Source: Spirochaetaceae bacterium (GTDB lineage Bacteria; Spirochaetota; Spirochaetia; CADAEX01). Taken from it: a stretch of DNA of 54,620 bases. How positions within the stretch are numbered: the stretch's first letter is position 1; each line of letters begins with the position of its first letter. The stretch covers positions 1-54,620 of the forward strand of contig WQZP01000016.1 of assembly GCA_009780675.1 (NCBI GenBank), read 5' to 3'. Under the pieces are notes generated by a model. It did not search any database. It was not told the origin of the DNA and was given only the letters and a program-made list of their open reading frames with translations. Made by a program: the position numbers and the translations under genes. Below, piece after piece: positions 1 through 54,620 of the stretch.

Positions 1-1821
1 CTCGTTACCCGGAGCTACAGTCGCAGACACAAGAAAAGGGCGGCCGAATGTGTAAAAGCCCCTGTCGTATACCGCAAGCCCGTTTACCACCCCTACTTTT
101 TTATCCTTAACTTCGATTTTTATCGTACCCTCTTCGATCAATGCAGAAAGCTTTTCTTCCGGCAGATTGTTCATATAATTCCGCTTTGCTATTGCTGTTT
201 CTACTGCAGATCTGTCTATTTGGCTGTCCCCAGCCTCTTTTGCCCAGTAATCAACCTCAACAAGAAGATCAAGAATTTTCGCGAATTTTGTAGAATATTT
301 TTTTCTGTGCCCAGTTAACCTGATCCCATAATCAAGTATTGCCTGCAATCCCTGCTCTGCTATTGGTTTCAAATTTCTGACTTTTATCTGTTCCTCTATA
401 AAATTTATATATTGCTGCGTGTTATCATCATTAATTTCCATTTCTGAATCAAATTCCGCAATTACCTTAAAAAATTTTTCAAAATCCTGATCCGAATTAT
501 AGAGAATGTCATAAACAGTTTCATTTCCAATTATTATTATTTTTGTATCGATTTTTACAGGTTCTGGTTTAAGAAACCCCCCTGATGGATTGAAAGGGGA
601 AATAGGCTGCTGTATTTGCACTTCTCCACTTTTTAGCGCTCTTTTTAAGTGCTCCCACGAATTTTCCTCCTGGAAAAGAGATTCTGCATCTAAAATAAGA
701 AACCCGCCAGATGCTTTTATAAGAGAACCTGCCTTTGCCATCATAAATGAAGTTTTAACCTCAACATTGTGTTCAATCCTGGTATTCTCAATTGTTCCAA
801 AAAGATTGGAAAAAGTAGGGTGAGATTCAAAAATCAAAGGGGCATTTTTTGCCTTTGAATTATCAACAAGAATATTTATCTGATACCGCTCTGCTTCATT
901 TTCATTGTAAAACTCAATACTGGTCTCATCGTCGCCCCGCTCTTCCTCTTCATCAATAAACAGATAAAGCCTTTCAAGTATATCTTTTTTTAATTCAACA
1001 AGATATTTTTTAACATCTCCCTGCCTGTATTCAGCAATAAGATCATCAATTTCCGAACTTATAATAGGTTCTATGAATTTTTTTTCCTCTTCAAGAAGCC
1101 TGTTTTCAAGCTCTATTCTGTTGTGCTGCATTTTCCGCAAAAGCTCCTGCAACACATCAAGATGCCTGAAATAATCATTTCTGATCCTTTCTTCATCTTT
1201 TGGAGTCAATTTCCCCTCTATTACCATTTGCTCTATTTCATCAAAATCAACAGGCCGCCCTTTTATGCAAGGCATTATATCGGAGATCATTTCGTTTTCC
1301 TCTGTTTTTGAGTTAACAAGGAGAAATCCGCCGGTTTTAAGATTATTTTCGAATTTTATAAGAAGTTCTTTTTCCATATTATCGTGCGATTTGATTATTG
1401 AATTTCTTTTTTTCTTGAAACTATCGCTTTCAATTCTGCTTTTTATCCTTTTACGCACTACAGTAACCAGATTACTTAGACTATTTCTGAAACTTTTTGC
1501 CCTGCCAGCGGGAAGATATAAAATTCCAGGAGCTTCCGGGCTCGAAAAGTTAAAAACACATACAACATCCCTTAAAGGAACCTCGCACTGTGAGTTTTCC
1601 AGTATTTTATTTATTGCACTGTGCCGTCCTGTCCCTGTGCTTCCTGTAACAAAAATATTGTAACCCGGCTTGCGTAATTTAGTCCCAAAAATCAGAGCTT
1701 CTGCAGCCCTTTTTTGGCCCGCAATAAAAGTTTTTTCTCCGGACTCTCTTAGAGATTTTATTAATTCAAGTGAAATACTAAATTCAAGTTCTTCTGATGT
1801 AAGTTTTTTGTATTGATTCAT
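1..1821 (-). CDS. Lon-like ATP-dependent protease (LonB/AAA_32 type), C-terminus outside window
   Basis: Reading from an ATG at 1821 towards the left edge there is an open frame of 607 codons with no stop, so the gene is cut by the window. Near the N-terminus is a P-loop of the form GSTGTGRHSAI, typical of the Lon-like family in which an AAA domain with a long helical insertion precedes an S16 protease domain. A hydrophobic Walker B-like stretch (GGFLILDAES) and a run ending GNETVYD follow. The last visible residues (VNGLAVYDRGFYTFGRP) match the beginning of the S16 Lon protease domain, so the Ser-Lys catalytic dyad should lie just outside. Expected role is cytoplasmic ATP-dependent proteolysis; substrates are unknown. 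The domain order P-loop, helical region, protease is seen or strongly implied. There is no clear Shine-Dalgarno before the ATG. Open frames on the opposite strand here are shadows. Confidence 0.88.
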   Translation of the reverse strand, partial: MNQYKKLTSEELEFSISLELIKSLRESGEKTFIAGQKRAAEALIFGTKLRKPGYNIFVTGSTGTGRHSAINKILENSQCEVPLRDVVCVFNFSSPEAPGILYLPAGRAKSFRNSLSNLVTVVRKRIKSRIESDSFKKKRNSIIKSHDNMEKELLIKFENNLKTGGFLLVNSKTEENEMISDIMPCIKGRPVDFDEIEQMVIEGKLTPKDEERIRNDYFRHLDVLQELLRKMQHNRIELENRLLEEEKKFIEPIISSEIDDLIAEYRQGDVKKYLVELKKDILERLYLFIDEEEERGDDETSIEFYNENEAERYQINILVDNSKAKNAPLIFESHPTFSNLFGTIENTRIEHNVEVKTSFMMAKAGSLIKASGGFLILDAESLFQEENSWEHLKRALKSGEVQIQQPISPFNPSGGFLKPEPVKIDTKIIIIGNETVYDILYNSDQDFEKFFKVIAEFDSEMEINDDNTQQYINFIEEQIKVRNLKPIAEQGLQAILDYGIRLTGHRKKYSTKFAKILDLLVEVDYWAKEAGDSQIDRSAVETAIAKRNYMNNLPEEKLSALIEEGTIKIEVKDKKVGVVNGLAVYDRGFYTFGRPFLVSATVAPGNE

Positions 1822-1888
1822 ATAAAGAATAATATTGTAAAGTAGCAGTTTGTTGTCAAGGATAGTATAAAAATATATACTGATTTTT

Positions 1889-2650
1889 ATGCATATTATG
1901 GAAATTGACAGATTTTTTCACGAACTTTTGCCTATTGATATTACAAAAAAAGCAGATAGAGCAATCAATGGGCTTCAAGTCTCAAATAAGTCGCAAAAAG
2001 TGTCAAAAATAGCTTTTGCGGTTGACGCATCTCTTGAATCTTTCAAAAGAGCAGCCCAAAGCAACGCAGATATGCTTTTTGTTCATCACGGCATTTTCTG
2101 GGGAGCAGAAAAAGCAATCACAGGAGATTTTTTTAACCGTATTTCGTTCTTGATAGAAAATAATATTGCCCTTTACGCTGTCCACATTCCTCTTGATATT
2201 CATCCGGAAATAGGAAATAACATATCTGTTGCCAAAAAAGCAGGGCTTGAGGAAATAGAAAGTTTTGGCGAATATAATGGAATAAAAATAGGTTATAAAG
2301 GGATTTTTACAAACCCCCTAAGTTGTGACGAAATTCTTCTTGCTTTAGGGTTTAATGCAGCGGAAATGCTTGCTGTATTAAAGTTCGGCAAAGAAAAATG
2401 CAAAAGCGCTGCTGTTATTGCAGGAGGCGCTTGCAGTACAGTGGGGCAAGCTATTGATGAAAATGTTGACCTCTATATTACAGGAGAAGTAACACATCAG
2501 ATTTATCATCAGTGCCTTGAGGCTAAAATAAATGTTATTTCTGCTGGCCACTACTTAACAGAAACTTTTGGTGTAAAAAATGTTGAAAAAGTGGTTCGTG
2601 AAAAACTTGACCTGGAAACTTGTTTTATAGATGTACCTACAGGGTTGTAA
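1889..2650 (+). CDS. Nif3-like dinuclear metal centre protein (YbgI/DUF34 family)
   Basis: A 253-residue protein of the usual length for the short bacterial Nif3/YbgI form. Metal-ligand motifs are visible in order: HHGIFW about residue 67, HIPLDIHPEIGNN about residue 100, GEVTHQIYH about residue 207 and AGHYLTE about residue 229. Members form hexameric toroids with two metal ions per subunit; the biochemical role is unsettled, with GTP cyclohydrolase I-like or metal-insertase functions suggested for relatives. Two ATGs, 1889 and 1898, are both possible and neither has a good ribosome binding site. It is transcribed away from the Lon-like gene and is followed 57 nt later by lspA on the same strand. 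Family assignment is firm; function is not. Confidence 0.9.
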   Translation: MHIMEIDRFFHELLPIDITKKADRAINGLQVSNKSQKVSKIAFAVDASLESFKRAAQSNADMLFVHHGIFWGAEKAITGDFFNRISFLIENNIALYAVHIPLDIHPEIGNNISVAKKAGLEEIESFGEYNGIKIGYKGIFTNPLSCDEILLALGFNAAEMLAVLKFGKEKCKSAAVIAGGACSTVGQAIDENVDLYITGEVTHQIYHQCLEAKINVISAGHYLTETFGVKNVEKVVREKLDLETCFIDVPTGL

Positions 2651-2707
2651 CAGGCCGGCAAAATCAATTTGCGTAGCAACCCAGTTTTATTTTTTGTGAG
2701 GGAATAA

Positions 2708-3244
2708 GTGAATTTAAAAAATAAACTAATACCATTTTCTATTACTTTTTTTGTAATACTCGTAGATCAAATTACCAAGTATATTGTTGTAAAAACCGTA
2801 CCGCTATTTGTTATAAAATTCTCATTTTTTGATGAATTTTTGCGAATTGTGCACGTAAGAAATAAGGCAATAGCTTTTAGCATTGGAAGCGGGCTTCCGG
2901 ATGATGTCCGAACCATAGCTTTCTCTATTTTTCCGCTTATTATACTCATATTGCTTATTATTTATATTTTTAGGACCAATGAGTTTACCATACCACAGAG
3001 GTGGTTTCTTTCCGGCATTATTGGCGGCGGGTTTGGGAATCTTATAGACAGGTTTTTCCGGCCAGACGGTGTTGTTGATTTTATTGATGTTAAATTTTTC
3101 GGAATTTTCGGGCTTGAGAGATGGCCTACTTTTAATGTTGCAGATTCAGCAATAGTTGTTTGCGGTATTTTACTTTTTGCTTCGCTTTTTTTTAAGAGTA
3201 AAAAGAGTCCAGAAACAATGGATTCCGTAACAAGTACGGAATGA
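2708..3244 (+). CDS. lspA: Prolipoprotein signal peptidase (signal peptidase II)
   Basis: This 178-residue, four-helix inner-membrane aspartyl protease removes signal peptides from lipoproteins after diacylglyceryl transfer. The GTG start at 2708 follows GTGAGGGA at suitable spacing. An early VDQITK segment, the GNLIDR motif about residue 110, and the catalytic aspartates in VVDFID (Asp124) and FNVADS (Asp146) are all present, so it should be active. The usual N-x-GAAF motif is altered to RNKAIAFS. The last ten or so codons and the TGA stop lie in a GC-rich palindromic repeat (3212-3246) that is repeated 74 nt downstream. The tail after the fourth membrane helix is therefore probably repeat-derived. 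Substrates include the predicted lipoproteins encoded at 12370 and 20789. Confidence 0.95.
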   Translation: MNLKNKLIPFSITFFVILVDQITKYIVVKTVPLFVIKFSFFDEFLRIVHVRNKAIAFSIGSGLPDDVRTIAFSIFPLIILILLIIYIFRTNEFTIPQRWFLSGIIGGGFGNLIDRFFRPDGVVDFIDVKFFGIFGLERWPTFNVADSAIVVCGILLFASLFFKSKKSPETMDSVTSTE

Positions 3245-3320
3245 CGTGGGGCTTAGTGTCACCCCGGACTAGATCCGGGGCCTCCGAAACAGTGGATTCC
3301 GTAACAAGTACGGAATGACG
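3212..3320. repeat. Tandem pair of GC-rich palindromic repeats
   Basis: Two near-identical 35-nt copies, 3212-3246 and 3286-3320, differ only in gaaacaatgg versus gaaacagtgg. Each contains a hairpin with arms ATTCCGT and ACGGAAT followed by GACG. Between them lies a second palindrome, CCCCGGACTAGATCCGGGG. The first copy encodes the end of LspA, including its stop codon. The pair sits between the convergent ends of lspA and the gene at 3326, where hairpins could act on 3' ends, but there is no T-run. A related layout (hairpin, ATGACG, then CCCGGACT) recurs at 12303-12351. Confidence 0.85.
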
Positions 3321-3325
3321 AAAAC

Positions 3326-4963
3326 TTAATAACCGTCGGACATTGCCCTGTTCATGTCTTTTTTATAAAGCTCGTTATAAACAAAGCCCCTGTTTCTAAG
3401 CTTGTCCTTGAGGTCTTGAGGAAAGGGGATATTTCGCCAAAAAACACCTCTTACATCCCTTTCAAGCTTTTGCATCCCATCTGCCTCTTTTGTTACCCAA
3501 AGATAATAATTTTGCATAAAAGATTCTTTTACATCACCGCGCATTTTTTGATCTGTAAACCATTGATAATACCGGCCAGTAAGCCCTTCTTCCATCCAGT
3601 AATATGAAGCAGTTTCTTTAGCAGTCTGCCACCGCAGATCTGCCATAGCATAAATTATTGCTGTTTTTAAATCTTTTGAAAACATAGGGATCCCTATTCT
3701 TCCTCTCCCTGTTGCCCTGTTGAATTTTTCATAAGGTTCCCAGCAAACCCCAACTTCCCCATAACTTGGCAGCAATATAGTGTATGGAACAATCCTGTTT
3801 GTCTGACGCTTGAATGTTCTTTGAAAAAGACCTGGATCAACTTTTTCAACTTCCGCCATTGTTGTTATTACATTTTCGCGCGTTGCAATATCGATCATGC
3901 TTGTTCTCATATACTGTTGCATTAAAATTGGAAAGTGATTCCCCTTTTTCCCAACAGTCATTTTAATCATTTGCCTGAGGGTCATGAATTCTTCTATTAA
4001 TACCTGAGAATCAACAGCTTCTTCGCCCCCTTCTTCCTTTGCTTTTTCTTCAAGTTCTTTTAGTTTCTCTGTAGAATTGTCCATATTATCAATTGCAAGA
4101 GAGAGTTCCTTGTCGGATTGCAACAGTCTTTTGGAAAATTCCTGTATTTCGCTTAAAAAAGTTCTCTGCTCAGAAGAATATGGAGCTATTAGATTCCCAT
4201 ATCTTGTAATAAGTTCATGTTTTTTAATGACAGCAGCTTTTTCCATCAGAAGGGCTTCCATATCTGTAATTTGTAATGCTTTTTGTTTCATAAGAGTAAA
4301 AACTGACTCTTTATGCGCACGTTCCCGGTCAAGAGCAATATTTGCTTTTCTTGCCTGTTTTTTCCCCTTTCCTTTTTTTGTTTCATCAACAATCGAAGGG
4401 TTTATATCCCCGGAAGATATTTTAGAAAGCCATTCATCTATATAGAATATAGGTTCGCCAGTATCATTATTTTCTATTACTTTGGAAAGCAAAAGCCGCT
4501 GCTCTTTACTTATAAGTGTTTGCAGCAGTACGCCAAACCGTAAAAGCATTTTTTTAGGTACAGGAAGTGTTCTGCTTATTTTGCCTGCAATCGAAGCCCC
4601 AAGCTGCCAATATGCTACTATAAGCCTTTCCCTGTGCAATAATTTATCTTTTGGTTCTTCTGTTTTTAAAAAATTTGAAAGAAGAACGTGTATTTTTTGA
4701 GATATTTCCCCTTCTCCGGAAAGCACTATTTTGTAATAATCTTTGTCCGTAAAATAAGGCTTTGGATCTTCTTCGAATTTGGTGATTTCTGCAAATTTTG
4801 GCTTGATTGCAATGCCATCGCCATGAGAAATCTCTTCCGTGTCCTTTGCTTCATCTGTAAAAAGGTCGAAAAAGTCGGGATTATCCGAATCATCGTCGTC
4901 AACTCCAATGAGATCTGCTATTTCTGGGTCAAGTTCATCTGAATCTTTCTTTGAATCACTCAT
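3326..4963 (-). CDS. Conserved-looking hypothetical protein downstream of tRNA-Ala
   Basis: A 545-residue soluble protein with no signal peptide or membrane helix. The N-terminal 60 residues are very acidic. The centre (about 195-330) is charged and probably helical or coiled-coil, including a KKGKGKKQARKA basic patch. The last 170 residues look like a folded domain rich in aromatics (EVGVCWEPYEKF, DLRWQTAKETASYYWMEEGLTGRYYQWF). I do not recognise a named family; it resembles large treponemal hypotheticals, which is only an impression. It starts 11 nt after tRNA-Ala on the same strand with an A/T-only gap and no Shine-Dalgarno, so it is probably co-transcribed with the tRNA. Composition matches the neighbours. 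Function unknown. Confidence 0.85.
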   Translation of the reverse strand: MSDSKKDSDELDPEIADLIGVDDDDSDNPDFFDLFTDEAKDTEEISHGDGIAIKPKFAEITKFEEDPKPYFTDKDYYKIVLSGEGEISQKIHVLLSNFLKTEEPKDKLLHRERLIVAYWQLGASIAGKISRTLPVPKKMLLRFGVLLQTLISKEQRLLLSKVIENNDTGEPIFYIDEWLSKISSGDINPSIVDETKKGKGKKQARKANIALDRERAHKESVFTLMKQKALQITDMEALLMEKAAVIKKHELITRYGNLIAPYSSEQRTFLSEIQEFSKRLLQSDKELSLAIDNMDNSTEKLKELEEKAKEEGGEEAVDSQVLIEEFMTLRQMIKMTVGKKGNHFPILMQQYMRTSMIDIATRENVITTMAEVEKVDPGLFQRTFKRQTNRIVPYTILLPSYGEVGVCWEPYEKFNRATGRGRIGIPMFSKDLKTAIIYAMADLRWQTAKETASYYWMEEGLTGRYYQWFTDQKMRGDVKESFMQNYYLWVTKEADGMQKLERDVRGVFWRNIPFPQDLKDKLRNRGFVYNELYKKDMNRAMSDGY

Positions 4964-4974
4964 TTTTTATTTTA

Positions 4975-5048
4975 TGGAGATGATGGGAATTGAACCCATG
5001 GCCTCGTGAATGCCATTCACGCGCTCTAGCCAACTGAGCTACACCCCC
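4975..5048 (-). tRNA. tRNA-Ala (anticodon GGC)
   Basis: Read on the minus strand, the sequence folds into a full cloverleaf. The acceptor stem is GGGGGTG with CATCTCC, including the G3:U70 pair that marks alanine tRNAs. The D arm is GCTC/GAGC, the anticodon stem CGTGA/TCACG, and the loop ATGGCAT places GGC at positions 34-36. The T arm is ATGGG-TTCAATT-CCCAT. The discriminator base is A at 4975. The 3' CCA is not encoded, so it must be added after 3' trimming. It lies 11 nt upstream of the CDS starting at 4963. Confidence 0.97.
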
Positions 5049-5073
5049 ATTTTTCCTTATTATGATGATATAT

Positions 5074-5101
5074 TGTATACTATATTAAAGCATTTGTTCA
5101 A
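5074..5101 (-). promoter_or_regulatory. Promoter of tRNA-Ala and the gene behind it
   Basis: On the minus strand TTGAAC (5101-5096), 16 nt, then TATACA (5079-5074) match sigma-70-type hexamers. Transcription would begin near 5067, about 19 nt before the mature tRNA. No other promoter is visible between the tRNA and the gene at 4963. Confidence 0.6.
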
Positions 5102-5151
5102 TAATATTTGTTTTTTGCATTAATATGAATGAAATTTTTAATAAAAAGTTC

Positions 5152-5180
5152 TTGCATATTTTTATATAAAATTTTATTAT
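5152..5180 (+). promoter_or_regulatory. Promoter for the outer-membrane-type protein gene
   Basis: TTGCAT (5152-5157), 17 nt, TATTAT (5175-5180), each five of six to consensus at ideal spacing. The start would be near 5187, giving a leader of about 185 nt before the ATG at 5371. The leader contains a perfect 6-bp hairpin ACTGTT/AACAGT at 5279-5296. I see no recognised riboswitch. The 5049-5370 interval holds only this promoter, the opposing tRNA promoter and the leader. Confidence 0.65.
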
Positions 5181-5370
5181 AGTACAGTGAAATCGGAACT
5201 TATTTTGATATAAGGAATAGGCCGATAAGTACAATATCAACGCAGTAAATGGCAGGTATTCTTGCTTTTTACATATAGACTGTTTTTGTGAACAGTTAAT
5301 TAGCCATGATAGACGCCCAAAGTGAGAGGTAGGGGGAGATTTGTCGTGGAAAAGAGGAGTTTTAAAAGAA

Positions 5371-6864
5371 ATGAAACTAAACAAAATCTTTATTTTGGGT
5401 ATAATTCTTGTTTCTTTTGTTTTTGTACAAAATGCGACAGCGCAACTGTGGGATCCTGTGGCAGGAGATCCATTGACGAACATCACTGATCCATTATGGG
5501 TTCGAGCAGATCAACCACAGTCATTGACAAACCAGGCTACAGCAGGAGTTTTTACAACAGATGTGGACAATTTCATGGATGTTAAAAATTTCCAGGAAGT
5601 AGATATGGAAAGATATTTCATTTTTCTACAAGCTGGTCCAAATCTTCTTAATGCAGCTTCTGAGGAATTTGATGGTCTTAGCTTTGGACTTGCAAGACGT
5701 TTTGGAAGAAGCTACCTTGGATTTTTCTATTCAGGAAGTATTGTAGAAAGAGATGCTAGTACAAGAAAAGTGCCAGCAAATGCAAACTCTGCTATGAGAG
5801 AAGATTCTAATGCTTATTGGAGAAATACATTAAGTATTCTTTTTGGGAATGATTCATTCGGTGGTTTAAAGCTTGATTTGCTCTATCTTAGAGACAATGA
5901 TAGATCTAGAGTTAGGAATAATAGTAATCCTGGTGCTCTTCCTGGTGATACTACTGGTAATGTTAACCAAGAATACAGAATTACGGAAAAAGCAGGAAAC
6001 ATTGGACTCGGTTTAACATGGGGTAATGCTTTTGAAGTTGGAAATGGTGTTTTAAAACCAGAAATTGGTTTTTCATACCTTCGTGGCGGTACTACTGAGA
6101 TGAGACAAGTGCTTTCAGCAACTAATAATATAACTAGAACAGACAGAGATAATTCTTATTTCGCATTTTTCTTGGGTGCAGAATATGAATTTGAAAGAAA
6201 CGACAACAGACAATCAACATTATCTTTGGTTTATAGACAAGCCAGAACTCTTTATCCAAATATTGCAACTCAAACATTGTGGGTAAGTGATGCTGGGACC
6301 ATACAAACGCAGAATGAGCATGTTATAGGAAAAGCAGCAAGGTTGCATACAATAGAAGTAGATTTCGATACTATCTATGATGTTACAGAAAGACTTCAGG
6401 CAGGATATAGACTTGGACTTATTTTTGGATATTTTTCAGCAGAACTTGCAAATGTTTTTATGCAATTAGATAATACAGGCACAATTATCCCTTCCCCTGG
6501 TGTTGGTTGGTATACTGATGAATTCTTTTCACATGAACGCGCTCAATATACAATAACTCCTACAGTAGGGACTGGCTTTATCTATCAATTGGTTCAAGAT
6601 CGTTTTAATTTAAATGGTGGTTTTGCAGTACAACTTCCAACATATACTCGAACAGTTGAAAGAGATACTCGTCCTCCTGTTACTTCGTATAATGTTGATG
6701 ATAGAACAATGACTTGGTCACCAATGATGACATCAGCTACTATTGGAGCTACTTTATTTATAACACCAGGTTTTGAAATTGATATGCTTGCTGGTAGTAT
6801 TGTTGGTGGCGCAGCAGATGTTGATGTTTCACAAGTTACTTTAATGGGTACAATTAGAAGATAA
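5371..6864 (+). CDS. Probable outer-membrane beta-barrel protein
   Basis: A 497-residue exported protein. I chose the ATG at 5371 because GAGG lies about 10 nt upstream and it is followed directly by a classic signal peptide (MKLNKIFILGIILVSFVFV, cleavage probably after NATA). An in-frame TTG at 5341 would prepend residues that disrupt the signal. The mature chain is Gly/Asn/Thr-rich, with many alternating amphipathic stretches (SFGLARRFGRSYLGFFYSG, NIGLGLTWGNAF, FAFFLGAEYEFER), as expected of transmembrane beta strands. It ends LMGTIRR rather than in an aromatic residue. No family is recognised. It is monocistronic, with its own strong-looking promoter, long leader and terminators, and AT-rich codon choice, all consistent with an abundant surface protein. 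Porin, adhesin or transporter function cannot be told. Confidence 0.8.
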   Translation: MKLNKIFILGIILVSFVFVQNATAQLWDPVAGDPLTNITDPLWVRADQPQSLTNQATAGVFTTDVDNFMDVKNFQEVDMERYFIFLQAGPNLLNAASEEFDGLSFGLARRFGRSYLGFFYSGSIVERDASTRKVPANANSAMREDSNAYWRNTLSILFGNDSFGGLKLDLLYLRDNDRSRVRNNSNPGALPGDTTGNVNQEYRITEKAGNIGLGLTWGNAFEVGNGVLKPEIGFSYLRGGTTEMRQVLSATNNITRTDRDNSYFAFFLGAEYEFERNDNRQSTLSLVYRQARTLYPNIATQTLWVSDAGTIQTQNEHVIGKAARLHTIEVDFDTIYDVTERLQAGYRLGLIFGYFSAELANVFMQLDNTGTIIPSPGVGWYTDEFFSHERAQYTITPTVGTGFIYQLVQDRFNLNGGFAVQLPTYTRTVERDTRPPVTSYNVDDRTMTWSPMMTSATIGATLFITPGFEIDMLAGSIVGGAADVDVSQVTLMGTIRR

Positions 6865-6887
6865 TATAAAGTTTTATTAGGGTTTTT

Positions 6888-6969
6888 GTCCCTTTACCAG
6901 GGACAAGGCTTTTTAACTTTTACTAACAGTATTAGGCATAGTACGATGAGTACTATGCCTAATTTTTTT
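6888..6969 (+). terminator. Two hairpins ending the outer-membrane protein gene
   Basis: The first stem-loop, GTCCC/GGGAC at 6888-6904, is followed by a short T-rich stretch. The second is a strong intrinsic terminator: ATTAGGCATAGTAC (6931-6944), loop GATGA, perfect complementary arm (6950-6963), then seven or more T residues to 6969. Confidence 0.9.
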
Positions 6970-7034
6970 GCATAATTATGAAGCGCTGCACCTTATAGAC
7001 ACCCGCTATTTAATAGGCTATATTTAAAAAAATC

Positions 7035-7847
7035 ATGACAACTATTAAACCTCTTGTTAAATATGTAAAAAAAGCTGCGGAACGGGCAGTAAAAGAGCAA
7101 TACAAAGTAAAAAGAAATTTTAAGAGCGATGGCTCTGTTATTACATATATAGACAAGGAATTAAATGAATATCTTTCAAAAGCTATTTTTTCTCTTTATC
7201 CAGAATCAAATTTGATTACAGAAGAGTCCAAATCTTGTGATCCCAACGAAGATCAGGATCAAAACAAAGAGTATTGTTTTGTTGTTGACCCAATAGATGG
7301 TACAGATGCTTTTAGCCAGTTTATGCCTGGCTGGTGCGTTGCTGTAGGGCTATTAAAAAAAGGGGAGCCAATTGCAGGTATTATATATGCCCCTTTGTGG
7401 GGAGGGAAAAAAGGGACATTTATATATTCAGATATCAATGGACCTGTTTTCATAAATGGAGAAAAATTGTCTGCAGATAAAACAACATACTCATACTCAC
7501 TTGAAAAAGAAGTTCAAATTGCTACTGCATCAAAAGCACACCATTTTTTTAATTTTTCCTCTTTTAAAGGCAAAGTAAGAATAACAGGCTCTGCTGTGCT
7601 TAATATTGTTGCCCCACTAATCCATAATGGTATAGGTGGCGCTGTTATTCCAAAATGCAGTATATGGGATATTGCAGCTCCTCATGCTATTATAAAAAAA
7701 GCAGGGCTTAAATTTTTATATTTTGATGGGTCTAATGTGGACTATAGAGACCTATATGATCGGTCGATAATAAAGAATACCATCATTTGCGGTTATGAAA
7801 ATGTTTGTGAAATAATAAAAAATAATTTTATTAAAATTAATCAGTAA
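7035..7847 (+). CDS. Inositol monophosphatase/CysQ-family phosphatase
   Basis: A 270-residue Mg2+-dependent, Li+-sensitive-type phosphatase. The metal-binding acidic pair TEES at about 62-65, the signature DPIDGTDAF at 85-93 and a C-terminal CSIWDIAAPHAI motif about residue 212 are present, so the active site looks intact. Relatives hydrolyse inositol monophosphates, fructose bisphosphate or 3'-phosphoadenosine 5'-phosphate; the DPIDGTDAF variant with a long gap after the first acidic motif leans slightly to the PAP-phosphatase (CysQ) side, but no sulfate genes are adjacent. The ATG at 7035 has no clear Shine-Dalgarno. The gene follows a terminator and precedes the HD-GYP gene by 59 nt. Substrate is uncertain. 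Confidence 0.85.
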   Translation: MTTIKPLVKYVKKAAERAVKEQYKVKRNFKSDGSVITYIDKELNEYLSKAIFSLYPESNLITEESKSCDPNEDQDQNKEYCFVVDPIDGTDAFSQFMPGWCVAVGLLKKGEPIAGIIYAPLWGGKKGTFIYSDINGPVFINGEKLSADKTTYSYSLEKEVQIATASKAHHFFNFSSFKGKVRITGSAVLNIVAPLIHNGIGGAVIPKCSIWDIAAPHAIIKKAGLKFLYFDGSNVDYRDLYDRSIIKNTIICGYENVCEIIKNNFIKINQ

Positions 7848-7906
7848 AAATTATATACTGTTTTTGAAGATTTAAAGTTTTAATTATACGGGAAGATTTA
7901 TATATA

Positions 7907-9790
7907 ATGCGTAATATTCTATATGTAAGTGAAAATGTTGATTTACCTCTTTTTGCCAGGGAACTCGATAGTGTAGATATAGTTCTTACGAATGACTTCT
8001 CTTATGCAGTGGACAATTATTCAGCAATTATCCTTTCTGATAATGAAATTGATAGTGAAAATATAAAAGAAATTAAAGATAGTAGTTATCCTGTTATTTT
8101 ATGGGCTGTTTCTGGCAAAAATATTAAGACAGATTTAAGTACCTATTTTTCTTTTTTAACTGCGCCGGACAAAGATACTTTTTCACAAGTTATAAATAAT
8201 TATATTCTTTTTTTAACAGGAAGGAGAAAAAAATTACTCCTTAAAGAGAGGCTTAAAAGCCAGGAAAAACTTAATCAGGAATTGTTGAAAATAGGGGTTG
8301 CTCTTTCTGCAGAGAGGAATAACTCAAAATTGCTTCTTAATATTGTAACTAAAGCTTGTGAAATTACTAAAGCAGATGCAGGAAGCCTCTACCTTCTGGA
8401 TGTTAATAAAAAGACTGGTGAATCTTCCATGATTTTTAAAATATCTCATAATGATTCAAACAAGGCGGATTTTTCAGAATTCAGAATGCCGCTTTTTAAG
8501 AAATCCATATCTGGTTATGTTGCAATAACAGGACAACCATTAAAACTTAATGATGCATATTCAATTCCTCCTGGCGTTGAGTATGCATTTAACAACAATT
8601 ATGACATAAAAACAAATTATAGGACAAAGAGCATGCTCACAGTCCCTATGAAAAATTATAAAGAGAAAACCATAGGGGTAATTCAGCTTATAAACAAGAA
8701 AAAAGAGCGTAGTACTATTCTTTCGGATCATCAATCTGTTGAAGAAAGTGTGGTTTCGTTTGATAAGCTTGATGAAGATATTATATTGGCGCTCGCTTCT
8801 CTTGCAGCAGTTAGCCTTGACAATAACCTTCTTTATCAGGAAATAGAAAATCTTTTTGAAAGCCTTGTATTGGCTTCGGTAAAAGCAATTGAACAGAGGG
8901 ACCCGACAACAGGGGGTCATTCTTCAAGAGTGGCTTTGTATACAATTGCGCTTGCAAAAGCTGTGGCAGAAGAAAAAGAGTTGCACCAGGAGGCTGGTTA
9001 TTCCGAAGACCAGTTAAAAGGGCTTAAATACGCTTGTCTTTTGCATGATTTTGGCAAAGTAGGGGTAAGGGAAAATGTACTTGTAAAAGCAAAAAAACTG
9101 TATCCAGGGATGCTTGAGCATATACTCGTGCGGCTTGATAATTTGGTATGTAATATAAAAATAAAAATATGTGAAGCAAAACTCGCGCTCAATAAGGCAG
9201 ATTCTTCGTATAAGGATGCTGTTAAAGAGCTTGATCTAAAAGAAGCTAATGAGATTGCAAAAATAGAAAAATATCGGGAAGTTATTGTAAAAGCAAATGA
9301 GCCAGCTGTTCTTGACTCAGAACCAGAACAAATTTTAGCGGAAATTAAAAATGAAACAGGAAACAAGATACTTTCGGAAAAAGAATTTGAATTTTTAAAC
9401 ATAAAAAGAGGTTCTCTTACAAAAAGTGAACGGGACGAAATTATCTCCCATGCATCTTATACCTATGATTTTCTTAAAAATATTCCATGGCCGGAAAGTA
9501 TGGAGTGGATACCTGAAATTGCAAGGTGGCACCATGAAACACTTGATGGCACTGGCTATCCTGATGGCAAGCGCGGAGATGAGTTGCCTCTTGAATCGCG
9601 GTTAATGGCTGTTGCAGATATATTTGATGCTTTAACAGCCAGTGACAGGCCATATAAAAAAGCAATGCCTTTGGAGCAAGCTCTTAAAATAATTCAGGAA
9701 GAAGCAAAAAAAGGAAAGCTTGACAGCGGGGTAGTAAACCTTTTTATAAAAAAAGAGGTTTATAAAGCTGCTGAAAATAAATCAGTATAA
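7907..9790 (+). CDS. GAF/HD-GYP signalling protein with inserted helical segment
   Basis: A 627-residue cytoplasmic protein. Residues 1-105 look like a degenerate receiver-like fold; 125-310 form a GAF sensor domain ([10 protein letters not shown] ... MLTVPM ... GVIQLINK). An HD-GYP cyclic-di-GMP phosphodiesterase domain spans about 320-620, with [11 protein letters not shown] around His338, LLHDFGK (HD at 380-381), [12 protein letters not shown] at 541-552 and [18 protein letters not shown]. All core metal-binding motifs are present, so hydrolysis of c-di-GMP is expected. Unusually, about 100 residues (400-500), highly charged and probably coiled-coil, are inserted between HDFGK and the [10 protein letters not shown] motif, where canonical HD-GYP proteins have roughly 25. 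The ligand of the GAF domain is unknown. The end of a GGDEF protein at the right edge shows the opposing enzyme class is also encoded. Confidence 0.92.
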
Positions 9791-9806
9791 AAAAGGTTAA
9801 GCTGTA

Positions 9807-10799
9807 TTACCACTTTATATAGTTTCCACCAAATGTAAGCCCGCCGCCAAAGCCTACTGTAAGGATATTATCGCCTCTCTGGATAAGTTTTTTCTCCACA
9901 ACTTCTGTTAATGCTATAGGTATTGTAGCAGCAGAAGTATTTGCGAAATTTTCGATGTTTATATAAAATTTTTCAATTGGAATAGAGGTTCTGCCCGCAG
10001 CTGCTTCTAATATCCTTATGTTTGCCTGATGCGGAATAATATACTTTATTGAATCCATTGTAAGATTATTTTTTTCCATTAATTTTAAGATAGTATCTGT
10101 TACTGCTTTTACAGCAAAGTTGTAAACTTGTCTGCCATTCATATAAATATAAAGATCTTTAGGATCAGTTACCCCGGGAACAAACGGATTTGTAGTCCCT
10201 CCTGCAGGTCTTTTTAAAGAATCTGCTCCGCTTCCCATAGATCTTAAAAAAGAATATATTATTTCGCTTTTTGACTCTTTATCTTCATTAGCTGTTATTA
10301 TAGCAGCGCCTGCCCCATCTCCAAAAAGAACTGCAGTATTGCGGTCTGTCATATCCATGGTTCTGGAGAGAACCTCGGACCCTATAACAAGAATGTTTTT
10401 ATAGTTACCTGATTTTATAAAATTTGCCGCTGTTTCGACTCCAAAAACAAATCCTGTGCAAGCAGCGCCAAGATCATACGCACCAGCATTTTTTGCCCCC
10501 AGTTTATCCTGTACAAGGCAGGCTGTAGAAGGAAAACCAACATAATCAGCGCTGGTTGTGGCTAAAATGATCAAATCTATTTCGTCCGCAGTGACCTCCG
10601 CCTTTTCCATGGCGATTTTAGCAGCTTTTGTCGCAATATCTGAGTTATTTTCACCCTCATTTACAAAATATCTTTGCTTAATTCCTGTATGGGAGATAAT
10701 CCATTCATCAGAAGTATCCATTATTTTTGAGAGATCATCATTTGTTACAATATTATCTGGCACATAGTAACTAATTGACTTTATATAAGGCCGGACCAT
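9807..10799 (-). CDS. fabH: 3-oxoacyl-[ACP] synthase III (KAS III)
   Basis: At 330 residues this is standard length. The catalytic triad is visible: Cys114 in GAACTGF, His in IPHQANIR about residue 257, and Asn in ENFANTSAATIP about residue 287; GFGGGLTFGG closes the protein. FabH condenses an acyl-CoA primer with malonyl-ACP to start fatty acid synthesis in the cytoplasm. The ATG at 10799 has AGAGGT upstream. It is convergent with the HD-GYP gene and stands apart from other fab genes. Since the window also carries acyl-CoA ligases and a 2-oxoacid oxidoreductase, branched-chain acyl-CoA primers are plausible, but primer choice cannot be read from the sequence. Confidence 0.95.
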   Translation of the reverse strand: MVRPYIKSISYYVPDNIVTNDDLSKIMDTSDEWIISHTGIKQRYFVNEGENNSDIATKAAKIAMEKAEVTADEIDLIILATTSADYVGFPSTACLVQDKLGAKNAGAYDLGAACTGFVFGVETAANFIKSGNYKNILVIGSEVLSRTMDMTDRNTAVLFGDGAGAAIITANEDKESKSEIIYSFLRSMGSGADSLKRPAGGTTNPFVPGVTDPKDLYIYMNGRQVYNFAVKAVTDTILKLMEKNNLTMDSIKYIIPHQANIRILEAAAGRTSIPIEKFYINIENFANTSAATIPIALTEVVEKKLIQRGDNILTVGFGGGLTFGGNYIKW

Positions 10800-10955
10800 T
10801 TTTTACCTCTAATGAAATAAGATTTTATGGAACTATAATTTATGTATTTGTAAACCGATAATAATATAAAATAAAGTTTAAATAAACTAAAAATTGTATA
10901 TATTTTAAAAATAAGCTCAATATTTACAACTACGAATGTGAAGGTGGTATAAAAA

Positions 10956-12272
10956 ATGGGATATATCGGAATCGTAAATTCAGATAAAAAAATAAACAGT
11001 CAAGTAATAAATTTATTTAAAAGAGATGAAATAATCAATTATAAAATATTAACAAATGAAGAAGAAATCATTGAATTTATTAGCTTTGAGCTTCCTGAAC
11101 TTGTAGTAATCAATTTTAGCGATCCTGATTTAAATATTGAATCAATTATGGAGCAAATAAACCATGATATATGGGTAAATAATTTTGGAATTATTGGAAT
11201 ATATAATCAGGAAAAAATATCAGAAGAAGCAGTTATGAAAAAATATATGGATTTTAACATACTTACACTGCTCGATAGCTTTTTATATAAAATGGTATTA
11301 ACAAAATGCGCAAAAATAATTCTGGAAAATAAGCAATTTTTATTTAACAAAGGGTTTTCGGAAAAATTGTTTGATAAAGATGTTGGTTCTTTTAAAATAG
11401 GGAATGATCCTTTTGTGGTTTCTATATATGCAGGGCTTGCATCATCCATGCTTATACAAAAAGGTCTTGTAAAACCGGAATTAAGGATGCATATCCAGCT
11501 AATTTTTTCTGAATTATTTGTAAATGCCATTGAGCATGGTAACTGTGGAATAACTTTTGAGGAAAAAGCAAAATTTCTGGAATCAGGCGGAAATATAATA
11601 GAACTTATAGCTGAAAAAAATATAGACCCTGCTATTGCAGAAAAAAGAGTTTCCATAGAGTGGGAGATCTCAAGGGACAGAAGCACTTTTATTATAAGAG
11701 ATGAAGGCGCTGGTTTTGATGTTCTTAAACTTAGAGATAAGGTAAAAAAGGCAGGAGAATATGCTCTTCATGGGCGGGGGATAAAAATGGCAAGCTTATT
11801 TGCAGAAAGGCTTGCCTACAATAAAAAGGGAAATGCAGCGCTTGTGCAGATAAAACATGATAAAGATATACCGCCAAAAGCTCCTGAAACCCTTTCCAGT
11901 GAAGAAATAATAGATGTAAAAAGGGGAGATATAGTTTGTAAAGAGGGGGAATTCGGGGATTCGCTTTATTATATCTCATCAGGAAAATATAGTGTGTGGC
12001 ATGCGAATAAAATGGTAGGCGAACTTGACCCGTCAGATATTTTTATAGGGGAGATGGCTTTTTTCCTTAAAAATGCAAGAAGCGCTACTGTAGTTGCTGA
12101 AACTAATGGGCGGATAATAAAAATTTCAGGGAAAAATTTTATTCAGATAATTAAAAAATATCCACAATATGGTCTTTTCCTTGTAAAATTGCTTTCTGTA
12201 AAAATTGTCCGCGCAAATAGCGCTAATGTAAATCTGCAAAATACTCTTACAGATATGAAACCAACTTTATAA
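10956..12272 (+). CDS. Pseudo-receiver / RsbW-type ATPase / cyclic-nucleotide-binding fusion
   Basis: A 438-residue soluble protein in three parts. Residues 1-125 resemble a receiver fold, but the site after the third strand (VVINFSDPD) lacks a clear phosphoacceptor aspartate. Residues 150-300 form an anti-sigma-factor-type HATPase domain: N-box SELFVNAIEHGN (181-196), RDEGAGFD (248-255) and HGRGIKMA (272-279). Residues 318-430 form a cNMP-binding domain of the Crp/PKA fold (GDIVCKEGEFGDSLYYISSGKYSV, then IGEMAFFLKNARSATV). There is no DNA-binding domain, so this should be a signalling ATPase or serine kinase rather than a transcription factor. No sigma or anti-anti-sigma gene is adjacent, so its partner is unknown. 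GGTGG precedes the ATG. Confidence 0.85.
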   Translation: MGYIGIVNSDKKINSQVINLFKRDEIINYKILTNEEEIIEFISFELPELVVINFSDPDLNIESIMEQINHDIWVNNFGIIGIYNQEKISEEAVMKKYMDFNILTLLDSFLYKMVLTKCAKIILENKQFLFNKGFSEKLFDKDVGSFKIGNDPFVVSIYAGLASSMLIQKGLVKPELRMHIQLIFSELFVNAIEHGNCGITFEEKAKFLESGGNIIELIAEKNIDPAIAEKRVSIEWEISRDRSTFIIRDEGAGFDVLKLRDKVKKAGEYALHGRGIKMASLFAERLAYNKKGNAALVQIKHDKDIPPKAPETLSSEEIIDVKRGDIVCKEGEFGDSLYYISSGKYSVWHANKMVGELDPSDIFIGEMAFFLKNARSATVVAETNGRIIKISGKNFIQIIKKYPQYGLFLVKLLSVKIVRANSANVNLQNTLTDMKPTL

Positions 12273-12302
12273 TTATTTGTTTACTTTATATAATGATATA
12301 AA

Positions 12303-12356
12303 ATCCCGATTTTCATCGGGATGACGAATTATTGTCCCGGACTTTTGAAGGGGCAG
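12303..12356. repeat. Palindromic repeat related to the pair near lspA
   Basis: A perfect 7-bp hairpin TCCCGAT/ATCGGGA (12304-12321) is followed by TGACG and then GTCCCGGACTTTTG. The order hairpin, ATGACG, CCCGGACT mirrors 3221-3271, with different arm sequences. It lies between the ATPase/cNMP gene and the FecR lipoprotein gene. There is no T-run, so it is a poor intrinsic terminator. Confidence 0.6.
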
Positions 12357-12369
12357 GCTTGAGGGGTCA

Positions 12370-14622
12370 ATGAAAAATAAAAATATCTATAGGTTGTTAT
12401 GTTTGTTCCTTTTAATTTCTATTTTATTTCAGTTTTCGTCATGTAGAAGGAAGCAGGAACAGGTTGTTGAAGAAGTAAGAAGTTTAAATGCTATTATTAC
12501 TTTTATCTCAGGCGATGCGTATATTTTCTCAGAGAGGGGAATTTTCCCAGCTGTAATTGGCAATACTCTTGGAGAGGGAGATTCTGTCAGAACAGCAGCA
12601 GATTCATATATTGAAATACTTATAGCCGGGAATTCGGTTATACGGATGGATGAAAACACAGAGCTTTCAATGGACCGGCTTGCAGCAGTTGGAGCAAATT
12701 CAAATGTTGCCATGTCTCTTGTAACAGGAACCATTATAAACAAAGTTGAAAGAATAGCAGGTACAGAAAGTTATGTTGTAAGGACAAGAAGCTCTGCTTT
12801 TGGCGTAAGGGGCACAGAATTTATGGTCTCTTGTTTTGGGTCAGATGAGGTTCTTCTTGCTGTAAAATCAGGAAGAGTGCAGATGGTCCCTTATTTGGAT
12901 GTTATTGAAAGGTTAAAAGAGAATGCTCCTCCGGGCGAGCGTGTTGAGAATTTTATACGACTGGTTGAGGAGGGATTTCCAGTCTTGTCAGGAGGAAGCG
13001 AGATAACTGTAACGCCTGGTTTGTCAGCAGAAATTTTAAGCATACTTTCAACAGTTGAGAATGCTTTTTCTAACTTAAGACTCGGAAGGATAACAATAAA
13101 CAATCTTTATGAAATCATCTCAAACTCTTCTTCTGCTGTTATGTCCGAAGTAGAGAATTCTTTGACTTTAGTGCAAAATATTTCCGGAGCTAATCTTGAT
13201 AAACTCAGAATAACAGATTTTATGCAGATCTATGGTCCGGATGAAAGGTTCAGGGAAATTGCTTTTAGAACAGAACCTGCAGGAGCGAGAATCTATTTTG
13301 ACAACAGTTTTATAGGGTTTGGTTCTGTAAGCGCTCTTATGCCGGAAAACCGGAGAATAAGGGTTGCTGTGGAAGAAGAAGGGTATGAATCTTTTGAAAG
13401 GGAATTTGTTGTTTCTGAAATTACAGAAAGACCGCATATAATCACTCTTAGACCAATGGCGCCAGCCAGAGGTTTTTTTGAAATATCTGTATTGCCAAAT
13501 GATGCCGGGATTTACATAGAAGACAGGTTTGTGGCAAGAGGCAGGTTTTCCGGCACTTATGCTCCTGGAACAAGATTAAATGTTTCTGTGCAAAGAAGAG
13601 AGTACAGGACAGAAAATTTATTTGTTGAAATCATAGAGGGCGAGACATTAAGAAGAAATATTACACTGCCTGTTTTACTTATGCCATATACTTTTGATAC
13701 AGGATTTTCCAGGCTGGATACAATTACTTCTACCGGGCGAAATTATTACGCATTTGCTTCGGCCGGAAATGGTTTTTCTGTTCTGAGTTCAGAAGGGAGA
13801 GCTTTGTTTAGAAGTAACGATGCAAATGCAGCAACTCCGGTCTTTGCCGGGGGAAGGCTTTTATTTGTATCTGGAAATACTTTTAGGGCAATAGATACTG
13901 TAAACTGGGTCGAGGCAGGCAATATTGAGCTGGAAGAAGCTCCTTATAGAACTCCTGTAGTTAGTGGAAATTCTGTTCTTATAAACAGCGGCGATTCGAT
14001 TCTTGTTATTGACAGTAACGATTTTCGGGTTAATAGAAGAATACGGGTACCGGATATAGTTGTTTCATATCCTTATTTTTCCAATAACAGAATTATAACA
14101 GTAACCGACAAAGGGGTTGCCCAGATTTTCGGACAGGATGAAACTCCGCTCTCTTCGATTTCTGTAGCATTGGGAAACCCCAGCGGTATGAGTATTGCTA
14201 CGAGCAATAACTTTGGTTATTTTGCAAATGTGGATGGTACTATCAATGCTATTGACCTCCAGACAGGCAATTTTCTTTGGGCAGGGAGATTTCAGCCAGA
14301 TGTTTCGGGCAGGTTGCCGCAAATAAGCGCAACCGGAAATGTGATCATAGTCTACTCCAATAATACTTTGAAATTTTTCAGGCCTAATGGCGAAGAGATA
14401 AGAGAGATAGGGCAGGTAACAAGTTTTTATCATGGCGAAGATTCTCTTGTTTATGCGGTTTTGGGAAACAGAAGAATTACAGTATATAATCCTGTAACTG
14501 GCGCTGTTGTAAGGTCTGCGGATATTGGCATTTCTCTTGAAAGTATTGTTTTCAATAATGGGAGAATTCATGCAGCAGCGGAAAATGGGCAATATGTTGT
14601 TATAAATCCAGCTGCTTTTTAG
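12370..14622 (+). CDS. Lipoprotein with FecR, PEGA-like and beta-propeller regions
   Basis: A 750-residue predicted lipoprotein. The signal peptide ends in a lipobox with Cys25 (FSSC). Residues about 38-185 form a FecR domain (SGDAYIFSERGIFPAV, GEGDSVRTAADSYIEI, then SSAFGVRGTEFMV). Two PEGA-type segments follow at about 297-355 (FRTEPAGARIYFDNSFIGFG) and 370-435 (ISVLPNDAGIYIEDRFVARG). From about 440 to the end, repeated blocks of the form YFANVDGTINAIDLQTGNFLW resemble PQQ/WD-like propeller blades. It should be anchored in the periplasm, where FecR and PEGA domains are common in envelope-stress or peptidoglycan-linked proteins. GAGGGG lies just before the ATG. No paired sigma factor is adjacent. 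Function is unknown beyond the architecture. Confidence 0.88.
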   Translation: MKNKNIYRLLCLFLLISILFQFSSCRRKQEQVVEEVRSLNAIITFISGDAYIFSERGIFPAVIGNTLGEGDSVRTAADSYIEILIAGNSVIRMDENTELSMDRLAAVGANSNVAMSLVTGTIINKVERIAGTESYVVRTRSSAFGVRGTEFMVSCFGSDEVLLAVKSGRVQMVPYLDVIERLKENAPPGERVENFIRLVEEGFPVLSGGSEITVTPGLSAEILSILSTVENAFSNLRLGRITINNLYEIISNSSSAVMSEVENSLTLVQNISGANLDKLRITDFMQIYGPDERFREIAFRTEPAGARIYFDNSFIGFGSVSALMPENRRIRVAVEEEGYESFEREFVVSEITERPHIITLRPMAPARGFFEISVLPNDAGIYIEDRFVARGRFSGTYAPGTRLNVSVQRREYRTENLFVEIIEGETLRRNITLPVLLMPYTFDTGFSRLDTITSTGRNYYAFASAGNGFSVLSSEGRALFRSNDANAATPVFAGGRLLFVSGNTFRAIDTVNWVEAGNIELEEAPYRTPVVSGNSVLINSGDSILVIDSNDFRVNRRIRVPDIVVSYPYFSNNRIITVTDKGVAQIFGQDETPLSSISVALGNPSGMSIATSNNFGYFANVDGTINAIDLQTGNFLWAGRFQPDVSGRLPQISATGNVIIVYSNNTLKFFRPNGEEIREIGQVTSFYHGEDSLVYAVLGNRRITVYNPVTGAVVRSADIGISLESIVFNNGRIHAAAENGQYVVINPAAF

Positions 14623-14626
14623 GTAA

Positions 14627-14713
14627 CTTCCTGGCTTCTGCCAGGGAGGATATCGTGGCGCACCGGGCCTCTGGAATCAGGGGCTCGGCTAAGTCCTGTA
14701 GACATTTGGACTT
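14627..14713 (+). other. GC-rich three-hairpin leader before the argJ-like gene
   Basis: Three stems fit in 87 nt: CTTCCTGGC/GCCAGGGAG (14627-14648, TTCT loop), an 11-bp stem CCGGGCCTCTG/CAGGGGCTCGG (14663-14688, GAAT loop), and AAGTCC/GGACTT (14691-14713). The segment is clearly GC-richer than the flanks and lies between the FecR gene stop and the ArgJ-like start. It could be a regulatory leader or another member of the palindromic repeat family; CCGGGCCTC resembles CCGGGGCCTC in the repeat near 3275. No known riboswitch is recognised. Confidence 0.5.
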
Positions 14714-14732
14714 TAAACTAATATTATAGGCT

Positions 14733-16034
14733 ATGGAAAAAAATAAACTTGAATTATATAACTCCAAGGAAGAGTATTTAAAGGATCTTGAGAAAAGAGG
14801 CAAGCTTCCGGAAGGATTCAAAACTTCGGTTGTTTCTCTTGAATTTTTTCCTGCAGAAAGACCTGTTGAAAAGCCTCTTCCAATGAAGCTCTCTCTTTTA
14901 ATGCTGGATAAGCCAACCTCTGTTTTTGGCGCTGTATTTACAAGAAATAAATGTCCTGGCGCCCCTGTAATAATAGGCAAAGAAAGGCTTCTGTCCGACA
15001 AAGTGCGGGGAGTTATTATTAATAATAAAATATCTAATGTATGTACAGAAACCGGAGTTAAAGATTCAAATATGCTGCTTGAGCATCTTGCAAAAGAAAC
15101 AGGGTGTTTGCCTCAAGAGTTTTTTCCTTCTTCAACAGGAATAATTGGCTGGCAGCTTCCTGTTAAAGATATGGTTCAAAATATCCCGCGCCTTGTTTCT
15201 GCTCTTGCTCCTGGAACTGGGGTAAATCTCGCAGAAGGGATAATGACTACAGACACTTTTCCGAAGCTGCGTTCCGCGGAAGTAGGGGATGGGTGTATTG
15301 TTGCTGTAGCAAAGGGCGCTGGGATGATAGAGCCCAACATGGCTACAATGCTGTCTTTTATTATGACAGATATTTCAATGGAAAGGGATATCATAAGGGA
15401 TATTTTAAAAAGAGTTGTTGAGAAGACGTATAACTCAATTTCTGTGGATGGAGACCAAAGCACAAGCGACACTGTGATTATAATGAGCTCCTGTGAAAAG
15501 AAAAAAGTTTCAGAAAAAGAATTTGAAGACGCATTATATAAAGTGTGTCTGGATCTTTCTGTTGATATTGTAAGAAATTCAGAAGGGTGCGGCCATGTTG
15601 TAAAAGCTTCTGTAACAGGCGCATCTGACTTTGAAACAGCAAGAAATATTGGAAAAGCAATTGTTAATTCTCCGCTTGTTTCCACTGCGATATTTGGCAA
15701 TGACCCAAATGTAGGGAGGCTGCTCTCCTCAATAGGAGATTATGCAGGCAATAACAACATAGAGCTTAACAAAGATAAGATTTCAATTTCTCTTGGTGGA
15801 GATATTGTTTTTGAAAAAGGGGCTTTTAGGCTTGATCAGGAAAAAGAACTCAGGCTGGTACATTACCTTAAATCACGGGTCCTTGATTCAGATCATAAAA
15901 CATTTCCGGAACACAACTATACTGTTAATATTGATGTAAATCTTGGTATGAGTTCGGGTAATGGTAACGCAACAGTGTTTGGAAGTGATCTTTCCTATGG
16001 ATATGTGCGGGAAAATGCAGATTATAGATCATAA
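14733..16034 (+). CDS. argJ: ArgJ-like glutamate N-acetyltransferase / ornithine acetyltransferase
   Basis: A 433-residue Ntn-type enzyme. The autoprocessing site is clear: KGAGMIEPNMATML, with nucleophile Thr205, and SSTGIIGW is present at 133-140. ArgJ moves acetyl groups from N-acetylornithine to glutamate in arginine synthesis. Two conserved regions diverge: the usual NSGNANACTG block reads NNKISNVCTETG, and GNDPNWGR reads GNDPNVGR. No other arginine gene is adjacent, so a different amine substrate is possible. The N-terminal 30 residues are a Lys/Glu-rich extension. Translation from the ATG at 14733 lacks a strong Shine-Dalgarno and follows the structured leader described above. Fold assignment is firm, substrate less so. 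Confidence 0.85.
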   Translation: MEKNKLELYNSKEEYLKDLEKRGKLPEGFKTSVVSLEFFPAERPVEKPLPMKLSLLMLDKPTSVFGAVFTRNKCPGAPVIIGKERLLSDKVRGVIINNKISNVCTETGVKDSNMLLEHLAKETGCLPQEFFPSSTGIIGWQLPVKDMVQNIPRLVSALAPGTGVNLAEGIMTTDTFPKLRSAEVGDGCIVAVAKGAGMIEPNMATMLSFIMTDISMERDIIRDILKRVVEKTYNSISVDGDQSTSDTVIIMSSCEKKKVSEKEFEDALYKVCLDLSVDIVRNSEGCGHVVKASVTGASDFETARNIGKAIVNSPLVSTAIFGNDPNVGRLLSSIGDYAGNNNIELNKDKISISLGGDIVFEKGAFRLDQEKELRLVHYLKSRVLDSDHKTFPEHNYTVNIDVNLGMSSGNGNATVFGSDLSYGYVRENADYRS

Positions 16035-16060
16035 GACATAATAAATTGTGGGGTATATAA

Positions 16061-17020
16061 GTGGATAGCAATCAGGGTAATCTTGCTCTTGTTTTTGAAA
16101 AACTTGACAACGCAAAAAAATATTTTCTTGAAACTATTATTGACGGTGAGTTTCTATATGACCGCCTTATAATTGCTTACATAACAGGTGGTCATGTATT
16201 AATCGAGGGAGTTCCTGGCCTTGCGAAAACCAGAGCAGCAAAAGCTCTTTCGGAAATTGTAGGAGCTGATTTTTCCAGGATCCAGTTTACTCCAGACCTT
16301 CTTCCGTCAGATATTACAGGAAACCTTGTTTTCATTCCAGTAACAGGAGAATTTACTGTAAGAAAAGGGCCTGTTTTTTCCGGCGTTGTTCTTGCAGATG
16401 AAATAAACCGTGCGTCTGCAAGAGTTCAATCTGCCCTGCTTGAAGCAATGGAAGAAAAGCAGGTTACAATAGGAGAATCTACCCATAAACTTGTTGATAA
16501 TTTTTTTGTAATCGCAACACAAAACCCTATTGAACATGAAGGGACATACAGACTCCCCGAGGCTCAGCTTGACAGATTTTTGATGAAGCTGGACCTTGCT
16601 TATCCTTCGTCGGATTCTGAACTTAAAATTCTCGCGATGCATGATAAAGAAGAAAAAACATTCCCCAAGTTGGGAAATAAAATTACGCAGGAAGATGTTG
16701 CAGCGCTTTCAACTGCTGCTGAAAATATAATGATAAGCAATGATATAAAAAAATATATTGTAGACATTGTAAGAGAGACAAGGAAAACAAACAAATATAT
16801 TGAATTTGGCGCATCTCCAAGAGCATCAATAGGAATAATGAAGTGCGCCCGCATAAAAGCGCTTTTGGAAAAACGAAAATTTGTTACTCCTGATGATGTA
16901 AAGCAGGTTGCTCCGGATATTTTAAGGCATAGGATAATAAGAAGCTTCGAGGCCGAGGCAGAAGGGGCAGATTCCAATATTATAGTTTCTACCATACTTG
17001 GTACAGTAAAAACTCCATAA
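16061..17020 (+). CDS. MoxR-type AAA+ ATPase of the Bat operon
   Basis: A 319-residue AAA+ protein starting at GTG 16061. Walker A GVPGLAKT (50-57), Walker B VVLADEINRA (109-118), sensor ATQNPIEHEGTYRLPEAQLDRF and a C-terminal lid with PRASIGIMK are complete. MoxR ATPases act as chaperones for von Willebrand factor A (vWA) domain proteins, several of which are encoded directly downstream. The next gene begins one base after this stop, so they are surely co-transcribed. Start choice: no in-frame ATG near the N-terminus, and the GTG leads straight into conserved sequence. Confidence 0.95.
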   Translation: MDSNQGNLALVFEKLDNAKKYFLETIIDGEFLYDRLIIAYITGGHVLIEGVPGLAKTRAAKALSEIVGADFSRIQFTPDLLPSDITGNLVFIPVTGEFTVRKGPVFSGVVLADEINRASARVQSALLEAMEEKQVTIGESTHKLVDNFFVIATQNPIEHEGTYRLPEAQLDRFLMKLDLAYPSSDSELKILAMHDKEEKTFPKLGNKITQEDVAALSTAAENIMISNDIKKYIVDIVRETRKTNKYIEFGASPRASIGIMKCARIKALLEKRKFVTPDDVKQVAPDILRHRIIRSFEAEAEGADSNIIVSTILGTVKTP

Positions 17021-17021
17021 A

Positions 17022-17930
17022 ATGAGCAAGAAAGAAATTCTTTCTGAAATAAAAAAAATTGAACTTGTAATTAAAAAGCGTTTAAGCGGAAACTCTGCCG
17101 GCTTTTATCTCTCTGCGTACAGAGGTAACGGTATGGAGCTGGAGGGGATCCGGGAGTACTCGGAGGAAGATGACTTCAGGCTGATCGACTGGAATGCTTT
17201 TGCAAAAACAGGAAAGCCGTTTACTCTTGTGATGCAGGAAGAAAGAGACCTGGAGCTCTATCTTATTGTAGATGTTTCCGCGTCTATGGGTGGCGGCGGC
17301 GCTCTTTATCCTGCAAGAAAAACAAAACTGGAAACTGCTGCTGTTGCCGCAGCAATTCTTGGGCTTTCTGCTGCTTCAAGCAGGGATAAAACATCTGTTA
17401 TTCTTTTTTCGGGCAAGGTAGAGGAGACAGTAATGCCAGCTTCCGGAAGAGCGCATGTTTTTGCAATAGCGGAAAAAATTCTGGATTCCAAATCCAACCA
17501 TGAGGGTTCTGATCTTGAAGCAGCCTGCAGAGCGCTGCCTAAAAGCTTCAGGAAAAAAGGGATATGCATAATAATTTCAGATATGGAGTATGATATTCCA
17601 TGGCAAACTCTTTTGCAAATTTCTTCCAGAGTTGAAACTGCTGTTTTTCGCATAAGAGACAACAATGAAAACAGTTCCTCTGCTTTTGCGGAGAGGGAAA
17701 ATCCTGGTTTATTTTCATACGAAGCCAGTGGCGTAGACCCCTGCGGGTATTTTTATGTAAAAGGAAAAGGAAAAACTGCTGCTCTGTTGCCTGTTGTGCC
17801 TGCTGTTATAAAAAATAGCGATAAGGATTTTTCCGAGGCAGCAAAATTTGAAATCCCTTTTGTGGATATATCCACAAGCGATAATATCGTTGAAAAAATA
17901 AATACCTTTTTTAAGTTAAGGAAAAGATGA
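17022..17930 (+). CDS. DUF58 protein of the Bat operon
   Basis: A 302-residue soluble protein. The DUF58 signature (GNGMELEGIREYSEEDDFRLIDWNAFAKT, quoted in parts: GMELEGIREY at 37-46, RLIDWNAFAKTG at 53-64) is followed by a vWA-like fold with MIDAS motif DVSAS at 84-88. DUF58 proteins usually accompany MoxR and are thought to be its client or adaptor. The gene starts one nucleotide after moxR and its stop overlaps the next start by 4 nt. No membrane helix is visible. Confidence 0.92.
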   Translation: MSKKEILSEIKKIELVIKKRLSGNSAGFYLSAYRGNGMELEGIREYSEEDDFRLIDWNAFAKTGKPFTLVMQEERDLELYLIVDVSASMGGGGALYPARKTKLETAAVAAAILGLSAASSRDKTSVILFSGKVEETVMPASGRAHVFAIAEKILDSKSNHEGSDLEAACRALPKSFRKKGICIIISDMEYDIPWQTLLQISSRVETAVFRIRDNNENSSSAFAERENPGLFSYEASGVDPCGYFYVKGKGKTAALLPVVPAVIKNSDKDFSEAAKFEIPFVDISTSDNIVEKINTFFKLRKR

Positions 17931-18874
17931 GAAAAATATTTTTGCTTGTTTTGGTTTTATTTGCGTTATCTTATTCTCAATTCCATCCTCAGGCTTATTC
18001 CCAGGTGATTCCCGGGATGCAGGAATCACCTGGCGCACATGAATCACTGGGGGAACAAGAATCCCAGTCGCCCCAGAAATCAAGAGGAACTGTTTTAAGA
18101 TACAGACTACATCCAACTTTATTGAAAACAGGTGAAAAAGGGTTTATCAGAATTAGAGTTGCTGACAACTTGACGTCATCAGACATAAGAAGAATATCAA
18201 TTAATAATAATCAATGGTTTCATATCAATAACATTGAAATAAACCATAGTGAAAATGAAATCCTTGTTTGGTTTATACCATTTGATCCTGCCATTACTTC
18301 TTTTCCGGAGTTTGAGATAGGAGATAAAATCTATTCGGGAATTCCCATTTCTGTGCAATCCAGACTTGGAAATGTGAATACACTAAATCCTCTTGGGGGA
18401 AAAGTTTTACTGCCGTGGACAAGAGTTTTGTTTGGCGGGGTTTTTACATTATTGGTTATATTTTTGTTTTTATTATATTATGCAATCAAAGTGGTTCCCA
18501 AAAAATTAAGAAAAACAGTTGCTCTAAAAAGCAATGCTTTTAAAAGAAAGTTTTTGTTAAGAAAAATGTCAAGAATGATCCCCAGATTAAACAAATATGA
18601 AAAAACAGATTATATAAAAAGATTTATAAAATTATTAAAAGAATATCTTGAAATCACTACAAGTAAAAAAACAACTTGTTTTACAACCAGAGAGATAATT
18701 ACTGCATTTCCCGAAGCTCCCTGCAAAGAGCTTATTTTTATGGACTCTGTCCGTTTTGGGAATTCCAGCGCAGATTCAGAAACAATTACGGAAACATCAG
18801 GAACAGTATATAATTTTGCGTTAATGTTCGAAAACGTTATGCGGGAAGAGGCAGCAGGAGAGAAGAAGATATGA
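17927..18874 (+). CDS. BatX-like membrane protein with repeat-derived insertion
   Basis: A 315-residue protein starting ATGAG at 17927, overlapping the DUF58 gene by 4 nt. A signal peptide (MRKIFLLVLVLFALSYSQF) leads into a periplasmic region and one transmembrane helix at about 164-187 (VLFGGVFTLLVIFLFLLYYAI), then a basic cytoplasmic tail of some 125 residues. Position between DUF58 and batA, and topology, match the poorly characterised fifth Bat component called BatX in Leptospira or DUF4381-type proteins elsewhere; sequence-level assignment is uncertain. Residues about 25-54 (QVIPGMQESPG, AHESLGEQESQSPQ) are low-complexity and encoded by GC-rich palindromes at 18001-18068, quite unlike the rest of the gene. 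Confidence 0.75.
   Translation: MRKIFLLVLVLFALSYSQFHPQAYSQVIPGMQESPGAHESLGEQESQSPQKSRGTVLRYRLHPTLLKTGEKGFIRIRVADNLTSSDIRRISINNNQWFHINNIEINHSENEILVWFIPFDPAITSFPEFEIGDKIYSGIPISVQSRLGNVNTLNPLGGKVLLPWTRVLFGGVFTLLVIFLFLLYYAIKVVPKKLRKTVALKSNAFKRKFLLRKMSRMIPRLNKYEKTDYIKRFIKLLKEYLEITTSKKTTCFTTREIITAFPEAPCKELIFMDSVRFGNSSADSETITETSGTVYNFALMFENVMREEAAGEKKI
18001..18068. repeat. Palindromes inside the BatX-like gene
   Basis: A perfect 12-bp inverted repeat, CCAGGTGATTCC (18001-18012) and GGAATCACCTGG (18022-18033), encloses a 9-nt loop. A second hairpin, ACTGGG/CCCAGT (18046-18051, 18063-18068), follows. Both are in frame, immediately after the signal peptide, and much GC-richer than surrounding sequence. 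Confidence 0.85.
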
Positions 18875-19866
18875 TGTTTGGAAATCCTGTAATGCTTTTA
18901 TTGATCCCTGTTCTTATGGTTGCTGTCTGGTTTTCGTATAAAAGAAAAAACAGGGGCGCTGTTGTGTTATCTGCTCCTGATAAACAATATATCGAAAAAA
19001 ATAAAACAAGATCCGGATTTAATAAAGACCGTATTTTGTTTGACTTAACCAATTGTTTGTTTTGGATTTCGCTGGTTTTAATTGTATTTTCTTTTTCAGG
19101 CCCGGAGATTGTGACAAAAGAAACAAGATATCTTTCTCCGGGTAACGAATACTTTATAGTGCTGGATGTTTCTCCAAGTATGGCTGTGCCGGAAAACGGC
19201 AGAACAAGGCTGGATAAAGCCAAAGAAATTGCTGAACATATTGTTATGAGTTCAGGGAATGACTACCCTGGCCTTATTCTTTTTGGAAGCAATTCTGTTG
19301 CTTCGGTTCTTCCAACTCCGGACAGAAACACTTTTCTTCACAGGCTTAGGGCAGCCAATATTATGGACCTTGGAGATGCTACTGCCATAGGAACTGCAAT
19401 AGGGACTGCGCTCTATTTTCTTAAAGATTCCAGGCAAGGAGAGAGAAGTATAATACTTATTTCTGATGGAGGCGAAAACTACGGAGAGCTTTCCCCTTTG
19501 GATGCTTCTCTTATGGCAGCGCAATTAGGTATAAGAATAAACTGCATAGCAGTTGGCAGTGTAACAAGTGACAAAATTATTACAATAGAGACAGTTTTTC
19601 GTGACAGAGTGACTGGAAGGGTTTCAGGGGGTTATGACCCTGAATTGTTAAGAGAAATTGCCGGAAACACAAGGGGATATTTTCTTGAAAATCCAACCAA
19701 AGAAACAATAGGGCGGATAACTACAAGCCTTAGAACAGGAATAGAAGAAACCGAAATCTTTTTTTTAAAAAGAAGCCTGTCTGGTTATTTTTTTATACCA
19801 GGAGTTCTTATTCTTTTAATAGCCATGTTTTTAAAAATTGTGGTATTTAAGGAGCTGATGCCGTGA
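18871..19866 (+). CDS. batA: BatA-type vWA membrane protein
   Basis: A 331-residue inner-membrane protein with helices at 5-22, about 58-76 and 308-326 flanking a vWA domain. The metal-ion-dependent adhesion site is intact: DVSPS at 99-103, a Thr region at GDATAIGTAIG about 170, and ISDGGENYG about 195. BatA/BatB proteins are thought to form a periplasm-exposed complex linked to oxidative or envelope stress; direct function is unproven. The start overlaps the BatX-like stop (ATGATG at 18871). ATG at 18874 is an equal alternative. Confidence 0.92.
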   Translation: MMFGNPVMLLLIPVLMVAVWFSYKRKNRGAVVLSAPDKQYIEKNKTRSGFNKDRILFDLTNCLFWISLVLIVFSFSGPEIVTKETRYLSPGNEYFIVLDVSPSMAVPENGRTRLDKAKEIAEHIVMSSGNDYPGLILFGSNSVASVLPTPDRNTFLHRLRAANIMDLGDATAIGTAIGTALYFLKDSRQGERSIILISDGGENYGELSPLDASLMAAQLGIRINCIAVGSVTSDKIITIETVFRDRVTGRVSGGYDPELLREIAGNTRGYFLENPTKETIGRITTSLRTGIEETEIFFLKRSLSGYFFIPGVLILLIAMFLKIVVFKELMP

Positions 19867-20807
19867 AAAATCCTATAGCTCTTCTCCTTCTGTTTATTCC
19901 CCTGTTTCTTTTAATCTTTGAGTTGCGTAAATTGAAAGGGAAAGTAAATTTTTTCTATACTATTTCTTTTCACAGGGAAAAAGCTAAAGCTGCTTCGATT
20001 TTCCGCATAAAACAATTATATGTTATTTCACTTTATACTATAAGCATGATTCTTTTTATTATTGCCCTTTCTTCCCCTTATGTGCTTACTGCAGGAAGAG
20101 ATGTAATGCCAAATACTCCGGTTTTTGCAAGAGATACGATTTTCCTTTTTGATATATCGCAGAGTATGCTTGCAGATGACGGCGATGGTTTAAGCAGGCT
20201 GGAAAAAAGCAAGAGAGCTGCAACTGCCCTGGTTGCTGCCGAAGAGGGGAGATTTGGCATTGTTGTTTTTAAAGGAGAAGCATTTACACTGCTCCCCCTT
20301 ACAGGTAATAAAAATAGTGTAATAAATACTATAGCGAGCCTCTCTCCAGATTTGTTTTCAGCAATAGGTACAGATGTAGGCAGAGGTCTTCTAAGAGCAG
20401 TTGAATCATTTCCAGACCATGAAAATACAGAAAAAAGATTATATCTTTTTACAGATGCAGAAGAGCCTGAAAGGGGGAGTTTCCCAAGATTAAGAAATAT
20501 AATTGCAGATACTATTTCTAAAAATAATATTTCTCTTTATATAGTTCCTCCGGATAAAAAAACAGGCTCGCCTGTTCCTGACAGGGATGTAATATCTGTT
20601 CCGGATATGAGAATGATAAATACTCTTGCCAGACTGCCAAATGCCTCTGTAATTTCCATAAATGATTTAAATATGTCTTCGCTCTTTTTTTTATCTAAAA
20701 GTGATTCTGCAGAATATAGCTTTTCACTGATTTTTTCATTAACAGGGTTTATTATTTTTCTTATAGCTCTATTGCTCCGGGGAATTAAATGGCAAAATAT
20801 TATATAG
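19863..20807 (+). CDS. batB: BatB-type vWA membrane protein
   Basis: A 314-residue paralogue of the preceding protein, with membrane helices at about 4-20, 52-72 and 288-308 and a vWA domain between. MIDAS residues DISQS (97-101), the IGTDVGRGL segment about 162 and FTDAEEPERG about 196 are visible. It starts at a GTG (19863) that overlaps the batA stop by 4 nt and overlaps batC by 19 nt, indicating translational coupling. It differs from batA in the MIDAS-following loop (SMLADDGDGLSRLE), as is usual for the A/B pair. Confidence 0.92.
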   Translation: MKNPIALLLLFIPLFLLIFELRKLKGKVNFFYTISFHREKAKAASIFRIKQLYVISLYTISMILFIIALSSPYVLTAGRDVMPNTPVFARDTIFLFDISQSMLADDGDGLSRLEKSKRAATALVAAEEGRFGIVVFKGEAFTLLPLTGNKNSVINTIASLSPDLFSAIGTDVGRGLLRAVESFPDHENTEKRLYLFTDAEEPERGSFPRLRNIIADTISKNNISLYIVPPDKKTGSPVPDRDVISVPDMRMINTLARLPNASVISINDLNMSSLFFLSKSDSAEYSFSLIFSLTGFIIFLIALLLRGIKWQNII

Positions 20808-21388
20808 TTCTTGTTTTTTTATTATGTTTTTTCTCATCATGCAGCGCTAATTATTTAAGAGCGTGTTATGAAAATCTTTCAGCCATTTACTTGTCCGAAA
20901 GAGGGGAAATGGATAGAGCTCTTACAGTTTTTGCAAGAGCCTCCAATAATACAGTCAATAGCAAGTACAGAAGTTATGTTGAATATAATATTGCTTTTTT
21001 ATACAGGGAAATAGGAGAGCTGGGAGCAGCAGAGATCAGGCTTCTTTCTATTGAAGCGGGCAACGATAAAGCGCTTATATACAGAATCTATTGTGAATTG
21101 GGCGCGATTGCCTTTAAAAAAGGGAATTTTGAACAGGCAGCCAGTTTTTTCAGAAATGCTGTTCTCATTAACAATAATGATATAAAATTGATCCAAAATC
21201 TGGAGCTTGCGCTTTTAATGATTGATGAAGATAATGAAAACAGGGAAGAGAGCGTAAATTATATTCTACCGACTGGCAATATAGAGGTAGACGATGCAAG
21301 AAAACTGCTTAACATAATGTTTGCGGGAGAGGGTCTGTTTTGGATGGAAGATACAGCGGAAAGGGGAGAGCAGGGAAAAGATTGGTAG
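20789..21388 (+). CDS. batC: BatC-type TPR lipoprotein
   Basis: A 199-residue predicted lipoprotein. The signal sequence ends FFSSC with Cys18 as the lipid-modified residue. The rest is helical with TPR-like repeats (VEYNIAFLYREIGELGAAEIRLL about 66-88; IYCELGAIAFKKGNFEQAASFFRNAV about 97-122). BatC and related TPR proteins are thought to bridge the vWA proteins to other envelope partners. The C-terminal 50 residues are acidic. It overlaps batB by 19 nt and ends 5 nt before the chosen batD start. Relative to longer BatC/BatE proteins, it is short. Confidence 0.85.
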   Translation: MAKYYIVLVFLLCFFSSCSANYLRACYENLSAIYLSERGEMDRALTVFARASNNTVNSKYRSYVEYNIAFLYREIGELGAAEIRLLSIEAGNDKALIYRIYCELGAIAFKKGNFEQAASFFRNAVLINNNDIKLIQNLELALLMIDEDNENREESVNYILPTGNIEVDDARKLLNIMFAGEGLFWMEDTAERGEQGKDW

Positions 21389-21393
21389 CCAAA

Positions 21394-23031
21394 ATGTTGA
21401 TTCGGACAGTGGTAATATTGATTTTTCTTTTTTTCTGTTTTTCTCTATATGCAGAAGCTCCAAGCCTTCAGCGGGGCTATGTGGGGCAGATAACTATAGA
21501 AAGAACCTCTTTTCAGGTGAATGAGGAATTCAGGTTTACTATTTTTATTCCTGAAATATCTCCATTGGAATTAGTAATGGAAGAGCCGCAATTCCCAAGT
21601 GGAGTTGAGATTACCAGAGGGCCATCCATAAGACCCGGAATAAATGGAACAATTATTGATTATAGTTTTATATTAAATAGAGCAGGCCGTTATCTCATAG
21701 ACAGCTTTACAATAAAACACCGCAACAGGATTATGCATACAACTCCGGTTTTTATTACTGCTGTGCCAATTCCCCAGCGGCACTATCCCTCCGATGCCTG
21801 GGGTTACAGAGTTTCCAAACCTCCCCCTTCTGTAAGATGGGCTATCCCCAACTACAGCTATTTTCCAGGAGAAATAATCCCCCTCCGCTTCGTAGTAGAA
21901 AATGTAGAAAACCCTAACATCGTTATAGAATCAAGAGTATCGCAAACAATTGGCGGCTATGTAAAAAGGGGCAGCAGAACAGCTCAGGAAAACGAAAAAA
22001 CAATTATTACCAAAAGAGTTGCGAGAGGCGAAATTTACGATGTATTTTTTCATGACCATATATTTGTACCATTCAGATACGGAAGCATAACACTTCCAAA
22101 TGTGGAAATTTATATTTCCGAAGGGACTTCCGAGCACCGGGTAACATTAAAAGGTGTGCCTGTTGCGATTTCCACTCCCCCTAAAGCAGAAAAAAACACA
22201 GGAGCGCTTGGGAATTTTTTCTATGAATATGAAATATCAAGTAACACGATATCAGCTTTTCAAGCTGTTATTTTAACGCAGAGAATTACAGGAACAGGTA
22301 ATTTTTTCGGGATTACGATGCCTGCTCCATATATCAGTGATCCTGAAATTGCTGATATTACTCTTATAAGAGATATCTTTGATGTTGTTCCTGCTGGAAA
22401 TCCTGTGGGGAGCCCTGGTTACAGATTTTTTAAAGGCTCAAGGGAGCTTACTTATTCAATAATTAAAAAAAGAGATGTTGTTTACCGCGATACTACATAT
22501 CCGAAAAATATTTTAATTATGATTCCCGATTTTTCCTGGCATGACCCCTTGCCAGGATTAACACTTAGAGAAAGCTCTGGCATTGCTTTGGCTTTAAATT
22601 TCGAAGAAGATTCGCTTGCGCAACCTGTGTCAGATTTAGCGCAGGCAGATAGAGAAAAGAAAGCAAGAAAAATTTTGTTGGACATATTTAAAATAATTTT
22701 GATAATATCTATAGCCCCTGCTCTTTTTTTTGTATTAAAGAAAAAAATTAAAAAATCAATAATAGCTATTCTAATAATAGTTGTTATATCTGTTATTATT
22801 GGTTTTTTAGTGATAACAAGAGTATTGGCAACCCAGCCTGTTTACGGAATTATTGGCAGTGGGGCTATTAATGTTTATGTTATTCCGGAAGAAGAGGCTA
22901 GTGTTAGATTTATTCTGGAAGATGGTGAGGCAGTCAGAATAATAGGGGAAAAAGGGCAGTTTTATCTTATAGAAAGTGTAGGTAAAGGCAGCAGGGGCTG
23001 GGCAAAAAAAGAAAACATTATACTGGAATAG
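21394..23031 (+). CDS. batD: BatD-type exported protein with C-terminal SH3-like domain
   Basis: A 545-residue exported membrane protein. I start it at ATG 21394, giving signal peptide MLIRTVVILIFLFFCFSLYA; an upstream in-frame ATG at 21340 would bury the signal behind 18 basic residues and overlap batC. The extracytoplasmic part carries BatD-like beta domains: VGQITIERTSFQVNEEFRF about 28 and SYFPGEIIPLRFVVEN about 152. Two helices at about 425-440 and 447-470 follow, then a C-terminal 65-residue SH3b-like segment (VYGIIGSGAINVYVIP ... GWAKKENIILE), which implies this last domain returns to the periplasm. Last of the five Bat proteins; likely scaffolds them. Start site is the main uncertainty. 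Confidence 0.88.
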   Translation: MLIRTVVILIFLFFCFSLYAEAPSLQRGYVGQITIERTSFQVNEEFRFTIFIPEISPLELVMEEPQFPSGVEITRGPSIRPGINGTIIDYSFILNRAGRYLIDSFTIKHRNRIMHTTPVFITAVPIPQRHYPSDAWGYRVSKPPPSVRWAIPNYSYFPGEIIPLRFVVENVENPNIVIESRVSQTIGGYVKRGSRTAQENEKTIITKRVARGEIYDVFFHDHIFVPFRYGSITLPNVEIYISEGTSEHRVTLKGVPVAISTPPKAEKNTGALGNFFYEYEISSNTISAFQAVILTQRITGTGNFFGITMPAPYISDPEIADITLIRDIFDVVPAGNPVGSPGYRFFKGSRELTYSIIKKRDVVYRDTTYPKNILIMIPDFSWHDPLPGLTLRESSGIALALNFEEDSLAQPVSDLAQADREKKARKILLDIFKIILIISIAPALFFVLKKKIKKSIIAILIIVVISVIIGFLVITRVLATQPVYGIIGSGAINVYVIPEEEASVRFILEDGEAVRIIGEKGQFYLIESVGKGSRGWAKKENIILE

Positions 23032-23034
23032 ATT

Positions 23035-23445
23035 ATGGACTTTGGAAAAATTCTGGAACATTGGGAAAAGGAAAGTAAAAACACCTGCCAAGGGCGTTTA
23101 TATCCTGATAAAGATAAGCTTAATGGAGATAACAATGTTTTACCCCAAAACCGGGGGAAAAATTTAAAAATTCTTAAAAAAATGAAACCCCAGGATACAC
23201 TTGATCTCCACGGCTTAACATCAGCCGAAGCGGAAATAGAACTAAAAGAATTTCTCTCGGAGAGCAAAAGAAAGGGGTATACTAAGGTTTGTGTAATTCA
23301 TGGCAAAGGAATTCATTCAAACGGAGAGGGTGTTCTCAATAAAGTTGTTGATAATATTTTAAAAGATTATCCTTATATTGGAACCACAGGGTTTTCACAA
23401 CAAAAAGATGGCGGAAAAGGTTCCCGCTGGATAACTTTTAAGTAA
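23035..23445 (+). CDS. Smr-domain protein
   Basis: A 136-residue protein starting three bases after batD, with a C-terminal Smr domain: TLDLHGLTSAEAE at 55-67 and VIHGKGIHSNGEGVL about 86-100, with GSRWITFK at the end. Small MutS-related domains nick DNA or RNA; stand-alone forms have been linked to ribonuclease activity on stalled-ribosome mRNAs. Here the LDLHG and HGKG motifs are intact. The N-terminal 50 residues are basic and probably disordered. It closes the Bat transcription unit, converging on infA. A functional link to Bat is not implied by the family. Confidence 0.9.
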   Translation: MDFGKILEHWEKESKNTCQGRLYPDKDKLNGDNNVLPQNRGKNLKILKKMKPQDTLDLHGLTSAEAEIELKEFLSESKRKGYTKVCVIHGKGIHSNGEGVLNKVVDNILKDYPYIGTTGFSQQKDGGKGSRWITFK

Positions 23446-23450
23446 TATTT

Positions 23451-23672
23451 TTACTTTTCTCTGTATATTATTCTTCCGCGAGTAAGGTCATAAGGGGAAA
23501 GAGCTACTTTAACCTTGTCTCCGGGTACTATTCGAATATAAAATTTCCTCATTTTTCCTGAAAGGTGGGCAAGTATTACATGACCATTCTTAACTTCTAC
23601 TTTAAACATTGTATTGGGTAAAGATTCCTTCACCACACCATCAATTTCAATGGCTTCTTCTTTATTAGCCAA
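23451..23672 (-). CDS. infA: Translation initiation factor IF-1
   Basis: A 73-residue OB-fold protein that binds the ribosomal A site during initiation. Sequence blocks [39 protein letters not shown] and [18 protein letters not shown] cover the whole family. I place the start at TTG 23672 because GGAGG lies 5 nt upstream and the protein then begins MANKEEAIE, as in most IF-1; the only upstream in-frame ATG (23720) would add 16 unrelated residues. A TTG start may reduce or autoregulate expression. It has its own promoter and is not in a ribosomal protein operon. Confidence 0.96.
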
Positions 23673-23723
23673 GTTTCCTCCATTTTTTATATTAATTATT
23701 ACAAATTTTTGTATAATCAAGTT

Positions 23724-23752
23724 ATAATATTTAAATTAAAATTCTTTGTCAA
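23724..23752 (-). promoter_or_regulatory. Promoter of infA
   Basis: TTGACA (23752-23747), 17 nt, TATTAT (23729-23724) on the minus strand is within one base of consensus at perfect spacing. Transcription would begin near 23717, about 45 nt before the TTG start. Confidence 0.8.
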
Positions 23753-23775
23753 CATCACGTATTGTGTCAAAGAAT
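23741..23775. repeat. 8-bp inverted repeat over the infA -35 region
   Basis: ATTCTTTG (23741-23748) and CAAAGAAT (23768-23775) are perfect complements 19 nt apart. They lie between infA and the zinc-finger gene and overlap the infA -35 element, so an operator is possible; coincidence in AT-rich DNA is not excluded. Confidence 0.4.
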
Positions 23776-23877
23776 AAAGCATCTTATTGGCGAAAAATTT
23801 GGTTTGCCACTCTAAACAGGGTTGACAATAACTGTGAAATTGTGCAAATTGCCTGTAATAAAAATGGGGGTATGTTT

Positions 23878-24234
23878 ATGGATAATGATTTTAAAAAAAA
23901 GATGCATGAAACATTACTGAAATTAAAAGAAGAGATTATAAATAACCTTATTTCGGAAAATGATTCTTTCAAATCTTTGATAGAAGACATAGACCCTAAA
24001 GATATAGTGGATATTGCTGCTGATGATATAGACAGAAAAATGCTCGAAACAGTAAGCGCGCATGATATTAAAAGGCTAAAATTGATTGATGCTGCTTTAT
24101 CAAGAATACAAAATGACAGATTTGGAGTTTGTATGAAGTGCGGTAAAAAAATACCAGAAGAACGCCTGGAAGCAATTCCATATGCTGTAATGTGTATAGC
24201 TTGTAAAACAACTGACGAAAAAATGAACAGATAG
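23878..24234 (+). CDS. DksA/TraR-type C4 zinc finger protein
   Basis: A 118-residue protein with a helical N-terminus and a C-terminal zinc finger CMKCGKKIPEERLEAIPYAV-CIAC (Cys85, Cys88, Cys106, Cys109). This is the DksA/TraR finger, and the family binds the RNA polymerase secondary channel and tunes transcription with ppGpp. The N-terminal coiled coil tip carries DPKDIVDIAADDID (39-52), which offers acidic residues like those DksA uses. ATG 23878 is chosen for GGGGG 7 nt upstream; an ATG at 23872 is too close to it, and an upstream in-frame extension to 23746 shows no family resemblance. Whether it is a true DksA or a general stress homologue is open. Confidence 0.9.
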   Translation: MDNDFKKKMHETLLKLKEEIINNLISENDSFKSLIEDIDPKDIVDIAADDIDRKMLETVSAHDIKRLKLIDAALSRIQNDRFGVCMKCGKKIPEERLEAIPYAVMCIACKTTDEKMNR

Positions 24235-24293
24235 TCTAATAAATTATTAAAAATAGCCGATAGTTTTCATAAGTACAAAAAAGAGGCTTAGTT

Positions 24294-24677
24294 ATGGAAA
24301 CTATAAACACTATTTCAAGTATAGCAGCACCTTTTTCTCATATTTTAAAAGCAGGCTATTCAGGCGGAAGTTTGTCTGTTCCTGTCAGTGATGCAGGCAT
24401 TAGCACCAGATTTAAGCACATAACAGGTATCCCATTACCATCAGATAGCAGTAATGTCTCTTATACCAGGCTTAGACAGCTTGATATGTTGATTGCCCAG
24501 ATAGGTAAATTAAGGGATAGGGAAATTGTGGAAATCGATTTTGAGAGCATTGAACAAGGTCAGCTTCAACATATAATAGACAATTTTGCTTATGAGCTCA
24601 GGAACGGATTAAATTCCCAGGCAGATCCTTACCAGAGGATATATTCTCCGGGTTCTATACTTAATATGACTGCCTGA
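24294..24677 (+). CDS. Small hypothetical protein
   Basis: A 127-residue soluble protein with no signal or membrane segment. The first 50 residues are Ser/Gly-rich with low order (AGYSGGSLSVPVSD). Residues 57-115 look helical (YTRLRQLDMLIAQIGKLRDREIVEIDF, quoted in parts: LRQLDMLIAQIGKLRD). AAGAGG lies about 8 nt before the ATG. It ends 2 nt before the next gene, so the pair forms an operon. I do not recognise a family; the composition is normal for the window, so it is probably a lineage-specific protein and not a spurious frame. Confidence 0.75.
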   Translation: METINTISSIAAPFSHILKAGYSGGSLSVPVSDAGISTRFKHITGIPLPSDSSNVSYTRLRQLDMLIAQIGKLRDREIVEIDFESIEQGQLQHIIDNFAYELRNGLNSQADPYQRIYSPGSILNMTA

Positions 24678-24679
24678 TA

Positions 24680-25900
24680 ATGAATTATTTGATTTTAATT
24701 CTGGCAACAACAGTTTTTTTTTATCTGATAATTCCTGGTATTGGCGCTTTTATTGTAAGAAAACAGTGGAGCGAATTTCGCAGAAAACTTGTAGCTGCTG
24801 CTGCAACACCTATCATTGACTTTTCCAAGTCCAGAGGCGGAGAGTCGGAATATCTCGGTATTTTTAAATTTTTTGGATCACTTGAAGCAATACAGGATAA
24901 ATATGAGATATGGCTCAGGAGCAGTAATTTTACAGTTACTGTAAATATGCAAAATGTTAAAATATATCTTATTCCTGCTTTTAGCTCTTTAGAAAATAAA
25001 AATGATATATATGAAAAAAACAGTGAAATTATAATAGATGAGATGCCACAGGTATTGGGATGGGAAAAATTTCATTCTTTATCCCAGCAGACAGATATTA
25101 TGGTTTGCGGTCCTCTGTTTATGGAAAAAGGGAAAGTAATTTTTAGAAATACAGCGGAAAACAGTATTACTTTTCTGATATATGATGGCAAACAAGAGTC
25201 TTTACTAAGGCGTAGTATATGGGCAGGAAGGCACAGGAATGAGTACTGGAATATATTTACCCCTGCTTCTCTGGTTGCAGGCTCTTTTTCCCTTTTTATT
25301 ATTGCCTATTATCTTTTTTCAATTCCTGAATCTGTAACTATCTCCAGATTTGCGCTTTCATTAAGCCTTATCCCTGTAATGCCCCTTTTTCCACCTGGAG
25401 TTGTGTTCTTTTTTACTTATAGGTATTTTTGGAAAAAAGCCAGATTTTTAAGGGCAGAAAGAGATATTGTAAAACTCCCTTTTCAGTACTTTCAAGCCCT
25501 GTCCGTTAATCCACCAGAGGGCATCACCCCGGCAGAAGGCGGGGATAACAATTTTTGTCTTGCTGTATGGCCGAAAATGGCATATTGCTATAAAAAAATT
25601 GAAAATAAAGAAGAAGTAAAGGAAATTTGCCATAGCAAGAATATTAAAATAAGAAGTGTATCTATTATTGAAAATAATAAATCAAAAAATAACATCTATT
25701 ATTATTTTTATAAACCAGAAAATAAGCTGGAAGACCCTTTTATAGAAGAAATTATTGTTCACGGAGACCCTGGGGCTATTATAAAGAAATGCCAACGCAA
25801 ATCAGAAATTTATGACTATTTCTCTATCGCTATTTTTGCAATAGGAATGATAATTAATTTCCCAATTACTTATTATTTTATTGACCTGATAAGCAATTAA
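24680..25900 (+). CDS. Hypothetical integral membrane protein
   Basis: A 406-residue protein. One N-terminal helix (residues 2-24, LILILATTVFFYLIIPGIGAF) is followed by about 165 soluble residues, a pair of helices at about 194-213 and 220-250, another 130 soluble residues and a final helix near 380-402. No catalytic motif stands out. Residues about 276-290 (PPEGITPAEGGDN) are encoded by a GC-rich hairpin (25520-25543), unlike the rest. It is coupled to the small gene upstream by a 2-nt gap and its stop overlaps the convergent gene's stop by 4 nt. Family and function unknown. Confidence 0.8.
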   Translation: MNYLILILATTVFFYLIIPGIGAFIVRKQWSEFRRKLVAAAATPIIDFSKSRGGESEYLGIFKFFGSLEAIQDKYEIWLRSSNFTVTVNMQNVKIYLIPAFSSLENKNDIYEKNSEIIIDEMPQVLGWEKFHSLSQQTDIMVCGPLFMEKGKVIFRNTAENSITFLIYDGKQESLLRRSIWAGRHRNEYWNIFTPASLVAGSFSLFIIAYYLFSIPESVTISRFALSLSLIPVMPLFPPGVVFFFTYRYFWKKARFLRAERDIVKLPFQYFQALSVNPPEGITPAEGGDNNFCLAVWPKMAYCYKKIENKEEVKEICHSKNIKIRSVSIIENNKSKNNIYYYFYKPENKLEDPFIEEIIVHGDPGAIIKKCQRKSEIYDYFSIAIFAIGMIINFPITYYFIDLISN

Positions 25901-27051
25901 GCATCATCCTGATTGATACTGGTTTTCGTTGGTGCAGGGCCTGGCTTCGAGGTTTTTTTTACATTTTTTGCATAACTGGCATTTAATTTTTTTCCTTTAA
26001 ATGTAACGCCATTAATAACATTTATAACAGCTTCTGCTTTTGAAGATGTAACATCTAAAAATGAATAACTATCAAGCACTTTTATCCGTTTTAGATCGCT
26101 TTTTTCTGCTACTTTAGAAGATAAAACCATTCCCGCGATATCTTTAGAATAGAGTCCTCTGGCGTTCCCAATATTTATAAAAATGGTTTTTAAATCGCTA
26201 CTTTTTTCTTCACTGTCCTTTGCCAGAACATTATATCCATTTTGCTCAGCATATTTTTTAAGAAGCCATGCTGAAAAATAACTTCTTGTAAAAAAAGGTA
26301 CATTCTTTTTTATTATTTTTTTGATTTCATCAAGGTTTTTTATATCAGATCCACTTTTTATTTCTGAAACAATATTTTGTATAAACGAATTATCCATAAT
26401 TTTCTTTTCTCCTGCCTCTGCACAGTTTATTGTTATTGGCTTTTTAAAAAGTTGATAAAAAGAATAGTCATGCTTTTTGTTCTTTGTAAAAACAATAAAA
26501 AGTTGTTTTTTACTAAGTTTTGAAAAAATAAATTCTACATCCTTTTCAAAACTATAATGATCATCTATATCACTATCTTCAATTATACAACTTTGTATCC
26601 CTTCGAGAGAGATATTATTACTTCGTATCTGGTCGATAATACTGTCCGTAGTACTTATAAATATATCCGGCTGTTTTTGAAGCAAACGGGAATCTTTTTT
26701 GATATTACGTTCAGAATTTGCAGCAACTGACAGAAGATTCGTCACTCTTCTTTGAGACAATTTTTTAAAAAGAGTACTGATTTTTACTACATTTTCAGGG
26801 GATGACGCAATAATAATGCTTTTTAACCCTGGTAATGAAGAATCTGTGTTTGCAATAACAGGAAGAACTATCCCCATAGTTTTCCCGCACCCTTCTTCGG
26901 TTTCTGCAATTATATATTTATTGCCAGAAATTGCTCCAACCAATTTTTTTTGAAGAGGGGTAAGTGTCTCGAAACCAGCTTTTTTTATGATCAAACTGTA
27001 TTTATCATTTTCTTTTGATTGATACAAAATATTATCCTGATATTTGGCCAT
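25897..27051 (-). CDS. Degenerate DEAD-box-like protein with DbpA-type RNA-binding domain
   Basis: A 384-residue protein. It opens like a DEAD-box helicase: an isolated aromatic and Q motif (FETLTPLQ, 27-34) and a P-loop (AETEEGCGKT, 50-59). Beyond that the motifs are altered: motif Ia PTREL is ASSPEN, motif II DEAD is EDSD (158-161), and motif III SAT is FTK. After one RecA-like domain there is only a short linker (about 215-285) where the second RecA domain, with its arginine finger, should be. Residues 287-366 then match the DbpA RNA-binding domain (FINIGNARGL, GMVLSSKV, IKVLDSYSFLDV), which in DbpA binds 23S rRNA. ATP-driven unwinding is unlikely; an RNA-binding assembly factor is a better guess. 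The Lys/Pro-rich tail is disordered. Known: family motifs. Inferred: role. Confidence 0.8.
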   Translation of the reverse strand: MAKYQDNILYQSKENDKYSLIIKKAGFETLTPLQKKLVGAISGNKYIIAETEEGCGKTMGIVLPVIANTDSSLPGLKSIIIASSPENVVKISTLFKKLSQRRVTNLLSVAANSERNIKKDSRLLQKQPDIFISTTDSIIDQIRSNNISLEGIQSCIIEDSDIDDHYSFEKDVEFIFSKLSKKQLFIVFTKNKKHDYSFYQLFKKPITINCAEAGEKKIMDNSFIQNIVSEIKSGSDIKNLDEIKKIIKKNVPFFTRSYFSAWLLKKYAEQNGYNVLAKDSEEKSSDLKTIFINIGNARGLYSKDIAGMVLSSKVAEKSDLKRIKVLDSYSFLDVTSSKAEAVINVINGVTFKGKKLNASYAKNVKKTSKPGPAPTKTSINQDDA

Positions 27052-27184
27052 TCCTTAAAAAATAGTATCTGTTTTAAAAATTGTCAATATAACAGTATAT
27101 CATTCAGATTTTGGCAATATAATTAGGTAAATATACCGATATAATAACTATAATCCATAAATTTATTGTAATGATAGGGATACA

Positions 27185-28393
27185 ATGAGAAAAATTTGGC
27201 TATTTTTATTGCTTTTTCTATTCCTCACAGTTTTTTGTTTTGCAGTTGCTGAACAGTTTGAATATAGGTTTGTCGTTGGTACAAAATACAGAATTTTGTC
27301 CGAAGTAGATGAAAATGTCTATATAAATAGTGTTCTTTCGCATCATGCAAGAATGCTTAACAGGATATCTGTGGAAATAATAGAAGCAGACCATGAAAGT
27401 GGTGTTATGTTTGCAACGCTTGATTTATCTGAAAGAATTACCGGAAGATTCTCTACTTATGAAATTACTGAAAGATATGAATCTACATTCCGTCAGGACA
27501 GGCGTGGATTTACAACTGTAGACAGGCAATACTTTATTCCAATGGCAAGAGATATCCCTGTTTTTCCTGACTATCCCATTGAACCTGGATATGAATGGAC
27601 CGGCGAAGGAGAAGAAGTTCATGATTTCAGGAGAAGTTTTAATATTCCACAACCTTATGCTTTCCCTGTGAGCGTAAGTTATAAATATCTTGGAAAAGAT
27701 GAAACAGGGTTATACGATGTTTTCAACATAAGATACAGTGTTGACCATGAAACCAATTTTCCCAGACCAAGAAATGTAACAAATCAATTACATCTTGTAA
27801 GAATAACAGGCTCTACTGATCAAATAATGTTGTGGGATAACAAAAGAGGCCGCGCTTTTAGTTATAGCGAAGAATTTATTTTTGAAATGGAATTGTTATC
27901 TGGCGATATAGTAACATTTACAGGAACTGCATGGGCAGAAGTTATTGAGGCAGAAGATCTTGATACAGACAAGCTCGTAGAAGAAGTTGAGCAATCAATC
28001 AGGGATTCCGGCATTGAAAATGTCTATGTAGAAAGGGTCGCAGAAGGTATAAAAATAACAATCGAGGATATTCAGTTCCTCCCGGATTCTGCAATACTTG
28101 CAGAGACAGAATTTGAAAAATTAGCGCAAATAATTGAGATACTTCATAATAATCCAAACCATGATCTTCTTATAATAGGGCACACTGCTCTTGCAGGAAC
28201 AGCAGAGGGGAGAAGAGCGCTTTCGTTTCAAAGAGCAAGGGGTGTTGCAGAGCATATCCTTGATTCCGGAGCAAGAACAGAAAGAGAGGTGCGGATACTG
28301 GGCCGGGGGGCAGAAGAGCCTGTTGCGACAAACGCAACCGAAGAAGGGAGAAGAAGAAACAGGCGGGTCGAGATAATTATTCTTGAGAACTAG
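27185..28393 (+). CDS. OmpA-family C-terminal domain exported protein
   Basis: A 402-residue exported protein. Signal peptide MRKIWLFLLLFLFLTVFCFAVA. Residues 24-260 are beta-rich and unrecognised (possibly a barrel or periplasmic lipid/ligand domain). Residues about 285-402 form an OmpA peptidoglycan-binding domain: IQFLPDSAIL, LLIIGHTALAGTAEGRRALSFQRARGVAEHIL (in parts: GHTALAGT, LSFQRA), ILGRGAEEPVA and a final RRNRRVEIIILEN. It resembles the T. pallidum arrangement in which an OmpA domain follows a distinct N-terminal region. It should tether envelope to cell wall in the periplasm. GGGATACA before the ATG is a weak ribosome site. Confidence 0.9.
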   Translation: MRKIWLFLLLFLFLTVFCFAVAEQFEYRFVVGTKYRILSEVDENVYINSVLSHHARMLNRISVEIIEADHESGVMFATLDLSERITGRFSTYEITERYESTFRQDRRGFTTVDRQYFIPMARDIPVFPDYPIEPGYEWTGEGEEVHDFRRSFNIPQPYAFPVSVSYKYLGKDETGLYDVFNIRYSVDHETNFPRPRNVTNQLHLVRITGSTDQIMLWDNKRGRAFSYSEEFIFEMELLSGDIVTFTGTAWAEVIEAEDLDTDKLVEEVEQSIRDSGIENVYVERVAEGIKITIEDIQFLPDSAILAETEFEKLAQIIEILHNNPNHDLLIIGHTALAGTAEGRRALSFQRARGVAEHILDSGARTEREVRILGRGAEEPVATNATEEGRRRNRRVEIIILEN

Positions 28394-28418
28394 GCGTATG
28401 TGCGATATTTAGTATTAT

Positions 28419-29183
28419 TTAATCGCCAACAAGTGTTTTGATTGCTGCGTGCGCTGCAAAAAGACCAAACATTGCGGTAACGATTGGGTAACTTCCGAGT
28501 ATGTTTCTTTCTCTTCCTCTTGTGTAGGAGGCCGGGAATTCTGCTTCTTCTTCCAAATCCTGAGCGCTTTTTTTAGAAGGCGGTCTTAGCCCTGTTTTTA
28601 ATGCAGGTTCTGTTGAATATATTACTGTTATACCTTCTGTGATCCCTTTTCGCTTTAAAAACCGTCTTAGATTTTTCGCAAGGGGGCATACATCTGTTTC
28701 AGAAATATCTGCTATTCTTATTTTTGATGGATCTTTTCTTAATGCTGCACCCATGGAGGATATGACAGGTATTTTGTTTGTAACACAATATGCCAGTAGC
28801 TCTACTTTGGGGCCAAGCGAATCAATAGCATCTATTGCTATATCTGGTTTTTCTGCAAAGATCAAATCAAAAGAATCTTTGTGGGCAAAAATATTTTTTT
28901 TATTTACTGTACATAGTGGATTTATATCTTTTATCCTTTCCCCGATCACATCAACTTTGAGCTTTCCAACTGTGGAGTCAAGCGCCCCTATATGCCTGTT
29001 TATATTTGAAACTGCAATCACATCAAAATCCACAAGAGTAAAATGGCCTGTTCCGCAGCGCGCAAGAGCTTCTGCAGCAAAACCTCCGACAGCCCCAAGC
29101 CCTGCGATCGTGATTTTCTTCTCCCCAAGGAGCTTTACTTTTTCATTTCCTATTAGCTGTATAAGCCTTGAAAACCTTTCCAT
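28419..29183 (-). CDS. tcdA: tRNA threonylcarbamoyladenosine dehydratase (ThiF/MoeB family)
   Basis: A 254-residue E1-like enzyme. The nucleotide-binding glycine motif IAGLGAVGGFAAEAL (26-40), VDFDVIAVSNINRHIGA (51-67) with its conserved Asp and Arg, and VIDAIDS-type acidic segment (DIAIDAIDSLGPK) fit TcdA, which cyclises ct6A in tRNA using ATP. The MoeB-type zinc cysteines are absent, as in TcdA. Length is typical (about 250-270). Its start lies inside the end of tatD (41-nt overlap), so translation is likely coupled. Distinguishing TcdA from other ThiF-like enzymes by sequence alone leaves slight doubt. Confidence 0.9.
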   Translation of the reverse strand: MERFSRLIQLIGNEKVKLLGEKKITIAGLGAVGGFAAEALARCGTGHFTLVDFDVIAVSNINRHIGALDSTVGKLKVDVIGERIKDINPLCTVNKKNIFAHKDSFDLIFAEKPDIAIDAIDSLGPKVELLAYCVTNKIPVISSMGAALRKDPSKIRIADISETDVCPLAKNLRRFLKRKGITEGITVIYSTEPALKTGLRPPSKKSAQDLEEEAEFPASYTRGRERNILGSYPIVTAMFGLFAAHAAIKTLVGD

Positions 29184-30168
29184 TTTCTTCGATTACTCCG
29201 CTTAGTTCTGTTATATCCATTTTTAAAACAGATGCTGCCTCATTATAAACTGCAAGCAACCTTTTTAAATATTTTTTCCCATAATAATTATCTTCTTTTG
29301 AATATTCCACATTTATGCTGTTTTCGCAGCCATTGTCCTGCTCTGCTGCTCTATTATCATTTGATGAACATTGTTCTGTTCCATATAGCCCTTTGTCATC
29401 CTGCTGCAGGCCAGAAGCATCAGGGGGTTGTTTTGAATAACAGGTAAAATCTGTTTCAAGCAAAAGGTGTTTTAAGTCTATTTTTGATATGGATTCCTCT
29501 GCTTTTCGTGAAAAAGCCCCGTATCTTTCAAGCCCAAAAGAGGGGTAGCCCCCAAGCTCTGTTATTGTTTTAGCAGCTTCTGCAGACCCACTGTACGCAT
29601 GTATAATAAACGGGGCTTTGATTCTGTTTTTTACTTTTTGGAGCTCTTCTGTTAAAAGCCCCCATGAGCGGACACAGTGTATTGTAAAAGGTTTTTCGGT
29701 TTTTAAAGCAATATCAAGGCAGTTTCTAAAGAGATAAAGCTGTTTTTCTTTATCTGCCCCTTTAAGCTTGTCAAATCCAAACTCTCCTATAAAAGCCCCT
29801 GTTTTGGATGATATTTCTTCGAGGCTGTTTATTATTTCTTTGCTTGCGTCTGTGCTGTCCCATGGGTGGATCCCGATAAAAGGTGTTATTTTAAGATTAT
29901 TGCGGCTTATGGATAAAGAAAATTCTGTCCCTTTTTCCCACAGGCCTTTTTCGCGGATATTATTAAGTATTAGCCCAACAGAAATTCCCTGCTCCTGGTT
30001 ACACTGATGAAGATTTTTTGCCCCAAAGCAAGTCCGTGGCATCTCCATTGCTGGCAGGACAGGGTCCATCAGTGTAATATTTCTGGCAGAAATGTAAGTG
30101 ATTATTTTATCCATTACCACACCCGAATCATAGGTATAGAAATGGCAGTGAAAATCGTTTAATACCAT
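29143..30168 (-). CDS. tatD: TatD-family metal-dependent hydrolase with insertion
   Basis: A 341-residue TIM-barrel hydrolase, 80 residues longer than typical TatD. Family motifs: LNDFHCHFY at the N-terminus, GIHPW, GEFGFD, FTIHCVRSWG, FIIHAYSGS and LLETDF. Members are divalent-metal DNases/exonucleases or D-aminoacyl-tRNA hydrolases. After LLETDF comes a hydrophilic insertion of about 50 residues (PPDASGLQQDD to EYSKEDNYYG), possibly repeat-derived: 29395-29410 contains CCTGC/GCAGG next to ATGAC. The start is ATG 30168; a TTG at 30177 is also in frame, and neither has a Shine-Dalgarno. The 3' end overlaps tcdA. An N-terminal stretch VLPAMEMPRTCFGAK is also unusual. Confidence 0.85.
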   Translation of the reverse strand: MVLNDFHCHFYTYDSGVVMDKIITYISARNITLMDPVLPAMEMPRTCFGAKNLHQCNQEQGISVGLILNNIREKGLWEKGTEFSLSISRNNLKITPFIGIHPWDSTDASKEIINSLEEISSKTGAFIGEFGFDKLKGADKEKQLYLFRNCLDIALKTEKPFTIHCVRSWGLLTEELQKVKNRIKAPFIIHAYSGSAEAAKTITELGGYPSFGLERYGAFSRKAEESISKIDLKHLLLETDFTCYSKQPPDASGLQQDDKGLYGTEQCSSNDNRAAEQDNGCENSINVEYSKEDNYYGKKYLKRLLAVYNEAASVLKMDITELSGVIEENGKVFKAYTANRK

Positions 30169-30240
30169 AACAAGCAATTATACACAAATTTATCATAAAA
30201 GAATTTTTTTGAATACATTGATAGTTGACATAAAATTTTA

Positions 30241-30269
30241 TTGACACCTTTTTTTTGTCTTAATATACT
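30241..30269 (+). promoter_or_regulatory. Promoter of the 2-oxoacid oxidoreductase operon
   Basis: TTGACA (30241-30246), 17 nt, TATACT (30264-30269): nearly perfect consensus. Transcription should start about 30276, leaving roughly 50 nt before the TTG start at 30325. Confidence 0.85.
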
Positions 30270-30280
30270 GCTAGCATCTC

Positions 30281-30310
30281 ACTAAGTAATTCTATTTACT
30301 AAGATTCTAT
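30281..30310 (+). repeat. Imperfect direct repeat in the operon leader
   Basis: ACTAAGTAATTCTAT (30281-30295) and ACTAAGATTCTAT (30298-30310) are direct repeats, offset 17 nt, located just downstream of the predicted start point. They could be a regulator site; function unproven. Confidence 0.4.
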
Positions 30311-30324
30311 CGAGGAGAAAAATA

Positions 30325-30537
30325 TTGTCAAAAGGTAAACCTCTAATTGATCGTGAAAGATGTAAAGGGTGTACTCTTTGTATAGAGGCATGCCCACAGA
30401 AAATTTTGAAGATGTCGCAGCAAATAAACCGACGAGGCGTTTATTATCCAGAGTGTTTGGATGAGGGGAAATGTACAGCATGTACTTTTTGTGCTATTAT
30501 TTGCCCCGACATAGCTATTGAAATTGAGAAATTTTAG
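30325..30537 (+). CDS. 2-oxoacid:ferredoxin oxidoreductase, ferredoxin-like (delta) subunit
   Basis: A 70-residue protein with two [4Fe-4S] motifs: CKGCTLCIEACP and CTACTFCAIICP. It starts at TTG 30325 with GAGGAG 7 nt upstream; no in-frame ATG lies at a plausible start. In four-subunit 2-oxoacid oxidoreductases this subunit passes electrons from the TPP enzyme core to ferredoxin. The next three genes encode the other subunits in close succession. Substrate could be 2-oxoisovalerate, 2-oxoglutarate or another 2-oxoacid. Confidence 0.93.
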   Translation: MSKGKPLIDRERCKGCTLCIEACPQKILKMSQQINRRGVYYPECLDEGKCTACTFCAIICPDIAIEIEKF

Positions 30538-30553
30538 CCGGAGAAAGAGCAAA

Positions 30554-31600
30554 ATGAAAAAAAAGATTCTGATGAGAGGAAATGAGGCTGTTGGAGAAGC
30601 TGCACTCCTTGCGGGATGCAAGGCATATTTTGGCTATCCTATTACGCCACAGAATGAAATCCCTGAATATCTGTCTACAAGGCTGCCGGAACGCGGGGGC
30701 GTTTTTTTACAGGCAGAGAGTGAAATTGGTGCAATAAACATGGTAATGGGCGCAGCCGCAGCAGGTGTAAGAACAATGACTACTACATCTTCCCCTGGTA
30801 TGACGCTAAAGCAGGAAAGTATATCATATCTTGCTGGAAACGAGCTCCCATGTGTAATTGTTAATATGGTGCGTGGTGGTCCTGGTCTTGGAAATATTTC
30901 AGGAGCGCAAAGCGATTATTTTCAGGCTACCCGTAGCGGACATGGCGATTTCAGATCAATCGTTCTTGCTCCGGAAAATGTGCAGGAACTTGCAGACCAC
31001 ACAATAAAAGCATTTGAGCTTTCAGACAAGTATAGAATGATTGCAATTGTTCTTGGAGATGGATATCTTGCGCAGATGTCTGAGCCACTTGTGCTTCCAG
31101 ACCCTGTAAAATCCGCACCGGAAAGATCTTATGCTCTTACTGGAGCAAAAGGGCGTGAACAAAGGATAATAGCTTCTTTAAGGCTTATTCCTGAAACTTC
31201 TCTTGACGCGCATAATCATGACCTTCAGAAAAAATATGCGGAAGTAAAGAAAAACGAAGTTCTTTTTGATACATATAAGACTGATGATGCTGACTATGTT
31301 CTTGTTGCATACGGGCTTAGTGCCAGAATTGCAAAACAAGCAGTTAGAAATTTAAGAAACAGTGGCATTAAAGCAGGGCTTTTTAGACCAATAACATTGT
31401 GGCCATTTCCTTCGGATCAGCTTGAAGCGCTTTCGAAAAAAACAAAGAAAATGCTTGCAGTTGAAATGAGCATGGGACAGATGGTAGAAGATGTTAAGCT
31501 AAGTGTTAAAGGCAATGTAGAAGTTGACTTTTATGGAAGAACTGGCGGTATGCTTCCGGAAATTGATAAAATTGTGGAAAGGGTAAAAAGTTATGAGTAA
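30554..31600 (+). CDS. vorB: 2-oxoacid:ferredoxin oxidoreductase alpha subunit (VorB-like)
   Basis: A 348-residue subunit with the family start MKKKILMRGNEAVGEAALLAGC and the YPITPQNEIPEYL motif, plus MTTTSSPGMTLKQESISYLAG. It fits the shorter VorB (2-ketoisovalerate) type more than fused pyruvate enzymes. I start at ATG 30554 (GGAG about 12 nt upstream); an earlier in-frame codon at 30518 lies in the previous gene. It overlaps the beta gene by 8 nt. The enzyme cleaves a 2-oxoacid with CoA to acyl-CoA, CO2 and reduced ferredoxin, or runs in reverse as reductive carboxylation. Substrate class is inferred from resemblance and neighbours, and not proven. Confidence 0.88.
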   Translation: MKKKILMRGNEAVGEAALLAGCKAYFGYPITPQNEIPEYLSTRLPERGGVFLQAESEIGAINMVMGAAAAGVRTMTTTSSPGMTLKQESISYLAGNELPCVIVNMVRGGPGLGNISGAQSDYFQATRSGHGDFRSIVLAPENVQELADHTIKAFELSDKYRMIAIVLGDGYLAQMSEPLVLPDPVKSAPERSYALTGAKGREQRIIASLRLIPETSLDAHNHDLQKKYAEVKKNEVLFDTYKTDDADYVLVAYGLSARIAKQAVRNLRNSGIKAGLFRPITLWPFPSDQLEALSKKTKKMLAVEMSMGQMVEDVKLSVKGNVEVDFYGRTGGMLPEIDKIVERVKSYE

Positions 31601-32351
31601 AATATATGAATTTCCCAAATCTATGAATAATGTGCCTACCCACTACTGTACAGGGTGTGCGCATGGAATTGTTCATAAGCTTATTGGTCAGTGTATGGAT
31701 GAACTTAAAATAGTAGAGAATACTATTGTTGTTGCTCCTGTAGGTTGTGCTGTATTGGTATATAAATATTTTAAAGCTGATGGTATTGAATCTCCACATG
31801 GCAGAGCGCAGGCTGTTGCAACAGGTATTACAAGAGTTCATAAAGATAAAATAGTAATGTCTTACCAGGGCGATGGAGACCTCCTTGCAATTGGAACAGC
31901 GGAAACGCTGCATGCTGCAAACAGAGGCGAAAAAATGGTTGTGATTTTTGTCAACAATGCGATTTATGGAATGACAGGCGGACAAATGGCCCCAACTACA
32001 ATGGCTAAGCAGGTTACAAGCACAACTCCTAATGGAAGAGACACAGATGAAACTGGACATCCGATCCGGGGCTGTGAACTTATAAATAGCCTTGAAAAAC
32101 CATATTATATTGAAAGATGCAGTATTCATGACATCAAGCACATTAATAAAACAAAAGAAGCAATAAAAAAAGCTTTCGAATACCAGAAAGAAGGCAAGGG
32201 ATATTGTTTCGTTGAGATTCTTGGAATGTGCCCAACAAACTGGGGAATGGATCCTTATTCCAGAACAGCAATTAATTGGGTAAAAGATGAAATGGTACCA
32301 TATTTCCCGCTAAAACTTTTTAGAGACAAAGGGGTGCGTACAAATGCGTAA
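31593..32351 (+). CDS. 2-oxoacid:ferredoxin oxidoreductase beta subunit (TPP-binding)
   Basis: A 252-residue thiamine pyrophosphate-binding subunit. CTGCAHGIVHKL near residue 19, PHGRAQAVATGI about 69, the TPP/Mg2+ motif GDGDLLAIGTAE (about 93-104) and NNAIYGMTGGQMAPTT about 118-133 are all present. FVEILGMCPTNWGMDP is the usual C-terminal block. The start overlaps vorB by 8 nt and the gamma gene begins within its last 8 nt, so the subunits are translationally coupled. The short length, without its own iron-sulfur extension, goes with the separate ferredoxin subunit. Confidence 0.93.
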   Translation: MSKIYEFPKSMNNVPTHYCTGCAHGIVHKLIGQCMDELKIVENTIVVAPVGCAVLVYKYFKADGIESPHGRAQAVATGITRVHKDKIVMSYQGDGDLLAIGTAETLHAANRGEKMVVIFVNNAIYGMTGGQMAPTTMAKQVTSTTPNGRDTDETGHPIRGCELINSLEKPYYIERCSIHDIKHINKTKEAIKKAFEYQKEGKGYCFVEILGMCPTNWGMDPYSRTAINWVKDEMVPYFPLKLFRDKGVRTNA

Positions 32352-32883
32352 GGAAATAAGATTTGCAGGATTCGGCGGACAAGGTGTTGTTATTGCCGGA
32401 AAAATCCTTAGTATAGCTGCAATGATGGAAGGAAAAAGTGTTTCACATATTCCATCTTATGGCGCAGAAATGAGAGGTGGGACAGCAAATTGTAGTGTTG
32501 TAGTTTCTGACGATGACATTGCTTCTCCTATTGTTGTGGATTTGGATATTTGTATTGCTTTAAGTTTACCAGCAATGCTTAAATTTGAACCAAAGATTAA
32601 AAAAGGCGGGCTTCTTATTTATAATAGCTCTCTTATTTCAGATAAACCTAAAAGAGATGATATTGAAACTGTTGCAATCAATGCAAATGAAATATCTGCA
32701 AAACATGGCTCTACAATAGGTGTAAATATGGCAGTATTGGGACTTCTTGTAAAAAAAGTACCTGAAATTGCAAAATTAGATTCTCTCACAAAAGCTCTTG
32801 ATGAAGCTATTTCAGAAAGAGGTAAAAAGCATAACCCTGTAAATATTGCGATAATGAAAGACGCTTACAACCTAATTCCATAA
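32344..32883 (+). CDS. 2-oxoacid:ferredoxin oxidoreductase gamma subunit
   Basis: A 179-residue subunit: EIRFAGFGGQGVVIAGKIL at the N-terminus, SYGAEMRGGTANCSVVVSD about 39-57 and GVNMAVLGLLVKKVPE about 125-140 are typical. This domain lies at the alpha/beta interface and in related enzymes helps bind CoA. It completes the four-gene order delta, alpha, beta, gamma. A terminator follows 29 nt after its stop, so the oxidoreductase forms its own unit, with the next gene starting about 170 nt downstream. Confidence 0.93.
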   Translation: MRKEIRFAGFGGQGVVIAGKILSIAAMMEGKSVSHIPSYGAEMRGGTANCSVVVSDDDIASPIVVDLDICIALSLPAMLKFEPKIKKGGLLIYNSSLISDKPKRDDIETVAINANEISAKHGSTIGVNMAVLGLLVKKVPEIAKLDSLTKALDEAISERGKKHNPVNIAIMKDAYNLIP

Positions 32884-32911
32884 TTTTAGGCTTTATGCTA
32901 AATAATGCAAA

Positions 32912-32952
32912 GGCCGGACTTGCTATACGTATGTCCGGTCTTTTTTGTTTTT
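32912..32952 (+). terminator. Terminator after the oxidoreductase operon
   Basis: Arms GGCCGGAC (32912-32919) and GTCCGGTC (32933-32940), 13-nt loop, then TTTTTTGTTTTTT. A strong intrinsic terminator. Confidence 0.93.
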
Positions 32953-33054
32953 TGTGCCTTTTACAGACATTGAAAAAATATTACAATATAATAGTGTCGA
33001 AAATTTAAAAGAAATAAAAATAAATTTGTTGCCATTTTAATTGAGGAGGAAAAA

Positions 33055-33630
33055 GTGGATAATAAAAACAAGCTTGGCAGTAAAATAAAAGCTATCAGAG
33101 AAACAAGAAAAATTTCAGTTGCAGACCTTGCGGAAAAGACAAACCTTCCTGTTGAAGGTATAGAGAAAATAGAGAACGGAGAACTAGTTCCAAGTCTTAC
33201 TCCTCTAATAAAACTGGCAAGAGTGATGGGTGTGAGGCTCGGCACTTTTTTGGATGATCAGGAAGATATTGGGCCTGTAGTTAGCAGAAGAGATGAAAAA
33301 AAGAGTGTTACAAGATTTTCAGATAAAGATGCTCCTGCAAAGTCAGATCTTGATTTTTACTCTCTTGCGCTTAACAAAGCAGGGCGGCATATGGAGCCAT
33401 TTATTATTGATATATATCCATCATCAGAAAAGGGATATAAGTTATCTTCCCATGAAGGCGAGGAATTTATATATGTACTCAAGGGAGAAATCGAAGTTAT
33501 GTATGGCAAAGATGTCTATGTGATAACTGAGGGGGACAGTATTTACTACGATTCTGTAGTTAAGCACCATCTCCATTCCAAAGGTGACGCTGCTGCGAAA
33601 ATACTTGCAGTTATATATACGCCTGTTTAA
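33055..33630 (+). CDS. XRE-cupin transcriptional regulator 1
   Basis: A 191-residue regulator: an XRE-type helix-turn-helix at about 6-66 (LGSKIKAIRETRKISVADLAEKTNL, in parts: KIKAIRETR, SVADLAEKTN, IEKIENGE) and a C-terminal cupin at about 115-190 (SSHEGEEFIYVLKGEIEVMYG, in parts: HEGEEFIYVLKGE, YYDSVVKHHLHS). Cupins of this class usually bind a small ligand that changes DNA binding. GTG 33055 follows GAGGAGG closely. TATAAT at 32987-32992 may be its -10 box, with no good -35. It is 12 nt upstream of an acyl-CoA ligase and probably controls it, perhaps in response to the acid or CoA ester. Confidence 0.92.
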   Translation: MDNKNKLGSKIKAIRETRKISVADLAEKTNLPVEGIEKIENGELVPSLTPLIKLARVMGVRLGTFLDDQEDIGPVVSRRDEKKSVTRFSDKDAPAKSDLDFYSLALNKAGRHMEPFIIDIYPSSEKGYKLSSHEGEEFIYVLKGEIEVMYGKDVYVITEGDSIYYDSVVKHHLHSKGDAAAKILAVIYTPV

Positions 33631-33642
33631 AAGGAGAAATAA

Positions 33643-35283
33643 GTGTTTGAAATAACATTAAGTAAACTTCTCAGGCAGAAAACTCAGGAATATCCTGACA
33701 AAGAATTTATAGTTTATTCTGACAGAGATTTAAGATTTACATATAAACAGTTTAATGAAAGAGTGAGTAATCTCGCGAAAGGGTTTCTTTCTATTGGAGT
33801 AAAGAAAGGGGATCATCTTGGGATATGGGCAACAAATGTTCCTGACTGGCTTACGATTATGTTTGCTGCTGCCCGTATTGGAGCTATTTGTGTTACTGTA
33901 AACACAAATTATAAGCTTCATGAGCTTGAATATCTTGTTAAACAGTCTGATATTACAACTCTTTGTCTTGCAGATGGTTTTAAGGATAGCGATTATGTAA
34001 AAATGGTAAATGATCTTGTCCCTGAAATCAAACAGGAGGAGAGGGGATATCTTACGAGTAATAAATTCCCATTTCTTAAAAACGTTATTTTTATAGGGCA
34101 GCAAAAGCATAGGGGAATGTTTTCATTATCTGAATTAATGCTTGTGGGGTCGCATGCTACAGACGATGAAATGCTTGAAATTGAAAATTCCCTTAATCAT
34201 CATGATGTTGTTAATATGCAATATACCTCGGGAACAACAGGTTTCCCAAAAGGGGTTATGCTTACCCACTATAATATTATAAACAACGGATTTTCTATTG
34301 GGAGCCGCCAGAAATTTACAGCAGCAGAAAAGCTTTGTCTTCCTGTTCCATTGTTCCATTGTTTTGGAATTACTCTTGGCGTTATGGCTATACTTACGCA
34401 TGGCGGAACCCTTGTTATTCTTGAAACTTTTGACCCGCTATTGGTGCTTGCTTCTGTTCAGAAGGAAAAGTGTACAGCTCTTTACGGCGTACCTACAATG
34501 TTTATAGCAGAGCTTAATCACCCAATGTTTGATATGTTTGACCTTTCAAGCTTGCGTACTGGTATTATGGCAGGGTCTCCGTGCCCGATGGATGTTATGC
34601 GAAAGGTAATCGATAAAATGCATATGAAGGATATTACGATTGTCTTTGGGCTTACGGAATCTTCTCCGGGAATGACGCAAACAAGGGCAGATGACCCTGT
34701 TGAGAAAAAGGTTTCAACAGTTGGTACGGAATTTGATGGTGTTGAAGTAAAAGTTCTTGACCCGGAAACAGGCAAAGAATCCCCCATAGATGTTCCTGGT
34801 GAACTTTGCTGCAGGGGATACAATGTAATGAAAGGGTATTATAAAATGCCGGAAGAGACAGCAAAAGTAATTGATAAAGATGGTTGGCTTCACTCAGGCG
34901 ATCTTGGCGTTAAAGACAAAGATGGATTTTTCTCTGTTACCGGCAGAATAAAAGATATGATAATCCGCGGAGGAGAAAATATATATCCCCGTGAGATAGA
35001 AGAATTTCTTTATTTGATGAAAGGGATAAGAGATGTACAGGTAGCAGGGATTGCTGATGAAAAATATGGTGAAGTTGCAGGCGCGTTTATTATTCGCGAA
35101 GAGGGAGTCGCGCTTACAGAAGAAGATGTAATTGGTTATTGCAGGGGGAAGATTTCCCGCTTTAAAATTCCTCAATATATCTTTTTTATAGATTCATTCC
35201 CAATGACCGGAAGCGGAAAAATCCAGAAATATAAATTGCGGGAAATGGGCAATGAGCTTGTAAAAACAAGGAGGGAAAAGTGA
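33643..35283 (+). CDS. AMP-forming acyl-CoA synthetase (ligase) 1
   Basis: A 546-residue ANL-superfamily enzyme. P-loop-like [14 protein letters not shown] (about 194-207), FGLTESSPG about 331, HSGDLGVKD about 418, [21 protein letters not shown] about 434 and the C-terminal catalytic lysine motif [15 protein letters not shown]. It should activate a carboxylic acid with ATP and CoA. Chain length or branching cannot be judged; the closest resemblance is to medium/long fatty-acid-CoA ligases (FadD/AcsA-like). GTG 33643 follows AAGGAG. It overlaps the second regulator by 4 nt. Context with a 2-oxoacid oxidoreductase suggests short branched-chain or aromatic acids. Confidence 0.93.
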
Positions 35284-35834
35284 ACGATAGTGTAAAAATG
35301 GTTGCAGAAAGACTTAAGGGGCTTCGTGAAATTATGGATGTCTCTGTTGATGAAGCTGCAGAAACATGCGGGATTTCGATTGAAACTTATATTGAATATG
35401 AAAAGGGTGAAAAAGATATACCTGTAAGTGTGTTATACAGTATGGCCAATGCATATGATTTTGAGCTTACAGCGCTTCTCACAGGCGAAGAACCGCTCAT
35501 GAGTAGTTACTCTATTACAAGAAAAGGGCGGGGGATTGCTGTAGACAGGAGAAAAAGTTATAAGTACCAGTCTCTTGCAGGCAATTTTAAGGGAAGGAAA
35601 GCAGAGCCATTCCTGGTTACCGTAGAACCCAAAGAAGCAGGCGAATTGACTTTGCATGGCCATAAAGGGCAGGAGTTCAATTATATTCTTGATGGCAGGG
35701 TTATGATTATGATTGATAAAAAAGAGCTGATTCTTGAAGAAGGCGATTCTATTTATTTTGATTCCACACAACCGCACGGAATGAGATCGCTTGATGGAAA
35801 AAACGCAGTTTTTTTTGCGATGATACTTGAATAG
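35280..35834 (+). CDS. XRE-cupin transcriptional regulator 2
   Basis: A 184-residue paralogue of the regulator at 33055, sharing the layout: helix-turn-helix at about 5-62 ([21 protein letters not shown], in parts: [22 protein letters not shown]) and cupin at about 115-183 ([19 protein letters not shown], in parts: [28 protein letters not shown]). It starts at GTG 35280, overlapping the first ligase by 4 nt, and ends 9 nt before the second ligase. The arrangement regulator-ligase-regulator-ligase suggests a duplicated module that has diverged. Confidence 0.92.
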
Positions 35835-35843
35835 GAGCTTTTG

Positions 35844-37517
35844 ATGTCAATAATTGAAAAACTTACAACAAAACAAAATTTTACTTCTTATGAAGATTTT
35901 AGTAAAAATTTCAGAGCAAAAGTTCCTGAAAATTTTAATTTTGCATACGATGTAGTTGATGCTCTTGCGCAAGAGCAGCCTGACCTTAAAGCAATGGTAT
36001 GGACAGATGAAGATGGAGACTACAGAGAATTTACTTTTGCTGAAATCAAAAAATACAGCGACAAAACCGCAGCTTTCTTTTCTTCGCTCGGAATAGGCAA
36101 GGGCGATATGGTAATGCTTGTTCTTAAAAGAAGGTATGAGTTCTGGTTTTCAATAATTGCGCTGCATAAAATCGGGGCAATATGTATTCCTGCAACTCAT
36201 ATGTTATCTTCCGAAGATCTTATTTATAGAAATAATGCTGCAAGTGTTAAGATGATTGTTGCTGTAGATAATGATAGTGTTATAAAAAATATAGAAATCT
36301 CAAAGGAAAAATCACCTGAGCTTAAAACACTTGTTATATGCGGAAAAGAAAAAGATGGCTGGGTTAATTTTAACAAGGGAATAGAAAATGCTCCTCCGTT
36401 TAAAAGACCAGAGGGAAAAGATGCAACTGTAAATAGCGATATATCGTTATTGTATTTTACATCCGGAACAACCAATCAGCCCAAGATGGTAGCGCACGAT
36501 TTTGTATATCCGCTTGGGCATATTGCGACAGCATATTTCTGGCATAGGGTAAAAAAGGCTGGGCTTCATTTTACAGTTGCAGATACTGGCTGGGGAAAAG
36601 CAGTATGGGGAAGCCTTTATGGTCAGTGGTTATCTGAATGTGCGGTTTTTGTATATGACTTTACTTCAAAATTTAACCCTGCATTGATTCTTGAAATGAT
36701 AGAAAAATATAAAATAACATCATTTTGCGCCCCACCCACAATATATCGGTTTATTATTCTGGAAGATCTTTCCAAGTATAATTTATCTTCTCTTGAGCAT
36801 TGTTCAACAGCAGGTGAGCCGCTTTCCGAAGAAGTATATAATACATTTCACAAACTTACAGGAATAAAACTTGCAGAAGGTTTTGGGCAGACAGAAACAA
36901 CGTTATCTATTGCAAATTATGAGTGGATGGAGATGCGGCCTGGATCAATGGGGAAACCTACTCCAGGTTATCATGTGAGTCTTTTAAGCGCTGATAATGT
37001 TGAATGTGAAGATGGCGAAATAGGGGAAATTGTAATAAATGCAAAAAAGGAACGGCCAGCAGGCCTTTTCATAGGGTATTACAGGGATAAAGAGAAAACA
37101 GATGCTGCTATTGTTGATGGTATTTACCATACCGGAGATATGGCGTGGAGAGATGAAGCTGGATACTATTGGTTTGTCGGACGCTCTGATGATGTAATAA
37201 AGTGTTCTGGATACAGAATTGGCACTTTTGAAGTGGAGAGTGTTCTTATGGGGCATCATGCGGTAGTTGAATGTGCAGTAACAGGTGTGCCTGATGAAAT
37301 TCGCGGGCAGGTTGTAAAAGCAACAATAGTGCTTGCAAAAGAATACAAGCCAGGAAATGAGGAGCTTGCGGAAGATATAAAAAGATATGTAAAAAAAGTA
37401 ACAGCTCCATATAAATATCCCAGAATCGTTGAATTTGTTGATGAACTTCCAAAAACAATTAGTGGAAAAATAAGAAGAGTTGAATTGAGGGAAAAAAATA
37501 GTGATGGGAAAAAATAA
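35844..37517 (+). CDS. AMP-forming acyl-CoA synthetase (ligase) 2
   Basis: A 557-residue ANL enzyme of the acetyl/medium-chain (ACS/MACS) branch: YFTSGTTNQPKMVAHD (about 205-220), ADTGWGKAVWGSLYGQW, EGFGQTETT about 344, YHTGDMAWRDE about 428, SDDVIKCSGYRIGTFEVES about 446 and PKTISGKIRRVELRE at the end. It is clearly a different subfamily from ligase 1. ATG 35844 is preferred, with AGGAG at 35833-35837; the TTG at 35841 gives one more residue. A strong terminator follows, ending the regulator/ligase unit. It likely activates a short or medium-chain acid. Confidence 0.93.
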   Translation: MSIIEKLTTKQNFTSYEDFSKNFRAKVPENFNFAYDVVDALAQEQPDLKAMVWTDEDGDYREFTFAEIKKYSDKTAAFFSSLGIGKGDMVMLVLKRRYEFWFSIIALHKIGAICIPATHMLSSEDLIYRNNAASVKMIVAVDNDSVIKNIEISKEKSPELKTLVICGKEKDGWVNFNKGIENAPPFKRPEGKDATVNSDISLLYFTSGTTNQPKMVAHDFVYPLGHIATAYFWHRVKKAGLHFTVADTGWGKAVWGSLYGQWLSECAVFVYDFTSKFNPALILEMIEKYKITSFCAPPTIYRFIILEDLSKYNLSSLEHCSTAGEPLSEEVYNTFHKLTGIKLAEGFGQTETTLSIANYEWMEMRPGSMGKPTPGYHVSLLSADNVECEDGEIGEIVINAKKERPAGLFIGYYRDKEKTDAAIVDGIYHTGDMAWRDEAGYYWFVGRSDDVIKCSGYRIGTFEVESVLMGHHAVVECAVTGVPDEIRGQVVKATIVLAKEYKPGNEELAEDIKRYVKKVTAPYKYPRIVEFVDELPKTISGKIRRVELREKNSDGKK

Positions 37518-37536
37518 TTAATAGAGAAAAATATTT

Positions 37537-37580
37537 AAAGCCCTGTTTTTTCTTTTGAGAGGCAGGGCTTTATTTTTTTT
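37537..37580 (+). terminator. Terminator after ligase 2
   Basis: AAAGCCCTG (37537-37545) pairs with CAGGGCTTT (37563-37571), followed by ATTTTTTTT. Confidence 0.92.
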
Positions 37581-37638
37581 AATATTTTCTAAAAAGGGTT
37601 ACCTGTTCTATTGTGATTGCGCCTTGCGACAGACTCAA

Positions 37639-37866
37639 TCAAAGCTTTCTGGGGTCGACTTTTGTTCTGAGTTTTACTTTTGCTACAGAGCAGGCCAGTT
37701 TTAAAGAGTCGGTTATATCGCTTTTTGCTTTTATTTCAACCAATCCTTTTAGAGGTGAAACTACAACGTTTTTTACTCCTGGAACTGTTTCAAGAGCTTT
37801 CTTAAGGATTTTTGCATTATCATTATTTAAAGAATCAATAAGGTATATGTATGTACTTTCAAACAT
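37639..37866 (-). CDS. HMA-like small protein lacking the CxxC motif
   Basis: A 75-residue protein whose pattern YIYLIDSLNNDNAKILKKALETVPGVKNVVVSPLKGLVEIKA resembles the ferredoxin-like fold of heavy-metal-associated domains (in parts: LKKALETVPGVKNVVVS, GLVEIKA). The metal-binding GMxCxxC loop is replaced by DSLNNDN, so copper binding is unlikely; it may be a protein-protein or small-ligand module. There is no Shine-Dalgarno before ATG 37866. TTGACA lies on the same strand at 37901-37896, and a -10 17 nt later would place the transcript start almost at the ATG. It is transcribed away from the Cys-rich gene. Alone and short, so moderate confidence. Confidence 0.65.
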   Translation of the reverse strand: MFESTYIYLIDSLNNDNAKILKKALETVPGVKNVVVSPLKGLVEIKAKSDITDSLKLACSVAKVKLRTKVDPRKL

Positions 37867-38009
37867 AGCATAAATATTGCATAAAATATATTTGTTGTCA
37901 AATATTAATACGGTCTTTGGAAAATTTGTAAAAATATTGTAAAAGAGTGGCTTTATATGAGAATATGGGGTATTAATATTTTAATAATGAATTTGAAACA
38001 GGAGAAGTT

Positions 38010-38204
38010 ATGAAATGTAACAATGAATCTGTTAATTTAAAAGCCTGTAATTGTAGCTATTCTGGCTGTAGTAAGAAAGGGCTCTGTTGCGAATGTCTTC
38101 GCTATCATTTTTCAAGAAAAGAGCTTCCTGCTTGTTACTTTCCTAAAGATGTGGAAAAAACATATGATAGGTCAATAAAAACATTTGTAGAGATTAATTT
38201 ATAG
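38010..38204 (+). CDS. Small cysteine-rich protein (DUF6485-like)
   Basis: A 64-residue protein with eight cysteines, arranged [17 protein letters not shown] and PACYF, and ending [13 protein letters not shown]. It resembles the small Cys-rich proteins annotated as DUF6485, from memory and not checked. The pattern suggests zinc or iron-sulfur binding. ACAGGAGAAG lies just before the ATG, a strong ribosome site, which supports the gene. It ends 2 nt before the next start, so they share a transcript. Function unknown. Confidence 0.8.
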
Positions 38205-38206
38205 CT

Positions 38207-38821
38207 GTGATAGATAAAAAAGAACTTTACAATATAGCTGAATTCATATTAAACAAGGCTGATGAAAATGAGCTTCGGATAATTGAGGAAGTGCTTAATA
38301 AGAGGCTTGCTCAAAAAAGTAAAAGTCCTGGCGGGGTAGATATCAATCATCTTGCCCATACAACCGGAGACACGGTTTCAAGGCAGCTTTCTGCTTCAAG
38401 AGATCAGATAAGAGAGACTGTAACCGGGTTTGTTAAAAATATAATAAAACAGCATGCCCCTGAAATTGGTGATGCCGAACTCAAAGTGCTTCTTGATGAA
38501 TGGGTACCAGATCCAAAATCCAGAGAAAAGAAGTCCGCAGAAAAAGGGAAAAGGCTCCCAAAAGATGTTCTGATTAAAATGATAGATCAGTTTTTACGTT
38601 TTAGTAACGGTCAAATGTCTATGGATGAACAAAGGGAGCTTAGAGATACCATACCGGAGTGGCAGCAGGAATACTGGAAAGGGTTCCCTCAAAAAATACG
38701 CGGCCTTCTTACGCTTTATTTAAAAGGGAGAATTGACAGCGAGACATGCTGGCATGAAATAAAAAAGGAACTGTTTGATGAGCAACATGAAAAAGGAAAT
38801 AAGCAAAAAAATAATCCATGA
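38207..38821 (+). CDS. Hypothetical helical protein
   Basis: A 204-residue soluble, highly charged protein starting at GTG 38207, 2 nt after the preceding stop. It is predicted to be mostly helical, with no cysteine cluster except CWHE near the end and no known motif. Residues 102-118 (DPKSREKKSAEKGKRL) form a basic linker between an N-terminal helical region and a C-terminal one containing MDQRELRDTIPEWQQEYWKGFP-like sequence. Its last 44 nt overlap the M20 hydrolase gene in another frame. No family recognised; operon position between a Cys-rich protein and an amidohydrolase gives little hint. Confidence 0.7.
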   Translation: MIDKKELYNIAEFILNKADENELRIIEEVLNKRLAQKSKSPGGVDINHLAHTTGDTVSRQLSASRDQIRETVTGFVKNIIKQHAPEIGDAELKVLLDEWVPDPKSREKKSAEKGKRLPKDVLIKMIDQFLRFSNGQMSMDEQRELRDTIPEWQQEYWKGFPQKIRGLLTLYLKGRIDSETCWHEIKKELFDEQHEKGNKQKNNP

Positions 38822-39983
38822 CATTGTTGATTCTATATTGGGCGAGATTATACAAATAAGAAGAAAAATCCATTCAAATCCAGAGATTTTGTTTAAGGAA
38901 TATGAGACAGCAGCTTTAATAAGAAATTATCTTGGAAAATTGAATTTAAATATATCAAAACCATATATAGAAACAGATACAGTAGGCTTTATAAAAGGGG
39001 AAGAAGAGGGAAAAACTATTCTTCTCCGCGCAGATATTGATGCTCTTGCTATTGAAGAAAAAACTTCTGTGGAGTGGCAGTCCTGTAATAAAGGGCTCGC
39101 CCATCTGTGCGGACATGACGGGCATATAGCAATATTGCTTGGCGCAATTAATGTCCTTTCGCAGCTTACTAAATATTTTAGGGGAAATATTAAATTTGTC
39201 TTCCAGCCAGCAGAAGAGGGTGGTGGAGGCGGAAAGATACTTGTTGAAAAAGGAATTCTTGATGATTATCCGCGGGTCGATGAAGTATATGGGCTTCATG
39301 TCTGGCCAGGAGTAAAAAAAGGGGGCTTTGAAAGTTGTAGTGGCACAATGATGGCTGCTGTAGATGATTTTGCAATTGAAATAAAAGGCAAGAGTGGTCA
39401 TGCTGCAATGCCTCACCTGGCTGTAGACCCGGTTGTTACAGCAGCTTCTGTAATAACAACTTTGCAGACAATAGTATCCAGAAATTCCAATCCAGTGGAC
39501 TCGGTTGTTGTTTCGATAACGTCTCTGCATGGGGGAAATGTTTCTAATGTGATTCCCGACTCTGTTATTATGAAGGGAACTTTAAGGTATTTTAAAAAAG
39601 AAAAACAGGAATTTTTAAAAAACAGGATTGAAGAAATAGTTAAAGGTATTTGCAGCGCAAATAATGCTGACTATACTTTTAAACTTGAACCGCTTTATAT
39701 TCCGGTTGTTAATGATTCCAATAGTGTAAATTTTTTGGGTAAAGTAATAAAAAACCTGTTTGGAGATGATTTTTGGTCAGATTCTGCAGTTCCTTCAATG
39801 GGAGCAGAAGATTTTGCTTTTTATCTTGATAAAAGACCTGGTGCTTTTTATAGGGCTGGTCTTGGACATGATCATCCTTCGCTGCATAACAGCTTGTTTG
39901 ATTTTGATGATGCTATTTTGGAAAACAGTATTATTTCAATGTGTGGTATTGCGCTTAACGCCCTTGATTGTGATATTATTTGA
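38778..39983 (+). CDS. M20-family amidohydrolase
   Basis: A 401-residue metal-dependent amidase of the M20D (hippurate/IAA-amino-acid hydrolase, AbgB-like) group. Motifs: RRKIHSNPEILFKEYETA, LLRADIDALAIEE, GLAHLCGHDGHIAI (metal ligands), FQPAEEGGGGGKILVEKG (catalytic Glu and metal Glu) and SMGAEDFAFYLDKRPGAFYRAG with HDHPSLHN. It should remove acyl groups from N-acylated amino acids or related amides. ATG 38778 has AGGAA 7 nt upstream, inside the previous gene; ATG 38787 is possible. Substrate unknown. Convergent overlap of 8 nt with the next gene. Confidence 0.92.
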   Translation: MSNMKKEISKKIIHDIVDSILGEIIQIRRKIHSNPEILFKEYETAALIRNYLGKLNLNISKPYIETDTVGFIKGEEEGKTILLRADIDALAIEEKTSVEWQSCNKGLAHLCGHDGHIAILLGAINVLSQLTKYFRGNIKFVFQPAEEGGGGGKILVEKGILDDYPRVDEVYGLHVWPGVKKGGFESCSGTMMAAVDDFAIEIKGKSGHAAMPHLAVDPVVTAASVITTLQTIVSRNSNPVDSVVVSITSLHGGNVSNVIPDSVIMKGTLRYFKKEKQEFLKNRIEEIVKGICSANNADYTFKLEPLYIPVVNDSNSVNFLGKVIKNLFGDDFWSDSAVPSMGAEDFAFYLDKRPGAFYRAGLGHDHPSLHNSLFDFDDAILENSIISMCGIALNALDCDII

Positions 39984-40947
39984 TTCTTGATACCAAATTT
40001 TCCGATTCTGCAATAATTTCCATAATGGTATTAAGCATTTCTTCGGTTAACAAAGGGTTGTGAATTTCTTCAAGTACTGCTATTAGTGTTTTTTTTGTTA
40101 CAAGAATCTGTTTTTCAAGAATTTTAACGGTTTCAGGGCTTATTTTTTTATCTTCATCGTTATTTTCAAGCCATGAAGTAATTGTTTTTATGAGCGAGAG
40201 GGTTTTTTCCCTTATATAATTTTTCTTTTCTATTAGCGCGGGGTCTTCTTTGTGTTCAAGTATTATATCTGCTATGTCGCTGATCTCAGATACATCAAAA
40301 AAATCCTCCAGGCTTATGACAGGATCTTCCAGCAATACTTTTCCTCCATGAATAAAGGCATCACTCATGACTTCCGATACCTGTAAAAGTTTTTTCTTGT
40401 CGGAAAGCACTTTTTTAAATCCTTTTTCAAGCGTGTTTATCCATTCGCCGGCATTTGTAGGGTTTTTATCAATTTTTTTTATAGATGCTGTATATATCCC
40501 TTCATCCCAATCATCTATTCTTAAAATAAGCGCAGAATTCGCAAGGGTATTTTTTGTTATATCTTCTGTTCCGAATAGTGGCGAAAAATCATAAGCAGTA
40601 AAAAAAAGATTATGTGAAGAATGGTCTTCATTTTCAAGAATTATTTCGGAATTCTCCTCTTTATCATCTATAAGAAGAAATAAAATATTCTCCTCTCCAA
40701 AAAGGGAATATAATGGCTTAAGAGTTCTAAGATGGGTTTCTTCTGTAATTATTTTTAGATCTTTATTGCTTTGTGTTTTTATTTTTATTTCCCAAGGCAT
40801 TACCATGGGATTTAAAAAAGGTAGAAATCTATGCCCTGGAATAAGTATTTTTTTTTCTGCCTCAAAAGCAGAAAGATTTATAAGAAAATATCCTCCATTA
40901 AAAAAATCTGCTTTTTGATTGAAGCTTGTATTTACAATATTATCCAT
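39976..40947 (-). CDS. Hypothetical protein
   Basis: A 323-residue soluble protein, acidic, without signal or membrane segment. N-terminal 120 residues look like a beta-rich domain (KILIPGHRFLPFLNPMVMPWEIKI, in parts: IPGHRFLPFLNP, MVMPWEIKI). The C-terminal two thirds are helical, with many Glu/Lys/Asp, ending in a leucine-rich stretch (LIAVLEEIHNPLLTEEMLNTI, in parts). I do not recognise a family; it could be a spirochaete-specific regulator or metabolism-linked protein. It lies between the M20 gene (convergent) and leuD (same strand, 70 nt further upstream), so weak linkage to leuCD is possible. Confidence 0.75.
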   Translation of the reverse strand: MDNIVNTSFNQKADFFNGGYFLINLSAFEAEKKILIPGHRFLPFLNPMVMPWEIKIKTQSNKDLKIITEETHLRTLKPLYSLFGEENILFLLIDDKEENSEIILENEDHSSHNLFFTAYDFSPLFGTEDITKNTLANSALILRIDDWDEGIYTASIKKIDKNPTNAGEWINTLEKGFKKVLSDKKKLLQVSEVMSDAFIHGGKVLLEDPVISLEDFFDVSEISDIADIILEHKEDPALIEKKNYIREKTLSLIKTITSWLENNDEDKKISPETVKILEKQILVTKKTLIAVLEEIHNPLLTEEMLNTIMEIIAESENLVSRIK

Positions 40948-41018
40948 AAAACTATCCTCTATAATTTTAACCTGTAAATCAATAAAATAATATATCTATT
41001 TATGAAAATTTAAAAATA

Positions 41019-41540
41019 TTAATATTTTGAATGTGCATAATTAACCCATCCGCCTATAGAAACAAGTTCTTTATCAAAAGAAGATATCCTGAAACTATAA
41101 TTTTTACTTATTTTATTAGCAGATAAAGTTATTATCTGCTTTTCAATATCTGTTGTAATGTTTGTATCCACATTAGAGAATATACTGAAGATTTCATCAA
41201 TTGCTTCAGATGGCAGTTCAGTAGCAACCATGCCACAATTAAACATATTTTGCCTGAAAATCCTTGCAAAACTTCCAGCTACAACTACATTTATATCATT
41301 TGCTTCCAGTGCCCAGATAGCATGTTCTCTTGATGAGCCGCAACCGAAATTTGTTCGTGTGATAATAGCTTTTTTCTCAATAATTTTATTGGTTGAGAAA
41401 TTATCAAGTTTAAGGTCTTCCAATAAGTATGGTTTTAGAGCTTTTTTATCAATTTCTGTAAGATATTTTGCTGGTATGATTTCATCAGTATTTATATCAT
41501 TTCTATCCAGGAACAGTACTTTGCCGTTAAAATTTTTCAT
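41019..41540 (-). CDS. leuD: Isopropylmalate-type dehydratase small subunit
   Basis: A 173-residue swivel-domain subunit: KVLFLDRNDINTDEIIPAKYLT at the N-terminus (in parts: DINTDEIIPAKYL), then TNFGCGSSREHAIWAL and AGSFARIFRQNMFNCG. It pairs with the large subunit encoded 4 nt upstream (overlapping) to dehydrate/rehydrate 2- and 3-substituted malates in leucine synthesis or related routes. Short bacterial/archaeal-type form. Without leuA, leuB or other leucine genes nearby, an alternative substrate such as homoaconitate, citramalate/methylmalate or dimethylmalate is possible. Confidence 0.9.
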   Translation of the reverse strand: MKNFNGKVLFLDRNDINTDEIIPAKYLTEIDKKALKPYLLEDLKLDNFSTNKIIEKKAIITRTNFGCGSSREHAIWALEANDINVVVAGSFARIFRQNMFNCGMVATELPSEAIDEIFSIFSNVDTNITTDIEKQIITLSANKISKNYSFRISSFDKELVSIGGWVNYAHSKY

Positions 41541-42835
41541 TTATTTTCTCCTGCTTCATAAAGTTTGGAATTTGTTATATACCCTTTTATGGCTGATGCT
41601 GCGGCTGATGCAGGGCTCATCAAGTGGACCATTCCCCCTTTTCCCATTCTTCCGTTAAAGTTTCTGTTTGTGGTTGCTGCGCATACTTCTCCTTCTGCAA
41701 GAACTCCATTGCTCATTCCAAGGCAAGCGCCACAGGTTGGGTTTGTTACGCAAAATCCGGATTCCATGAATGTATCGATTATTCCTTCTTTAATAGCCTG
41801 TTTAAAAATATCCGGAGTTGCAGGTGAAACAATACCCCTTACGTTATCTGCAACTTTTTCCCCTTCAAGAACAGATGCTGCAATCCTGAGGTCTTCTATT
41901 CTCCCATTTGTGCAGGAGCCTATATAAACCTGATCAATTTTTGTCCCTTCCATTTCTGTTATTGGCTTAACTTGATCTGGCTTATAACCAAATGTTGAAA
42001 GCGGAACAAGATCTGATATATCATAAACAATAATTTTTTCATAAACCGCATCAATATCGGAAATAAGTTTTGAAAAATCAGTTACTGCATCTTCAACAGA
42101 ATTATACTTATTTTTTATAAATTCCCACAAATATGTTGCTGTTTTTATGTCAGGATAACAAATGCCGGATGTTGCGCCTGCTTCAACTGCCATGTTGCAT
42201 AATGTCATTCTCTCGTCCATACCCATATTGTCAACAACAGCGCCTGTAAATTCTATAACTTTGTCTGTAGCGCCGTTTACTCCAATCAGGCTAATTATTG
42301 AAAGTATTATATCCTTTGGATAAACCCCTTTTTTTAAATTTCCTTTGATTTCTACTTTTATTGTTTTGGGTTTTTGAAAACTACATACACCTTTAAGTAT
42401 TCCAACTTCAAGATCTGTTGTCCCTACGCCTGCTGCAAATGCTCCAAAAGCTCCATGAGTGCATGTGTGTGAATCTCCCATAATTATTGTAAATCCGGGT
42501 AACACAAACCCTTTTTCCGGAAAGAGCGCATGGCAAACTCCATTTCTTCCAATATCAAAAAAATCTTTTATTTTATGCTTTTTAGCCCAGTTTCTGAGTA
42601 TTAGTCCTTGCTGTGCTGTTTTTGAATCTTTTGCAGGGGTAACATGGTCGATTACTGCTTTGATTTTATTTGGATCAAAAACTTTATCCATTTTTCTTTC
42701 CATAAGGTCGAGTATTGCTGTAGGAGTGGTAATTTCATGGCAGAAAACAGCATCCAGCGTTATTACAAAAGTTTCTTCTCCTGGTTGGTCGATTGTATGA
42801 GATTCAAATATTTTTTCAGCTATAGTTTTTCCCAT
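41537..42835 (-). CDS. leuC: Isopropylmalate-type dehydratase large subunit (aconitase family)
   Basis: A 432-residue [4Fe-4S] aconitase-fold subunit: start MGKTIAEKIFESH, VIDHVTPAKDS, GDSHTCTHGAFGAFAAG, and cluster cysteines in YIGSCTNGRIEDLRIAA and NPTCGACLG. Length and these motifs fit the archaeal-type LeuC, HacA and dimethylmalate dehydratase group (about 420 residues), and not the longer E. coli-type LeuC (about 466). AAGGAG precedes ATG 42835. It has its own promoter and overlaps leuD by 4 nt. Substrate needs the partner enzymes, which are not in the window. Confidence 0.9.
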   Translation of the reverse strand: MGKTIAEKIFESHTIDQPGEETFVITLDAVFCHEITTPTAILDLMERKMDKVFDPNKIKAVIDHVTPAKDSKTAQQGLILRNWAKKHKIKDFFDIGRNGVCHALFPEKGFVLPGFTIIMGDSHTCTHGAFGAFAAGVGTTDLEVGILKGVCSFQKPKTIKVEIKGNLKKGVYPKDIILSIISLIGVNGATDKVIEFTGAVVDNMGMDERMTLCNMAVEAGATSGICYPDIKTATYLWEFIKNKYNSVEDAVTDFSKLISDIDAVYEKIIVYDISDLVPLSTFGYKPDQVKPITEMEGTKIDQVYIGSCTNGRIEDLRIAASVLEGEKVADNVRGIVSPATPDIFKQAIKEGIIDTFMESGFCVTNPTCGACLGMSNGVLAEGEVCAATTNRNFNGRMGKGGMVHLMSPASAAASAIKGYITNSKLYEAGENK

Positions 42836-42877
42836 GCTTGGCTCCTTATAAACACATTATTGCGAGATGTAGTAACT

Positions 42878-42906
42878 ATTTTATCATTAATTTATATTCT
42901 TGTTAA
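42878..42906 (-). promoter_or_regulatory. Promoter of leuCD
   Basis: TTAACA (42906-42901), 17 nt, TAAAAT (42883-42878) on the minus strand; each is five of six to consensus. Start point near 42871, leader about 36 nt. No T-box or other leader structure is visible. Confidence 0.65.
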
Positions 42907-42995
42907 ATTGCTTTTATAATCTTGTTTTTTGTGATATATTTATAAATCCACGATAATTTGCGGACTAGTAATACTTATTCTGAAAAGGAAATATT

Positions 42996-44318
42996 TTGAA
43001 TTATTTTTTAGCAAGAAAAAATTTTTATAAAATAGTTTTTGCTTCTGTTTTTATTGTAGTAGCAATTTTTACTGTACCAGCGCAGGATGAAATTACTCTT
43101 TCCCGCTCATCTGTAGTGAGCATGATAACTATTTATCCAGGAGATAGAATTTATTCTGTTTTTGGGCATAGTGCTTTTCGTGTTTATGATCCTGTAAATG
43201 ACATTGATTGGATGTATAATTACGGAACATTTAATTTTTCAGATGATCATTTTGTTTTGAAGTTTATAGAAGGGAGACTTGATTATTATCTTAGCATAGG
43301 TTCTTTTGAAAGGGCTTTGCGTTTTTACTACCTTGTTGAAAGAAGGAAAGTTTTTGAACAGGTTCTTGATTTTGATTTAAAACAACGGCAAGCTTTGTTC
43401 GAGTTTCTTGAAGAGAATGGCAGGCCGGAAAATAGGGTCTACAGGTATGATTTTATATGGGATAACTGTGCAACCAGAATTACAGATGCAATTGACAGAG
43501 TTTTTCCAGGGCTTGTGGATTATTCTGCATATAAAGCTCCTGAAAAAAGTTTTAGAAAAATGTTAATACCTTATCTTGGGGAAAATCCTTTTACAAATTT
43601 TGGAATACAGCTTGTTCTTGGGAGAGTCACAGACAGAATACCTATAGGTCATGAAATCTTTTTTCTTCCGCTTTATATGAAAGAGGCTTTTTCTGAAGCT
43701 GTAATGAAAACAGACGGGAGCGGGACAACTCCTCTTGTTATAAGAGAATCTGTGCTTGCAGACCCTGGGAGAATTTTTAATAAAAAACCAGATTATCCTT
43801 TATTTATCTTTTTATCTATTTTAATAATTTATTTTGCTTCGCTTGTTTTTCAATATAGAAAAAATAGAGGCAATAAAAATTTTGCTATTTCAAAAATATC
43901 AGGTATAGTTTCTACGTTGTGCGAAGGCTTTATTTTTCTTTTTACAGGTATAATAGGGCTTCTTATTACTTATCTATGGTTTTTTTCACATCATAGTGTG
44001 ACAGGTTCTAATTTTAATTATTTGTGGTGTACCCCTTTGAGCTTGATACTTTTTGTGGGAATATTTTTAAAAAAGAAAACCAGCGTAAGAAAAATGTTTT
44101 TGTTTGCAAGTAATCTTTCTCTTATAATGTGCGCAGCATATCTTATTTGCATTGCAGCGGGAGCACAATACGCGCTTCCTTCTTTTTTCCCAATTGTAAT
44201 ATTTTTGACAATAGCAGCGCTAAGAAAAATATATATAACCTGTCAGGAGGGTAACTGCCCTATTTACGCGGCCTTGGTTGTAAGGAGAAAATCTACTGGT
44301 GGAAGCGCGAAGAAGTAG
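42996..44318 (+). CDS. DUF4105 (Lnb N-terminal-like) membrane protein
   Basis: A 440-residue protein starting TTG 42996, with AAAAGGA upstream. A basic N-terminus and one helix (FASVFIVVAIFTVPA) act as a signal. The periplasmic domain has the DUF4105 motifs: ISTIYPGDRIYSVFGHSAFRV-type block (TIYPGDRIYSVFGHSAFRV), YNYGTFNFSDDHF, FIEGRLDYYLSIGSF and YRYDFIWDNCATRITDAI, with His and Cys positioned as in NlpC/P60-like papain-fold hydrolases. Five or so membrane helices lie after residue 265. A hydrolase of envelope lipids or amides is plausible from the conserved Cys-His, but no DUF4105 member has a settled general function. Ends 27 nt before the convergent gene. Confidence 0.85.
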   Translation: MNYFLARKNFYKIVFASVFIVVAIFTVPAQDEITLSRSSVVSMITIYPGDRIYSVFGHSAFRVYDPVNDIDWMYNYGTFNFSDDHFVLKFIEGRLDYYLSIGSFERALRFYYLVERRKVFEQVLDFDLKQRQALFEFLEENGRPENRVYRYDFIWDNCATRITDAIDRVFPGLVDYSAYKAPEKSFRKMLIPYLGENPFTNFGIQLVLGRVTDRIPIGHEIFFLPLYMKEAFSEAVMKTDGSGTTPLVIRESVLADPGRIFNKKPDYPLFIFLSILIIYFASLVFQYRKNRGNKNFAISKISGIVSTLCEGFIFLFTGIIGLLITYLWFFSHHSVTGSNFNYLWCTPLSLILFVGIFLKKKTSVRKMFLFASNLSLIMCAAYLICIAAGAQYALPSFFPIVIFLTIAALRKIYITCQEGNCPIYAALVVRRKSTGGSAKK

Positions 44319-44345
44319 TCGGGAAACTGGCAAGTGCATTATATA

Positions 44346-45467
44346 TTAATTACGGTTTGTAAAAAAAGCTTTTAAAATAGGTTGAAGTTTTTTTCTTGAC
44401 CAGAGAGTTTCGCCTAAAAAATAAAATCGGATTTTTTTCTTGTCAGCCTCTTCCATTGTCATCCTGTTAAAAAACGTTTTCCAATTGGAAAACGGGACAG
44501 GAAATAGCTTGCCGCCACTTTTCTGCAAATAAAAATATATGTTATCAAGAAGAGAAGAATCATTGCTAAAGAGAATAAGTTCCCGTTTGAATTGCGTATC
44601 TGTATAGGCAATCATTATAAAAAGTATATCGAGCGCGTTTTCTGTATAATACTTATTGATCTCTTCAAACAACTCTGGATCTTTTTTTAACCATGACAGA
44701 AGGGAAAGGCCAACAGAAGCGAAGCCTGTTTTTTTTCTTCCCATAATCCACTCTTTGTAATCTTTGCGTAAAATATCGCGGCTTGATAAATTGGATATAT
44801 TACGCTTTTCCCTGGAAAGATTTTTAAAAAGTTCAAGTCCGTCGATTTTATATTTTGACAGAAGGTGGCATAAAATTTTTTCATCTTTTTCTGTTGTTTT
44901 TCCTGATTTATGCGAAAGATTTGATGTATCGATCAATATGGCGCTGGATAGAAGAATTGCGCTCTCTTTGTCCAATAAAAATCGCTCTTCTTTTATTATT
45001 TTTTCCCCAACAAGTGTTGCTGTTGAACCAGTCTTTTCAATTGTTTTAGTAATATTTTTGTAGCTGTTTTCATCAACATGATGATCTATTACTTCTTCAA
45101 TGCAGGCAGAAAGAAATTCCTGTTTATAGCTGATTTTATTGTGATCTACAAGGATTAGTTTTAATTTTCTCTTTTCTGTGAGCTCTTTAAGATTTATCTG
45201 ATCAATAAAAATAAGGTTTTTGGGATCAATCCCAGTTTGTGAAAAAAGATAAATAGCTTCGTTTCTAAGGCGTAAATCATCTTCTGGAATATTTATAACA
45301 GGTAAAAATATTTCTTCTTTTTTTTGATTGATGGATTCCCTAAAAAAGGCATAAACAATTGAAGAAGCTATTGAGTCAATGTCTGCTGCTTCATTTCCAA
45401 TAACAACATGGATTATGTTTTTGCTGGAGAAATTTGATTTTAAATCCGAAAGATAATTATTAAGCAT
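44346..45467 (-). CDS. DHH-family exopolyphosphatase-like protein (PPX1/prune type)
   Basis: A 373-residue DHH phosphoesterase. Motif I (VVIGNEAADIDSIASSIV), motif II (LILVDHN), motif III (VIDHHVDEN) and motif IV (TGSTATLVGE) provide the metal ligands, followed by a DHHA2-like C-terminal domain. This is the yeast PPX1/prune arrangement more than RecJ or bacterial NrnA. It should hydrolyse polyphosphate or short phosphoanhydrides in the cytoplasm. A manganese-dependent inorganic pyrophosphatase (PpaC) is the nearest alternative, but the protein is longer and motif I matches PPX1. The window also has ppk2 (50877), so polyphosphate turnover is plausible. Confidence 0.85.
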   Translation of the reverse strand: MLNNYLSDLKSNFSSKNIIHVVIGNEAADIDSIASSIVYAFFRESINQKKEEIFLPVINIPEDDLRLRNEAIYLFSQTGIDPKNLIFIDQINLKELTEKRKLKLILVDHNKISYKQEFLSACIEEVIDHHVDENSYKNITKTIEKTGSTATLVGEKIIKEERFLLDKESAILLSSAILIDTSNLSHKSGKTTEKDEKILCHLLSKYKIDGLELFKNLSREKRNISNLSSRDILRKDYKEWIMGRKKTGFASVGLSLLSWLKKDPELFEEINKYYTENALDILFIMIAYTDTQFKRELILFSNDSSLLDNIYFYLQKSGGKLFPVPFSNWKTFFNRMTMEEADKKKIRFYFLGETLWSRKKLQPILKAFFTNRN

Positions 45468-45653
45468 ATTTACTTAGTTTAAGGATATAGATATTTACAA
45501 ATTTATCAATAACAAACTTCTTTAATTTTCAAATTGATGTCTGTAACCAATTGTAAAAAAGAAATAAATAGGTTTTTATATATTAAAGAAGAGCTGGAAG
45601 TTGCCAACTTTATGGAAATATAAACAGGCCGGGAGTGCTATAGGAGGTTGAAA

Positions 45654-46271
45654 ATGAGCAAAACAAATCAGGAAACAAAGTTATACCTTGTAAGACATGG
45701 CGAAACAACATGGAATGTTGAAGATAAAATGCAGGGAGTAAAAGATAGCCCGCTTACAGAAAATGGAATTACGCATGCGCGCGCGCTTGGGCAAGCTCTA
45801 AAAAATTCTTCAATGGATATAAGTAAAATTTACTCAAGCGATCTTGGAAGAGCTTTTGATACAGCCAAGCTTATAAAAGAAGCTCTTGAGCTTGATATAC
45901 ATAAAGATGAAAGATTACGCGAAAGAAATATGGGAATGTTTGAGGGATATAGTTGGGATTATGTAAAGGAGCATTTCCCTGAGGAATTTGCAAAAACTGT
46001 TTCAGATGATAATGACTACAGGATACCTGGGGGAGATACAAAAGGCGAATATATAGAGCAGGTTTCTTCTTTTCTTGAGTATGTAGGCAAGCAGTATGAA
46101 GGGGAAAAAATTCTTGCAGTAACTCATAGAGGATTTATTGGGTTTGCGTTAAGAAAAGTTTTATCTATCCCTTTTGATGCAAGAATGGGAGTGGTTATAA
46201 ACAATACTGTCCTGGCGGGATTTACTTTTCGCAAAGGCAAATGGCTGCTTGACAGATTTGGGGATATATAA
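45654..46271 (+). CDS. Histidine phosphatase-family protein
   Basis: A 205-residue phosphoglycerate-mutase-fold enzyme. LYLVRHGETTWN carries the catalytic phospho-His, with SDLGRAFDTAK, ERNMGMFEG and VTHRGFIG (second His) in order. Broad substrate range: phosphoserine, alpha-ribazole phosphate, sugar phosphates. ATG 45654 is preferred, with AGGAGG 6 nt upstream (45642-45647); TTG 45648 is less likely. It precedes parE by 10 nt, so they probably share a transcript, an uncommon pairing. The region 45468-45653 before it holds no gene. Confidence 0.9.
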   Translation: MSKTNQETKLYLVRHGETTWNVEDKMQGVKDSPLTENGITHARALGQALKNSSMDISKIYSSDLGRAFDTAKLIKEALELDIHKDERLRERNMGMFEGYSWDYVKEHFPEEFAKTVSDDNDYRIPGGDTKGEYIEQVSSFLEYVGKQYEGEKILAVTHRGFIGFALRKVLSIPFDARMGVVINNTVLAGFTFRKGKWLLDRFGDI

Positions 46272-46281
46272 AGAGAAGAAG

Positions 46282-48081
46282 ATGGCAAAAAAAAATCGGG
46301 AATATGATGAAAGTAAAATAAAAACCTTAAGCTCCCTGGAGCATATAAGGCTAAGAAGCGGAATGTATATCGGCAGGATTGGGGATGGCAATGATCATGA
46401 TGATGGAATTTATGTTCTGCTAAAAGAGGTTATCGACAATAGTGTTGATGAATTTATAATGGGGCATGGCAGCAAAATACTTGTCGAGGTTTCGGGAAAA
46501 GCAGCAAGAATAAGAGATTTCGGACGCGGTATTCCTCTTGGAAAAGTTATTGACTGTGTTTCGATTATTAATACAGGCGCAAAATATAATGATGATGTTT
46601 TTCAGTTTAGTGTTGGCTTGAATGGTGTTGGAACAAAAGCTGTGAACGCGCTTTCTTCCCATTTCAGAGTGGTTGCAATAAGAGATGAAAAATATATGGA
46701 AGCTGTTTTCGAGAGAGGTATTCTTAAAAGCCAGAAAACAGGAACTAAAAAAGGGGAAAAAAACGGCACTTATGTTGAGTTTGTTCCTGACGCTGAAATC
46801 TTCGGGGAATACACCTATAATCAGGAATTTATAGAGCAGCGGCTTTGGAATTATGCATATCTTAACAGAGGATTAGCTCTGTATCTTGGTAAGGAAAAAT
46901 TCTATTCAGAAAAAGGGCTTTATGATCTTTTGGACGCAGAAGTGGGCGATGATATTTATTACAATATAGCATATCACAGAGCCGATAAAATAGAGTTCGC
47001 GTTTACCCACACAAAAGCTTATGGAGAAACTTTTTTCTCATTTGTTAATGGACAATATACAACTGATGGCGGAACACACTTAAGCGCTTATAGAGAAGGA
47101 CTGCTAAAGGGTGTTAATGAATATTACAGAAAAAATTATTCGGGTCAGGATGTGCGCGAAGGTATTGCCGGCGCTGTGGCAATAAAACTTAAAGATCCTA
47201 TTTTTGAGAGCCAGACAAAAAATAAACTTGGAAATACAGAAATCAGAAGCTGGATAATCAACGAGGTAAAATCCGGTGTTGTTGATTTTCTTCACAAAAA
47301 CAGGGGCGCTGCAAAAAGTCTTGAAGAGAGAATTGTTTATAATGAAAATTTAAGAAAAGAACTTAATGTTGTAAGAAAAGAAGCAAAAGAAGCTGCAAAA
47401 AAAATAGCGCTTAAAATTCCAAATCTCAAAGACTGCAAGTACCATCTTGAAGATTCCAAAAACGGAGAATTTTCCACGATTTTTATAACAGAAGGGCAGT
47501 CTGCGTCTGGATCAATGGTTTCATCAAGGGATGTATATACTCAGGCTATTTTTTCGCTGCGTGGAAAACCGCAGAATATGTTTGGTAAAAAGAAAACCGA
47601 AATATACAAAAACGAAGAACTTTACAACATGATGATGGCTCTTGGAATAGAAAACGAAATTGACGGGCTTCGGTATGCAAGAATAGTTCTTGCTACAGAT
47701 GCGGATAACGATGGATTTCATATAAGAAATCTTCTGCTTACATTTTTTCTTACTTACTTTGAAGAGCTTGTTGTTTCTGAGCGTCTGTATATTCTTGAAA
47801 CCCCGCTGTTTAGGGTAAGAAATAAAAAGGAAACCCACTATTGCTATAATATTACAGAGCGTGACGAAGCAGTTGATTTGCTTGGAAGCGGAGCAGAGAT
47901 AACAAGGTTTAAGGGGCTTGGAGAAATTTCTCCAAAAGAGTTTGGTCAATTTATAGGTGATAATATACGCCTTGTTAAAGTAAATGTTAAATCATTAAAA
48001 AGCGTGCCGGAAATTCTGGAATTCTATATGGGTAAAAATACTCCTGAGCGCAAATACTATATAATGGAGAATCTTGTATAA
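46282..48081 (+). CDS. parE: DNA topoisomerase IV-type subunit B
   Basis: A 599-residue GHKL ATPase plus transducer plus TOPRIM protein. ATPase motifs: KEVIDNSVDEFI, RDFGRGIPLG and GLNGVGTKAVNALSS. TOPRIM residues: ITEGQSASGSM, where the usual Asp after EG is Gln, and LATDADNDGFHI, with DxD retained. AEGI-type turn PKEFGQFIG closes it. These differences resemble the Bacteroidetes-type ParE branch and not classical GyrB. ATG 46282 is chosen with AGAAG upstream; an upstream in-frame TTG at 46249 would overlap the phosphatase. The stop overlaps the next start by 1 nt. GyrB is presumably elsewhere. Decatenation of daughter chromosomes is expected. Confidence 0.9.
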   Translation: MAKKNREYDESKIKTLSSLEHIRLRSGMYIGRIGDGNDHDDGIYVLLKEVIDNSVDEFIMGHGSKILVEVSGKAARIRDFGRGIPLGKVIDCVSIINTGAKYNDDVFQFSVGLNGVGTKAVNALSSHFRVVAIRDEKYMEAVFERGILKSQKTGTKKGEKNGTYVEFVPDAEIFGEYTYNQEFIEQRLWNYAYLNRGLALYLGKEKFYSEKGLYDLLDAEVGDDIYYNIAYHRADKIEFAFTHTKAYGETFFSFVNGQYTTDGGTHLSAYREGLLKGVNEYYRKNYSGQDVREGIAGAVAIKLKDPIFESQTKNKLGNTEIRSWIINEVKSGVVDFLHKNRGAAKSLEERIVYNENLRKELNVVRKEAKEAAKKIALKIPNLKDCKYHLEDSKNGEFSTIFITEGQSASGSMVSSRDVYTQAIFSLRGKPQNMFGKKKTEIYKNEELYNMMMALGIENEIDGLRYARIVLATDADNDGFHIRNLLLTFFLTYFEELVVSERLYILETPLFRVRNKKETHYCYNITERDEAVDLLGSGAEITRFKGLGEISPKEFGQFIGDNIRLVKVNVKSLKSVPEILEFYMGKNTPERKYYIMENLV

Positions 48082-50012
48082 TGGCATTTTTAAAAAATCT
48101 GTTTGAATTTAATTTTTTGGAATATGCGTCTTATGTTATAAAAGACAGGGCAATACCTGATATAGCAGATGGTTTAAAACCTGTTCAGAGAAGAATCCTT
48201 CACTCACTTGCTGAAATGGATGATGGCAAATTCCATAAGGTTGCAAATGTTGTTGGGCATTGCATGAAGTATCATCCGCATGGAGACCAGTCTATTTATT
48301 CTGCGCTTGTGGTTCTTGCAAACAAGGATCTCTTTATAGACAGGCAGGGGAATTTCGGAAACATATATACAGGAGACGAGGCATCTGCTGCAAGGTACAT
48401 TGAGTGCAGGCTGCTTCCTCTTGCAAAAGAAGTTATGATAAATCCTGCCATAACAGAATACGAAGGCTCGTATGATGGAAGAAATAAAGAACCTGTTGCG
48501 TATCAGGCAAAAATTCCTGTTGTTTTACTCATGGGAGCAGAAGGAATAGCAGTAGGTATGTCTACAAAAATATTGCCGCACAATTTTAATGAAACTCTGG
48601 ATGCTCTTTCTGCTGCAATTAAAGGTAAGGCAATAAATCTTTATCCGGATTTTCCAACCGGCGGGATAGTTGATGTTTCAGGTTATGAAGATGGTAATGG
48701 CAAAGTCCTTGTTCGCGCAAAACTTGATACAAGCGACCCAAAGAGAATTTTAATAACAGAACTTCCGTTTGGGTATACAAGCGAAAGCATTATTACTTCT
48801 ATTGAAGCAGCAGTAAGAAAAAATAAAATCAAGATAGCATCGATAAATGATTTTACAACAGAGAAAGTTGAAATTGAGATAAAGCTTCCAAGAGGAGTAC
48901 TAACAAAAGATGTTGTTGATGCTCTTTATGCTTTTACAGATTGCGAAACTTCCATATCTGTAAACCTTCTTGTAATAAAAGACAGAAAGCCTGTTCAAAT
49001 GACAGTAAGCGAAGTAATAAATTATTATGCGCTTCAACTTGTTGATGTACTTACGCAGGAACTTAAGCTGGAAGAAAAAAACCTTAGAGCAAAGCTTCAT
49101 GCAAAAACACTTGAGCAGATTTTTATAGAAGAACGAATTTACAAAAAAATAGAGCAGATGAAAACTCATGATGGAGTTATAAAAGCAGTTATAACTGGTT
49201 TTGAACCATATCTTCATCTTATTAAAAATGAGGTAACAGAAGAAGATGTTGAGAGGCTCTTAAAAATACCAATCCGCAGAATATCTCTTTATGATATAAA
49301 TAAAGTTAAACAGGAAATAAAAGAAATCAATGACAGATTAAAAGAGATAAAATATCATCTTTCCCATATTAAGGAATATGCGCTTGGTTTTATTTCCAGT
49401 GTAAAAGAAAAATACGGAACTCATTTTAAAAGAAATACTACCATAAAATCTTTTGAAAAAGTTGACGCAAGAGAAGCAGCAATAAGAACTCTTAAGCTCC
49501 GGTATGATAATGACACAGGATACCTCGGCTACGAAGTTGCTTCTGGAGAAGCTCTTTTTGATGTTTCTGTATATGACCGTGTGCTTGTTATAAAGAAAAA
49601 TGGCTCTTATCTTGTTATGAATGTACCGGGCAGGGTTTTTGTGGATAAGGGTATGCTCCATTGTGTGATGGCGGAAAAAGATGAAATGGCAGATGTGATT
49701 TTTACAGTTCTTTATAAAAGCAACGATAATGATGCTTTATATATTAAAAGATGCAAAGTTGAAAAATTTATTATAGATAAATCCTATAATCTTATTCCGG
49801 ATAACGCGAAATTGATTTATCTTACAACCAAAGAAGCTGGTAGAATAACCCTTACTTATGCGCCTGCTCCAAGAGTAAAAATTTTGGAAGAAAGTTTTAA
49901 TATTACCGACTATCTTGTAAAAGGGCTAAAAGCAGGCGGCGTAAGGTTAACCACAAGAGAAGTAAAGTCGTGTAAATTTATTTCTGAAAAAAGAAAAGGG
50001 AAGAATAGTTAA
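48081..50012 (+). CDS. parC: DNA topoisomerase IV-type subunit A
   Basis: A 643-residue partner of the preceding subunit. YASYVIKDRAIPDIADGLKPVQRRIL is the N-terminal block (in parts: DRAIPDIADGLKPVQRR), KVANVVGHCMKYHPHGD lines the gate and EASAARYIECR contains the active-site tyrosine that attacks DNA. A coiled-coil gate follows about residues 330-455. The C-terminal region, about 160 residues, is shorter than a six-bladed GyrA pinwheel and lacks the GyrA box, so topoisomerase IV function fits better than gyrase. Translation is coupled to parE by a 1-nt overlap. Confidence 0.92.
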   Translation: MAFLKNLFEFNFLEYASYVIKDRAIPDIADGLKPVQRRILHSLAEMDDGKFHKVANVVGHCMKYHPHGDQSIYSALVVLANKDLFIDRQGNFGNIYTGDEASAARYIECRLLPLAKEVMINPAITEYEGSYDGRNKEPVAYQAKIPVVLLMGAEGIAVGMSTKILPHNFNETLDALSAAIKGKAINLYPDFPTGGIVDVSGYEDGNGKVLVRAKLDTSDPKRILITELPFGYTSESIITSIEAAVRKNKIKIASINDFTTEKVEIEIKLPRGVLTKDVVDALYAFTDCETSISVNLLVIKDRKPVQMTVSEVINYYALQLVDVLTQELKLEEKNLRAKLHAKTLEQIFIEERIYKKIEQMKTHDGVIKAVITGFEPYLHLIKNEVTEEDVERLLKIPIRRISLYDINKVKQEIKEINDRLKEIKYHLSHIKEYALGFISSVKEKYGTHFKRNTTIKSFEKVDAREAAIRTLKLRYDNDTGYLGYEVASGEALFDVSVYDRVLVIKKNGSYLVMNVPGRVFVDKGMLHCVMAEKDEMADVIFTVLYKSNDNDALYIKRCKVEKFIIDKSYNLIPDNAKLIYLTTKEAGRITLTYAPAPRVKILEESFNITDYLVKGLKAGGVRLTTREVKSCKFISEKRKGKNS

Positions 50013-50040
50013 AGATTCACTGTAAAGGAATTATAAAACA

Positions 50041-50841
50041 CTAGTCAGATGATGTTTCTATTTCAACTGAGCGGTTGAACGCTGCAAACACCGCGTCCAT
50101 TACAGTTGAATTAAAAGCTTTTTCTTCAAGAGCAGAAAGTCCTTCAATAGTTATCCCCGAAGGGGTTGAAACAGTAGTAAGCAGGTCCATAGGCATTTTG
50201 CCTGTGTTTTCCAGTGTTTCATAAACACCTTTTAAAACACTTGCAGATATTTTTACAGAATCGTTATACGAAATCCCAGATCGCACCCCACCCATGGAAA
50301 GAGCATGAATAAACTGGAAAACAAAAGCAATTCCTGAACCTGATAGGGCAGTAAATGCAGCCATTTGCTTTTCAGGTATGACAAAAGCATTGCCTATGGA
50401 TTCTGCAATTATAATTGCGCTGGTCTTAAACTCTTCATCTGCTTTTTCATAAAAAGAGACAGCAGTTGAAGAGCCTCTGCTTTGCGCTGCAATGTTAGGC
50501 ATAAATCTGCATATATTGTTTGTTCGTATTTTTTGTGCAAAAAAATATGTGGATTTTCCCGCAATAATTGAAATAATATTTTTTTCAGAAGAAAAAGGGG
50601 ATATTTCTTCTAAAATCGTATATATATCCTGAGGTTTTACTGCGAGAATAATAATATGCACAGAAGTAAAAAGCTCTTTGAGCGATCCAACTTTTTCTAT
50701 TCCAGGAGAAAAGATATTTCCCATTTTTTGTTCTGATTTATCATAAACAAAAATTTTACAATCAGGATGAGTTTGCACAACCCCTTTTGCAATAGCTTCT
50801 CCCATATTGCCAAATCCAAGAATTCCAATACTTTTTATCAT
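50041..50841 (-). CDS. proC: Pyrroline-5-carboxylate reductase
   Basis: A 266-residue Rossmann enzyme making proline from pyrroline-5-carboxylate with NAD(P)H. GILGFGNMGEAIAKG (6-20) is the dinucleotide site; AVKPQD (about 66), RFMPNIAAQSRGSS (about 111), FTALSGSGIAFVFQF and TPSGITIEGL near the end are hallmark blocks. Catalytic geometry looks complete. It lies 35 nt downstream of ppk2 on the same strand; no other proline gene is near. Confidence 0.93.
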   Translation of the reverse strand: MIKSIGILGFGNMGEAIAKGVVQTHPDCKIFVYDKSEQKMGNIFSPGIEKVGSLKELFTSVHIIILAVKPQDIYTILEEISPFSSEKNIISIIAGKSTYFFAQKIRTNNICRFMPNIAAQSRGSSTAVSFYEKADEEFKTSAIIIAESIGNAFVIPEKQMAAFTALSGSGIAFVFQFIHALSMGGVRSGISYNDSVKISASVLKGVYETLENTGKMPMDLLTTVSTPSGITIEGLSALEEKAFNSTVMDAVFAAFNRSVEIETSSD

Positions 50842-50876
50842 AGAAATTTACCTTAAACTATTAGTCAATGTTGATC

Positions 50877-51686
50877 TTAAGGAATTACAATATCCTTAGG
50901 GTCAAATTGAGCTTTGGGATACTTAAGATCCATTGATTCCAGGGTTTCCACCAGAACTTTTGCAACAAGCAGATTTCTGAACCACTTTCGCTCTGCCGGC
51001 ACAATATACCATGGATTTTTTGGCGAAGAACATTTTTCAAACACAGTTTCATACGCGTTTTGGTAGTCTTCCCAGCGTGATCTTTCCTGAATATCTGATG
51101 TAGTAAATTTCCATAGTTTTTCAGGGGTATCTAATCTTTCCTGAAGCCGATCTTTCTGGTAATCCTTTGAGATATGTAAAAAGAATTTGACGATTTTTGT
51201 ACCTTCATCAGTTAGCAATGATTCAAAAGCATTTATATGATTATAACGCTTGTTTACTATTTCCTTTGGGGCAAGGTTTTTTACTTTTACAATAAGCACA
51301 TCTTCATAATAAGAGCGGTTAAATACACCAATGTGCCCGTGTCTTGGAACATTTTGATGGATACGCCATAAAAAGTCATGTGCGAGTTCTATCGAGTTTG
51401 GATTTTTAAAAGAGACAACTTTACACCCTTGTGGGTTTACAGGTCCAAATACCTTCCTTATTGTAGAATCTTTTCCCGCTGCATCCATTGCCTGGAGAAC
51501 TACAAGAAGTGATTTAGAGCCATCTGCATAAAGAAGGGCCTGTAATTTTGCCAGCTTTGCTACTAATTCTTCAAATAGTTTAAACCCTTCTTCTTTCTCA
51601 ATTTTTCCCTCATATTTAGTGTCAATAGAGCTAATTTTTATTGGCTTGCTTTCAGATATTGCATAATCTTTGATATTAATATTCAT
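50877..51686 (-). CDS. ppk2: Polyphosphate kinase 2 family protein
   Basis: A 269-residue P-loop kinase. Walker A AMDAAGKDST (66-75), FNRSYYEDV (122-130) and lid residues in SDIQERSRWEDY (about 201-212). The family uses polyphosphate to phosphorylate AMP, ADP or NMPs; the single-domain form and sequence resemble the class III PPK2, which can take AMP to ATP. GAGG precedes ATG 51686. It has its own promoter and is followed by proC. Substrate preference is inferred from family resemblance. Confidence 0.92.
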   Translation of the reverse strand: MNINIKDYAISESKPIKISSIDTKYEGKIEKEEGFKLFEELVAKLAKLQALLYADGSKSLLVVLQAMDAAGKDSTIRKVFGPVNPQGCKVVSFKNPNSIELAHDFLWRIHQNVPRHGHIGVFNRSYYEDVLIVKVKNLAPKEIVNKRYNHINAFESLLTDEGTKIVKFFLHISKDYQKDRLQERLDTPEKLWKFTTSDIQERSRWEDYQNAYETVFEKCSSPKNPWYIVPAERKWFRNLLVAKVLVETLESMDLKYPKAQFDPKDIVIP

Positions 51687-51719
51687 TTTATCCTCGATAG
51701 TAAGTAAATGATGTTGCTT

Positions 51720-51748
51720 ATTATCTCATATATCTATTGAATAGACAA
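51720..51748 (-). promoter_or_regulatory. Promoter of ppk2 (and proC)
   Basis: TTGTCT (51748-51743), 17 nt, GATAAT (51725-51720) on the minus strand. Start near 51713, about 27 nt before the ppk2 ATG. Confidence 0.6.
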
Positions 51749-51788
51749 AGTATTTTTTATTTCTATCGTAATATAATTGTAAAAATAT

Positions 51789-52280
51789 TTATTTTTCTGT
51801 TTTTTCTATTTTGCCGATGACAACTACATAATTGTTGCCATATTTTTTTGCACATTTAGGGCATGTTGTATACCACATATATGTTTTACTTATTTCAAGC
51901 CCTATTTTTTTAGTCTGAGCTTCAAAATCAGTACACCATTTTTTTGCGTTTTTGAAGTTGCCTTCATATACTTTGCTGAAAAAAGTGCCGGAAATGGTGA
52001 CATTTTCCAAGCCACTTACTACTTCATCAACTGCAAGATATATATCCATATTCCATGCTGAAGTGCTATCTGATAAGCATAACCACTCAGGGGCGGAAAT
52101 TTGCGCTTCCGCTATTTTTTTCATTATTTTTGTTATAACAGAGCCAAAATTTAAAGGCATATAAAAAAGAGTTCTAACTTTATCCTTTACAAATTTTTTT
52201 TCGTTCCATTCCAATATTTTACTATCCCAGGGAAGAGGATTAAACTGAGGACAGCAATCAATACTCTCTATATTCGCCAT
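51789..52280 (-). CDS. Hypothetical protein with C-terminal CPxC motif
   Basis: A 163-residue soluble protein. ATG 52280 (MANIESIDCCPQF) has GGAGGG at perfect distance; a TTG at 52292 is in frame but not needed. The N-terminus has a Cys-Cys pair and the end has TTCPKCAKKYGNNYVVVIG, a half zinc-ribbon. The centre has a beta-rich pattern (WLCLSDSTSAWNMDIYLAVDEV, in parts: NMDIYLAVDEVV). I do not recognise the family with certainty; the beta-rich centre faintly recalls the GyrI-like small-molecule-binding fold. It lies 14 nt after the exchanger gene, so they are co-transcribed. Confidence 0.75.
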   Translation of the reverse strand: MANIESIDCCPQFNPLPWDSKILEWNEKKFVKDKVRTLFYMPLNFGSVITKIMKKIAEAQISAPEWLCLSDSTSAWNMDIYLAVDEVVSGLENVTISGTFFSKVYEGNFKNAKKWCTDFEAQTKKIGLEISKTYMWYTTCPKCAKKYGNNYVVVIGKIEKTEK

Positions 52281-52294
52281 ATTTCCCTCCAAAA

Positions 52295-53251
52295 TTACAC
52301 CGTTTTAAGTAATACTGTAAGATATCCAACATAAAGTATAACAAAAATTATCCCTTCTGTTCTATCTATTTTACGCCCTTTTCCTGTAAAAATGAATAAG
52401 AAAAGGAGAAAACTCATCATAAGATTTACGCATAAATCAAAAATAGATTTTTCATGTACAAAAATAGGATTGATTATTGCTGAAATCCCTAAAACTAAAA
52501 AAGCATTAAAAATATTTGACCCTACGATATTACCTATCGCTAAATCTATATTTTTCTTTTTTGCAGAAATTATAGATATAACAAGTTCAGGAAATGATGT
52601 TCCTATTGATACGATCGTTAATGCTATTATTCTTTCAGAGAGCCCTATTTGCTGCGCAAGGTTAACAGCAGATACAACAACAACTCTTCCACCAATAATA
52701 AGTATAGCTAATCCTGCAATTATAAGAACTATAGACAACCCTATGGAATATTGTTTTATGGGGGCTTCTTCTTCATTTTTGGAAGATAGCGTAAACCTTA
52801 TAACATAACCAAGAAAAATAAGGAAAAATAAGAGAAGTATAATACCATCAGTTCTTTTTATTACTGATATTTTCTCGCCATCTATAAATCCATCGCTGGA
52901 TATTACAAGGAGAACAAGAGCAGCCAGGACGCAAAGAGGAATTTCTATCCAAGTTGTTTTTGGTTTTACTGCCAATGGATAAATAATTGCAGTTATTCCA
53001 ACTATTCCCGCAATATTAAAAATATTGCTTCCAGCAATGTTTCCCAGAGCAATATCACTACTCCCTTTTAAGGATGCAAAAATATTGATAGTCAACTCTG
53101 GGGCAGATGTTCCAAAAGCAACAATTGTTAATCCTATTACAATATTTGGGACATTAAGTTTTTTTGCTAAAGACGAAGCACTGTCTACAAGTAAATTGGC
53201 GCCATAAATAATGGCAACAAATCCTGTTAAAAGCAATAACAAGCTAAGCAT
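52295..53251 (-). CDS. Na+/Ca2+-type cation exchanger (YrbG/CaCA family)
   Basis: A 318-residue inner-membrane protein with ten predicted helices and an internal duplication. The two alpha-repeats carry the ion-binding signatures: AFGTSAPELTINI with GNIAGSNIFNI, and SIGTSFPELVISI with GNIVGSNIFNAF. Such proteins exchange Ca2+ or similar cations for Na+ or H+. Ion specificity cannot be decided. The loop between halves is about 30 residues (SSKNEEEAPIKQ). It leads the operon exchanger-CPxC protein. ATG 53251 lacks an obvious Shine-Dalgarno (GAAGGATAG lies a little upstream). Confidence 0.95.
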   Translation of the reverse strand: MLSLLLLLTGFVAIIYGANLLVDSASSLAKKLNVPNIVIGLTIVAFGTSAPELTINIFASLKGSSDIALGNIAGSNIFNIAGIVGITAIIYPLAVKPKTTWIEIPLCVLAALVLLVISSDGFIDGEKISVIKRTDGIILLLFFLIFLGYVIRFTLSSKNEEEAPIKQYSIGLSIVLIIAGLAILIIGGRVVVVSAVNLAQQIGLSERIIALTIVSIGTSFPELVISIISAKKKNIDLAIGNIVGSNIFNAFLVLGISAIINPIFVHEKSIFDLCVNLMMSFLLFLFIFTGKGRKIDRTEGIIFVILYVGYLTVLLKTV

Positions 53252-53370
53252 TTCTATCCTTCTGTCTTCTAAGAAAAATTATTTCTTAAATATTGTTTAT
53301 TATCCGCCTTGTCTGCATTAATCTATGGGATATAGACGGACTCTACTTGATTATAATACTATAACATAGA

Positions 53371-54477
53371 ATGCCAGATTATGAAAATCCAGATTATTTA
53401 AATACACAGATTATAACCTATCTGGGGAATAAGCGCGCCCTGTTATCTTTTATTGAAGAAGGGGTCGAGATTGTCAAAAAAAAGGTTTGCAAAAAAAAAC
53501 TTGATATTCTTGATCTTTTTTCGGGGTCTGGTATTGTTTCAAGATTTTTTAAAAAATATGCAAACAGGCTGATTGCTAATGACCTTGAAAAATATTCAGA
53601 AGTTATAAACCAGTGCTATCTGACCAATTTTTCCCAATTTAACAGAAATGCCTTTATGGAGATATATGATTCTGTTATTCTCAAACTTAAAAATGAGCCT
53701 CTAAGGGAAGGGATCATTGCTGAACTTTATGCTCCAAAAGATGATAAAAATATCATGCCCGGTGAAAGGGTTTTTTACACAAAAAGAAATGCTATGTACC
53801 TGGACACAGCAAGACAATTAATAGATAAAGTTCCGGATGAATATAAAAATTTTTTGCTTGCGCCACTTTTGTCCGAAGCATCAATCCATACAAACACTTC
53901 CGGAGTATTTAAAGGCTTTTATAAAGATTCAAAAACAGGATTGGGAAAGTTCGGCGGTGATAGAAGCAATGCCTTGACGAGAATATTGTCCGATATACAT
54001 ATTCCTTTCCCTGTTTTCAGTAACTTTGAATGTGATATGGAAATATACAGATGTGATGCAAATGAAATCGTAAAGCATATAAATGATATTGACCTTGTAT
54101 ATATAGATCCCCCTTATAATCAACATCCGTATGGATCAAATTACTTTATGCTTAACTTATTGGCAGAGTACTTGAGCCCAAAAAAAATAAGTACCGTTTC
54201 CGGCATCCCTGTTGGCTGGAACAGGTCAGATTATAATAAAAGCAGGGCAGCAATAACTGTTTTTAAAGATTTGCTGGAGAATATAAAAGCTAAATATCTG
54301 CTTATCTCATTTAATTCCGAAGGCTTTATTCCCATGGAAGAAATGATAGGGTTATTGGAAAGTATCGGCAAAGTTGAAATTCTTGAAAAGCAATATAACA
54401 CTTTCAGGGGAAGCAGAAATTTACGAGGCCGTAAGATTCATGTTAAGGAATATCTGTATCTGGTAGATAAAAAATAA
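53371..54477 (+). CDS. Orphan DNA N6-adenine methyltransferase (Dam/D12-like)
   Basis: A 368-residue enzyme. YLGNKRALL (17-25) is a motif-X-like block, DLFSGSGIVSRFF (48-60) binds S-adenosylmethionine, and DIDLVYIDPPYNQHPYGS contains catalytic DPPY at 246-249. The order motif X, I, recognition region, IV matches the alpha/D12 class that includes Dam. No restriction endonuclease or specificity subunit adjoins it in the window. There is no Shine-Dalgarno; TATAAT at 53352-53357 lies 13 nt before the ATG, so the mRNA may be nearly leaderless. A promoter TTGTCT-16-TATAGA at 53309-53336 is the alternative. Recognition sequence cannot be predicted. Confidence 0.88.
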   Translation: MPDYENPDYLNTQIITYLGNKRALLSFIEEGVEIVKKKVCKKKLDILDLFSGSGIVSRFFKKYANRLIANDLEKYSEVINQCYLTNFSQFNRNAFMEIYDSVILKLKNEPLREGIIAELYAPKDDKNIMPGERVFYTKRNAMYLDTARQLIDKVPDEYKNFLLAPLLSEASIHTNTSGVFKGFYKDSKTGLGKFGGDRSNALTRILSDIHIPFPVFSNFECDMEIYRCDANEIVKHINDIDLVYIDPPYNQHPYGSNYFMLNLLAEYLSPKKISTVSGIPVGWNRSDYNKSRAAITVFKDLLENIKAKYLLISFNSEGFIPMEEMIGLLESIGKVEILEKQYNTFRGSRNLRGRKIHVKEYLYLVDKK

Positions 54478-54500
54478 ATATTGCACATATCGAGCAGTCT

Positions 54501-54620
54501 CTAATCTTCGTTATCTTCTCTCATTTCTTTTTTCCGCCCATACATTAATCCATCGGCATTGTTGATTAGTTTGGTAAGATTATTGTCTCCGGGAGCGCCA
54601 ATAAAATACCCTGTTGCAAA
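54501..54620 (-). CDS. C-terminal end of a GGDEF (diguanylate cyclase) domain, cut by window edge
   Basis: The last 39 codons and TAG of a minus-strand gene enter from the right edge. The visible residues GYFIGAPGDNNLTKLINNADGLMYGRKKE match the end of GGDEF domains, where S/T-G..., L...AD..MY..K is characteristic (in parts: LINNADGLMYGRKK). The catalytic GGDEF loop is outside the window. It shows a c-di-GMP synthase-type protein near an HD-GYP hydrolase at 7907. Confidence 0.75.
   Translation of the reverse strand, partial: FATGYFIGAPGDNNLTKLINNADGLMYGRKKEMREDNED

Follow-up and report, generated by a model that had tools for sequence, protein, structure and literature searches.

A class-wide spirochaete DEAD-box pseudohelicase, probably an ATP-independent RNA binder

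A gene in the window, a 54,620-nucleotide stretch of DNA from a Spirochaetaceae bacterium, belongs to a class-wide spirochaete family of DEAD-box pseudohelicases, which we consider likely to act as ATP-independent RNA binders, probably in dimeric form. DEAD-box proteins are usually read as ATP-driven remodellers. This family provides a natural series that shows what stays needed when the motor is dispensable, namely the RNA-binding tail first, and the wedge-helix face of RecA1 wherever the core remains. The series can be regarded as many independent experiments on the DEAD-box parts that matter without ATP. If our reading is true, a bacterial RNA-binding factor has been made from a stripped helicase. 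Annotations such as "DEAD/DEAH box helicase" or "DbpA" at this spirochaete locus are probably wrong on enzymatic activity.

Domain layout and active-site motifs of the window protein

An earlier, sequence-only reading of this DNA had described an intact frame of 384 codons that encodes a DEAD-box remnant with a DbpA-type RNA-binding domain (RBD) and without a second RecA domain. Our analysis confirmed each part of this description. The gene lies on the minus strand and contains the following features:

25897..27051, minus strand: pseudohelicase ORF, 384 aa; open frame of 384 codons with stop codon TAA
26485..26961, minus strand: RecA1 (DEAD, PF00270) remnant by Pfam, residues 31–189
26878..26901, minus strand: P-loop TEEGCGKT, residues 51–58
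26614..26655, minus strand: motif Ic / wedge-helix block STTDSIIDQIRSNN, residues 133–146
26569..26580, minus strand: degenerate motif II EDSD, residues 158–161; DEAD in active paralogues
26518..26550, minus strand: helix after motif II, FEKDVEFIFSK, residues 168–178
26410..26418, minus strand: RecA2 deletion point, residues 212–214 versus 216–365 of the active paralogue
26236..26388, minus strand: helical segment, by homology like the dimerisation domain before the RBD in CsdA/Hera-type helicases, residues about 222–272
25978..26187, minus strand: DbpA-type RNA-binding domain (RRM), residues 289–358

In Pfam searches residues 31–189 match DEAD PF00270 with 50.4 bits (cut-off 26) and residues 289–358 match the DbpA RBD PF03880 with 53.5 bits (cut-off 25.6) over 70 of 72 positions; Helicase_C gave no match in this protein, and nothing credible was found beyond the two domains. 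Aligned to the genome's active paralogue L002 (608 aa), the protein lacks about 148 residues at residue 213, the entire RecA2 (residues 217–364 of the paralogue). Between this deletion and the RBD lies the helical segment, which had escaped the earlier reading, contains an invariant arginine (R256) and is homologous to the segment found ahead of the RBD in spirochaete helicases that are active. This homology is supported by profile searches, in which active spirochaete helicases match nearly the whole pseudohelicase tail. Judged by this segment, the protein would probably dimerise. AlphaFold2 models computed from three sequences reached a mean pLDDT of 38 for the full protein and 40 for the tail, too low for them to be used.

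Alignment to the genome's own canonical helicase confirmed the earlier assignment of the active-site motifs. The Q motif (GFETLTPLQ) and the P-loop (GCGKT) are kept, motif II reads IIEDSDI instead of VLDEADE, and motif III, read before as FTK, is VFTKNK instead of MFSATV, a change of SAT to TKN. From the inventory of an active DEAD-box helicase, the protein contains motif I and the Q motif, and lacks DEAD, SAT and RecA2 with motifs IV–VI and the arginine finger. The DEAD-box clamp cycle requires RecA2, the arginine finger and DEAD. Since none of these is present, the clamp cycle should be impossible in the window protein, which would not unwind RNA by this route. Given the P-loop, the Q motif and the two acids in motif II, nucleotide binding may persist. 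NCBIfam equivalog scores are far under the cut-offs (DbpA NF008744, 70.6 of 524 bits; CshA, 71.2 of 646 bits); the protein shares the RBD of the DbpA/YxiN subfamily and falls short of its full-length equivalog.

The ends of the gene show some local peculiarities. Its stop codon overlaps that of a convergent gene for a 406-aa protein in a TTAA palindrome (25897–25900). The start codon (27027–27051) is open to doubt: residues 1 to 8 lack conservation within the genus, and the closest relatives point to other start codons. At the C-terminus, residues 367–384 (about 25900–25953) extend the protein by 18 residues, rich in K, T and P, which are absent from its two nearest relatives.

Orthologues, their locus and the dismantling of the core

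All 11 genomes of the window's family, which is the whole order, carry a RecA2-less orthologue with an intact frame, at 72–81% identity in three genomes of the same genus and 34–37% in seven genomes of the sister genus. Because the architecture is kept across both genera it is not a product of chance, and we can also eliminate the possibility that it arose from an assembly error or a recent deletion. Across the class, 395 genomes were searched with the window protein and a tail profile. Related tails were found in 336 at E ≤ 1e-6, an upper bound since RBDs from active helicases also pass this looser threshold, and in about 320 at E ≤ 1e-18. Family f19, with genomes of 0.9–1.8 Mb, had no tail among the matches listed.

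The members come in three architectures: full-length but dead proteins of about 480–610 aa, RecA2-less proteins of about 310–440 aa, including the window protein, and tail-only proteins of about 150–280 aa. To compare their surroundings, loci were drawn from about 120 genomes and scored for nine neighbour families. The shared neighbours are a divergent OmpA-domain gene, the convergent 406-aa gene, a 127-aa gene, DksA/TraR, Smr and Bat. Two of them flank the pseudohelicase in the window:

24680..25900, plus strand: convergent neighbour, 406-aa putative membrane protein without a Pfam match; beside the pseudohelicase in 27 families
27185..28393, plus strand: divergent neighbour with an OmpA-like C-terminal domain; beside the pseudohelicase in 26 families

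The 127-aa protein (24294–24677) has no Pfam match either and is conserved beside the locus in 24 spirochaete families.

At least one shared neighbour is found at 42/42 full-length, 38/38 RecA2-less and 31/34 tail-only loci, and at least two at 35, 30 and 23 of these loci, respectively. The corresponding counts for at least one neighbour are 0/7 at active-helicase loci and 1/12 at tail-only loci of other spirochaete classes. Since this neighbourhood is common to the three architectures and absent from active-helicase loci, the full-length, RecA2-less and tail-only members are orthologues and, judged by gene order, sit mostly at one conserved locus. The class-wide synteny also rejects a recent horizontal acquisition. 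The full-length members are real DEAD-box descendants, as their profile aligns with solved CshA across both RecA domains (E 2.2e-62) and Pfam still recognises Helicase_C in 11 of 38.

How far catalysis has been lost was counted on 69 non-redundant core-bearing members (<70% identity to each other). The D and E of the DEAD motif survive in 38% and 14%, the K and T of GKT in 43% each, and the three residues of SAT in 19, 9 and 6%; motifs V and VI are kept in about 0–16%. Not one of the 69 combines a P-loop with DExD, a single member has DExD without a P-loop, and both SAT and HRxGRxxR are absent from every member inspected. The sequence-only reading had named orthologues with intact DEAD and HELICc domains as the finding that would speak against it, and none turned up among the sampled class members. 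Its expectation that orthologues share an EDSD-like motif II holds within the genus; the sister genus has mostly CGDD or CGDE, and other families carry other lesions. Likewise, the loss of RecA2 recurs in some orthologues, and many retain a dead RecA2. Judged from these alignments, active-site death is class-wide and RecA2 was lost more than once.

The remains of the nucleotide site in the window protein could point to an ATP-gated RNA binder, in which nucleotide, bound by the P-loop, the Q motif and the acid-swapped motif II but not hydrolysed, would switch the affinity for RNA. GKT, Q and EDSD are indeed invariant in the genus. However, GK[ST] is kept in just 24 of the 69 non-redundant members, some sister-genus genomes have GKI in the P-loop, and the closed clamp cannot form without RecA2, which makes this mechanism unlikely. 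Three of the 69, all full-length members from family f32 (L056, L076 and L078), keep GK[ST] together with DE and have lost SAT and motifs V and VI. These proteins appear to be the least dead and may be good candidates for residual nucleotide binding.

A tree of the tail, with active helicases as outgroup, is built on 149 columns, too few to fix the order of events or the root, and contains many unresolved forks. A topology that unites the pseudohelicase family in one clade, apart from the active helicases, does better than the first free tree (lnL +40, p-AU 0.85). Measured against a free tree that was not the best, a single RecA2 loss, with all RecA2-less members in one clade, is rejected (p-AU 0.0018), as is a single core loss, with all tail-only members in one clade (p-AU 0.0002). 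Contrasting architectures also occur within the same family: full-length and tail-only members in f9 and in f37, RecA2-less and tail-only members in f34 and in f26. The simplest reading of these data would be that catalysis was lost once, before the radiation of the sampled class, and that RecA2 and the entire core were then deleted repeatedly. The ancestor would have been a CshA/CsdA-like helicase that joined RecA1 and RecA2 to a dimerisation-type helical segment and a DbpA-type RBD, and its catalytic motifs would have been lost early. Several lineages, including the window's family, would then have deleted RecA2, and others the whole core, leaving the tail alone.

Selection on the core and conservation of the tail

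In its core, the family shows dN/dS ratios of 0.08–0.26 in all close pairs and of 0.11–0.22 in pairs with the window protein (Nei–Gojobori method; some dS values of the tail are saturated). By this measure purifying selection acts on the dead core, in agreement with the earlier proposal that the gene is maintained and not decaying. Helicase homology with lost catalytic motifs and purifying selection are the features that the family shares with pseudohelicases as a functional class. A decaying pseudogene, or an assembly artefact of an ordinary DbpA/CsdA helicase, would account for the degenerate catalytic motifs and the repeated shrinkage of the core. We find this explanation hardly credible in view of the intact frame and the same architecture in all 11 family genomes, the dN/dS ratios and a new invariant signature in the core (see below); neither a broken frame nor relaxed selection was observed. 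Furthermore, no core remnant lies upstream of 33 of the 34 tail-only genes, and the remaining gene shows one marginal 40-residue match.

The signature consists of two blocks. In the motif Ic / wedge-helix block I139 and R143 are invariant (69/69) and D140 is nearly so (67/69). In the helix after motif II D171 is found in 68/69 members, F/Y174 and I/V175 in 69/69 and K/R178 in 65/69. Positions 139, 143, 174 and 178 vary in active relatives, which have K, D, R or E at position 143. The same invariants recur in separately built alignments of the full-length and the RecA2-less members. DDX21 carries a TPGRxxD pattern in its wedge helix (T315, G317, R318 and D321) and Q352 after motif II (PMC7375243). 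Mapped onto DDX21 by residue pattern, the two signature blocks would correspond to the helices through which active helicases touch and kink RNA. The wedge arginines at positions 137 and 144 are both replaced by serine in the window's genus.

The tail is kept throughout: PF03880 was detected in 38/38, 31/31 and 33/33 members. Its best solved match is the RBD of YxiN (2g0c/3moj, E 1.1e-11). The family keeps the YxiN-type G-K-x-R-R basic run (K/R 84–97%), for the most part the guanine pocket (YxiN numbering: I436 84%, G437 79%, I439 as I/V 98%) and the RNP-like aromatics (F291 92%, Y329 96%, F331 100%). RNA binding by the tail is likely on the strength of these residues. YxiN recognises hairpin 92 through G423, T424 and K427, of which K427 contacts the loop, and through the guanine pocket I436-G437-I439 (PMC3695512). 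Unlike YxiN-type RBDs, the pseudohelicase has different RNA-contact residues in helix α1, and the position of K427 is not conserved in the family. In the window's genus the guanine pocket is altered as well (LKRI for IGxI). Basic patch and pocket are mostly kept family-wide; the simple claim that the protein binds the DbpA target, hairpin 92, was set aside for lack of a conserved K427 and finds no support. Because of the changes at R137, R144 and the guanine pocket, RNA binding in the genus may differ from that in the rest of the family.

Possible functions and relation to known proteins

How may a helicase without a motor work? In the mechanism that we prefer, the RRM tail would grip RNA, probably as a dimer and independently of ATP. 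The remaining RecA1 would form a non-catalytic platform, with the RNA-kinking wedge helices kept or reused as a docking face. As to the cellular job, we tentatively suggest that the protein serves structured RNA, for instance rRNA, as a chaperone or an assembly factor; the role in ribosome assembly that the earlier reading had raised is plausible.

A distribution of labour with another helicase was also considered. In the window's genus, the pseudohelicase could be an RNA-specificity subunit in trans, which pairs through its dimerisation-type segment with the sole active, RBD-less CshA/DeaD-type helicase and guides it to structured RNA, so that the motor would reside on one polypeptide and the address label on another. 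In each of three sampled genomes of the genus (G000, G009 and G010) the single active CshA/DeaD-type helicase has no RBD by the tail profile, and the window pseudohelicase contains the sole PF03880 domain of its genome. In 17 other sampled genomes the top active helicase does match the tail profile (E 3e-15 to 0.02, the two weakest matches at E 0.01–0.02 being doubtful), and 20/20 pseudohelicase genomes tested also carry an active CshA-like helicase. However, since the active paralogue elsewhere in the class has its own RBD, pairing in trans would leave the class-wide maintenance of the family unexplained, and we regard it as a live, though rather unlikely, alternative. The RBD-less helicases of the genus are listed under L249–L251 and G000:C6:81307-82593.

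Returning to the ATP-independent RNA binder, we lean towards a history in which the motor died once in an ancient, vertically inherited pseudohelicase. Motifs, then RecA2, then the core would have been lost repeatedly in parallel, and the wedge helices would have gained new invariants while the core lasted. In the window's genus, an active helicase that has no RBD and a pseudohelicase that has no motor may together make up a split enzyme.

With CshA, CsdA (DeaD) and the helicases that carry a C-terminal RBD (DbpA, YxiN, Hera), the window family shares the RecA1 fold, the dimerisation-type segment and a modified RRM. In contrast to these enzymes it has no DEAD, SAT or HRxGRxxR, and in the window protein RecA2 is deleted. 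Pseudohelicases as such are already known. Utp25/Def of the eukaryotic SSU processome is likewise derived from a DEAD-box protein, has lost its catalytic motifs and is selectively kept; unlike the spirochaete family it is eukaryotic, contains both RecA domains and no DbpA RBD, and no serial core loss has been reported for it (PMC9539457). PriA of Deinococcus radiodurans is also bacterial and has been called a pseudohelicase, but belongs to a DNA helicase family, acts in replication restart and concerns one species (PMC4504706). We found no report in the open-access literature of a bacterial DEAD-box pseudohelicase family, of this spirochaete family or of serial core dismantling at one locus, so that a bacterial DEAD-box family with serial dismantling seems new. 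One of 31 RecA2-less members matches CMS1 (PF14617) in Pfam (E 5.7e-7). CMS1 is a eukaryotic 90S pre-ribosome subunit without an RBD, whereas the window protein is bacterial and has one; the match likely reflects convergence on a worn RecA1.

The family offers an origin and a testable role for nameless spirochaete proteins, by inference including TP1029 of Treponema pallidum. A 1,139,633-bp genome that we take as T. pallidum contains a tail-only gene for 228 aa (L227) at about 1.1248–1.1254 Mb. TP1029 lies at 1,123,796 in older numbering (PMC2408589), has been named DbpA RNA binding domain protein (PMC8525777) and is part of a published proteome (PMC5015957); the papers found make no mention of a helicase ancestry. 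From its genome position and domain name, TP1029 would be a tail-only member of the family which, unlike the window protein, has wholly lost its core. The putative T. pallidum locus is among the three tail-only loci without a shared neighbour, so that its membership rests on sequence and tree.

Stand-alone DbpA-like RBD proteins of 163–168 aa also occur in other spirochaete classes (L207–L215, L223 and L224). They resemble the tail profile, but were set apart from the orthologues because they lack the shared synteny and form a clade of their own. These proteins are a probable, or at least possible, parallel case in which a second helicase was stripped down to its tail.
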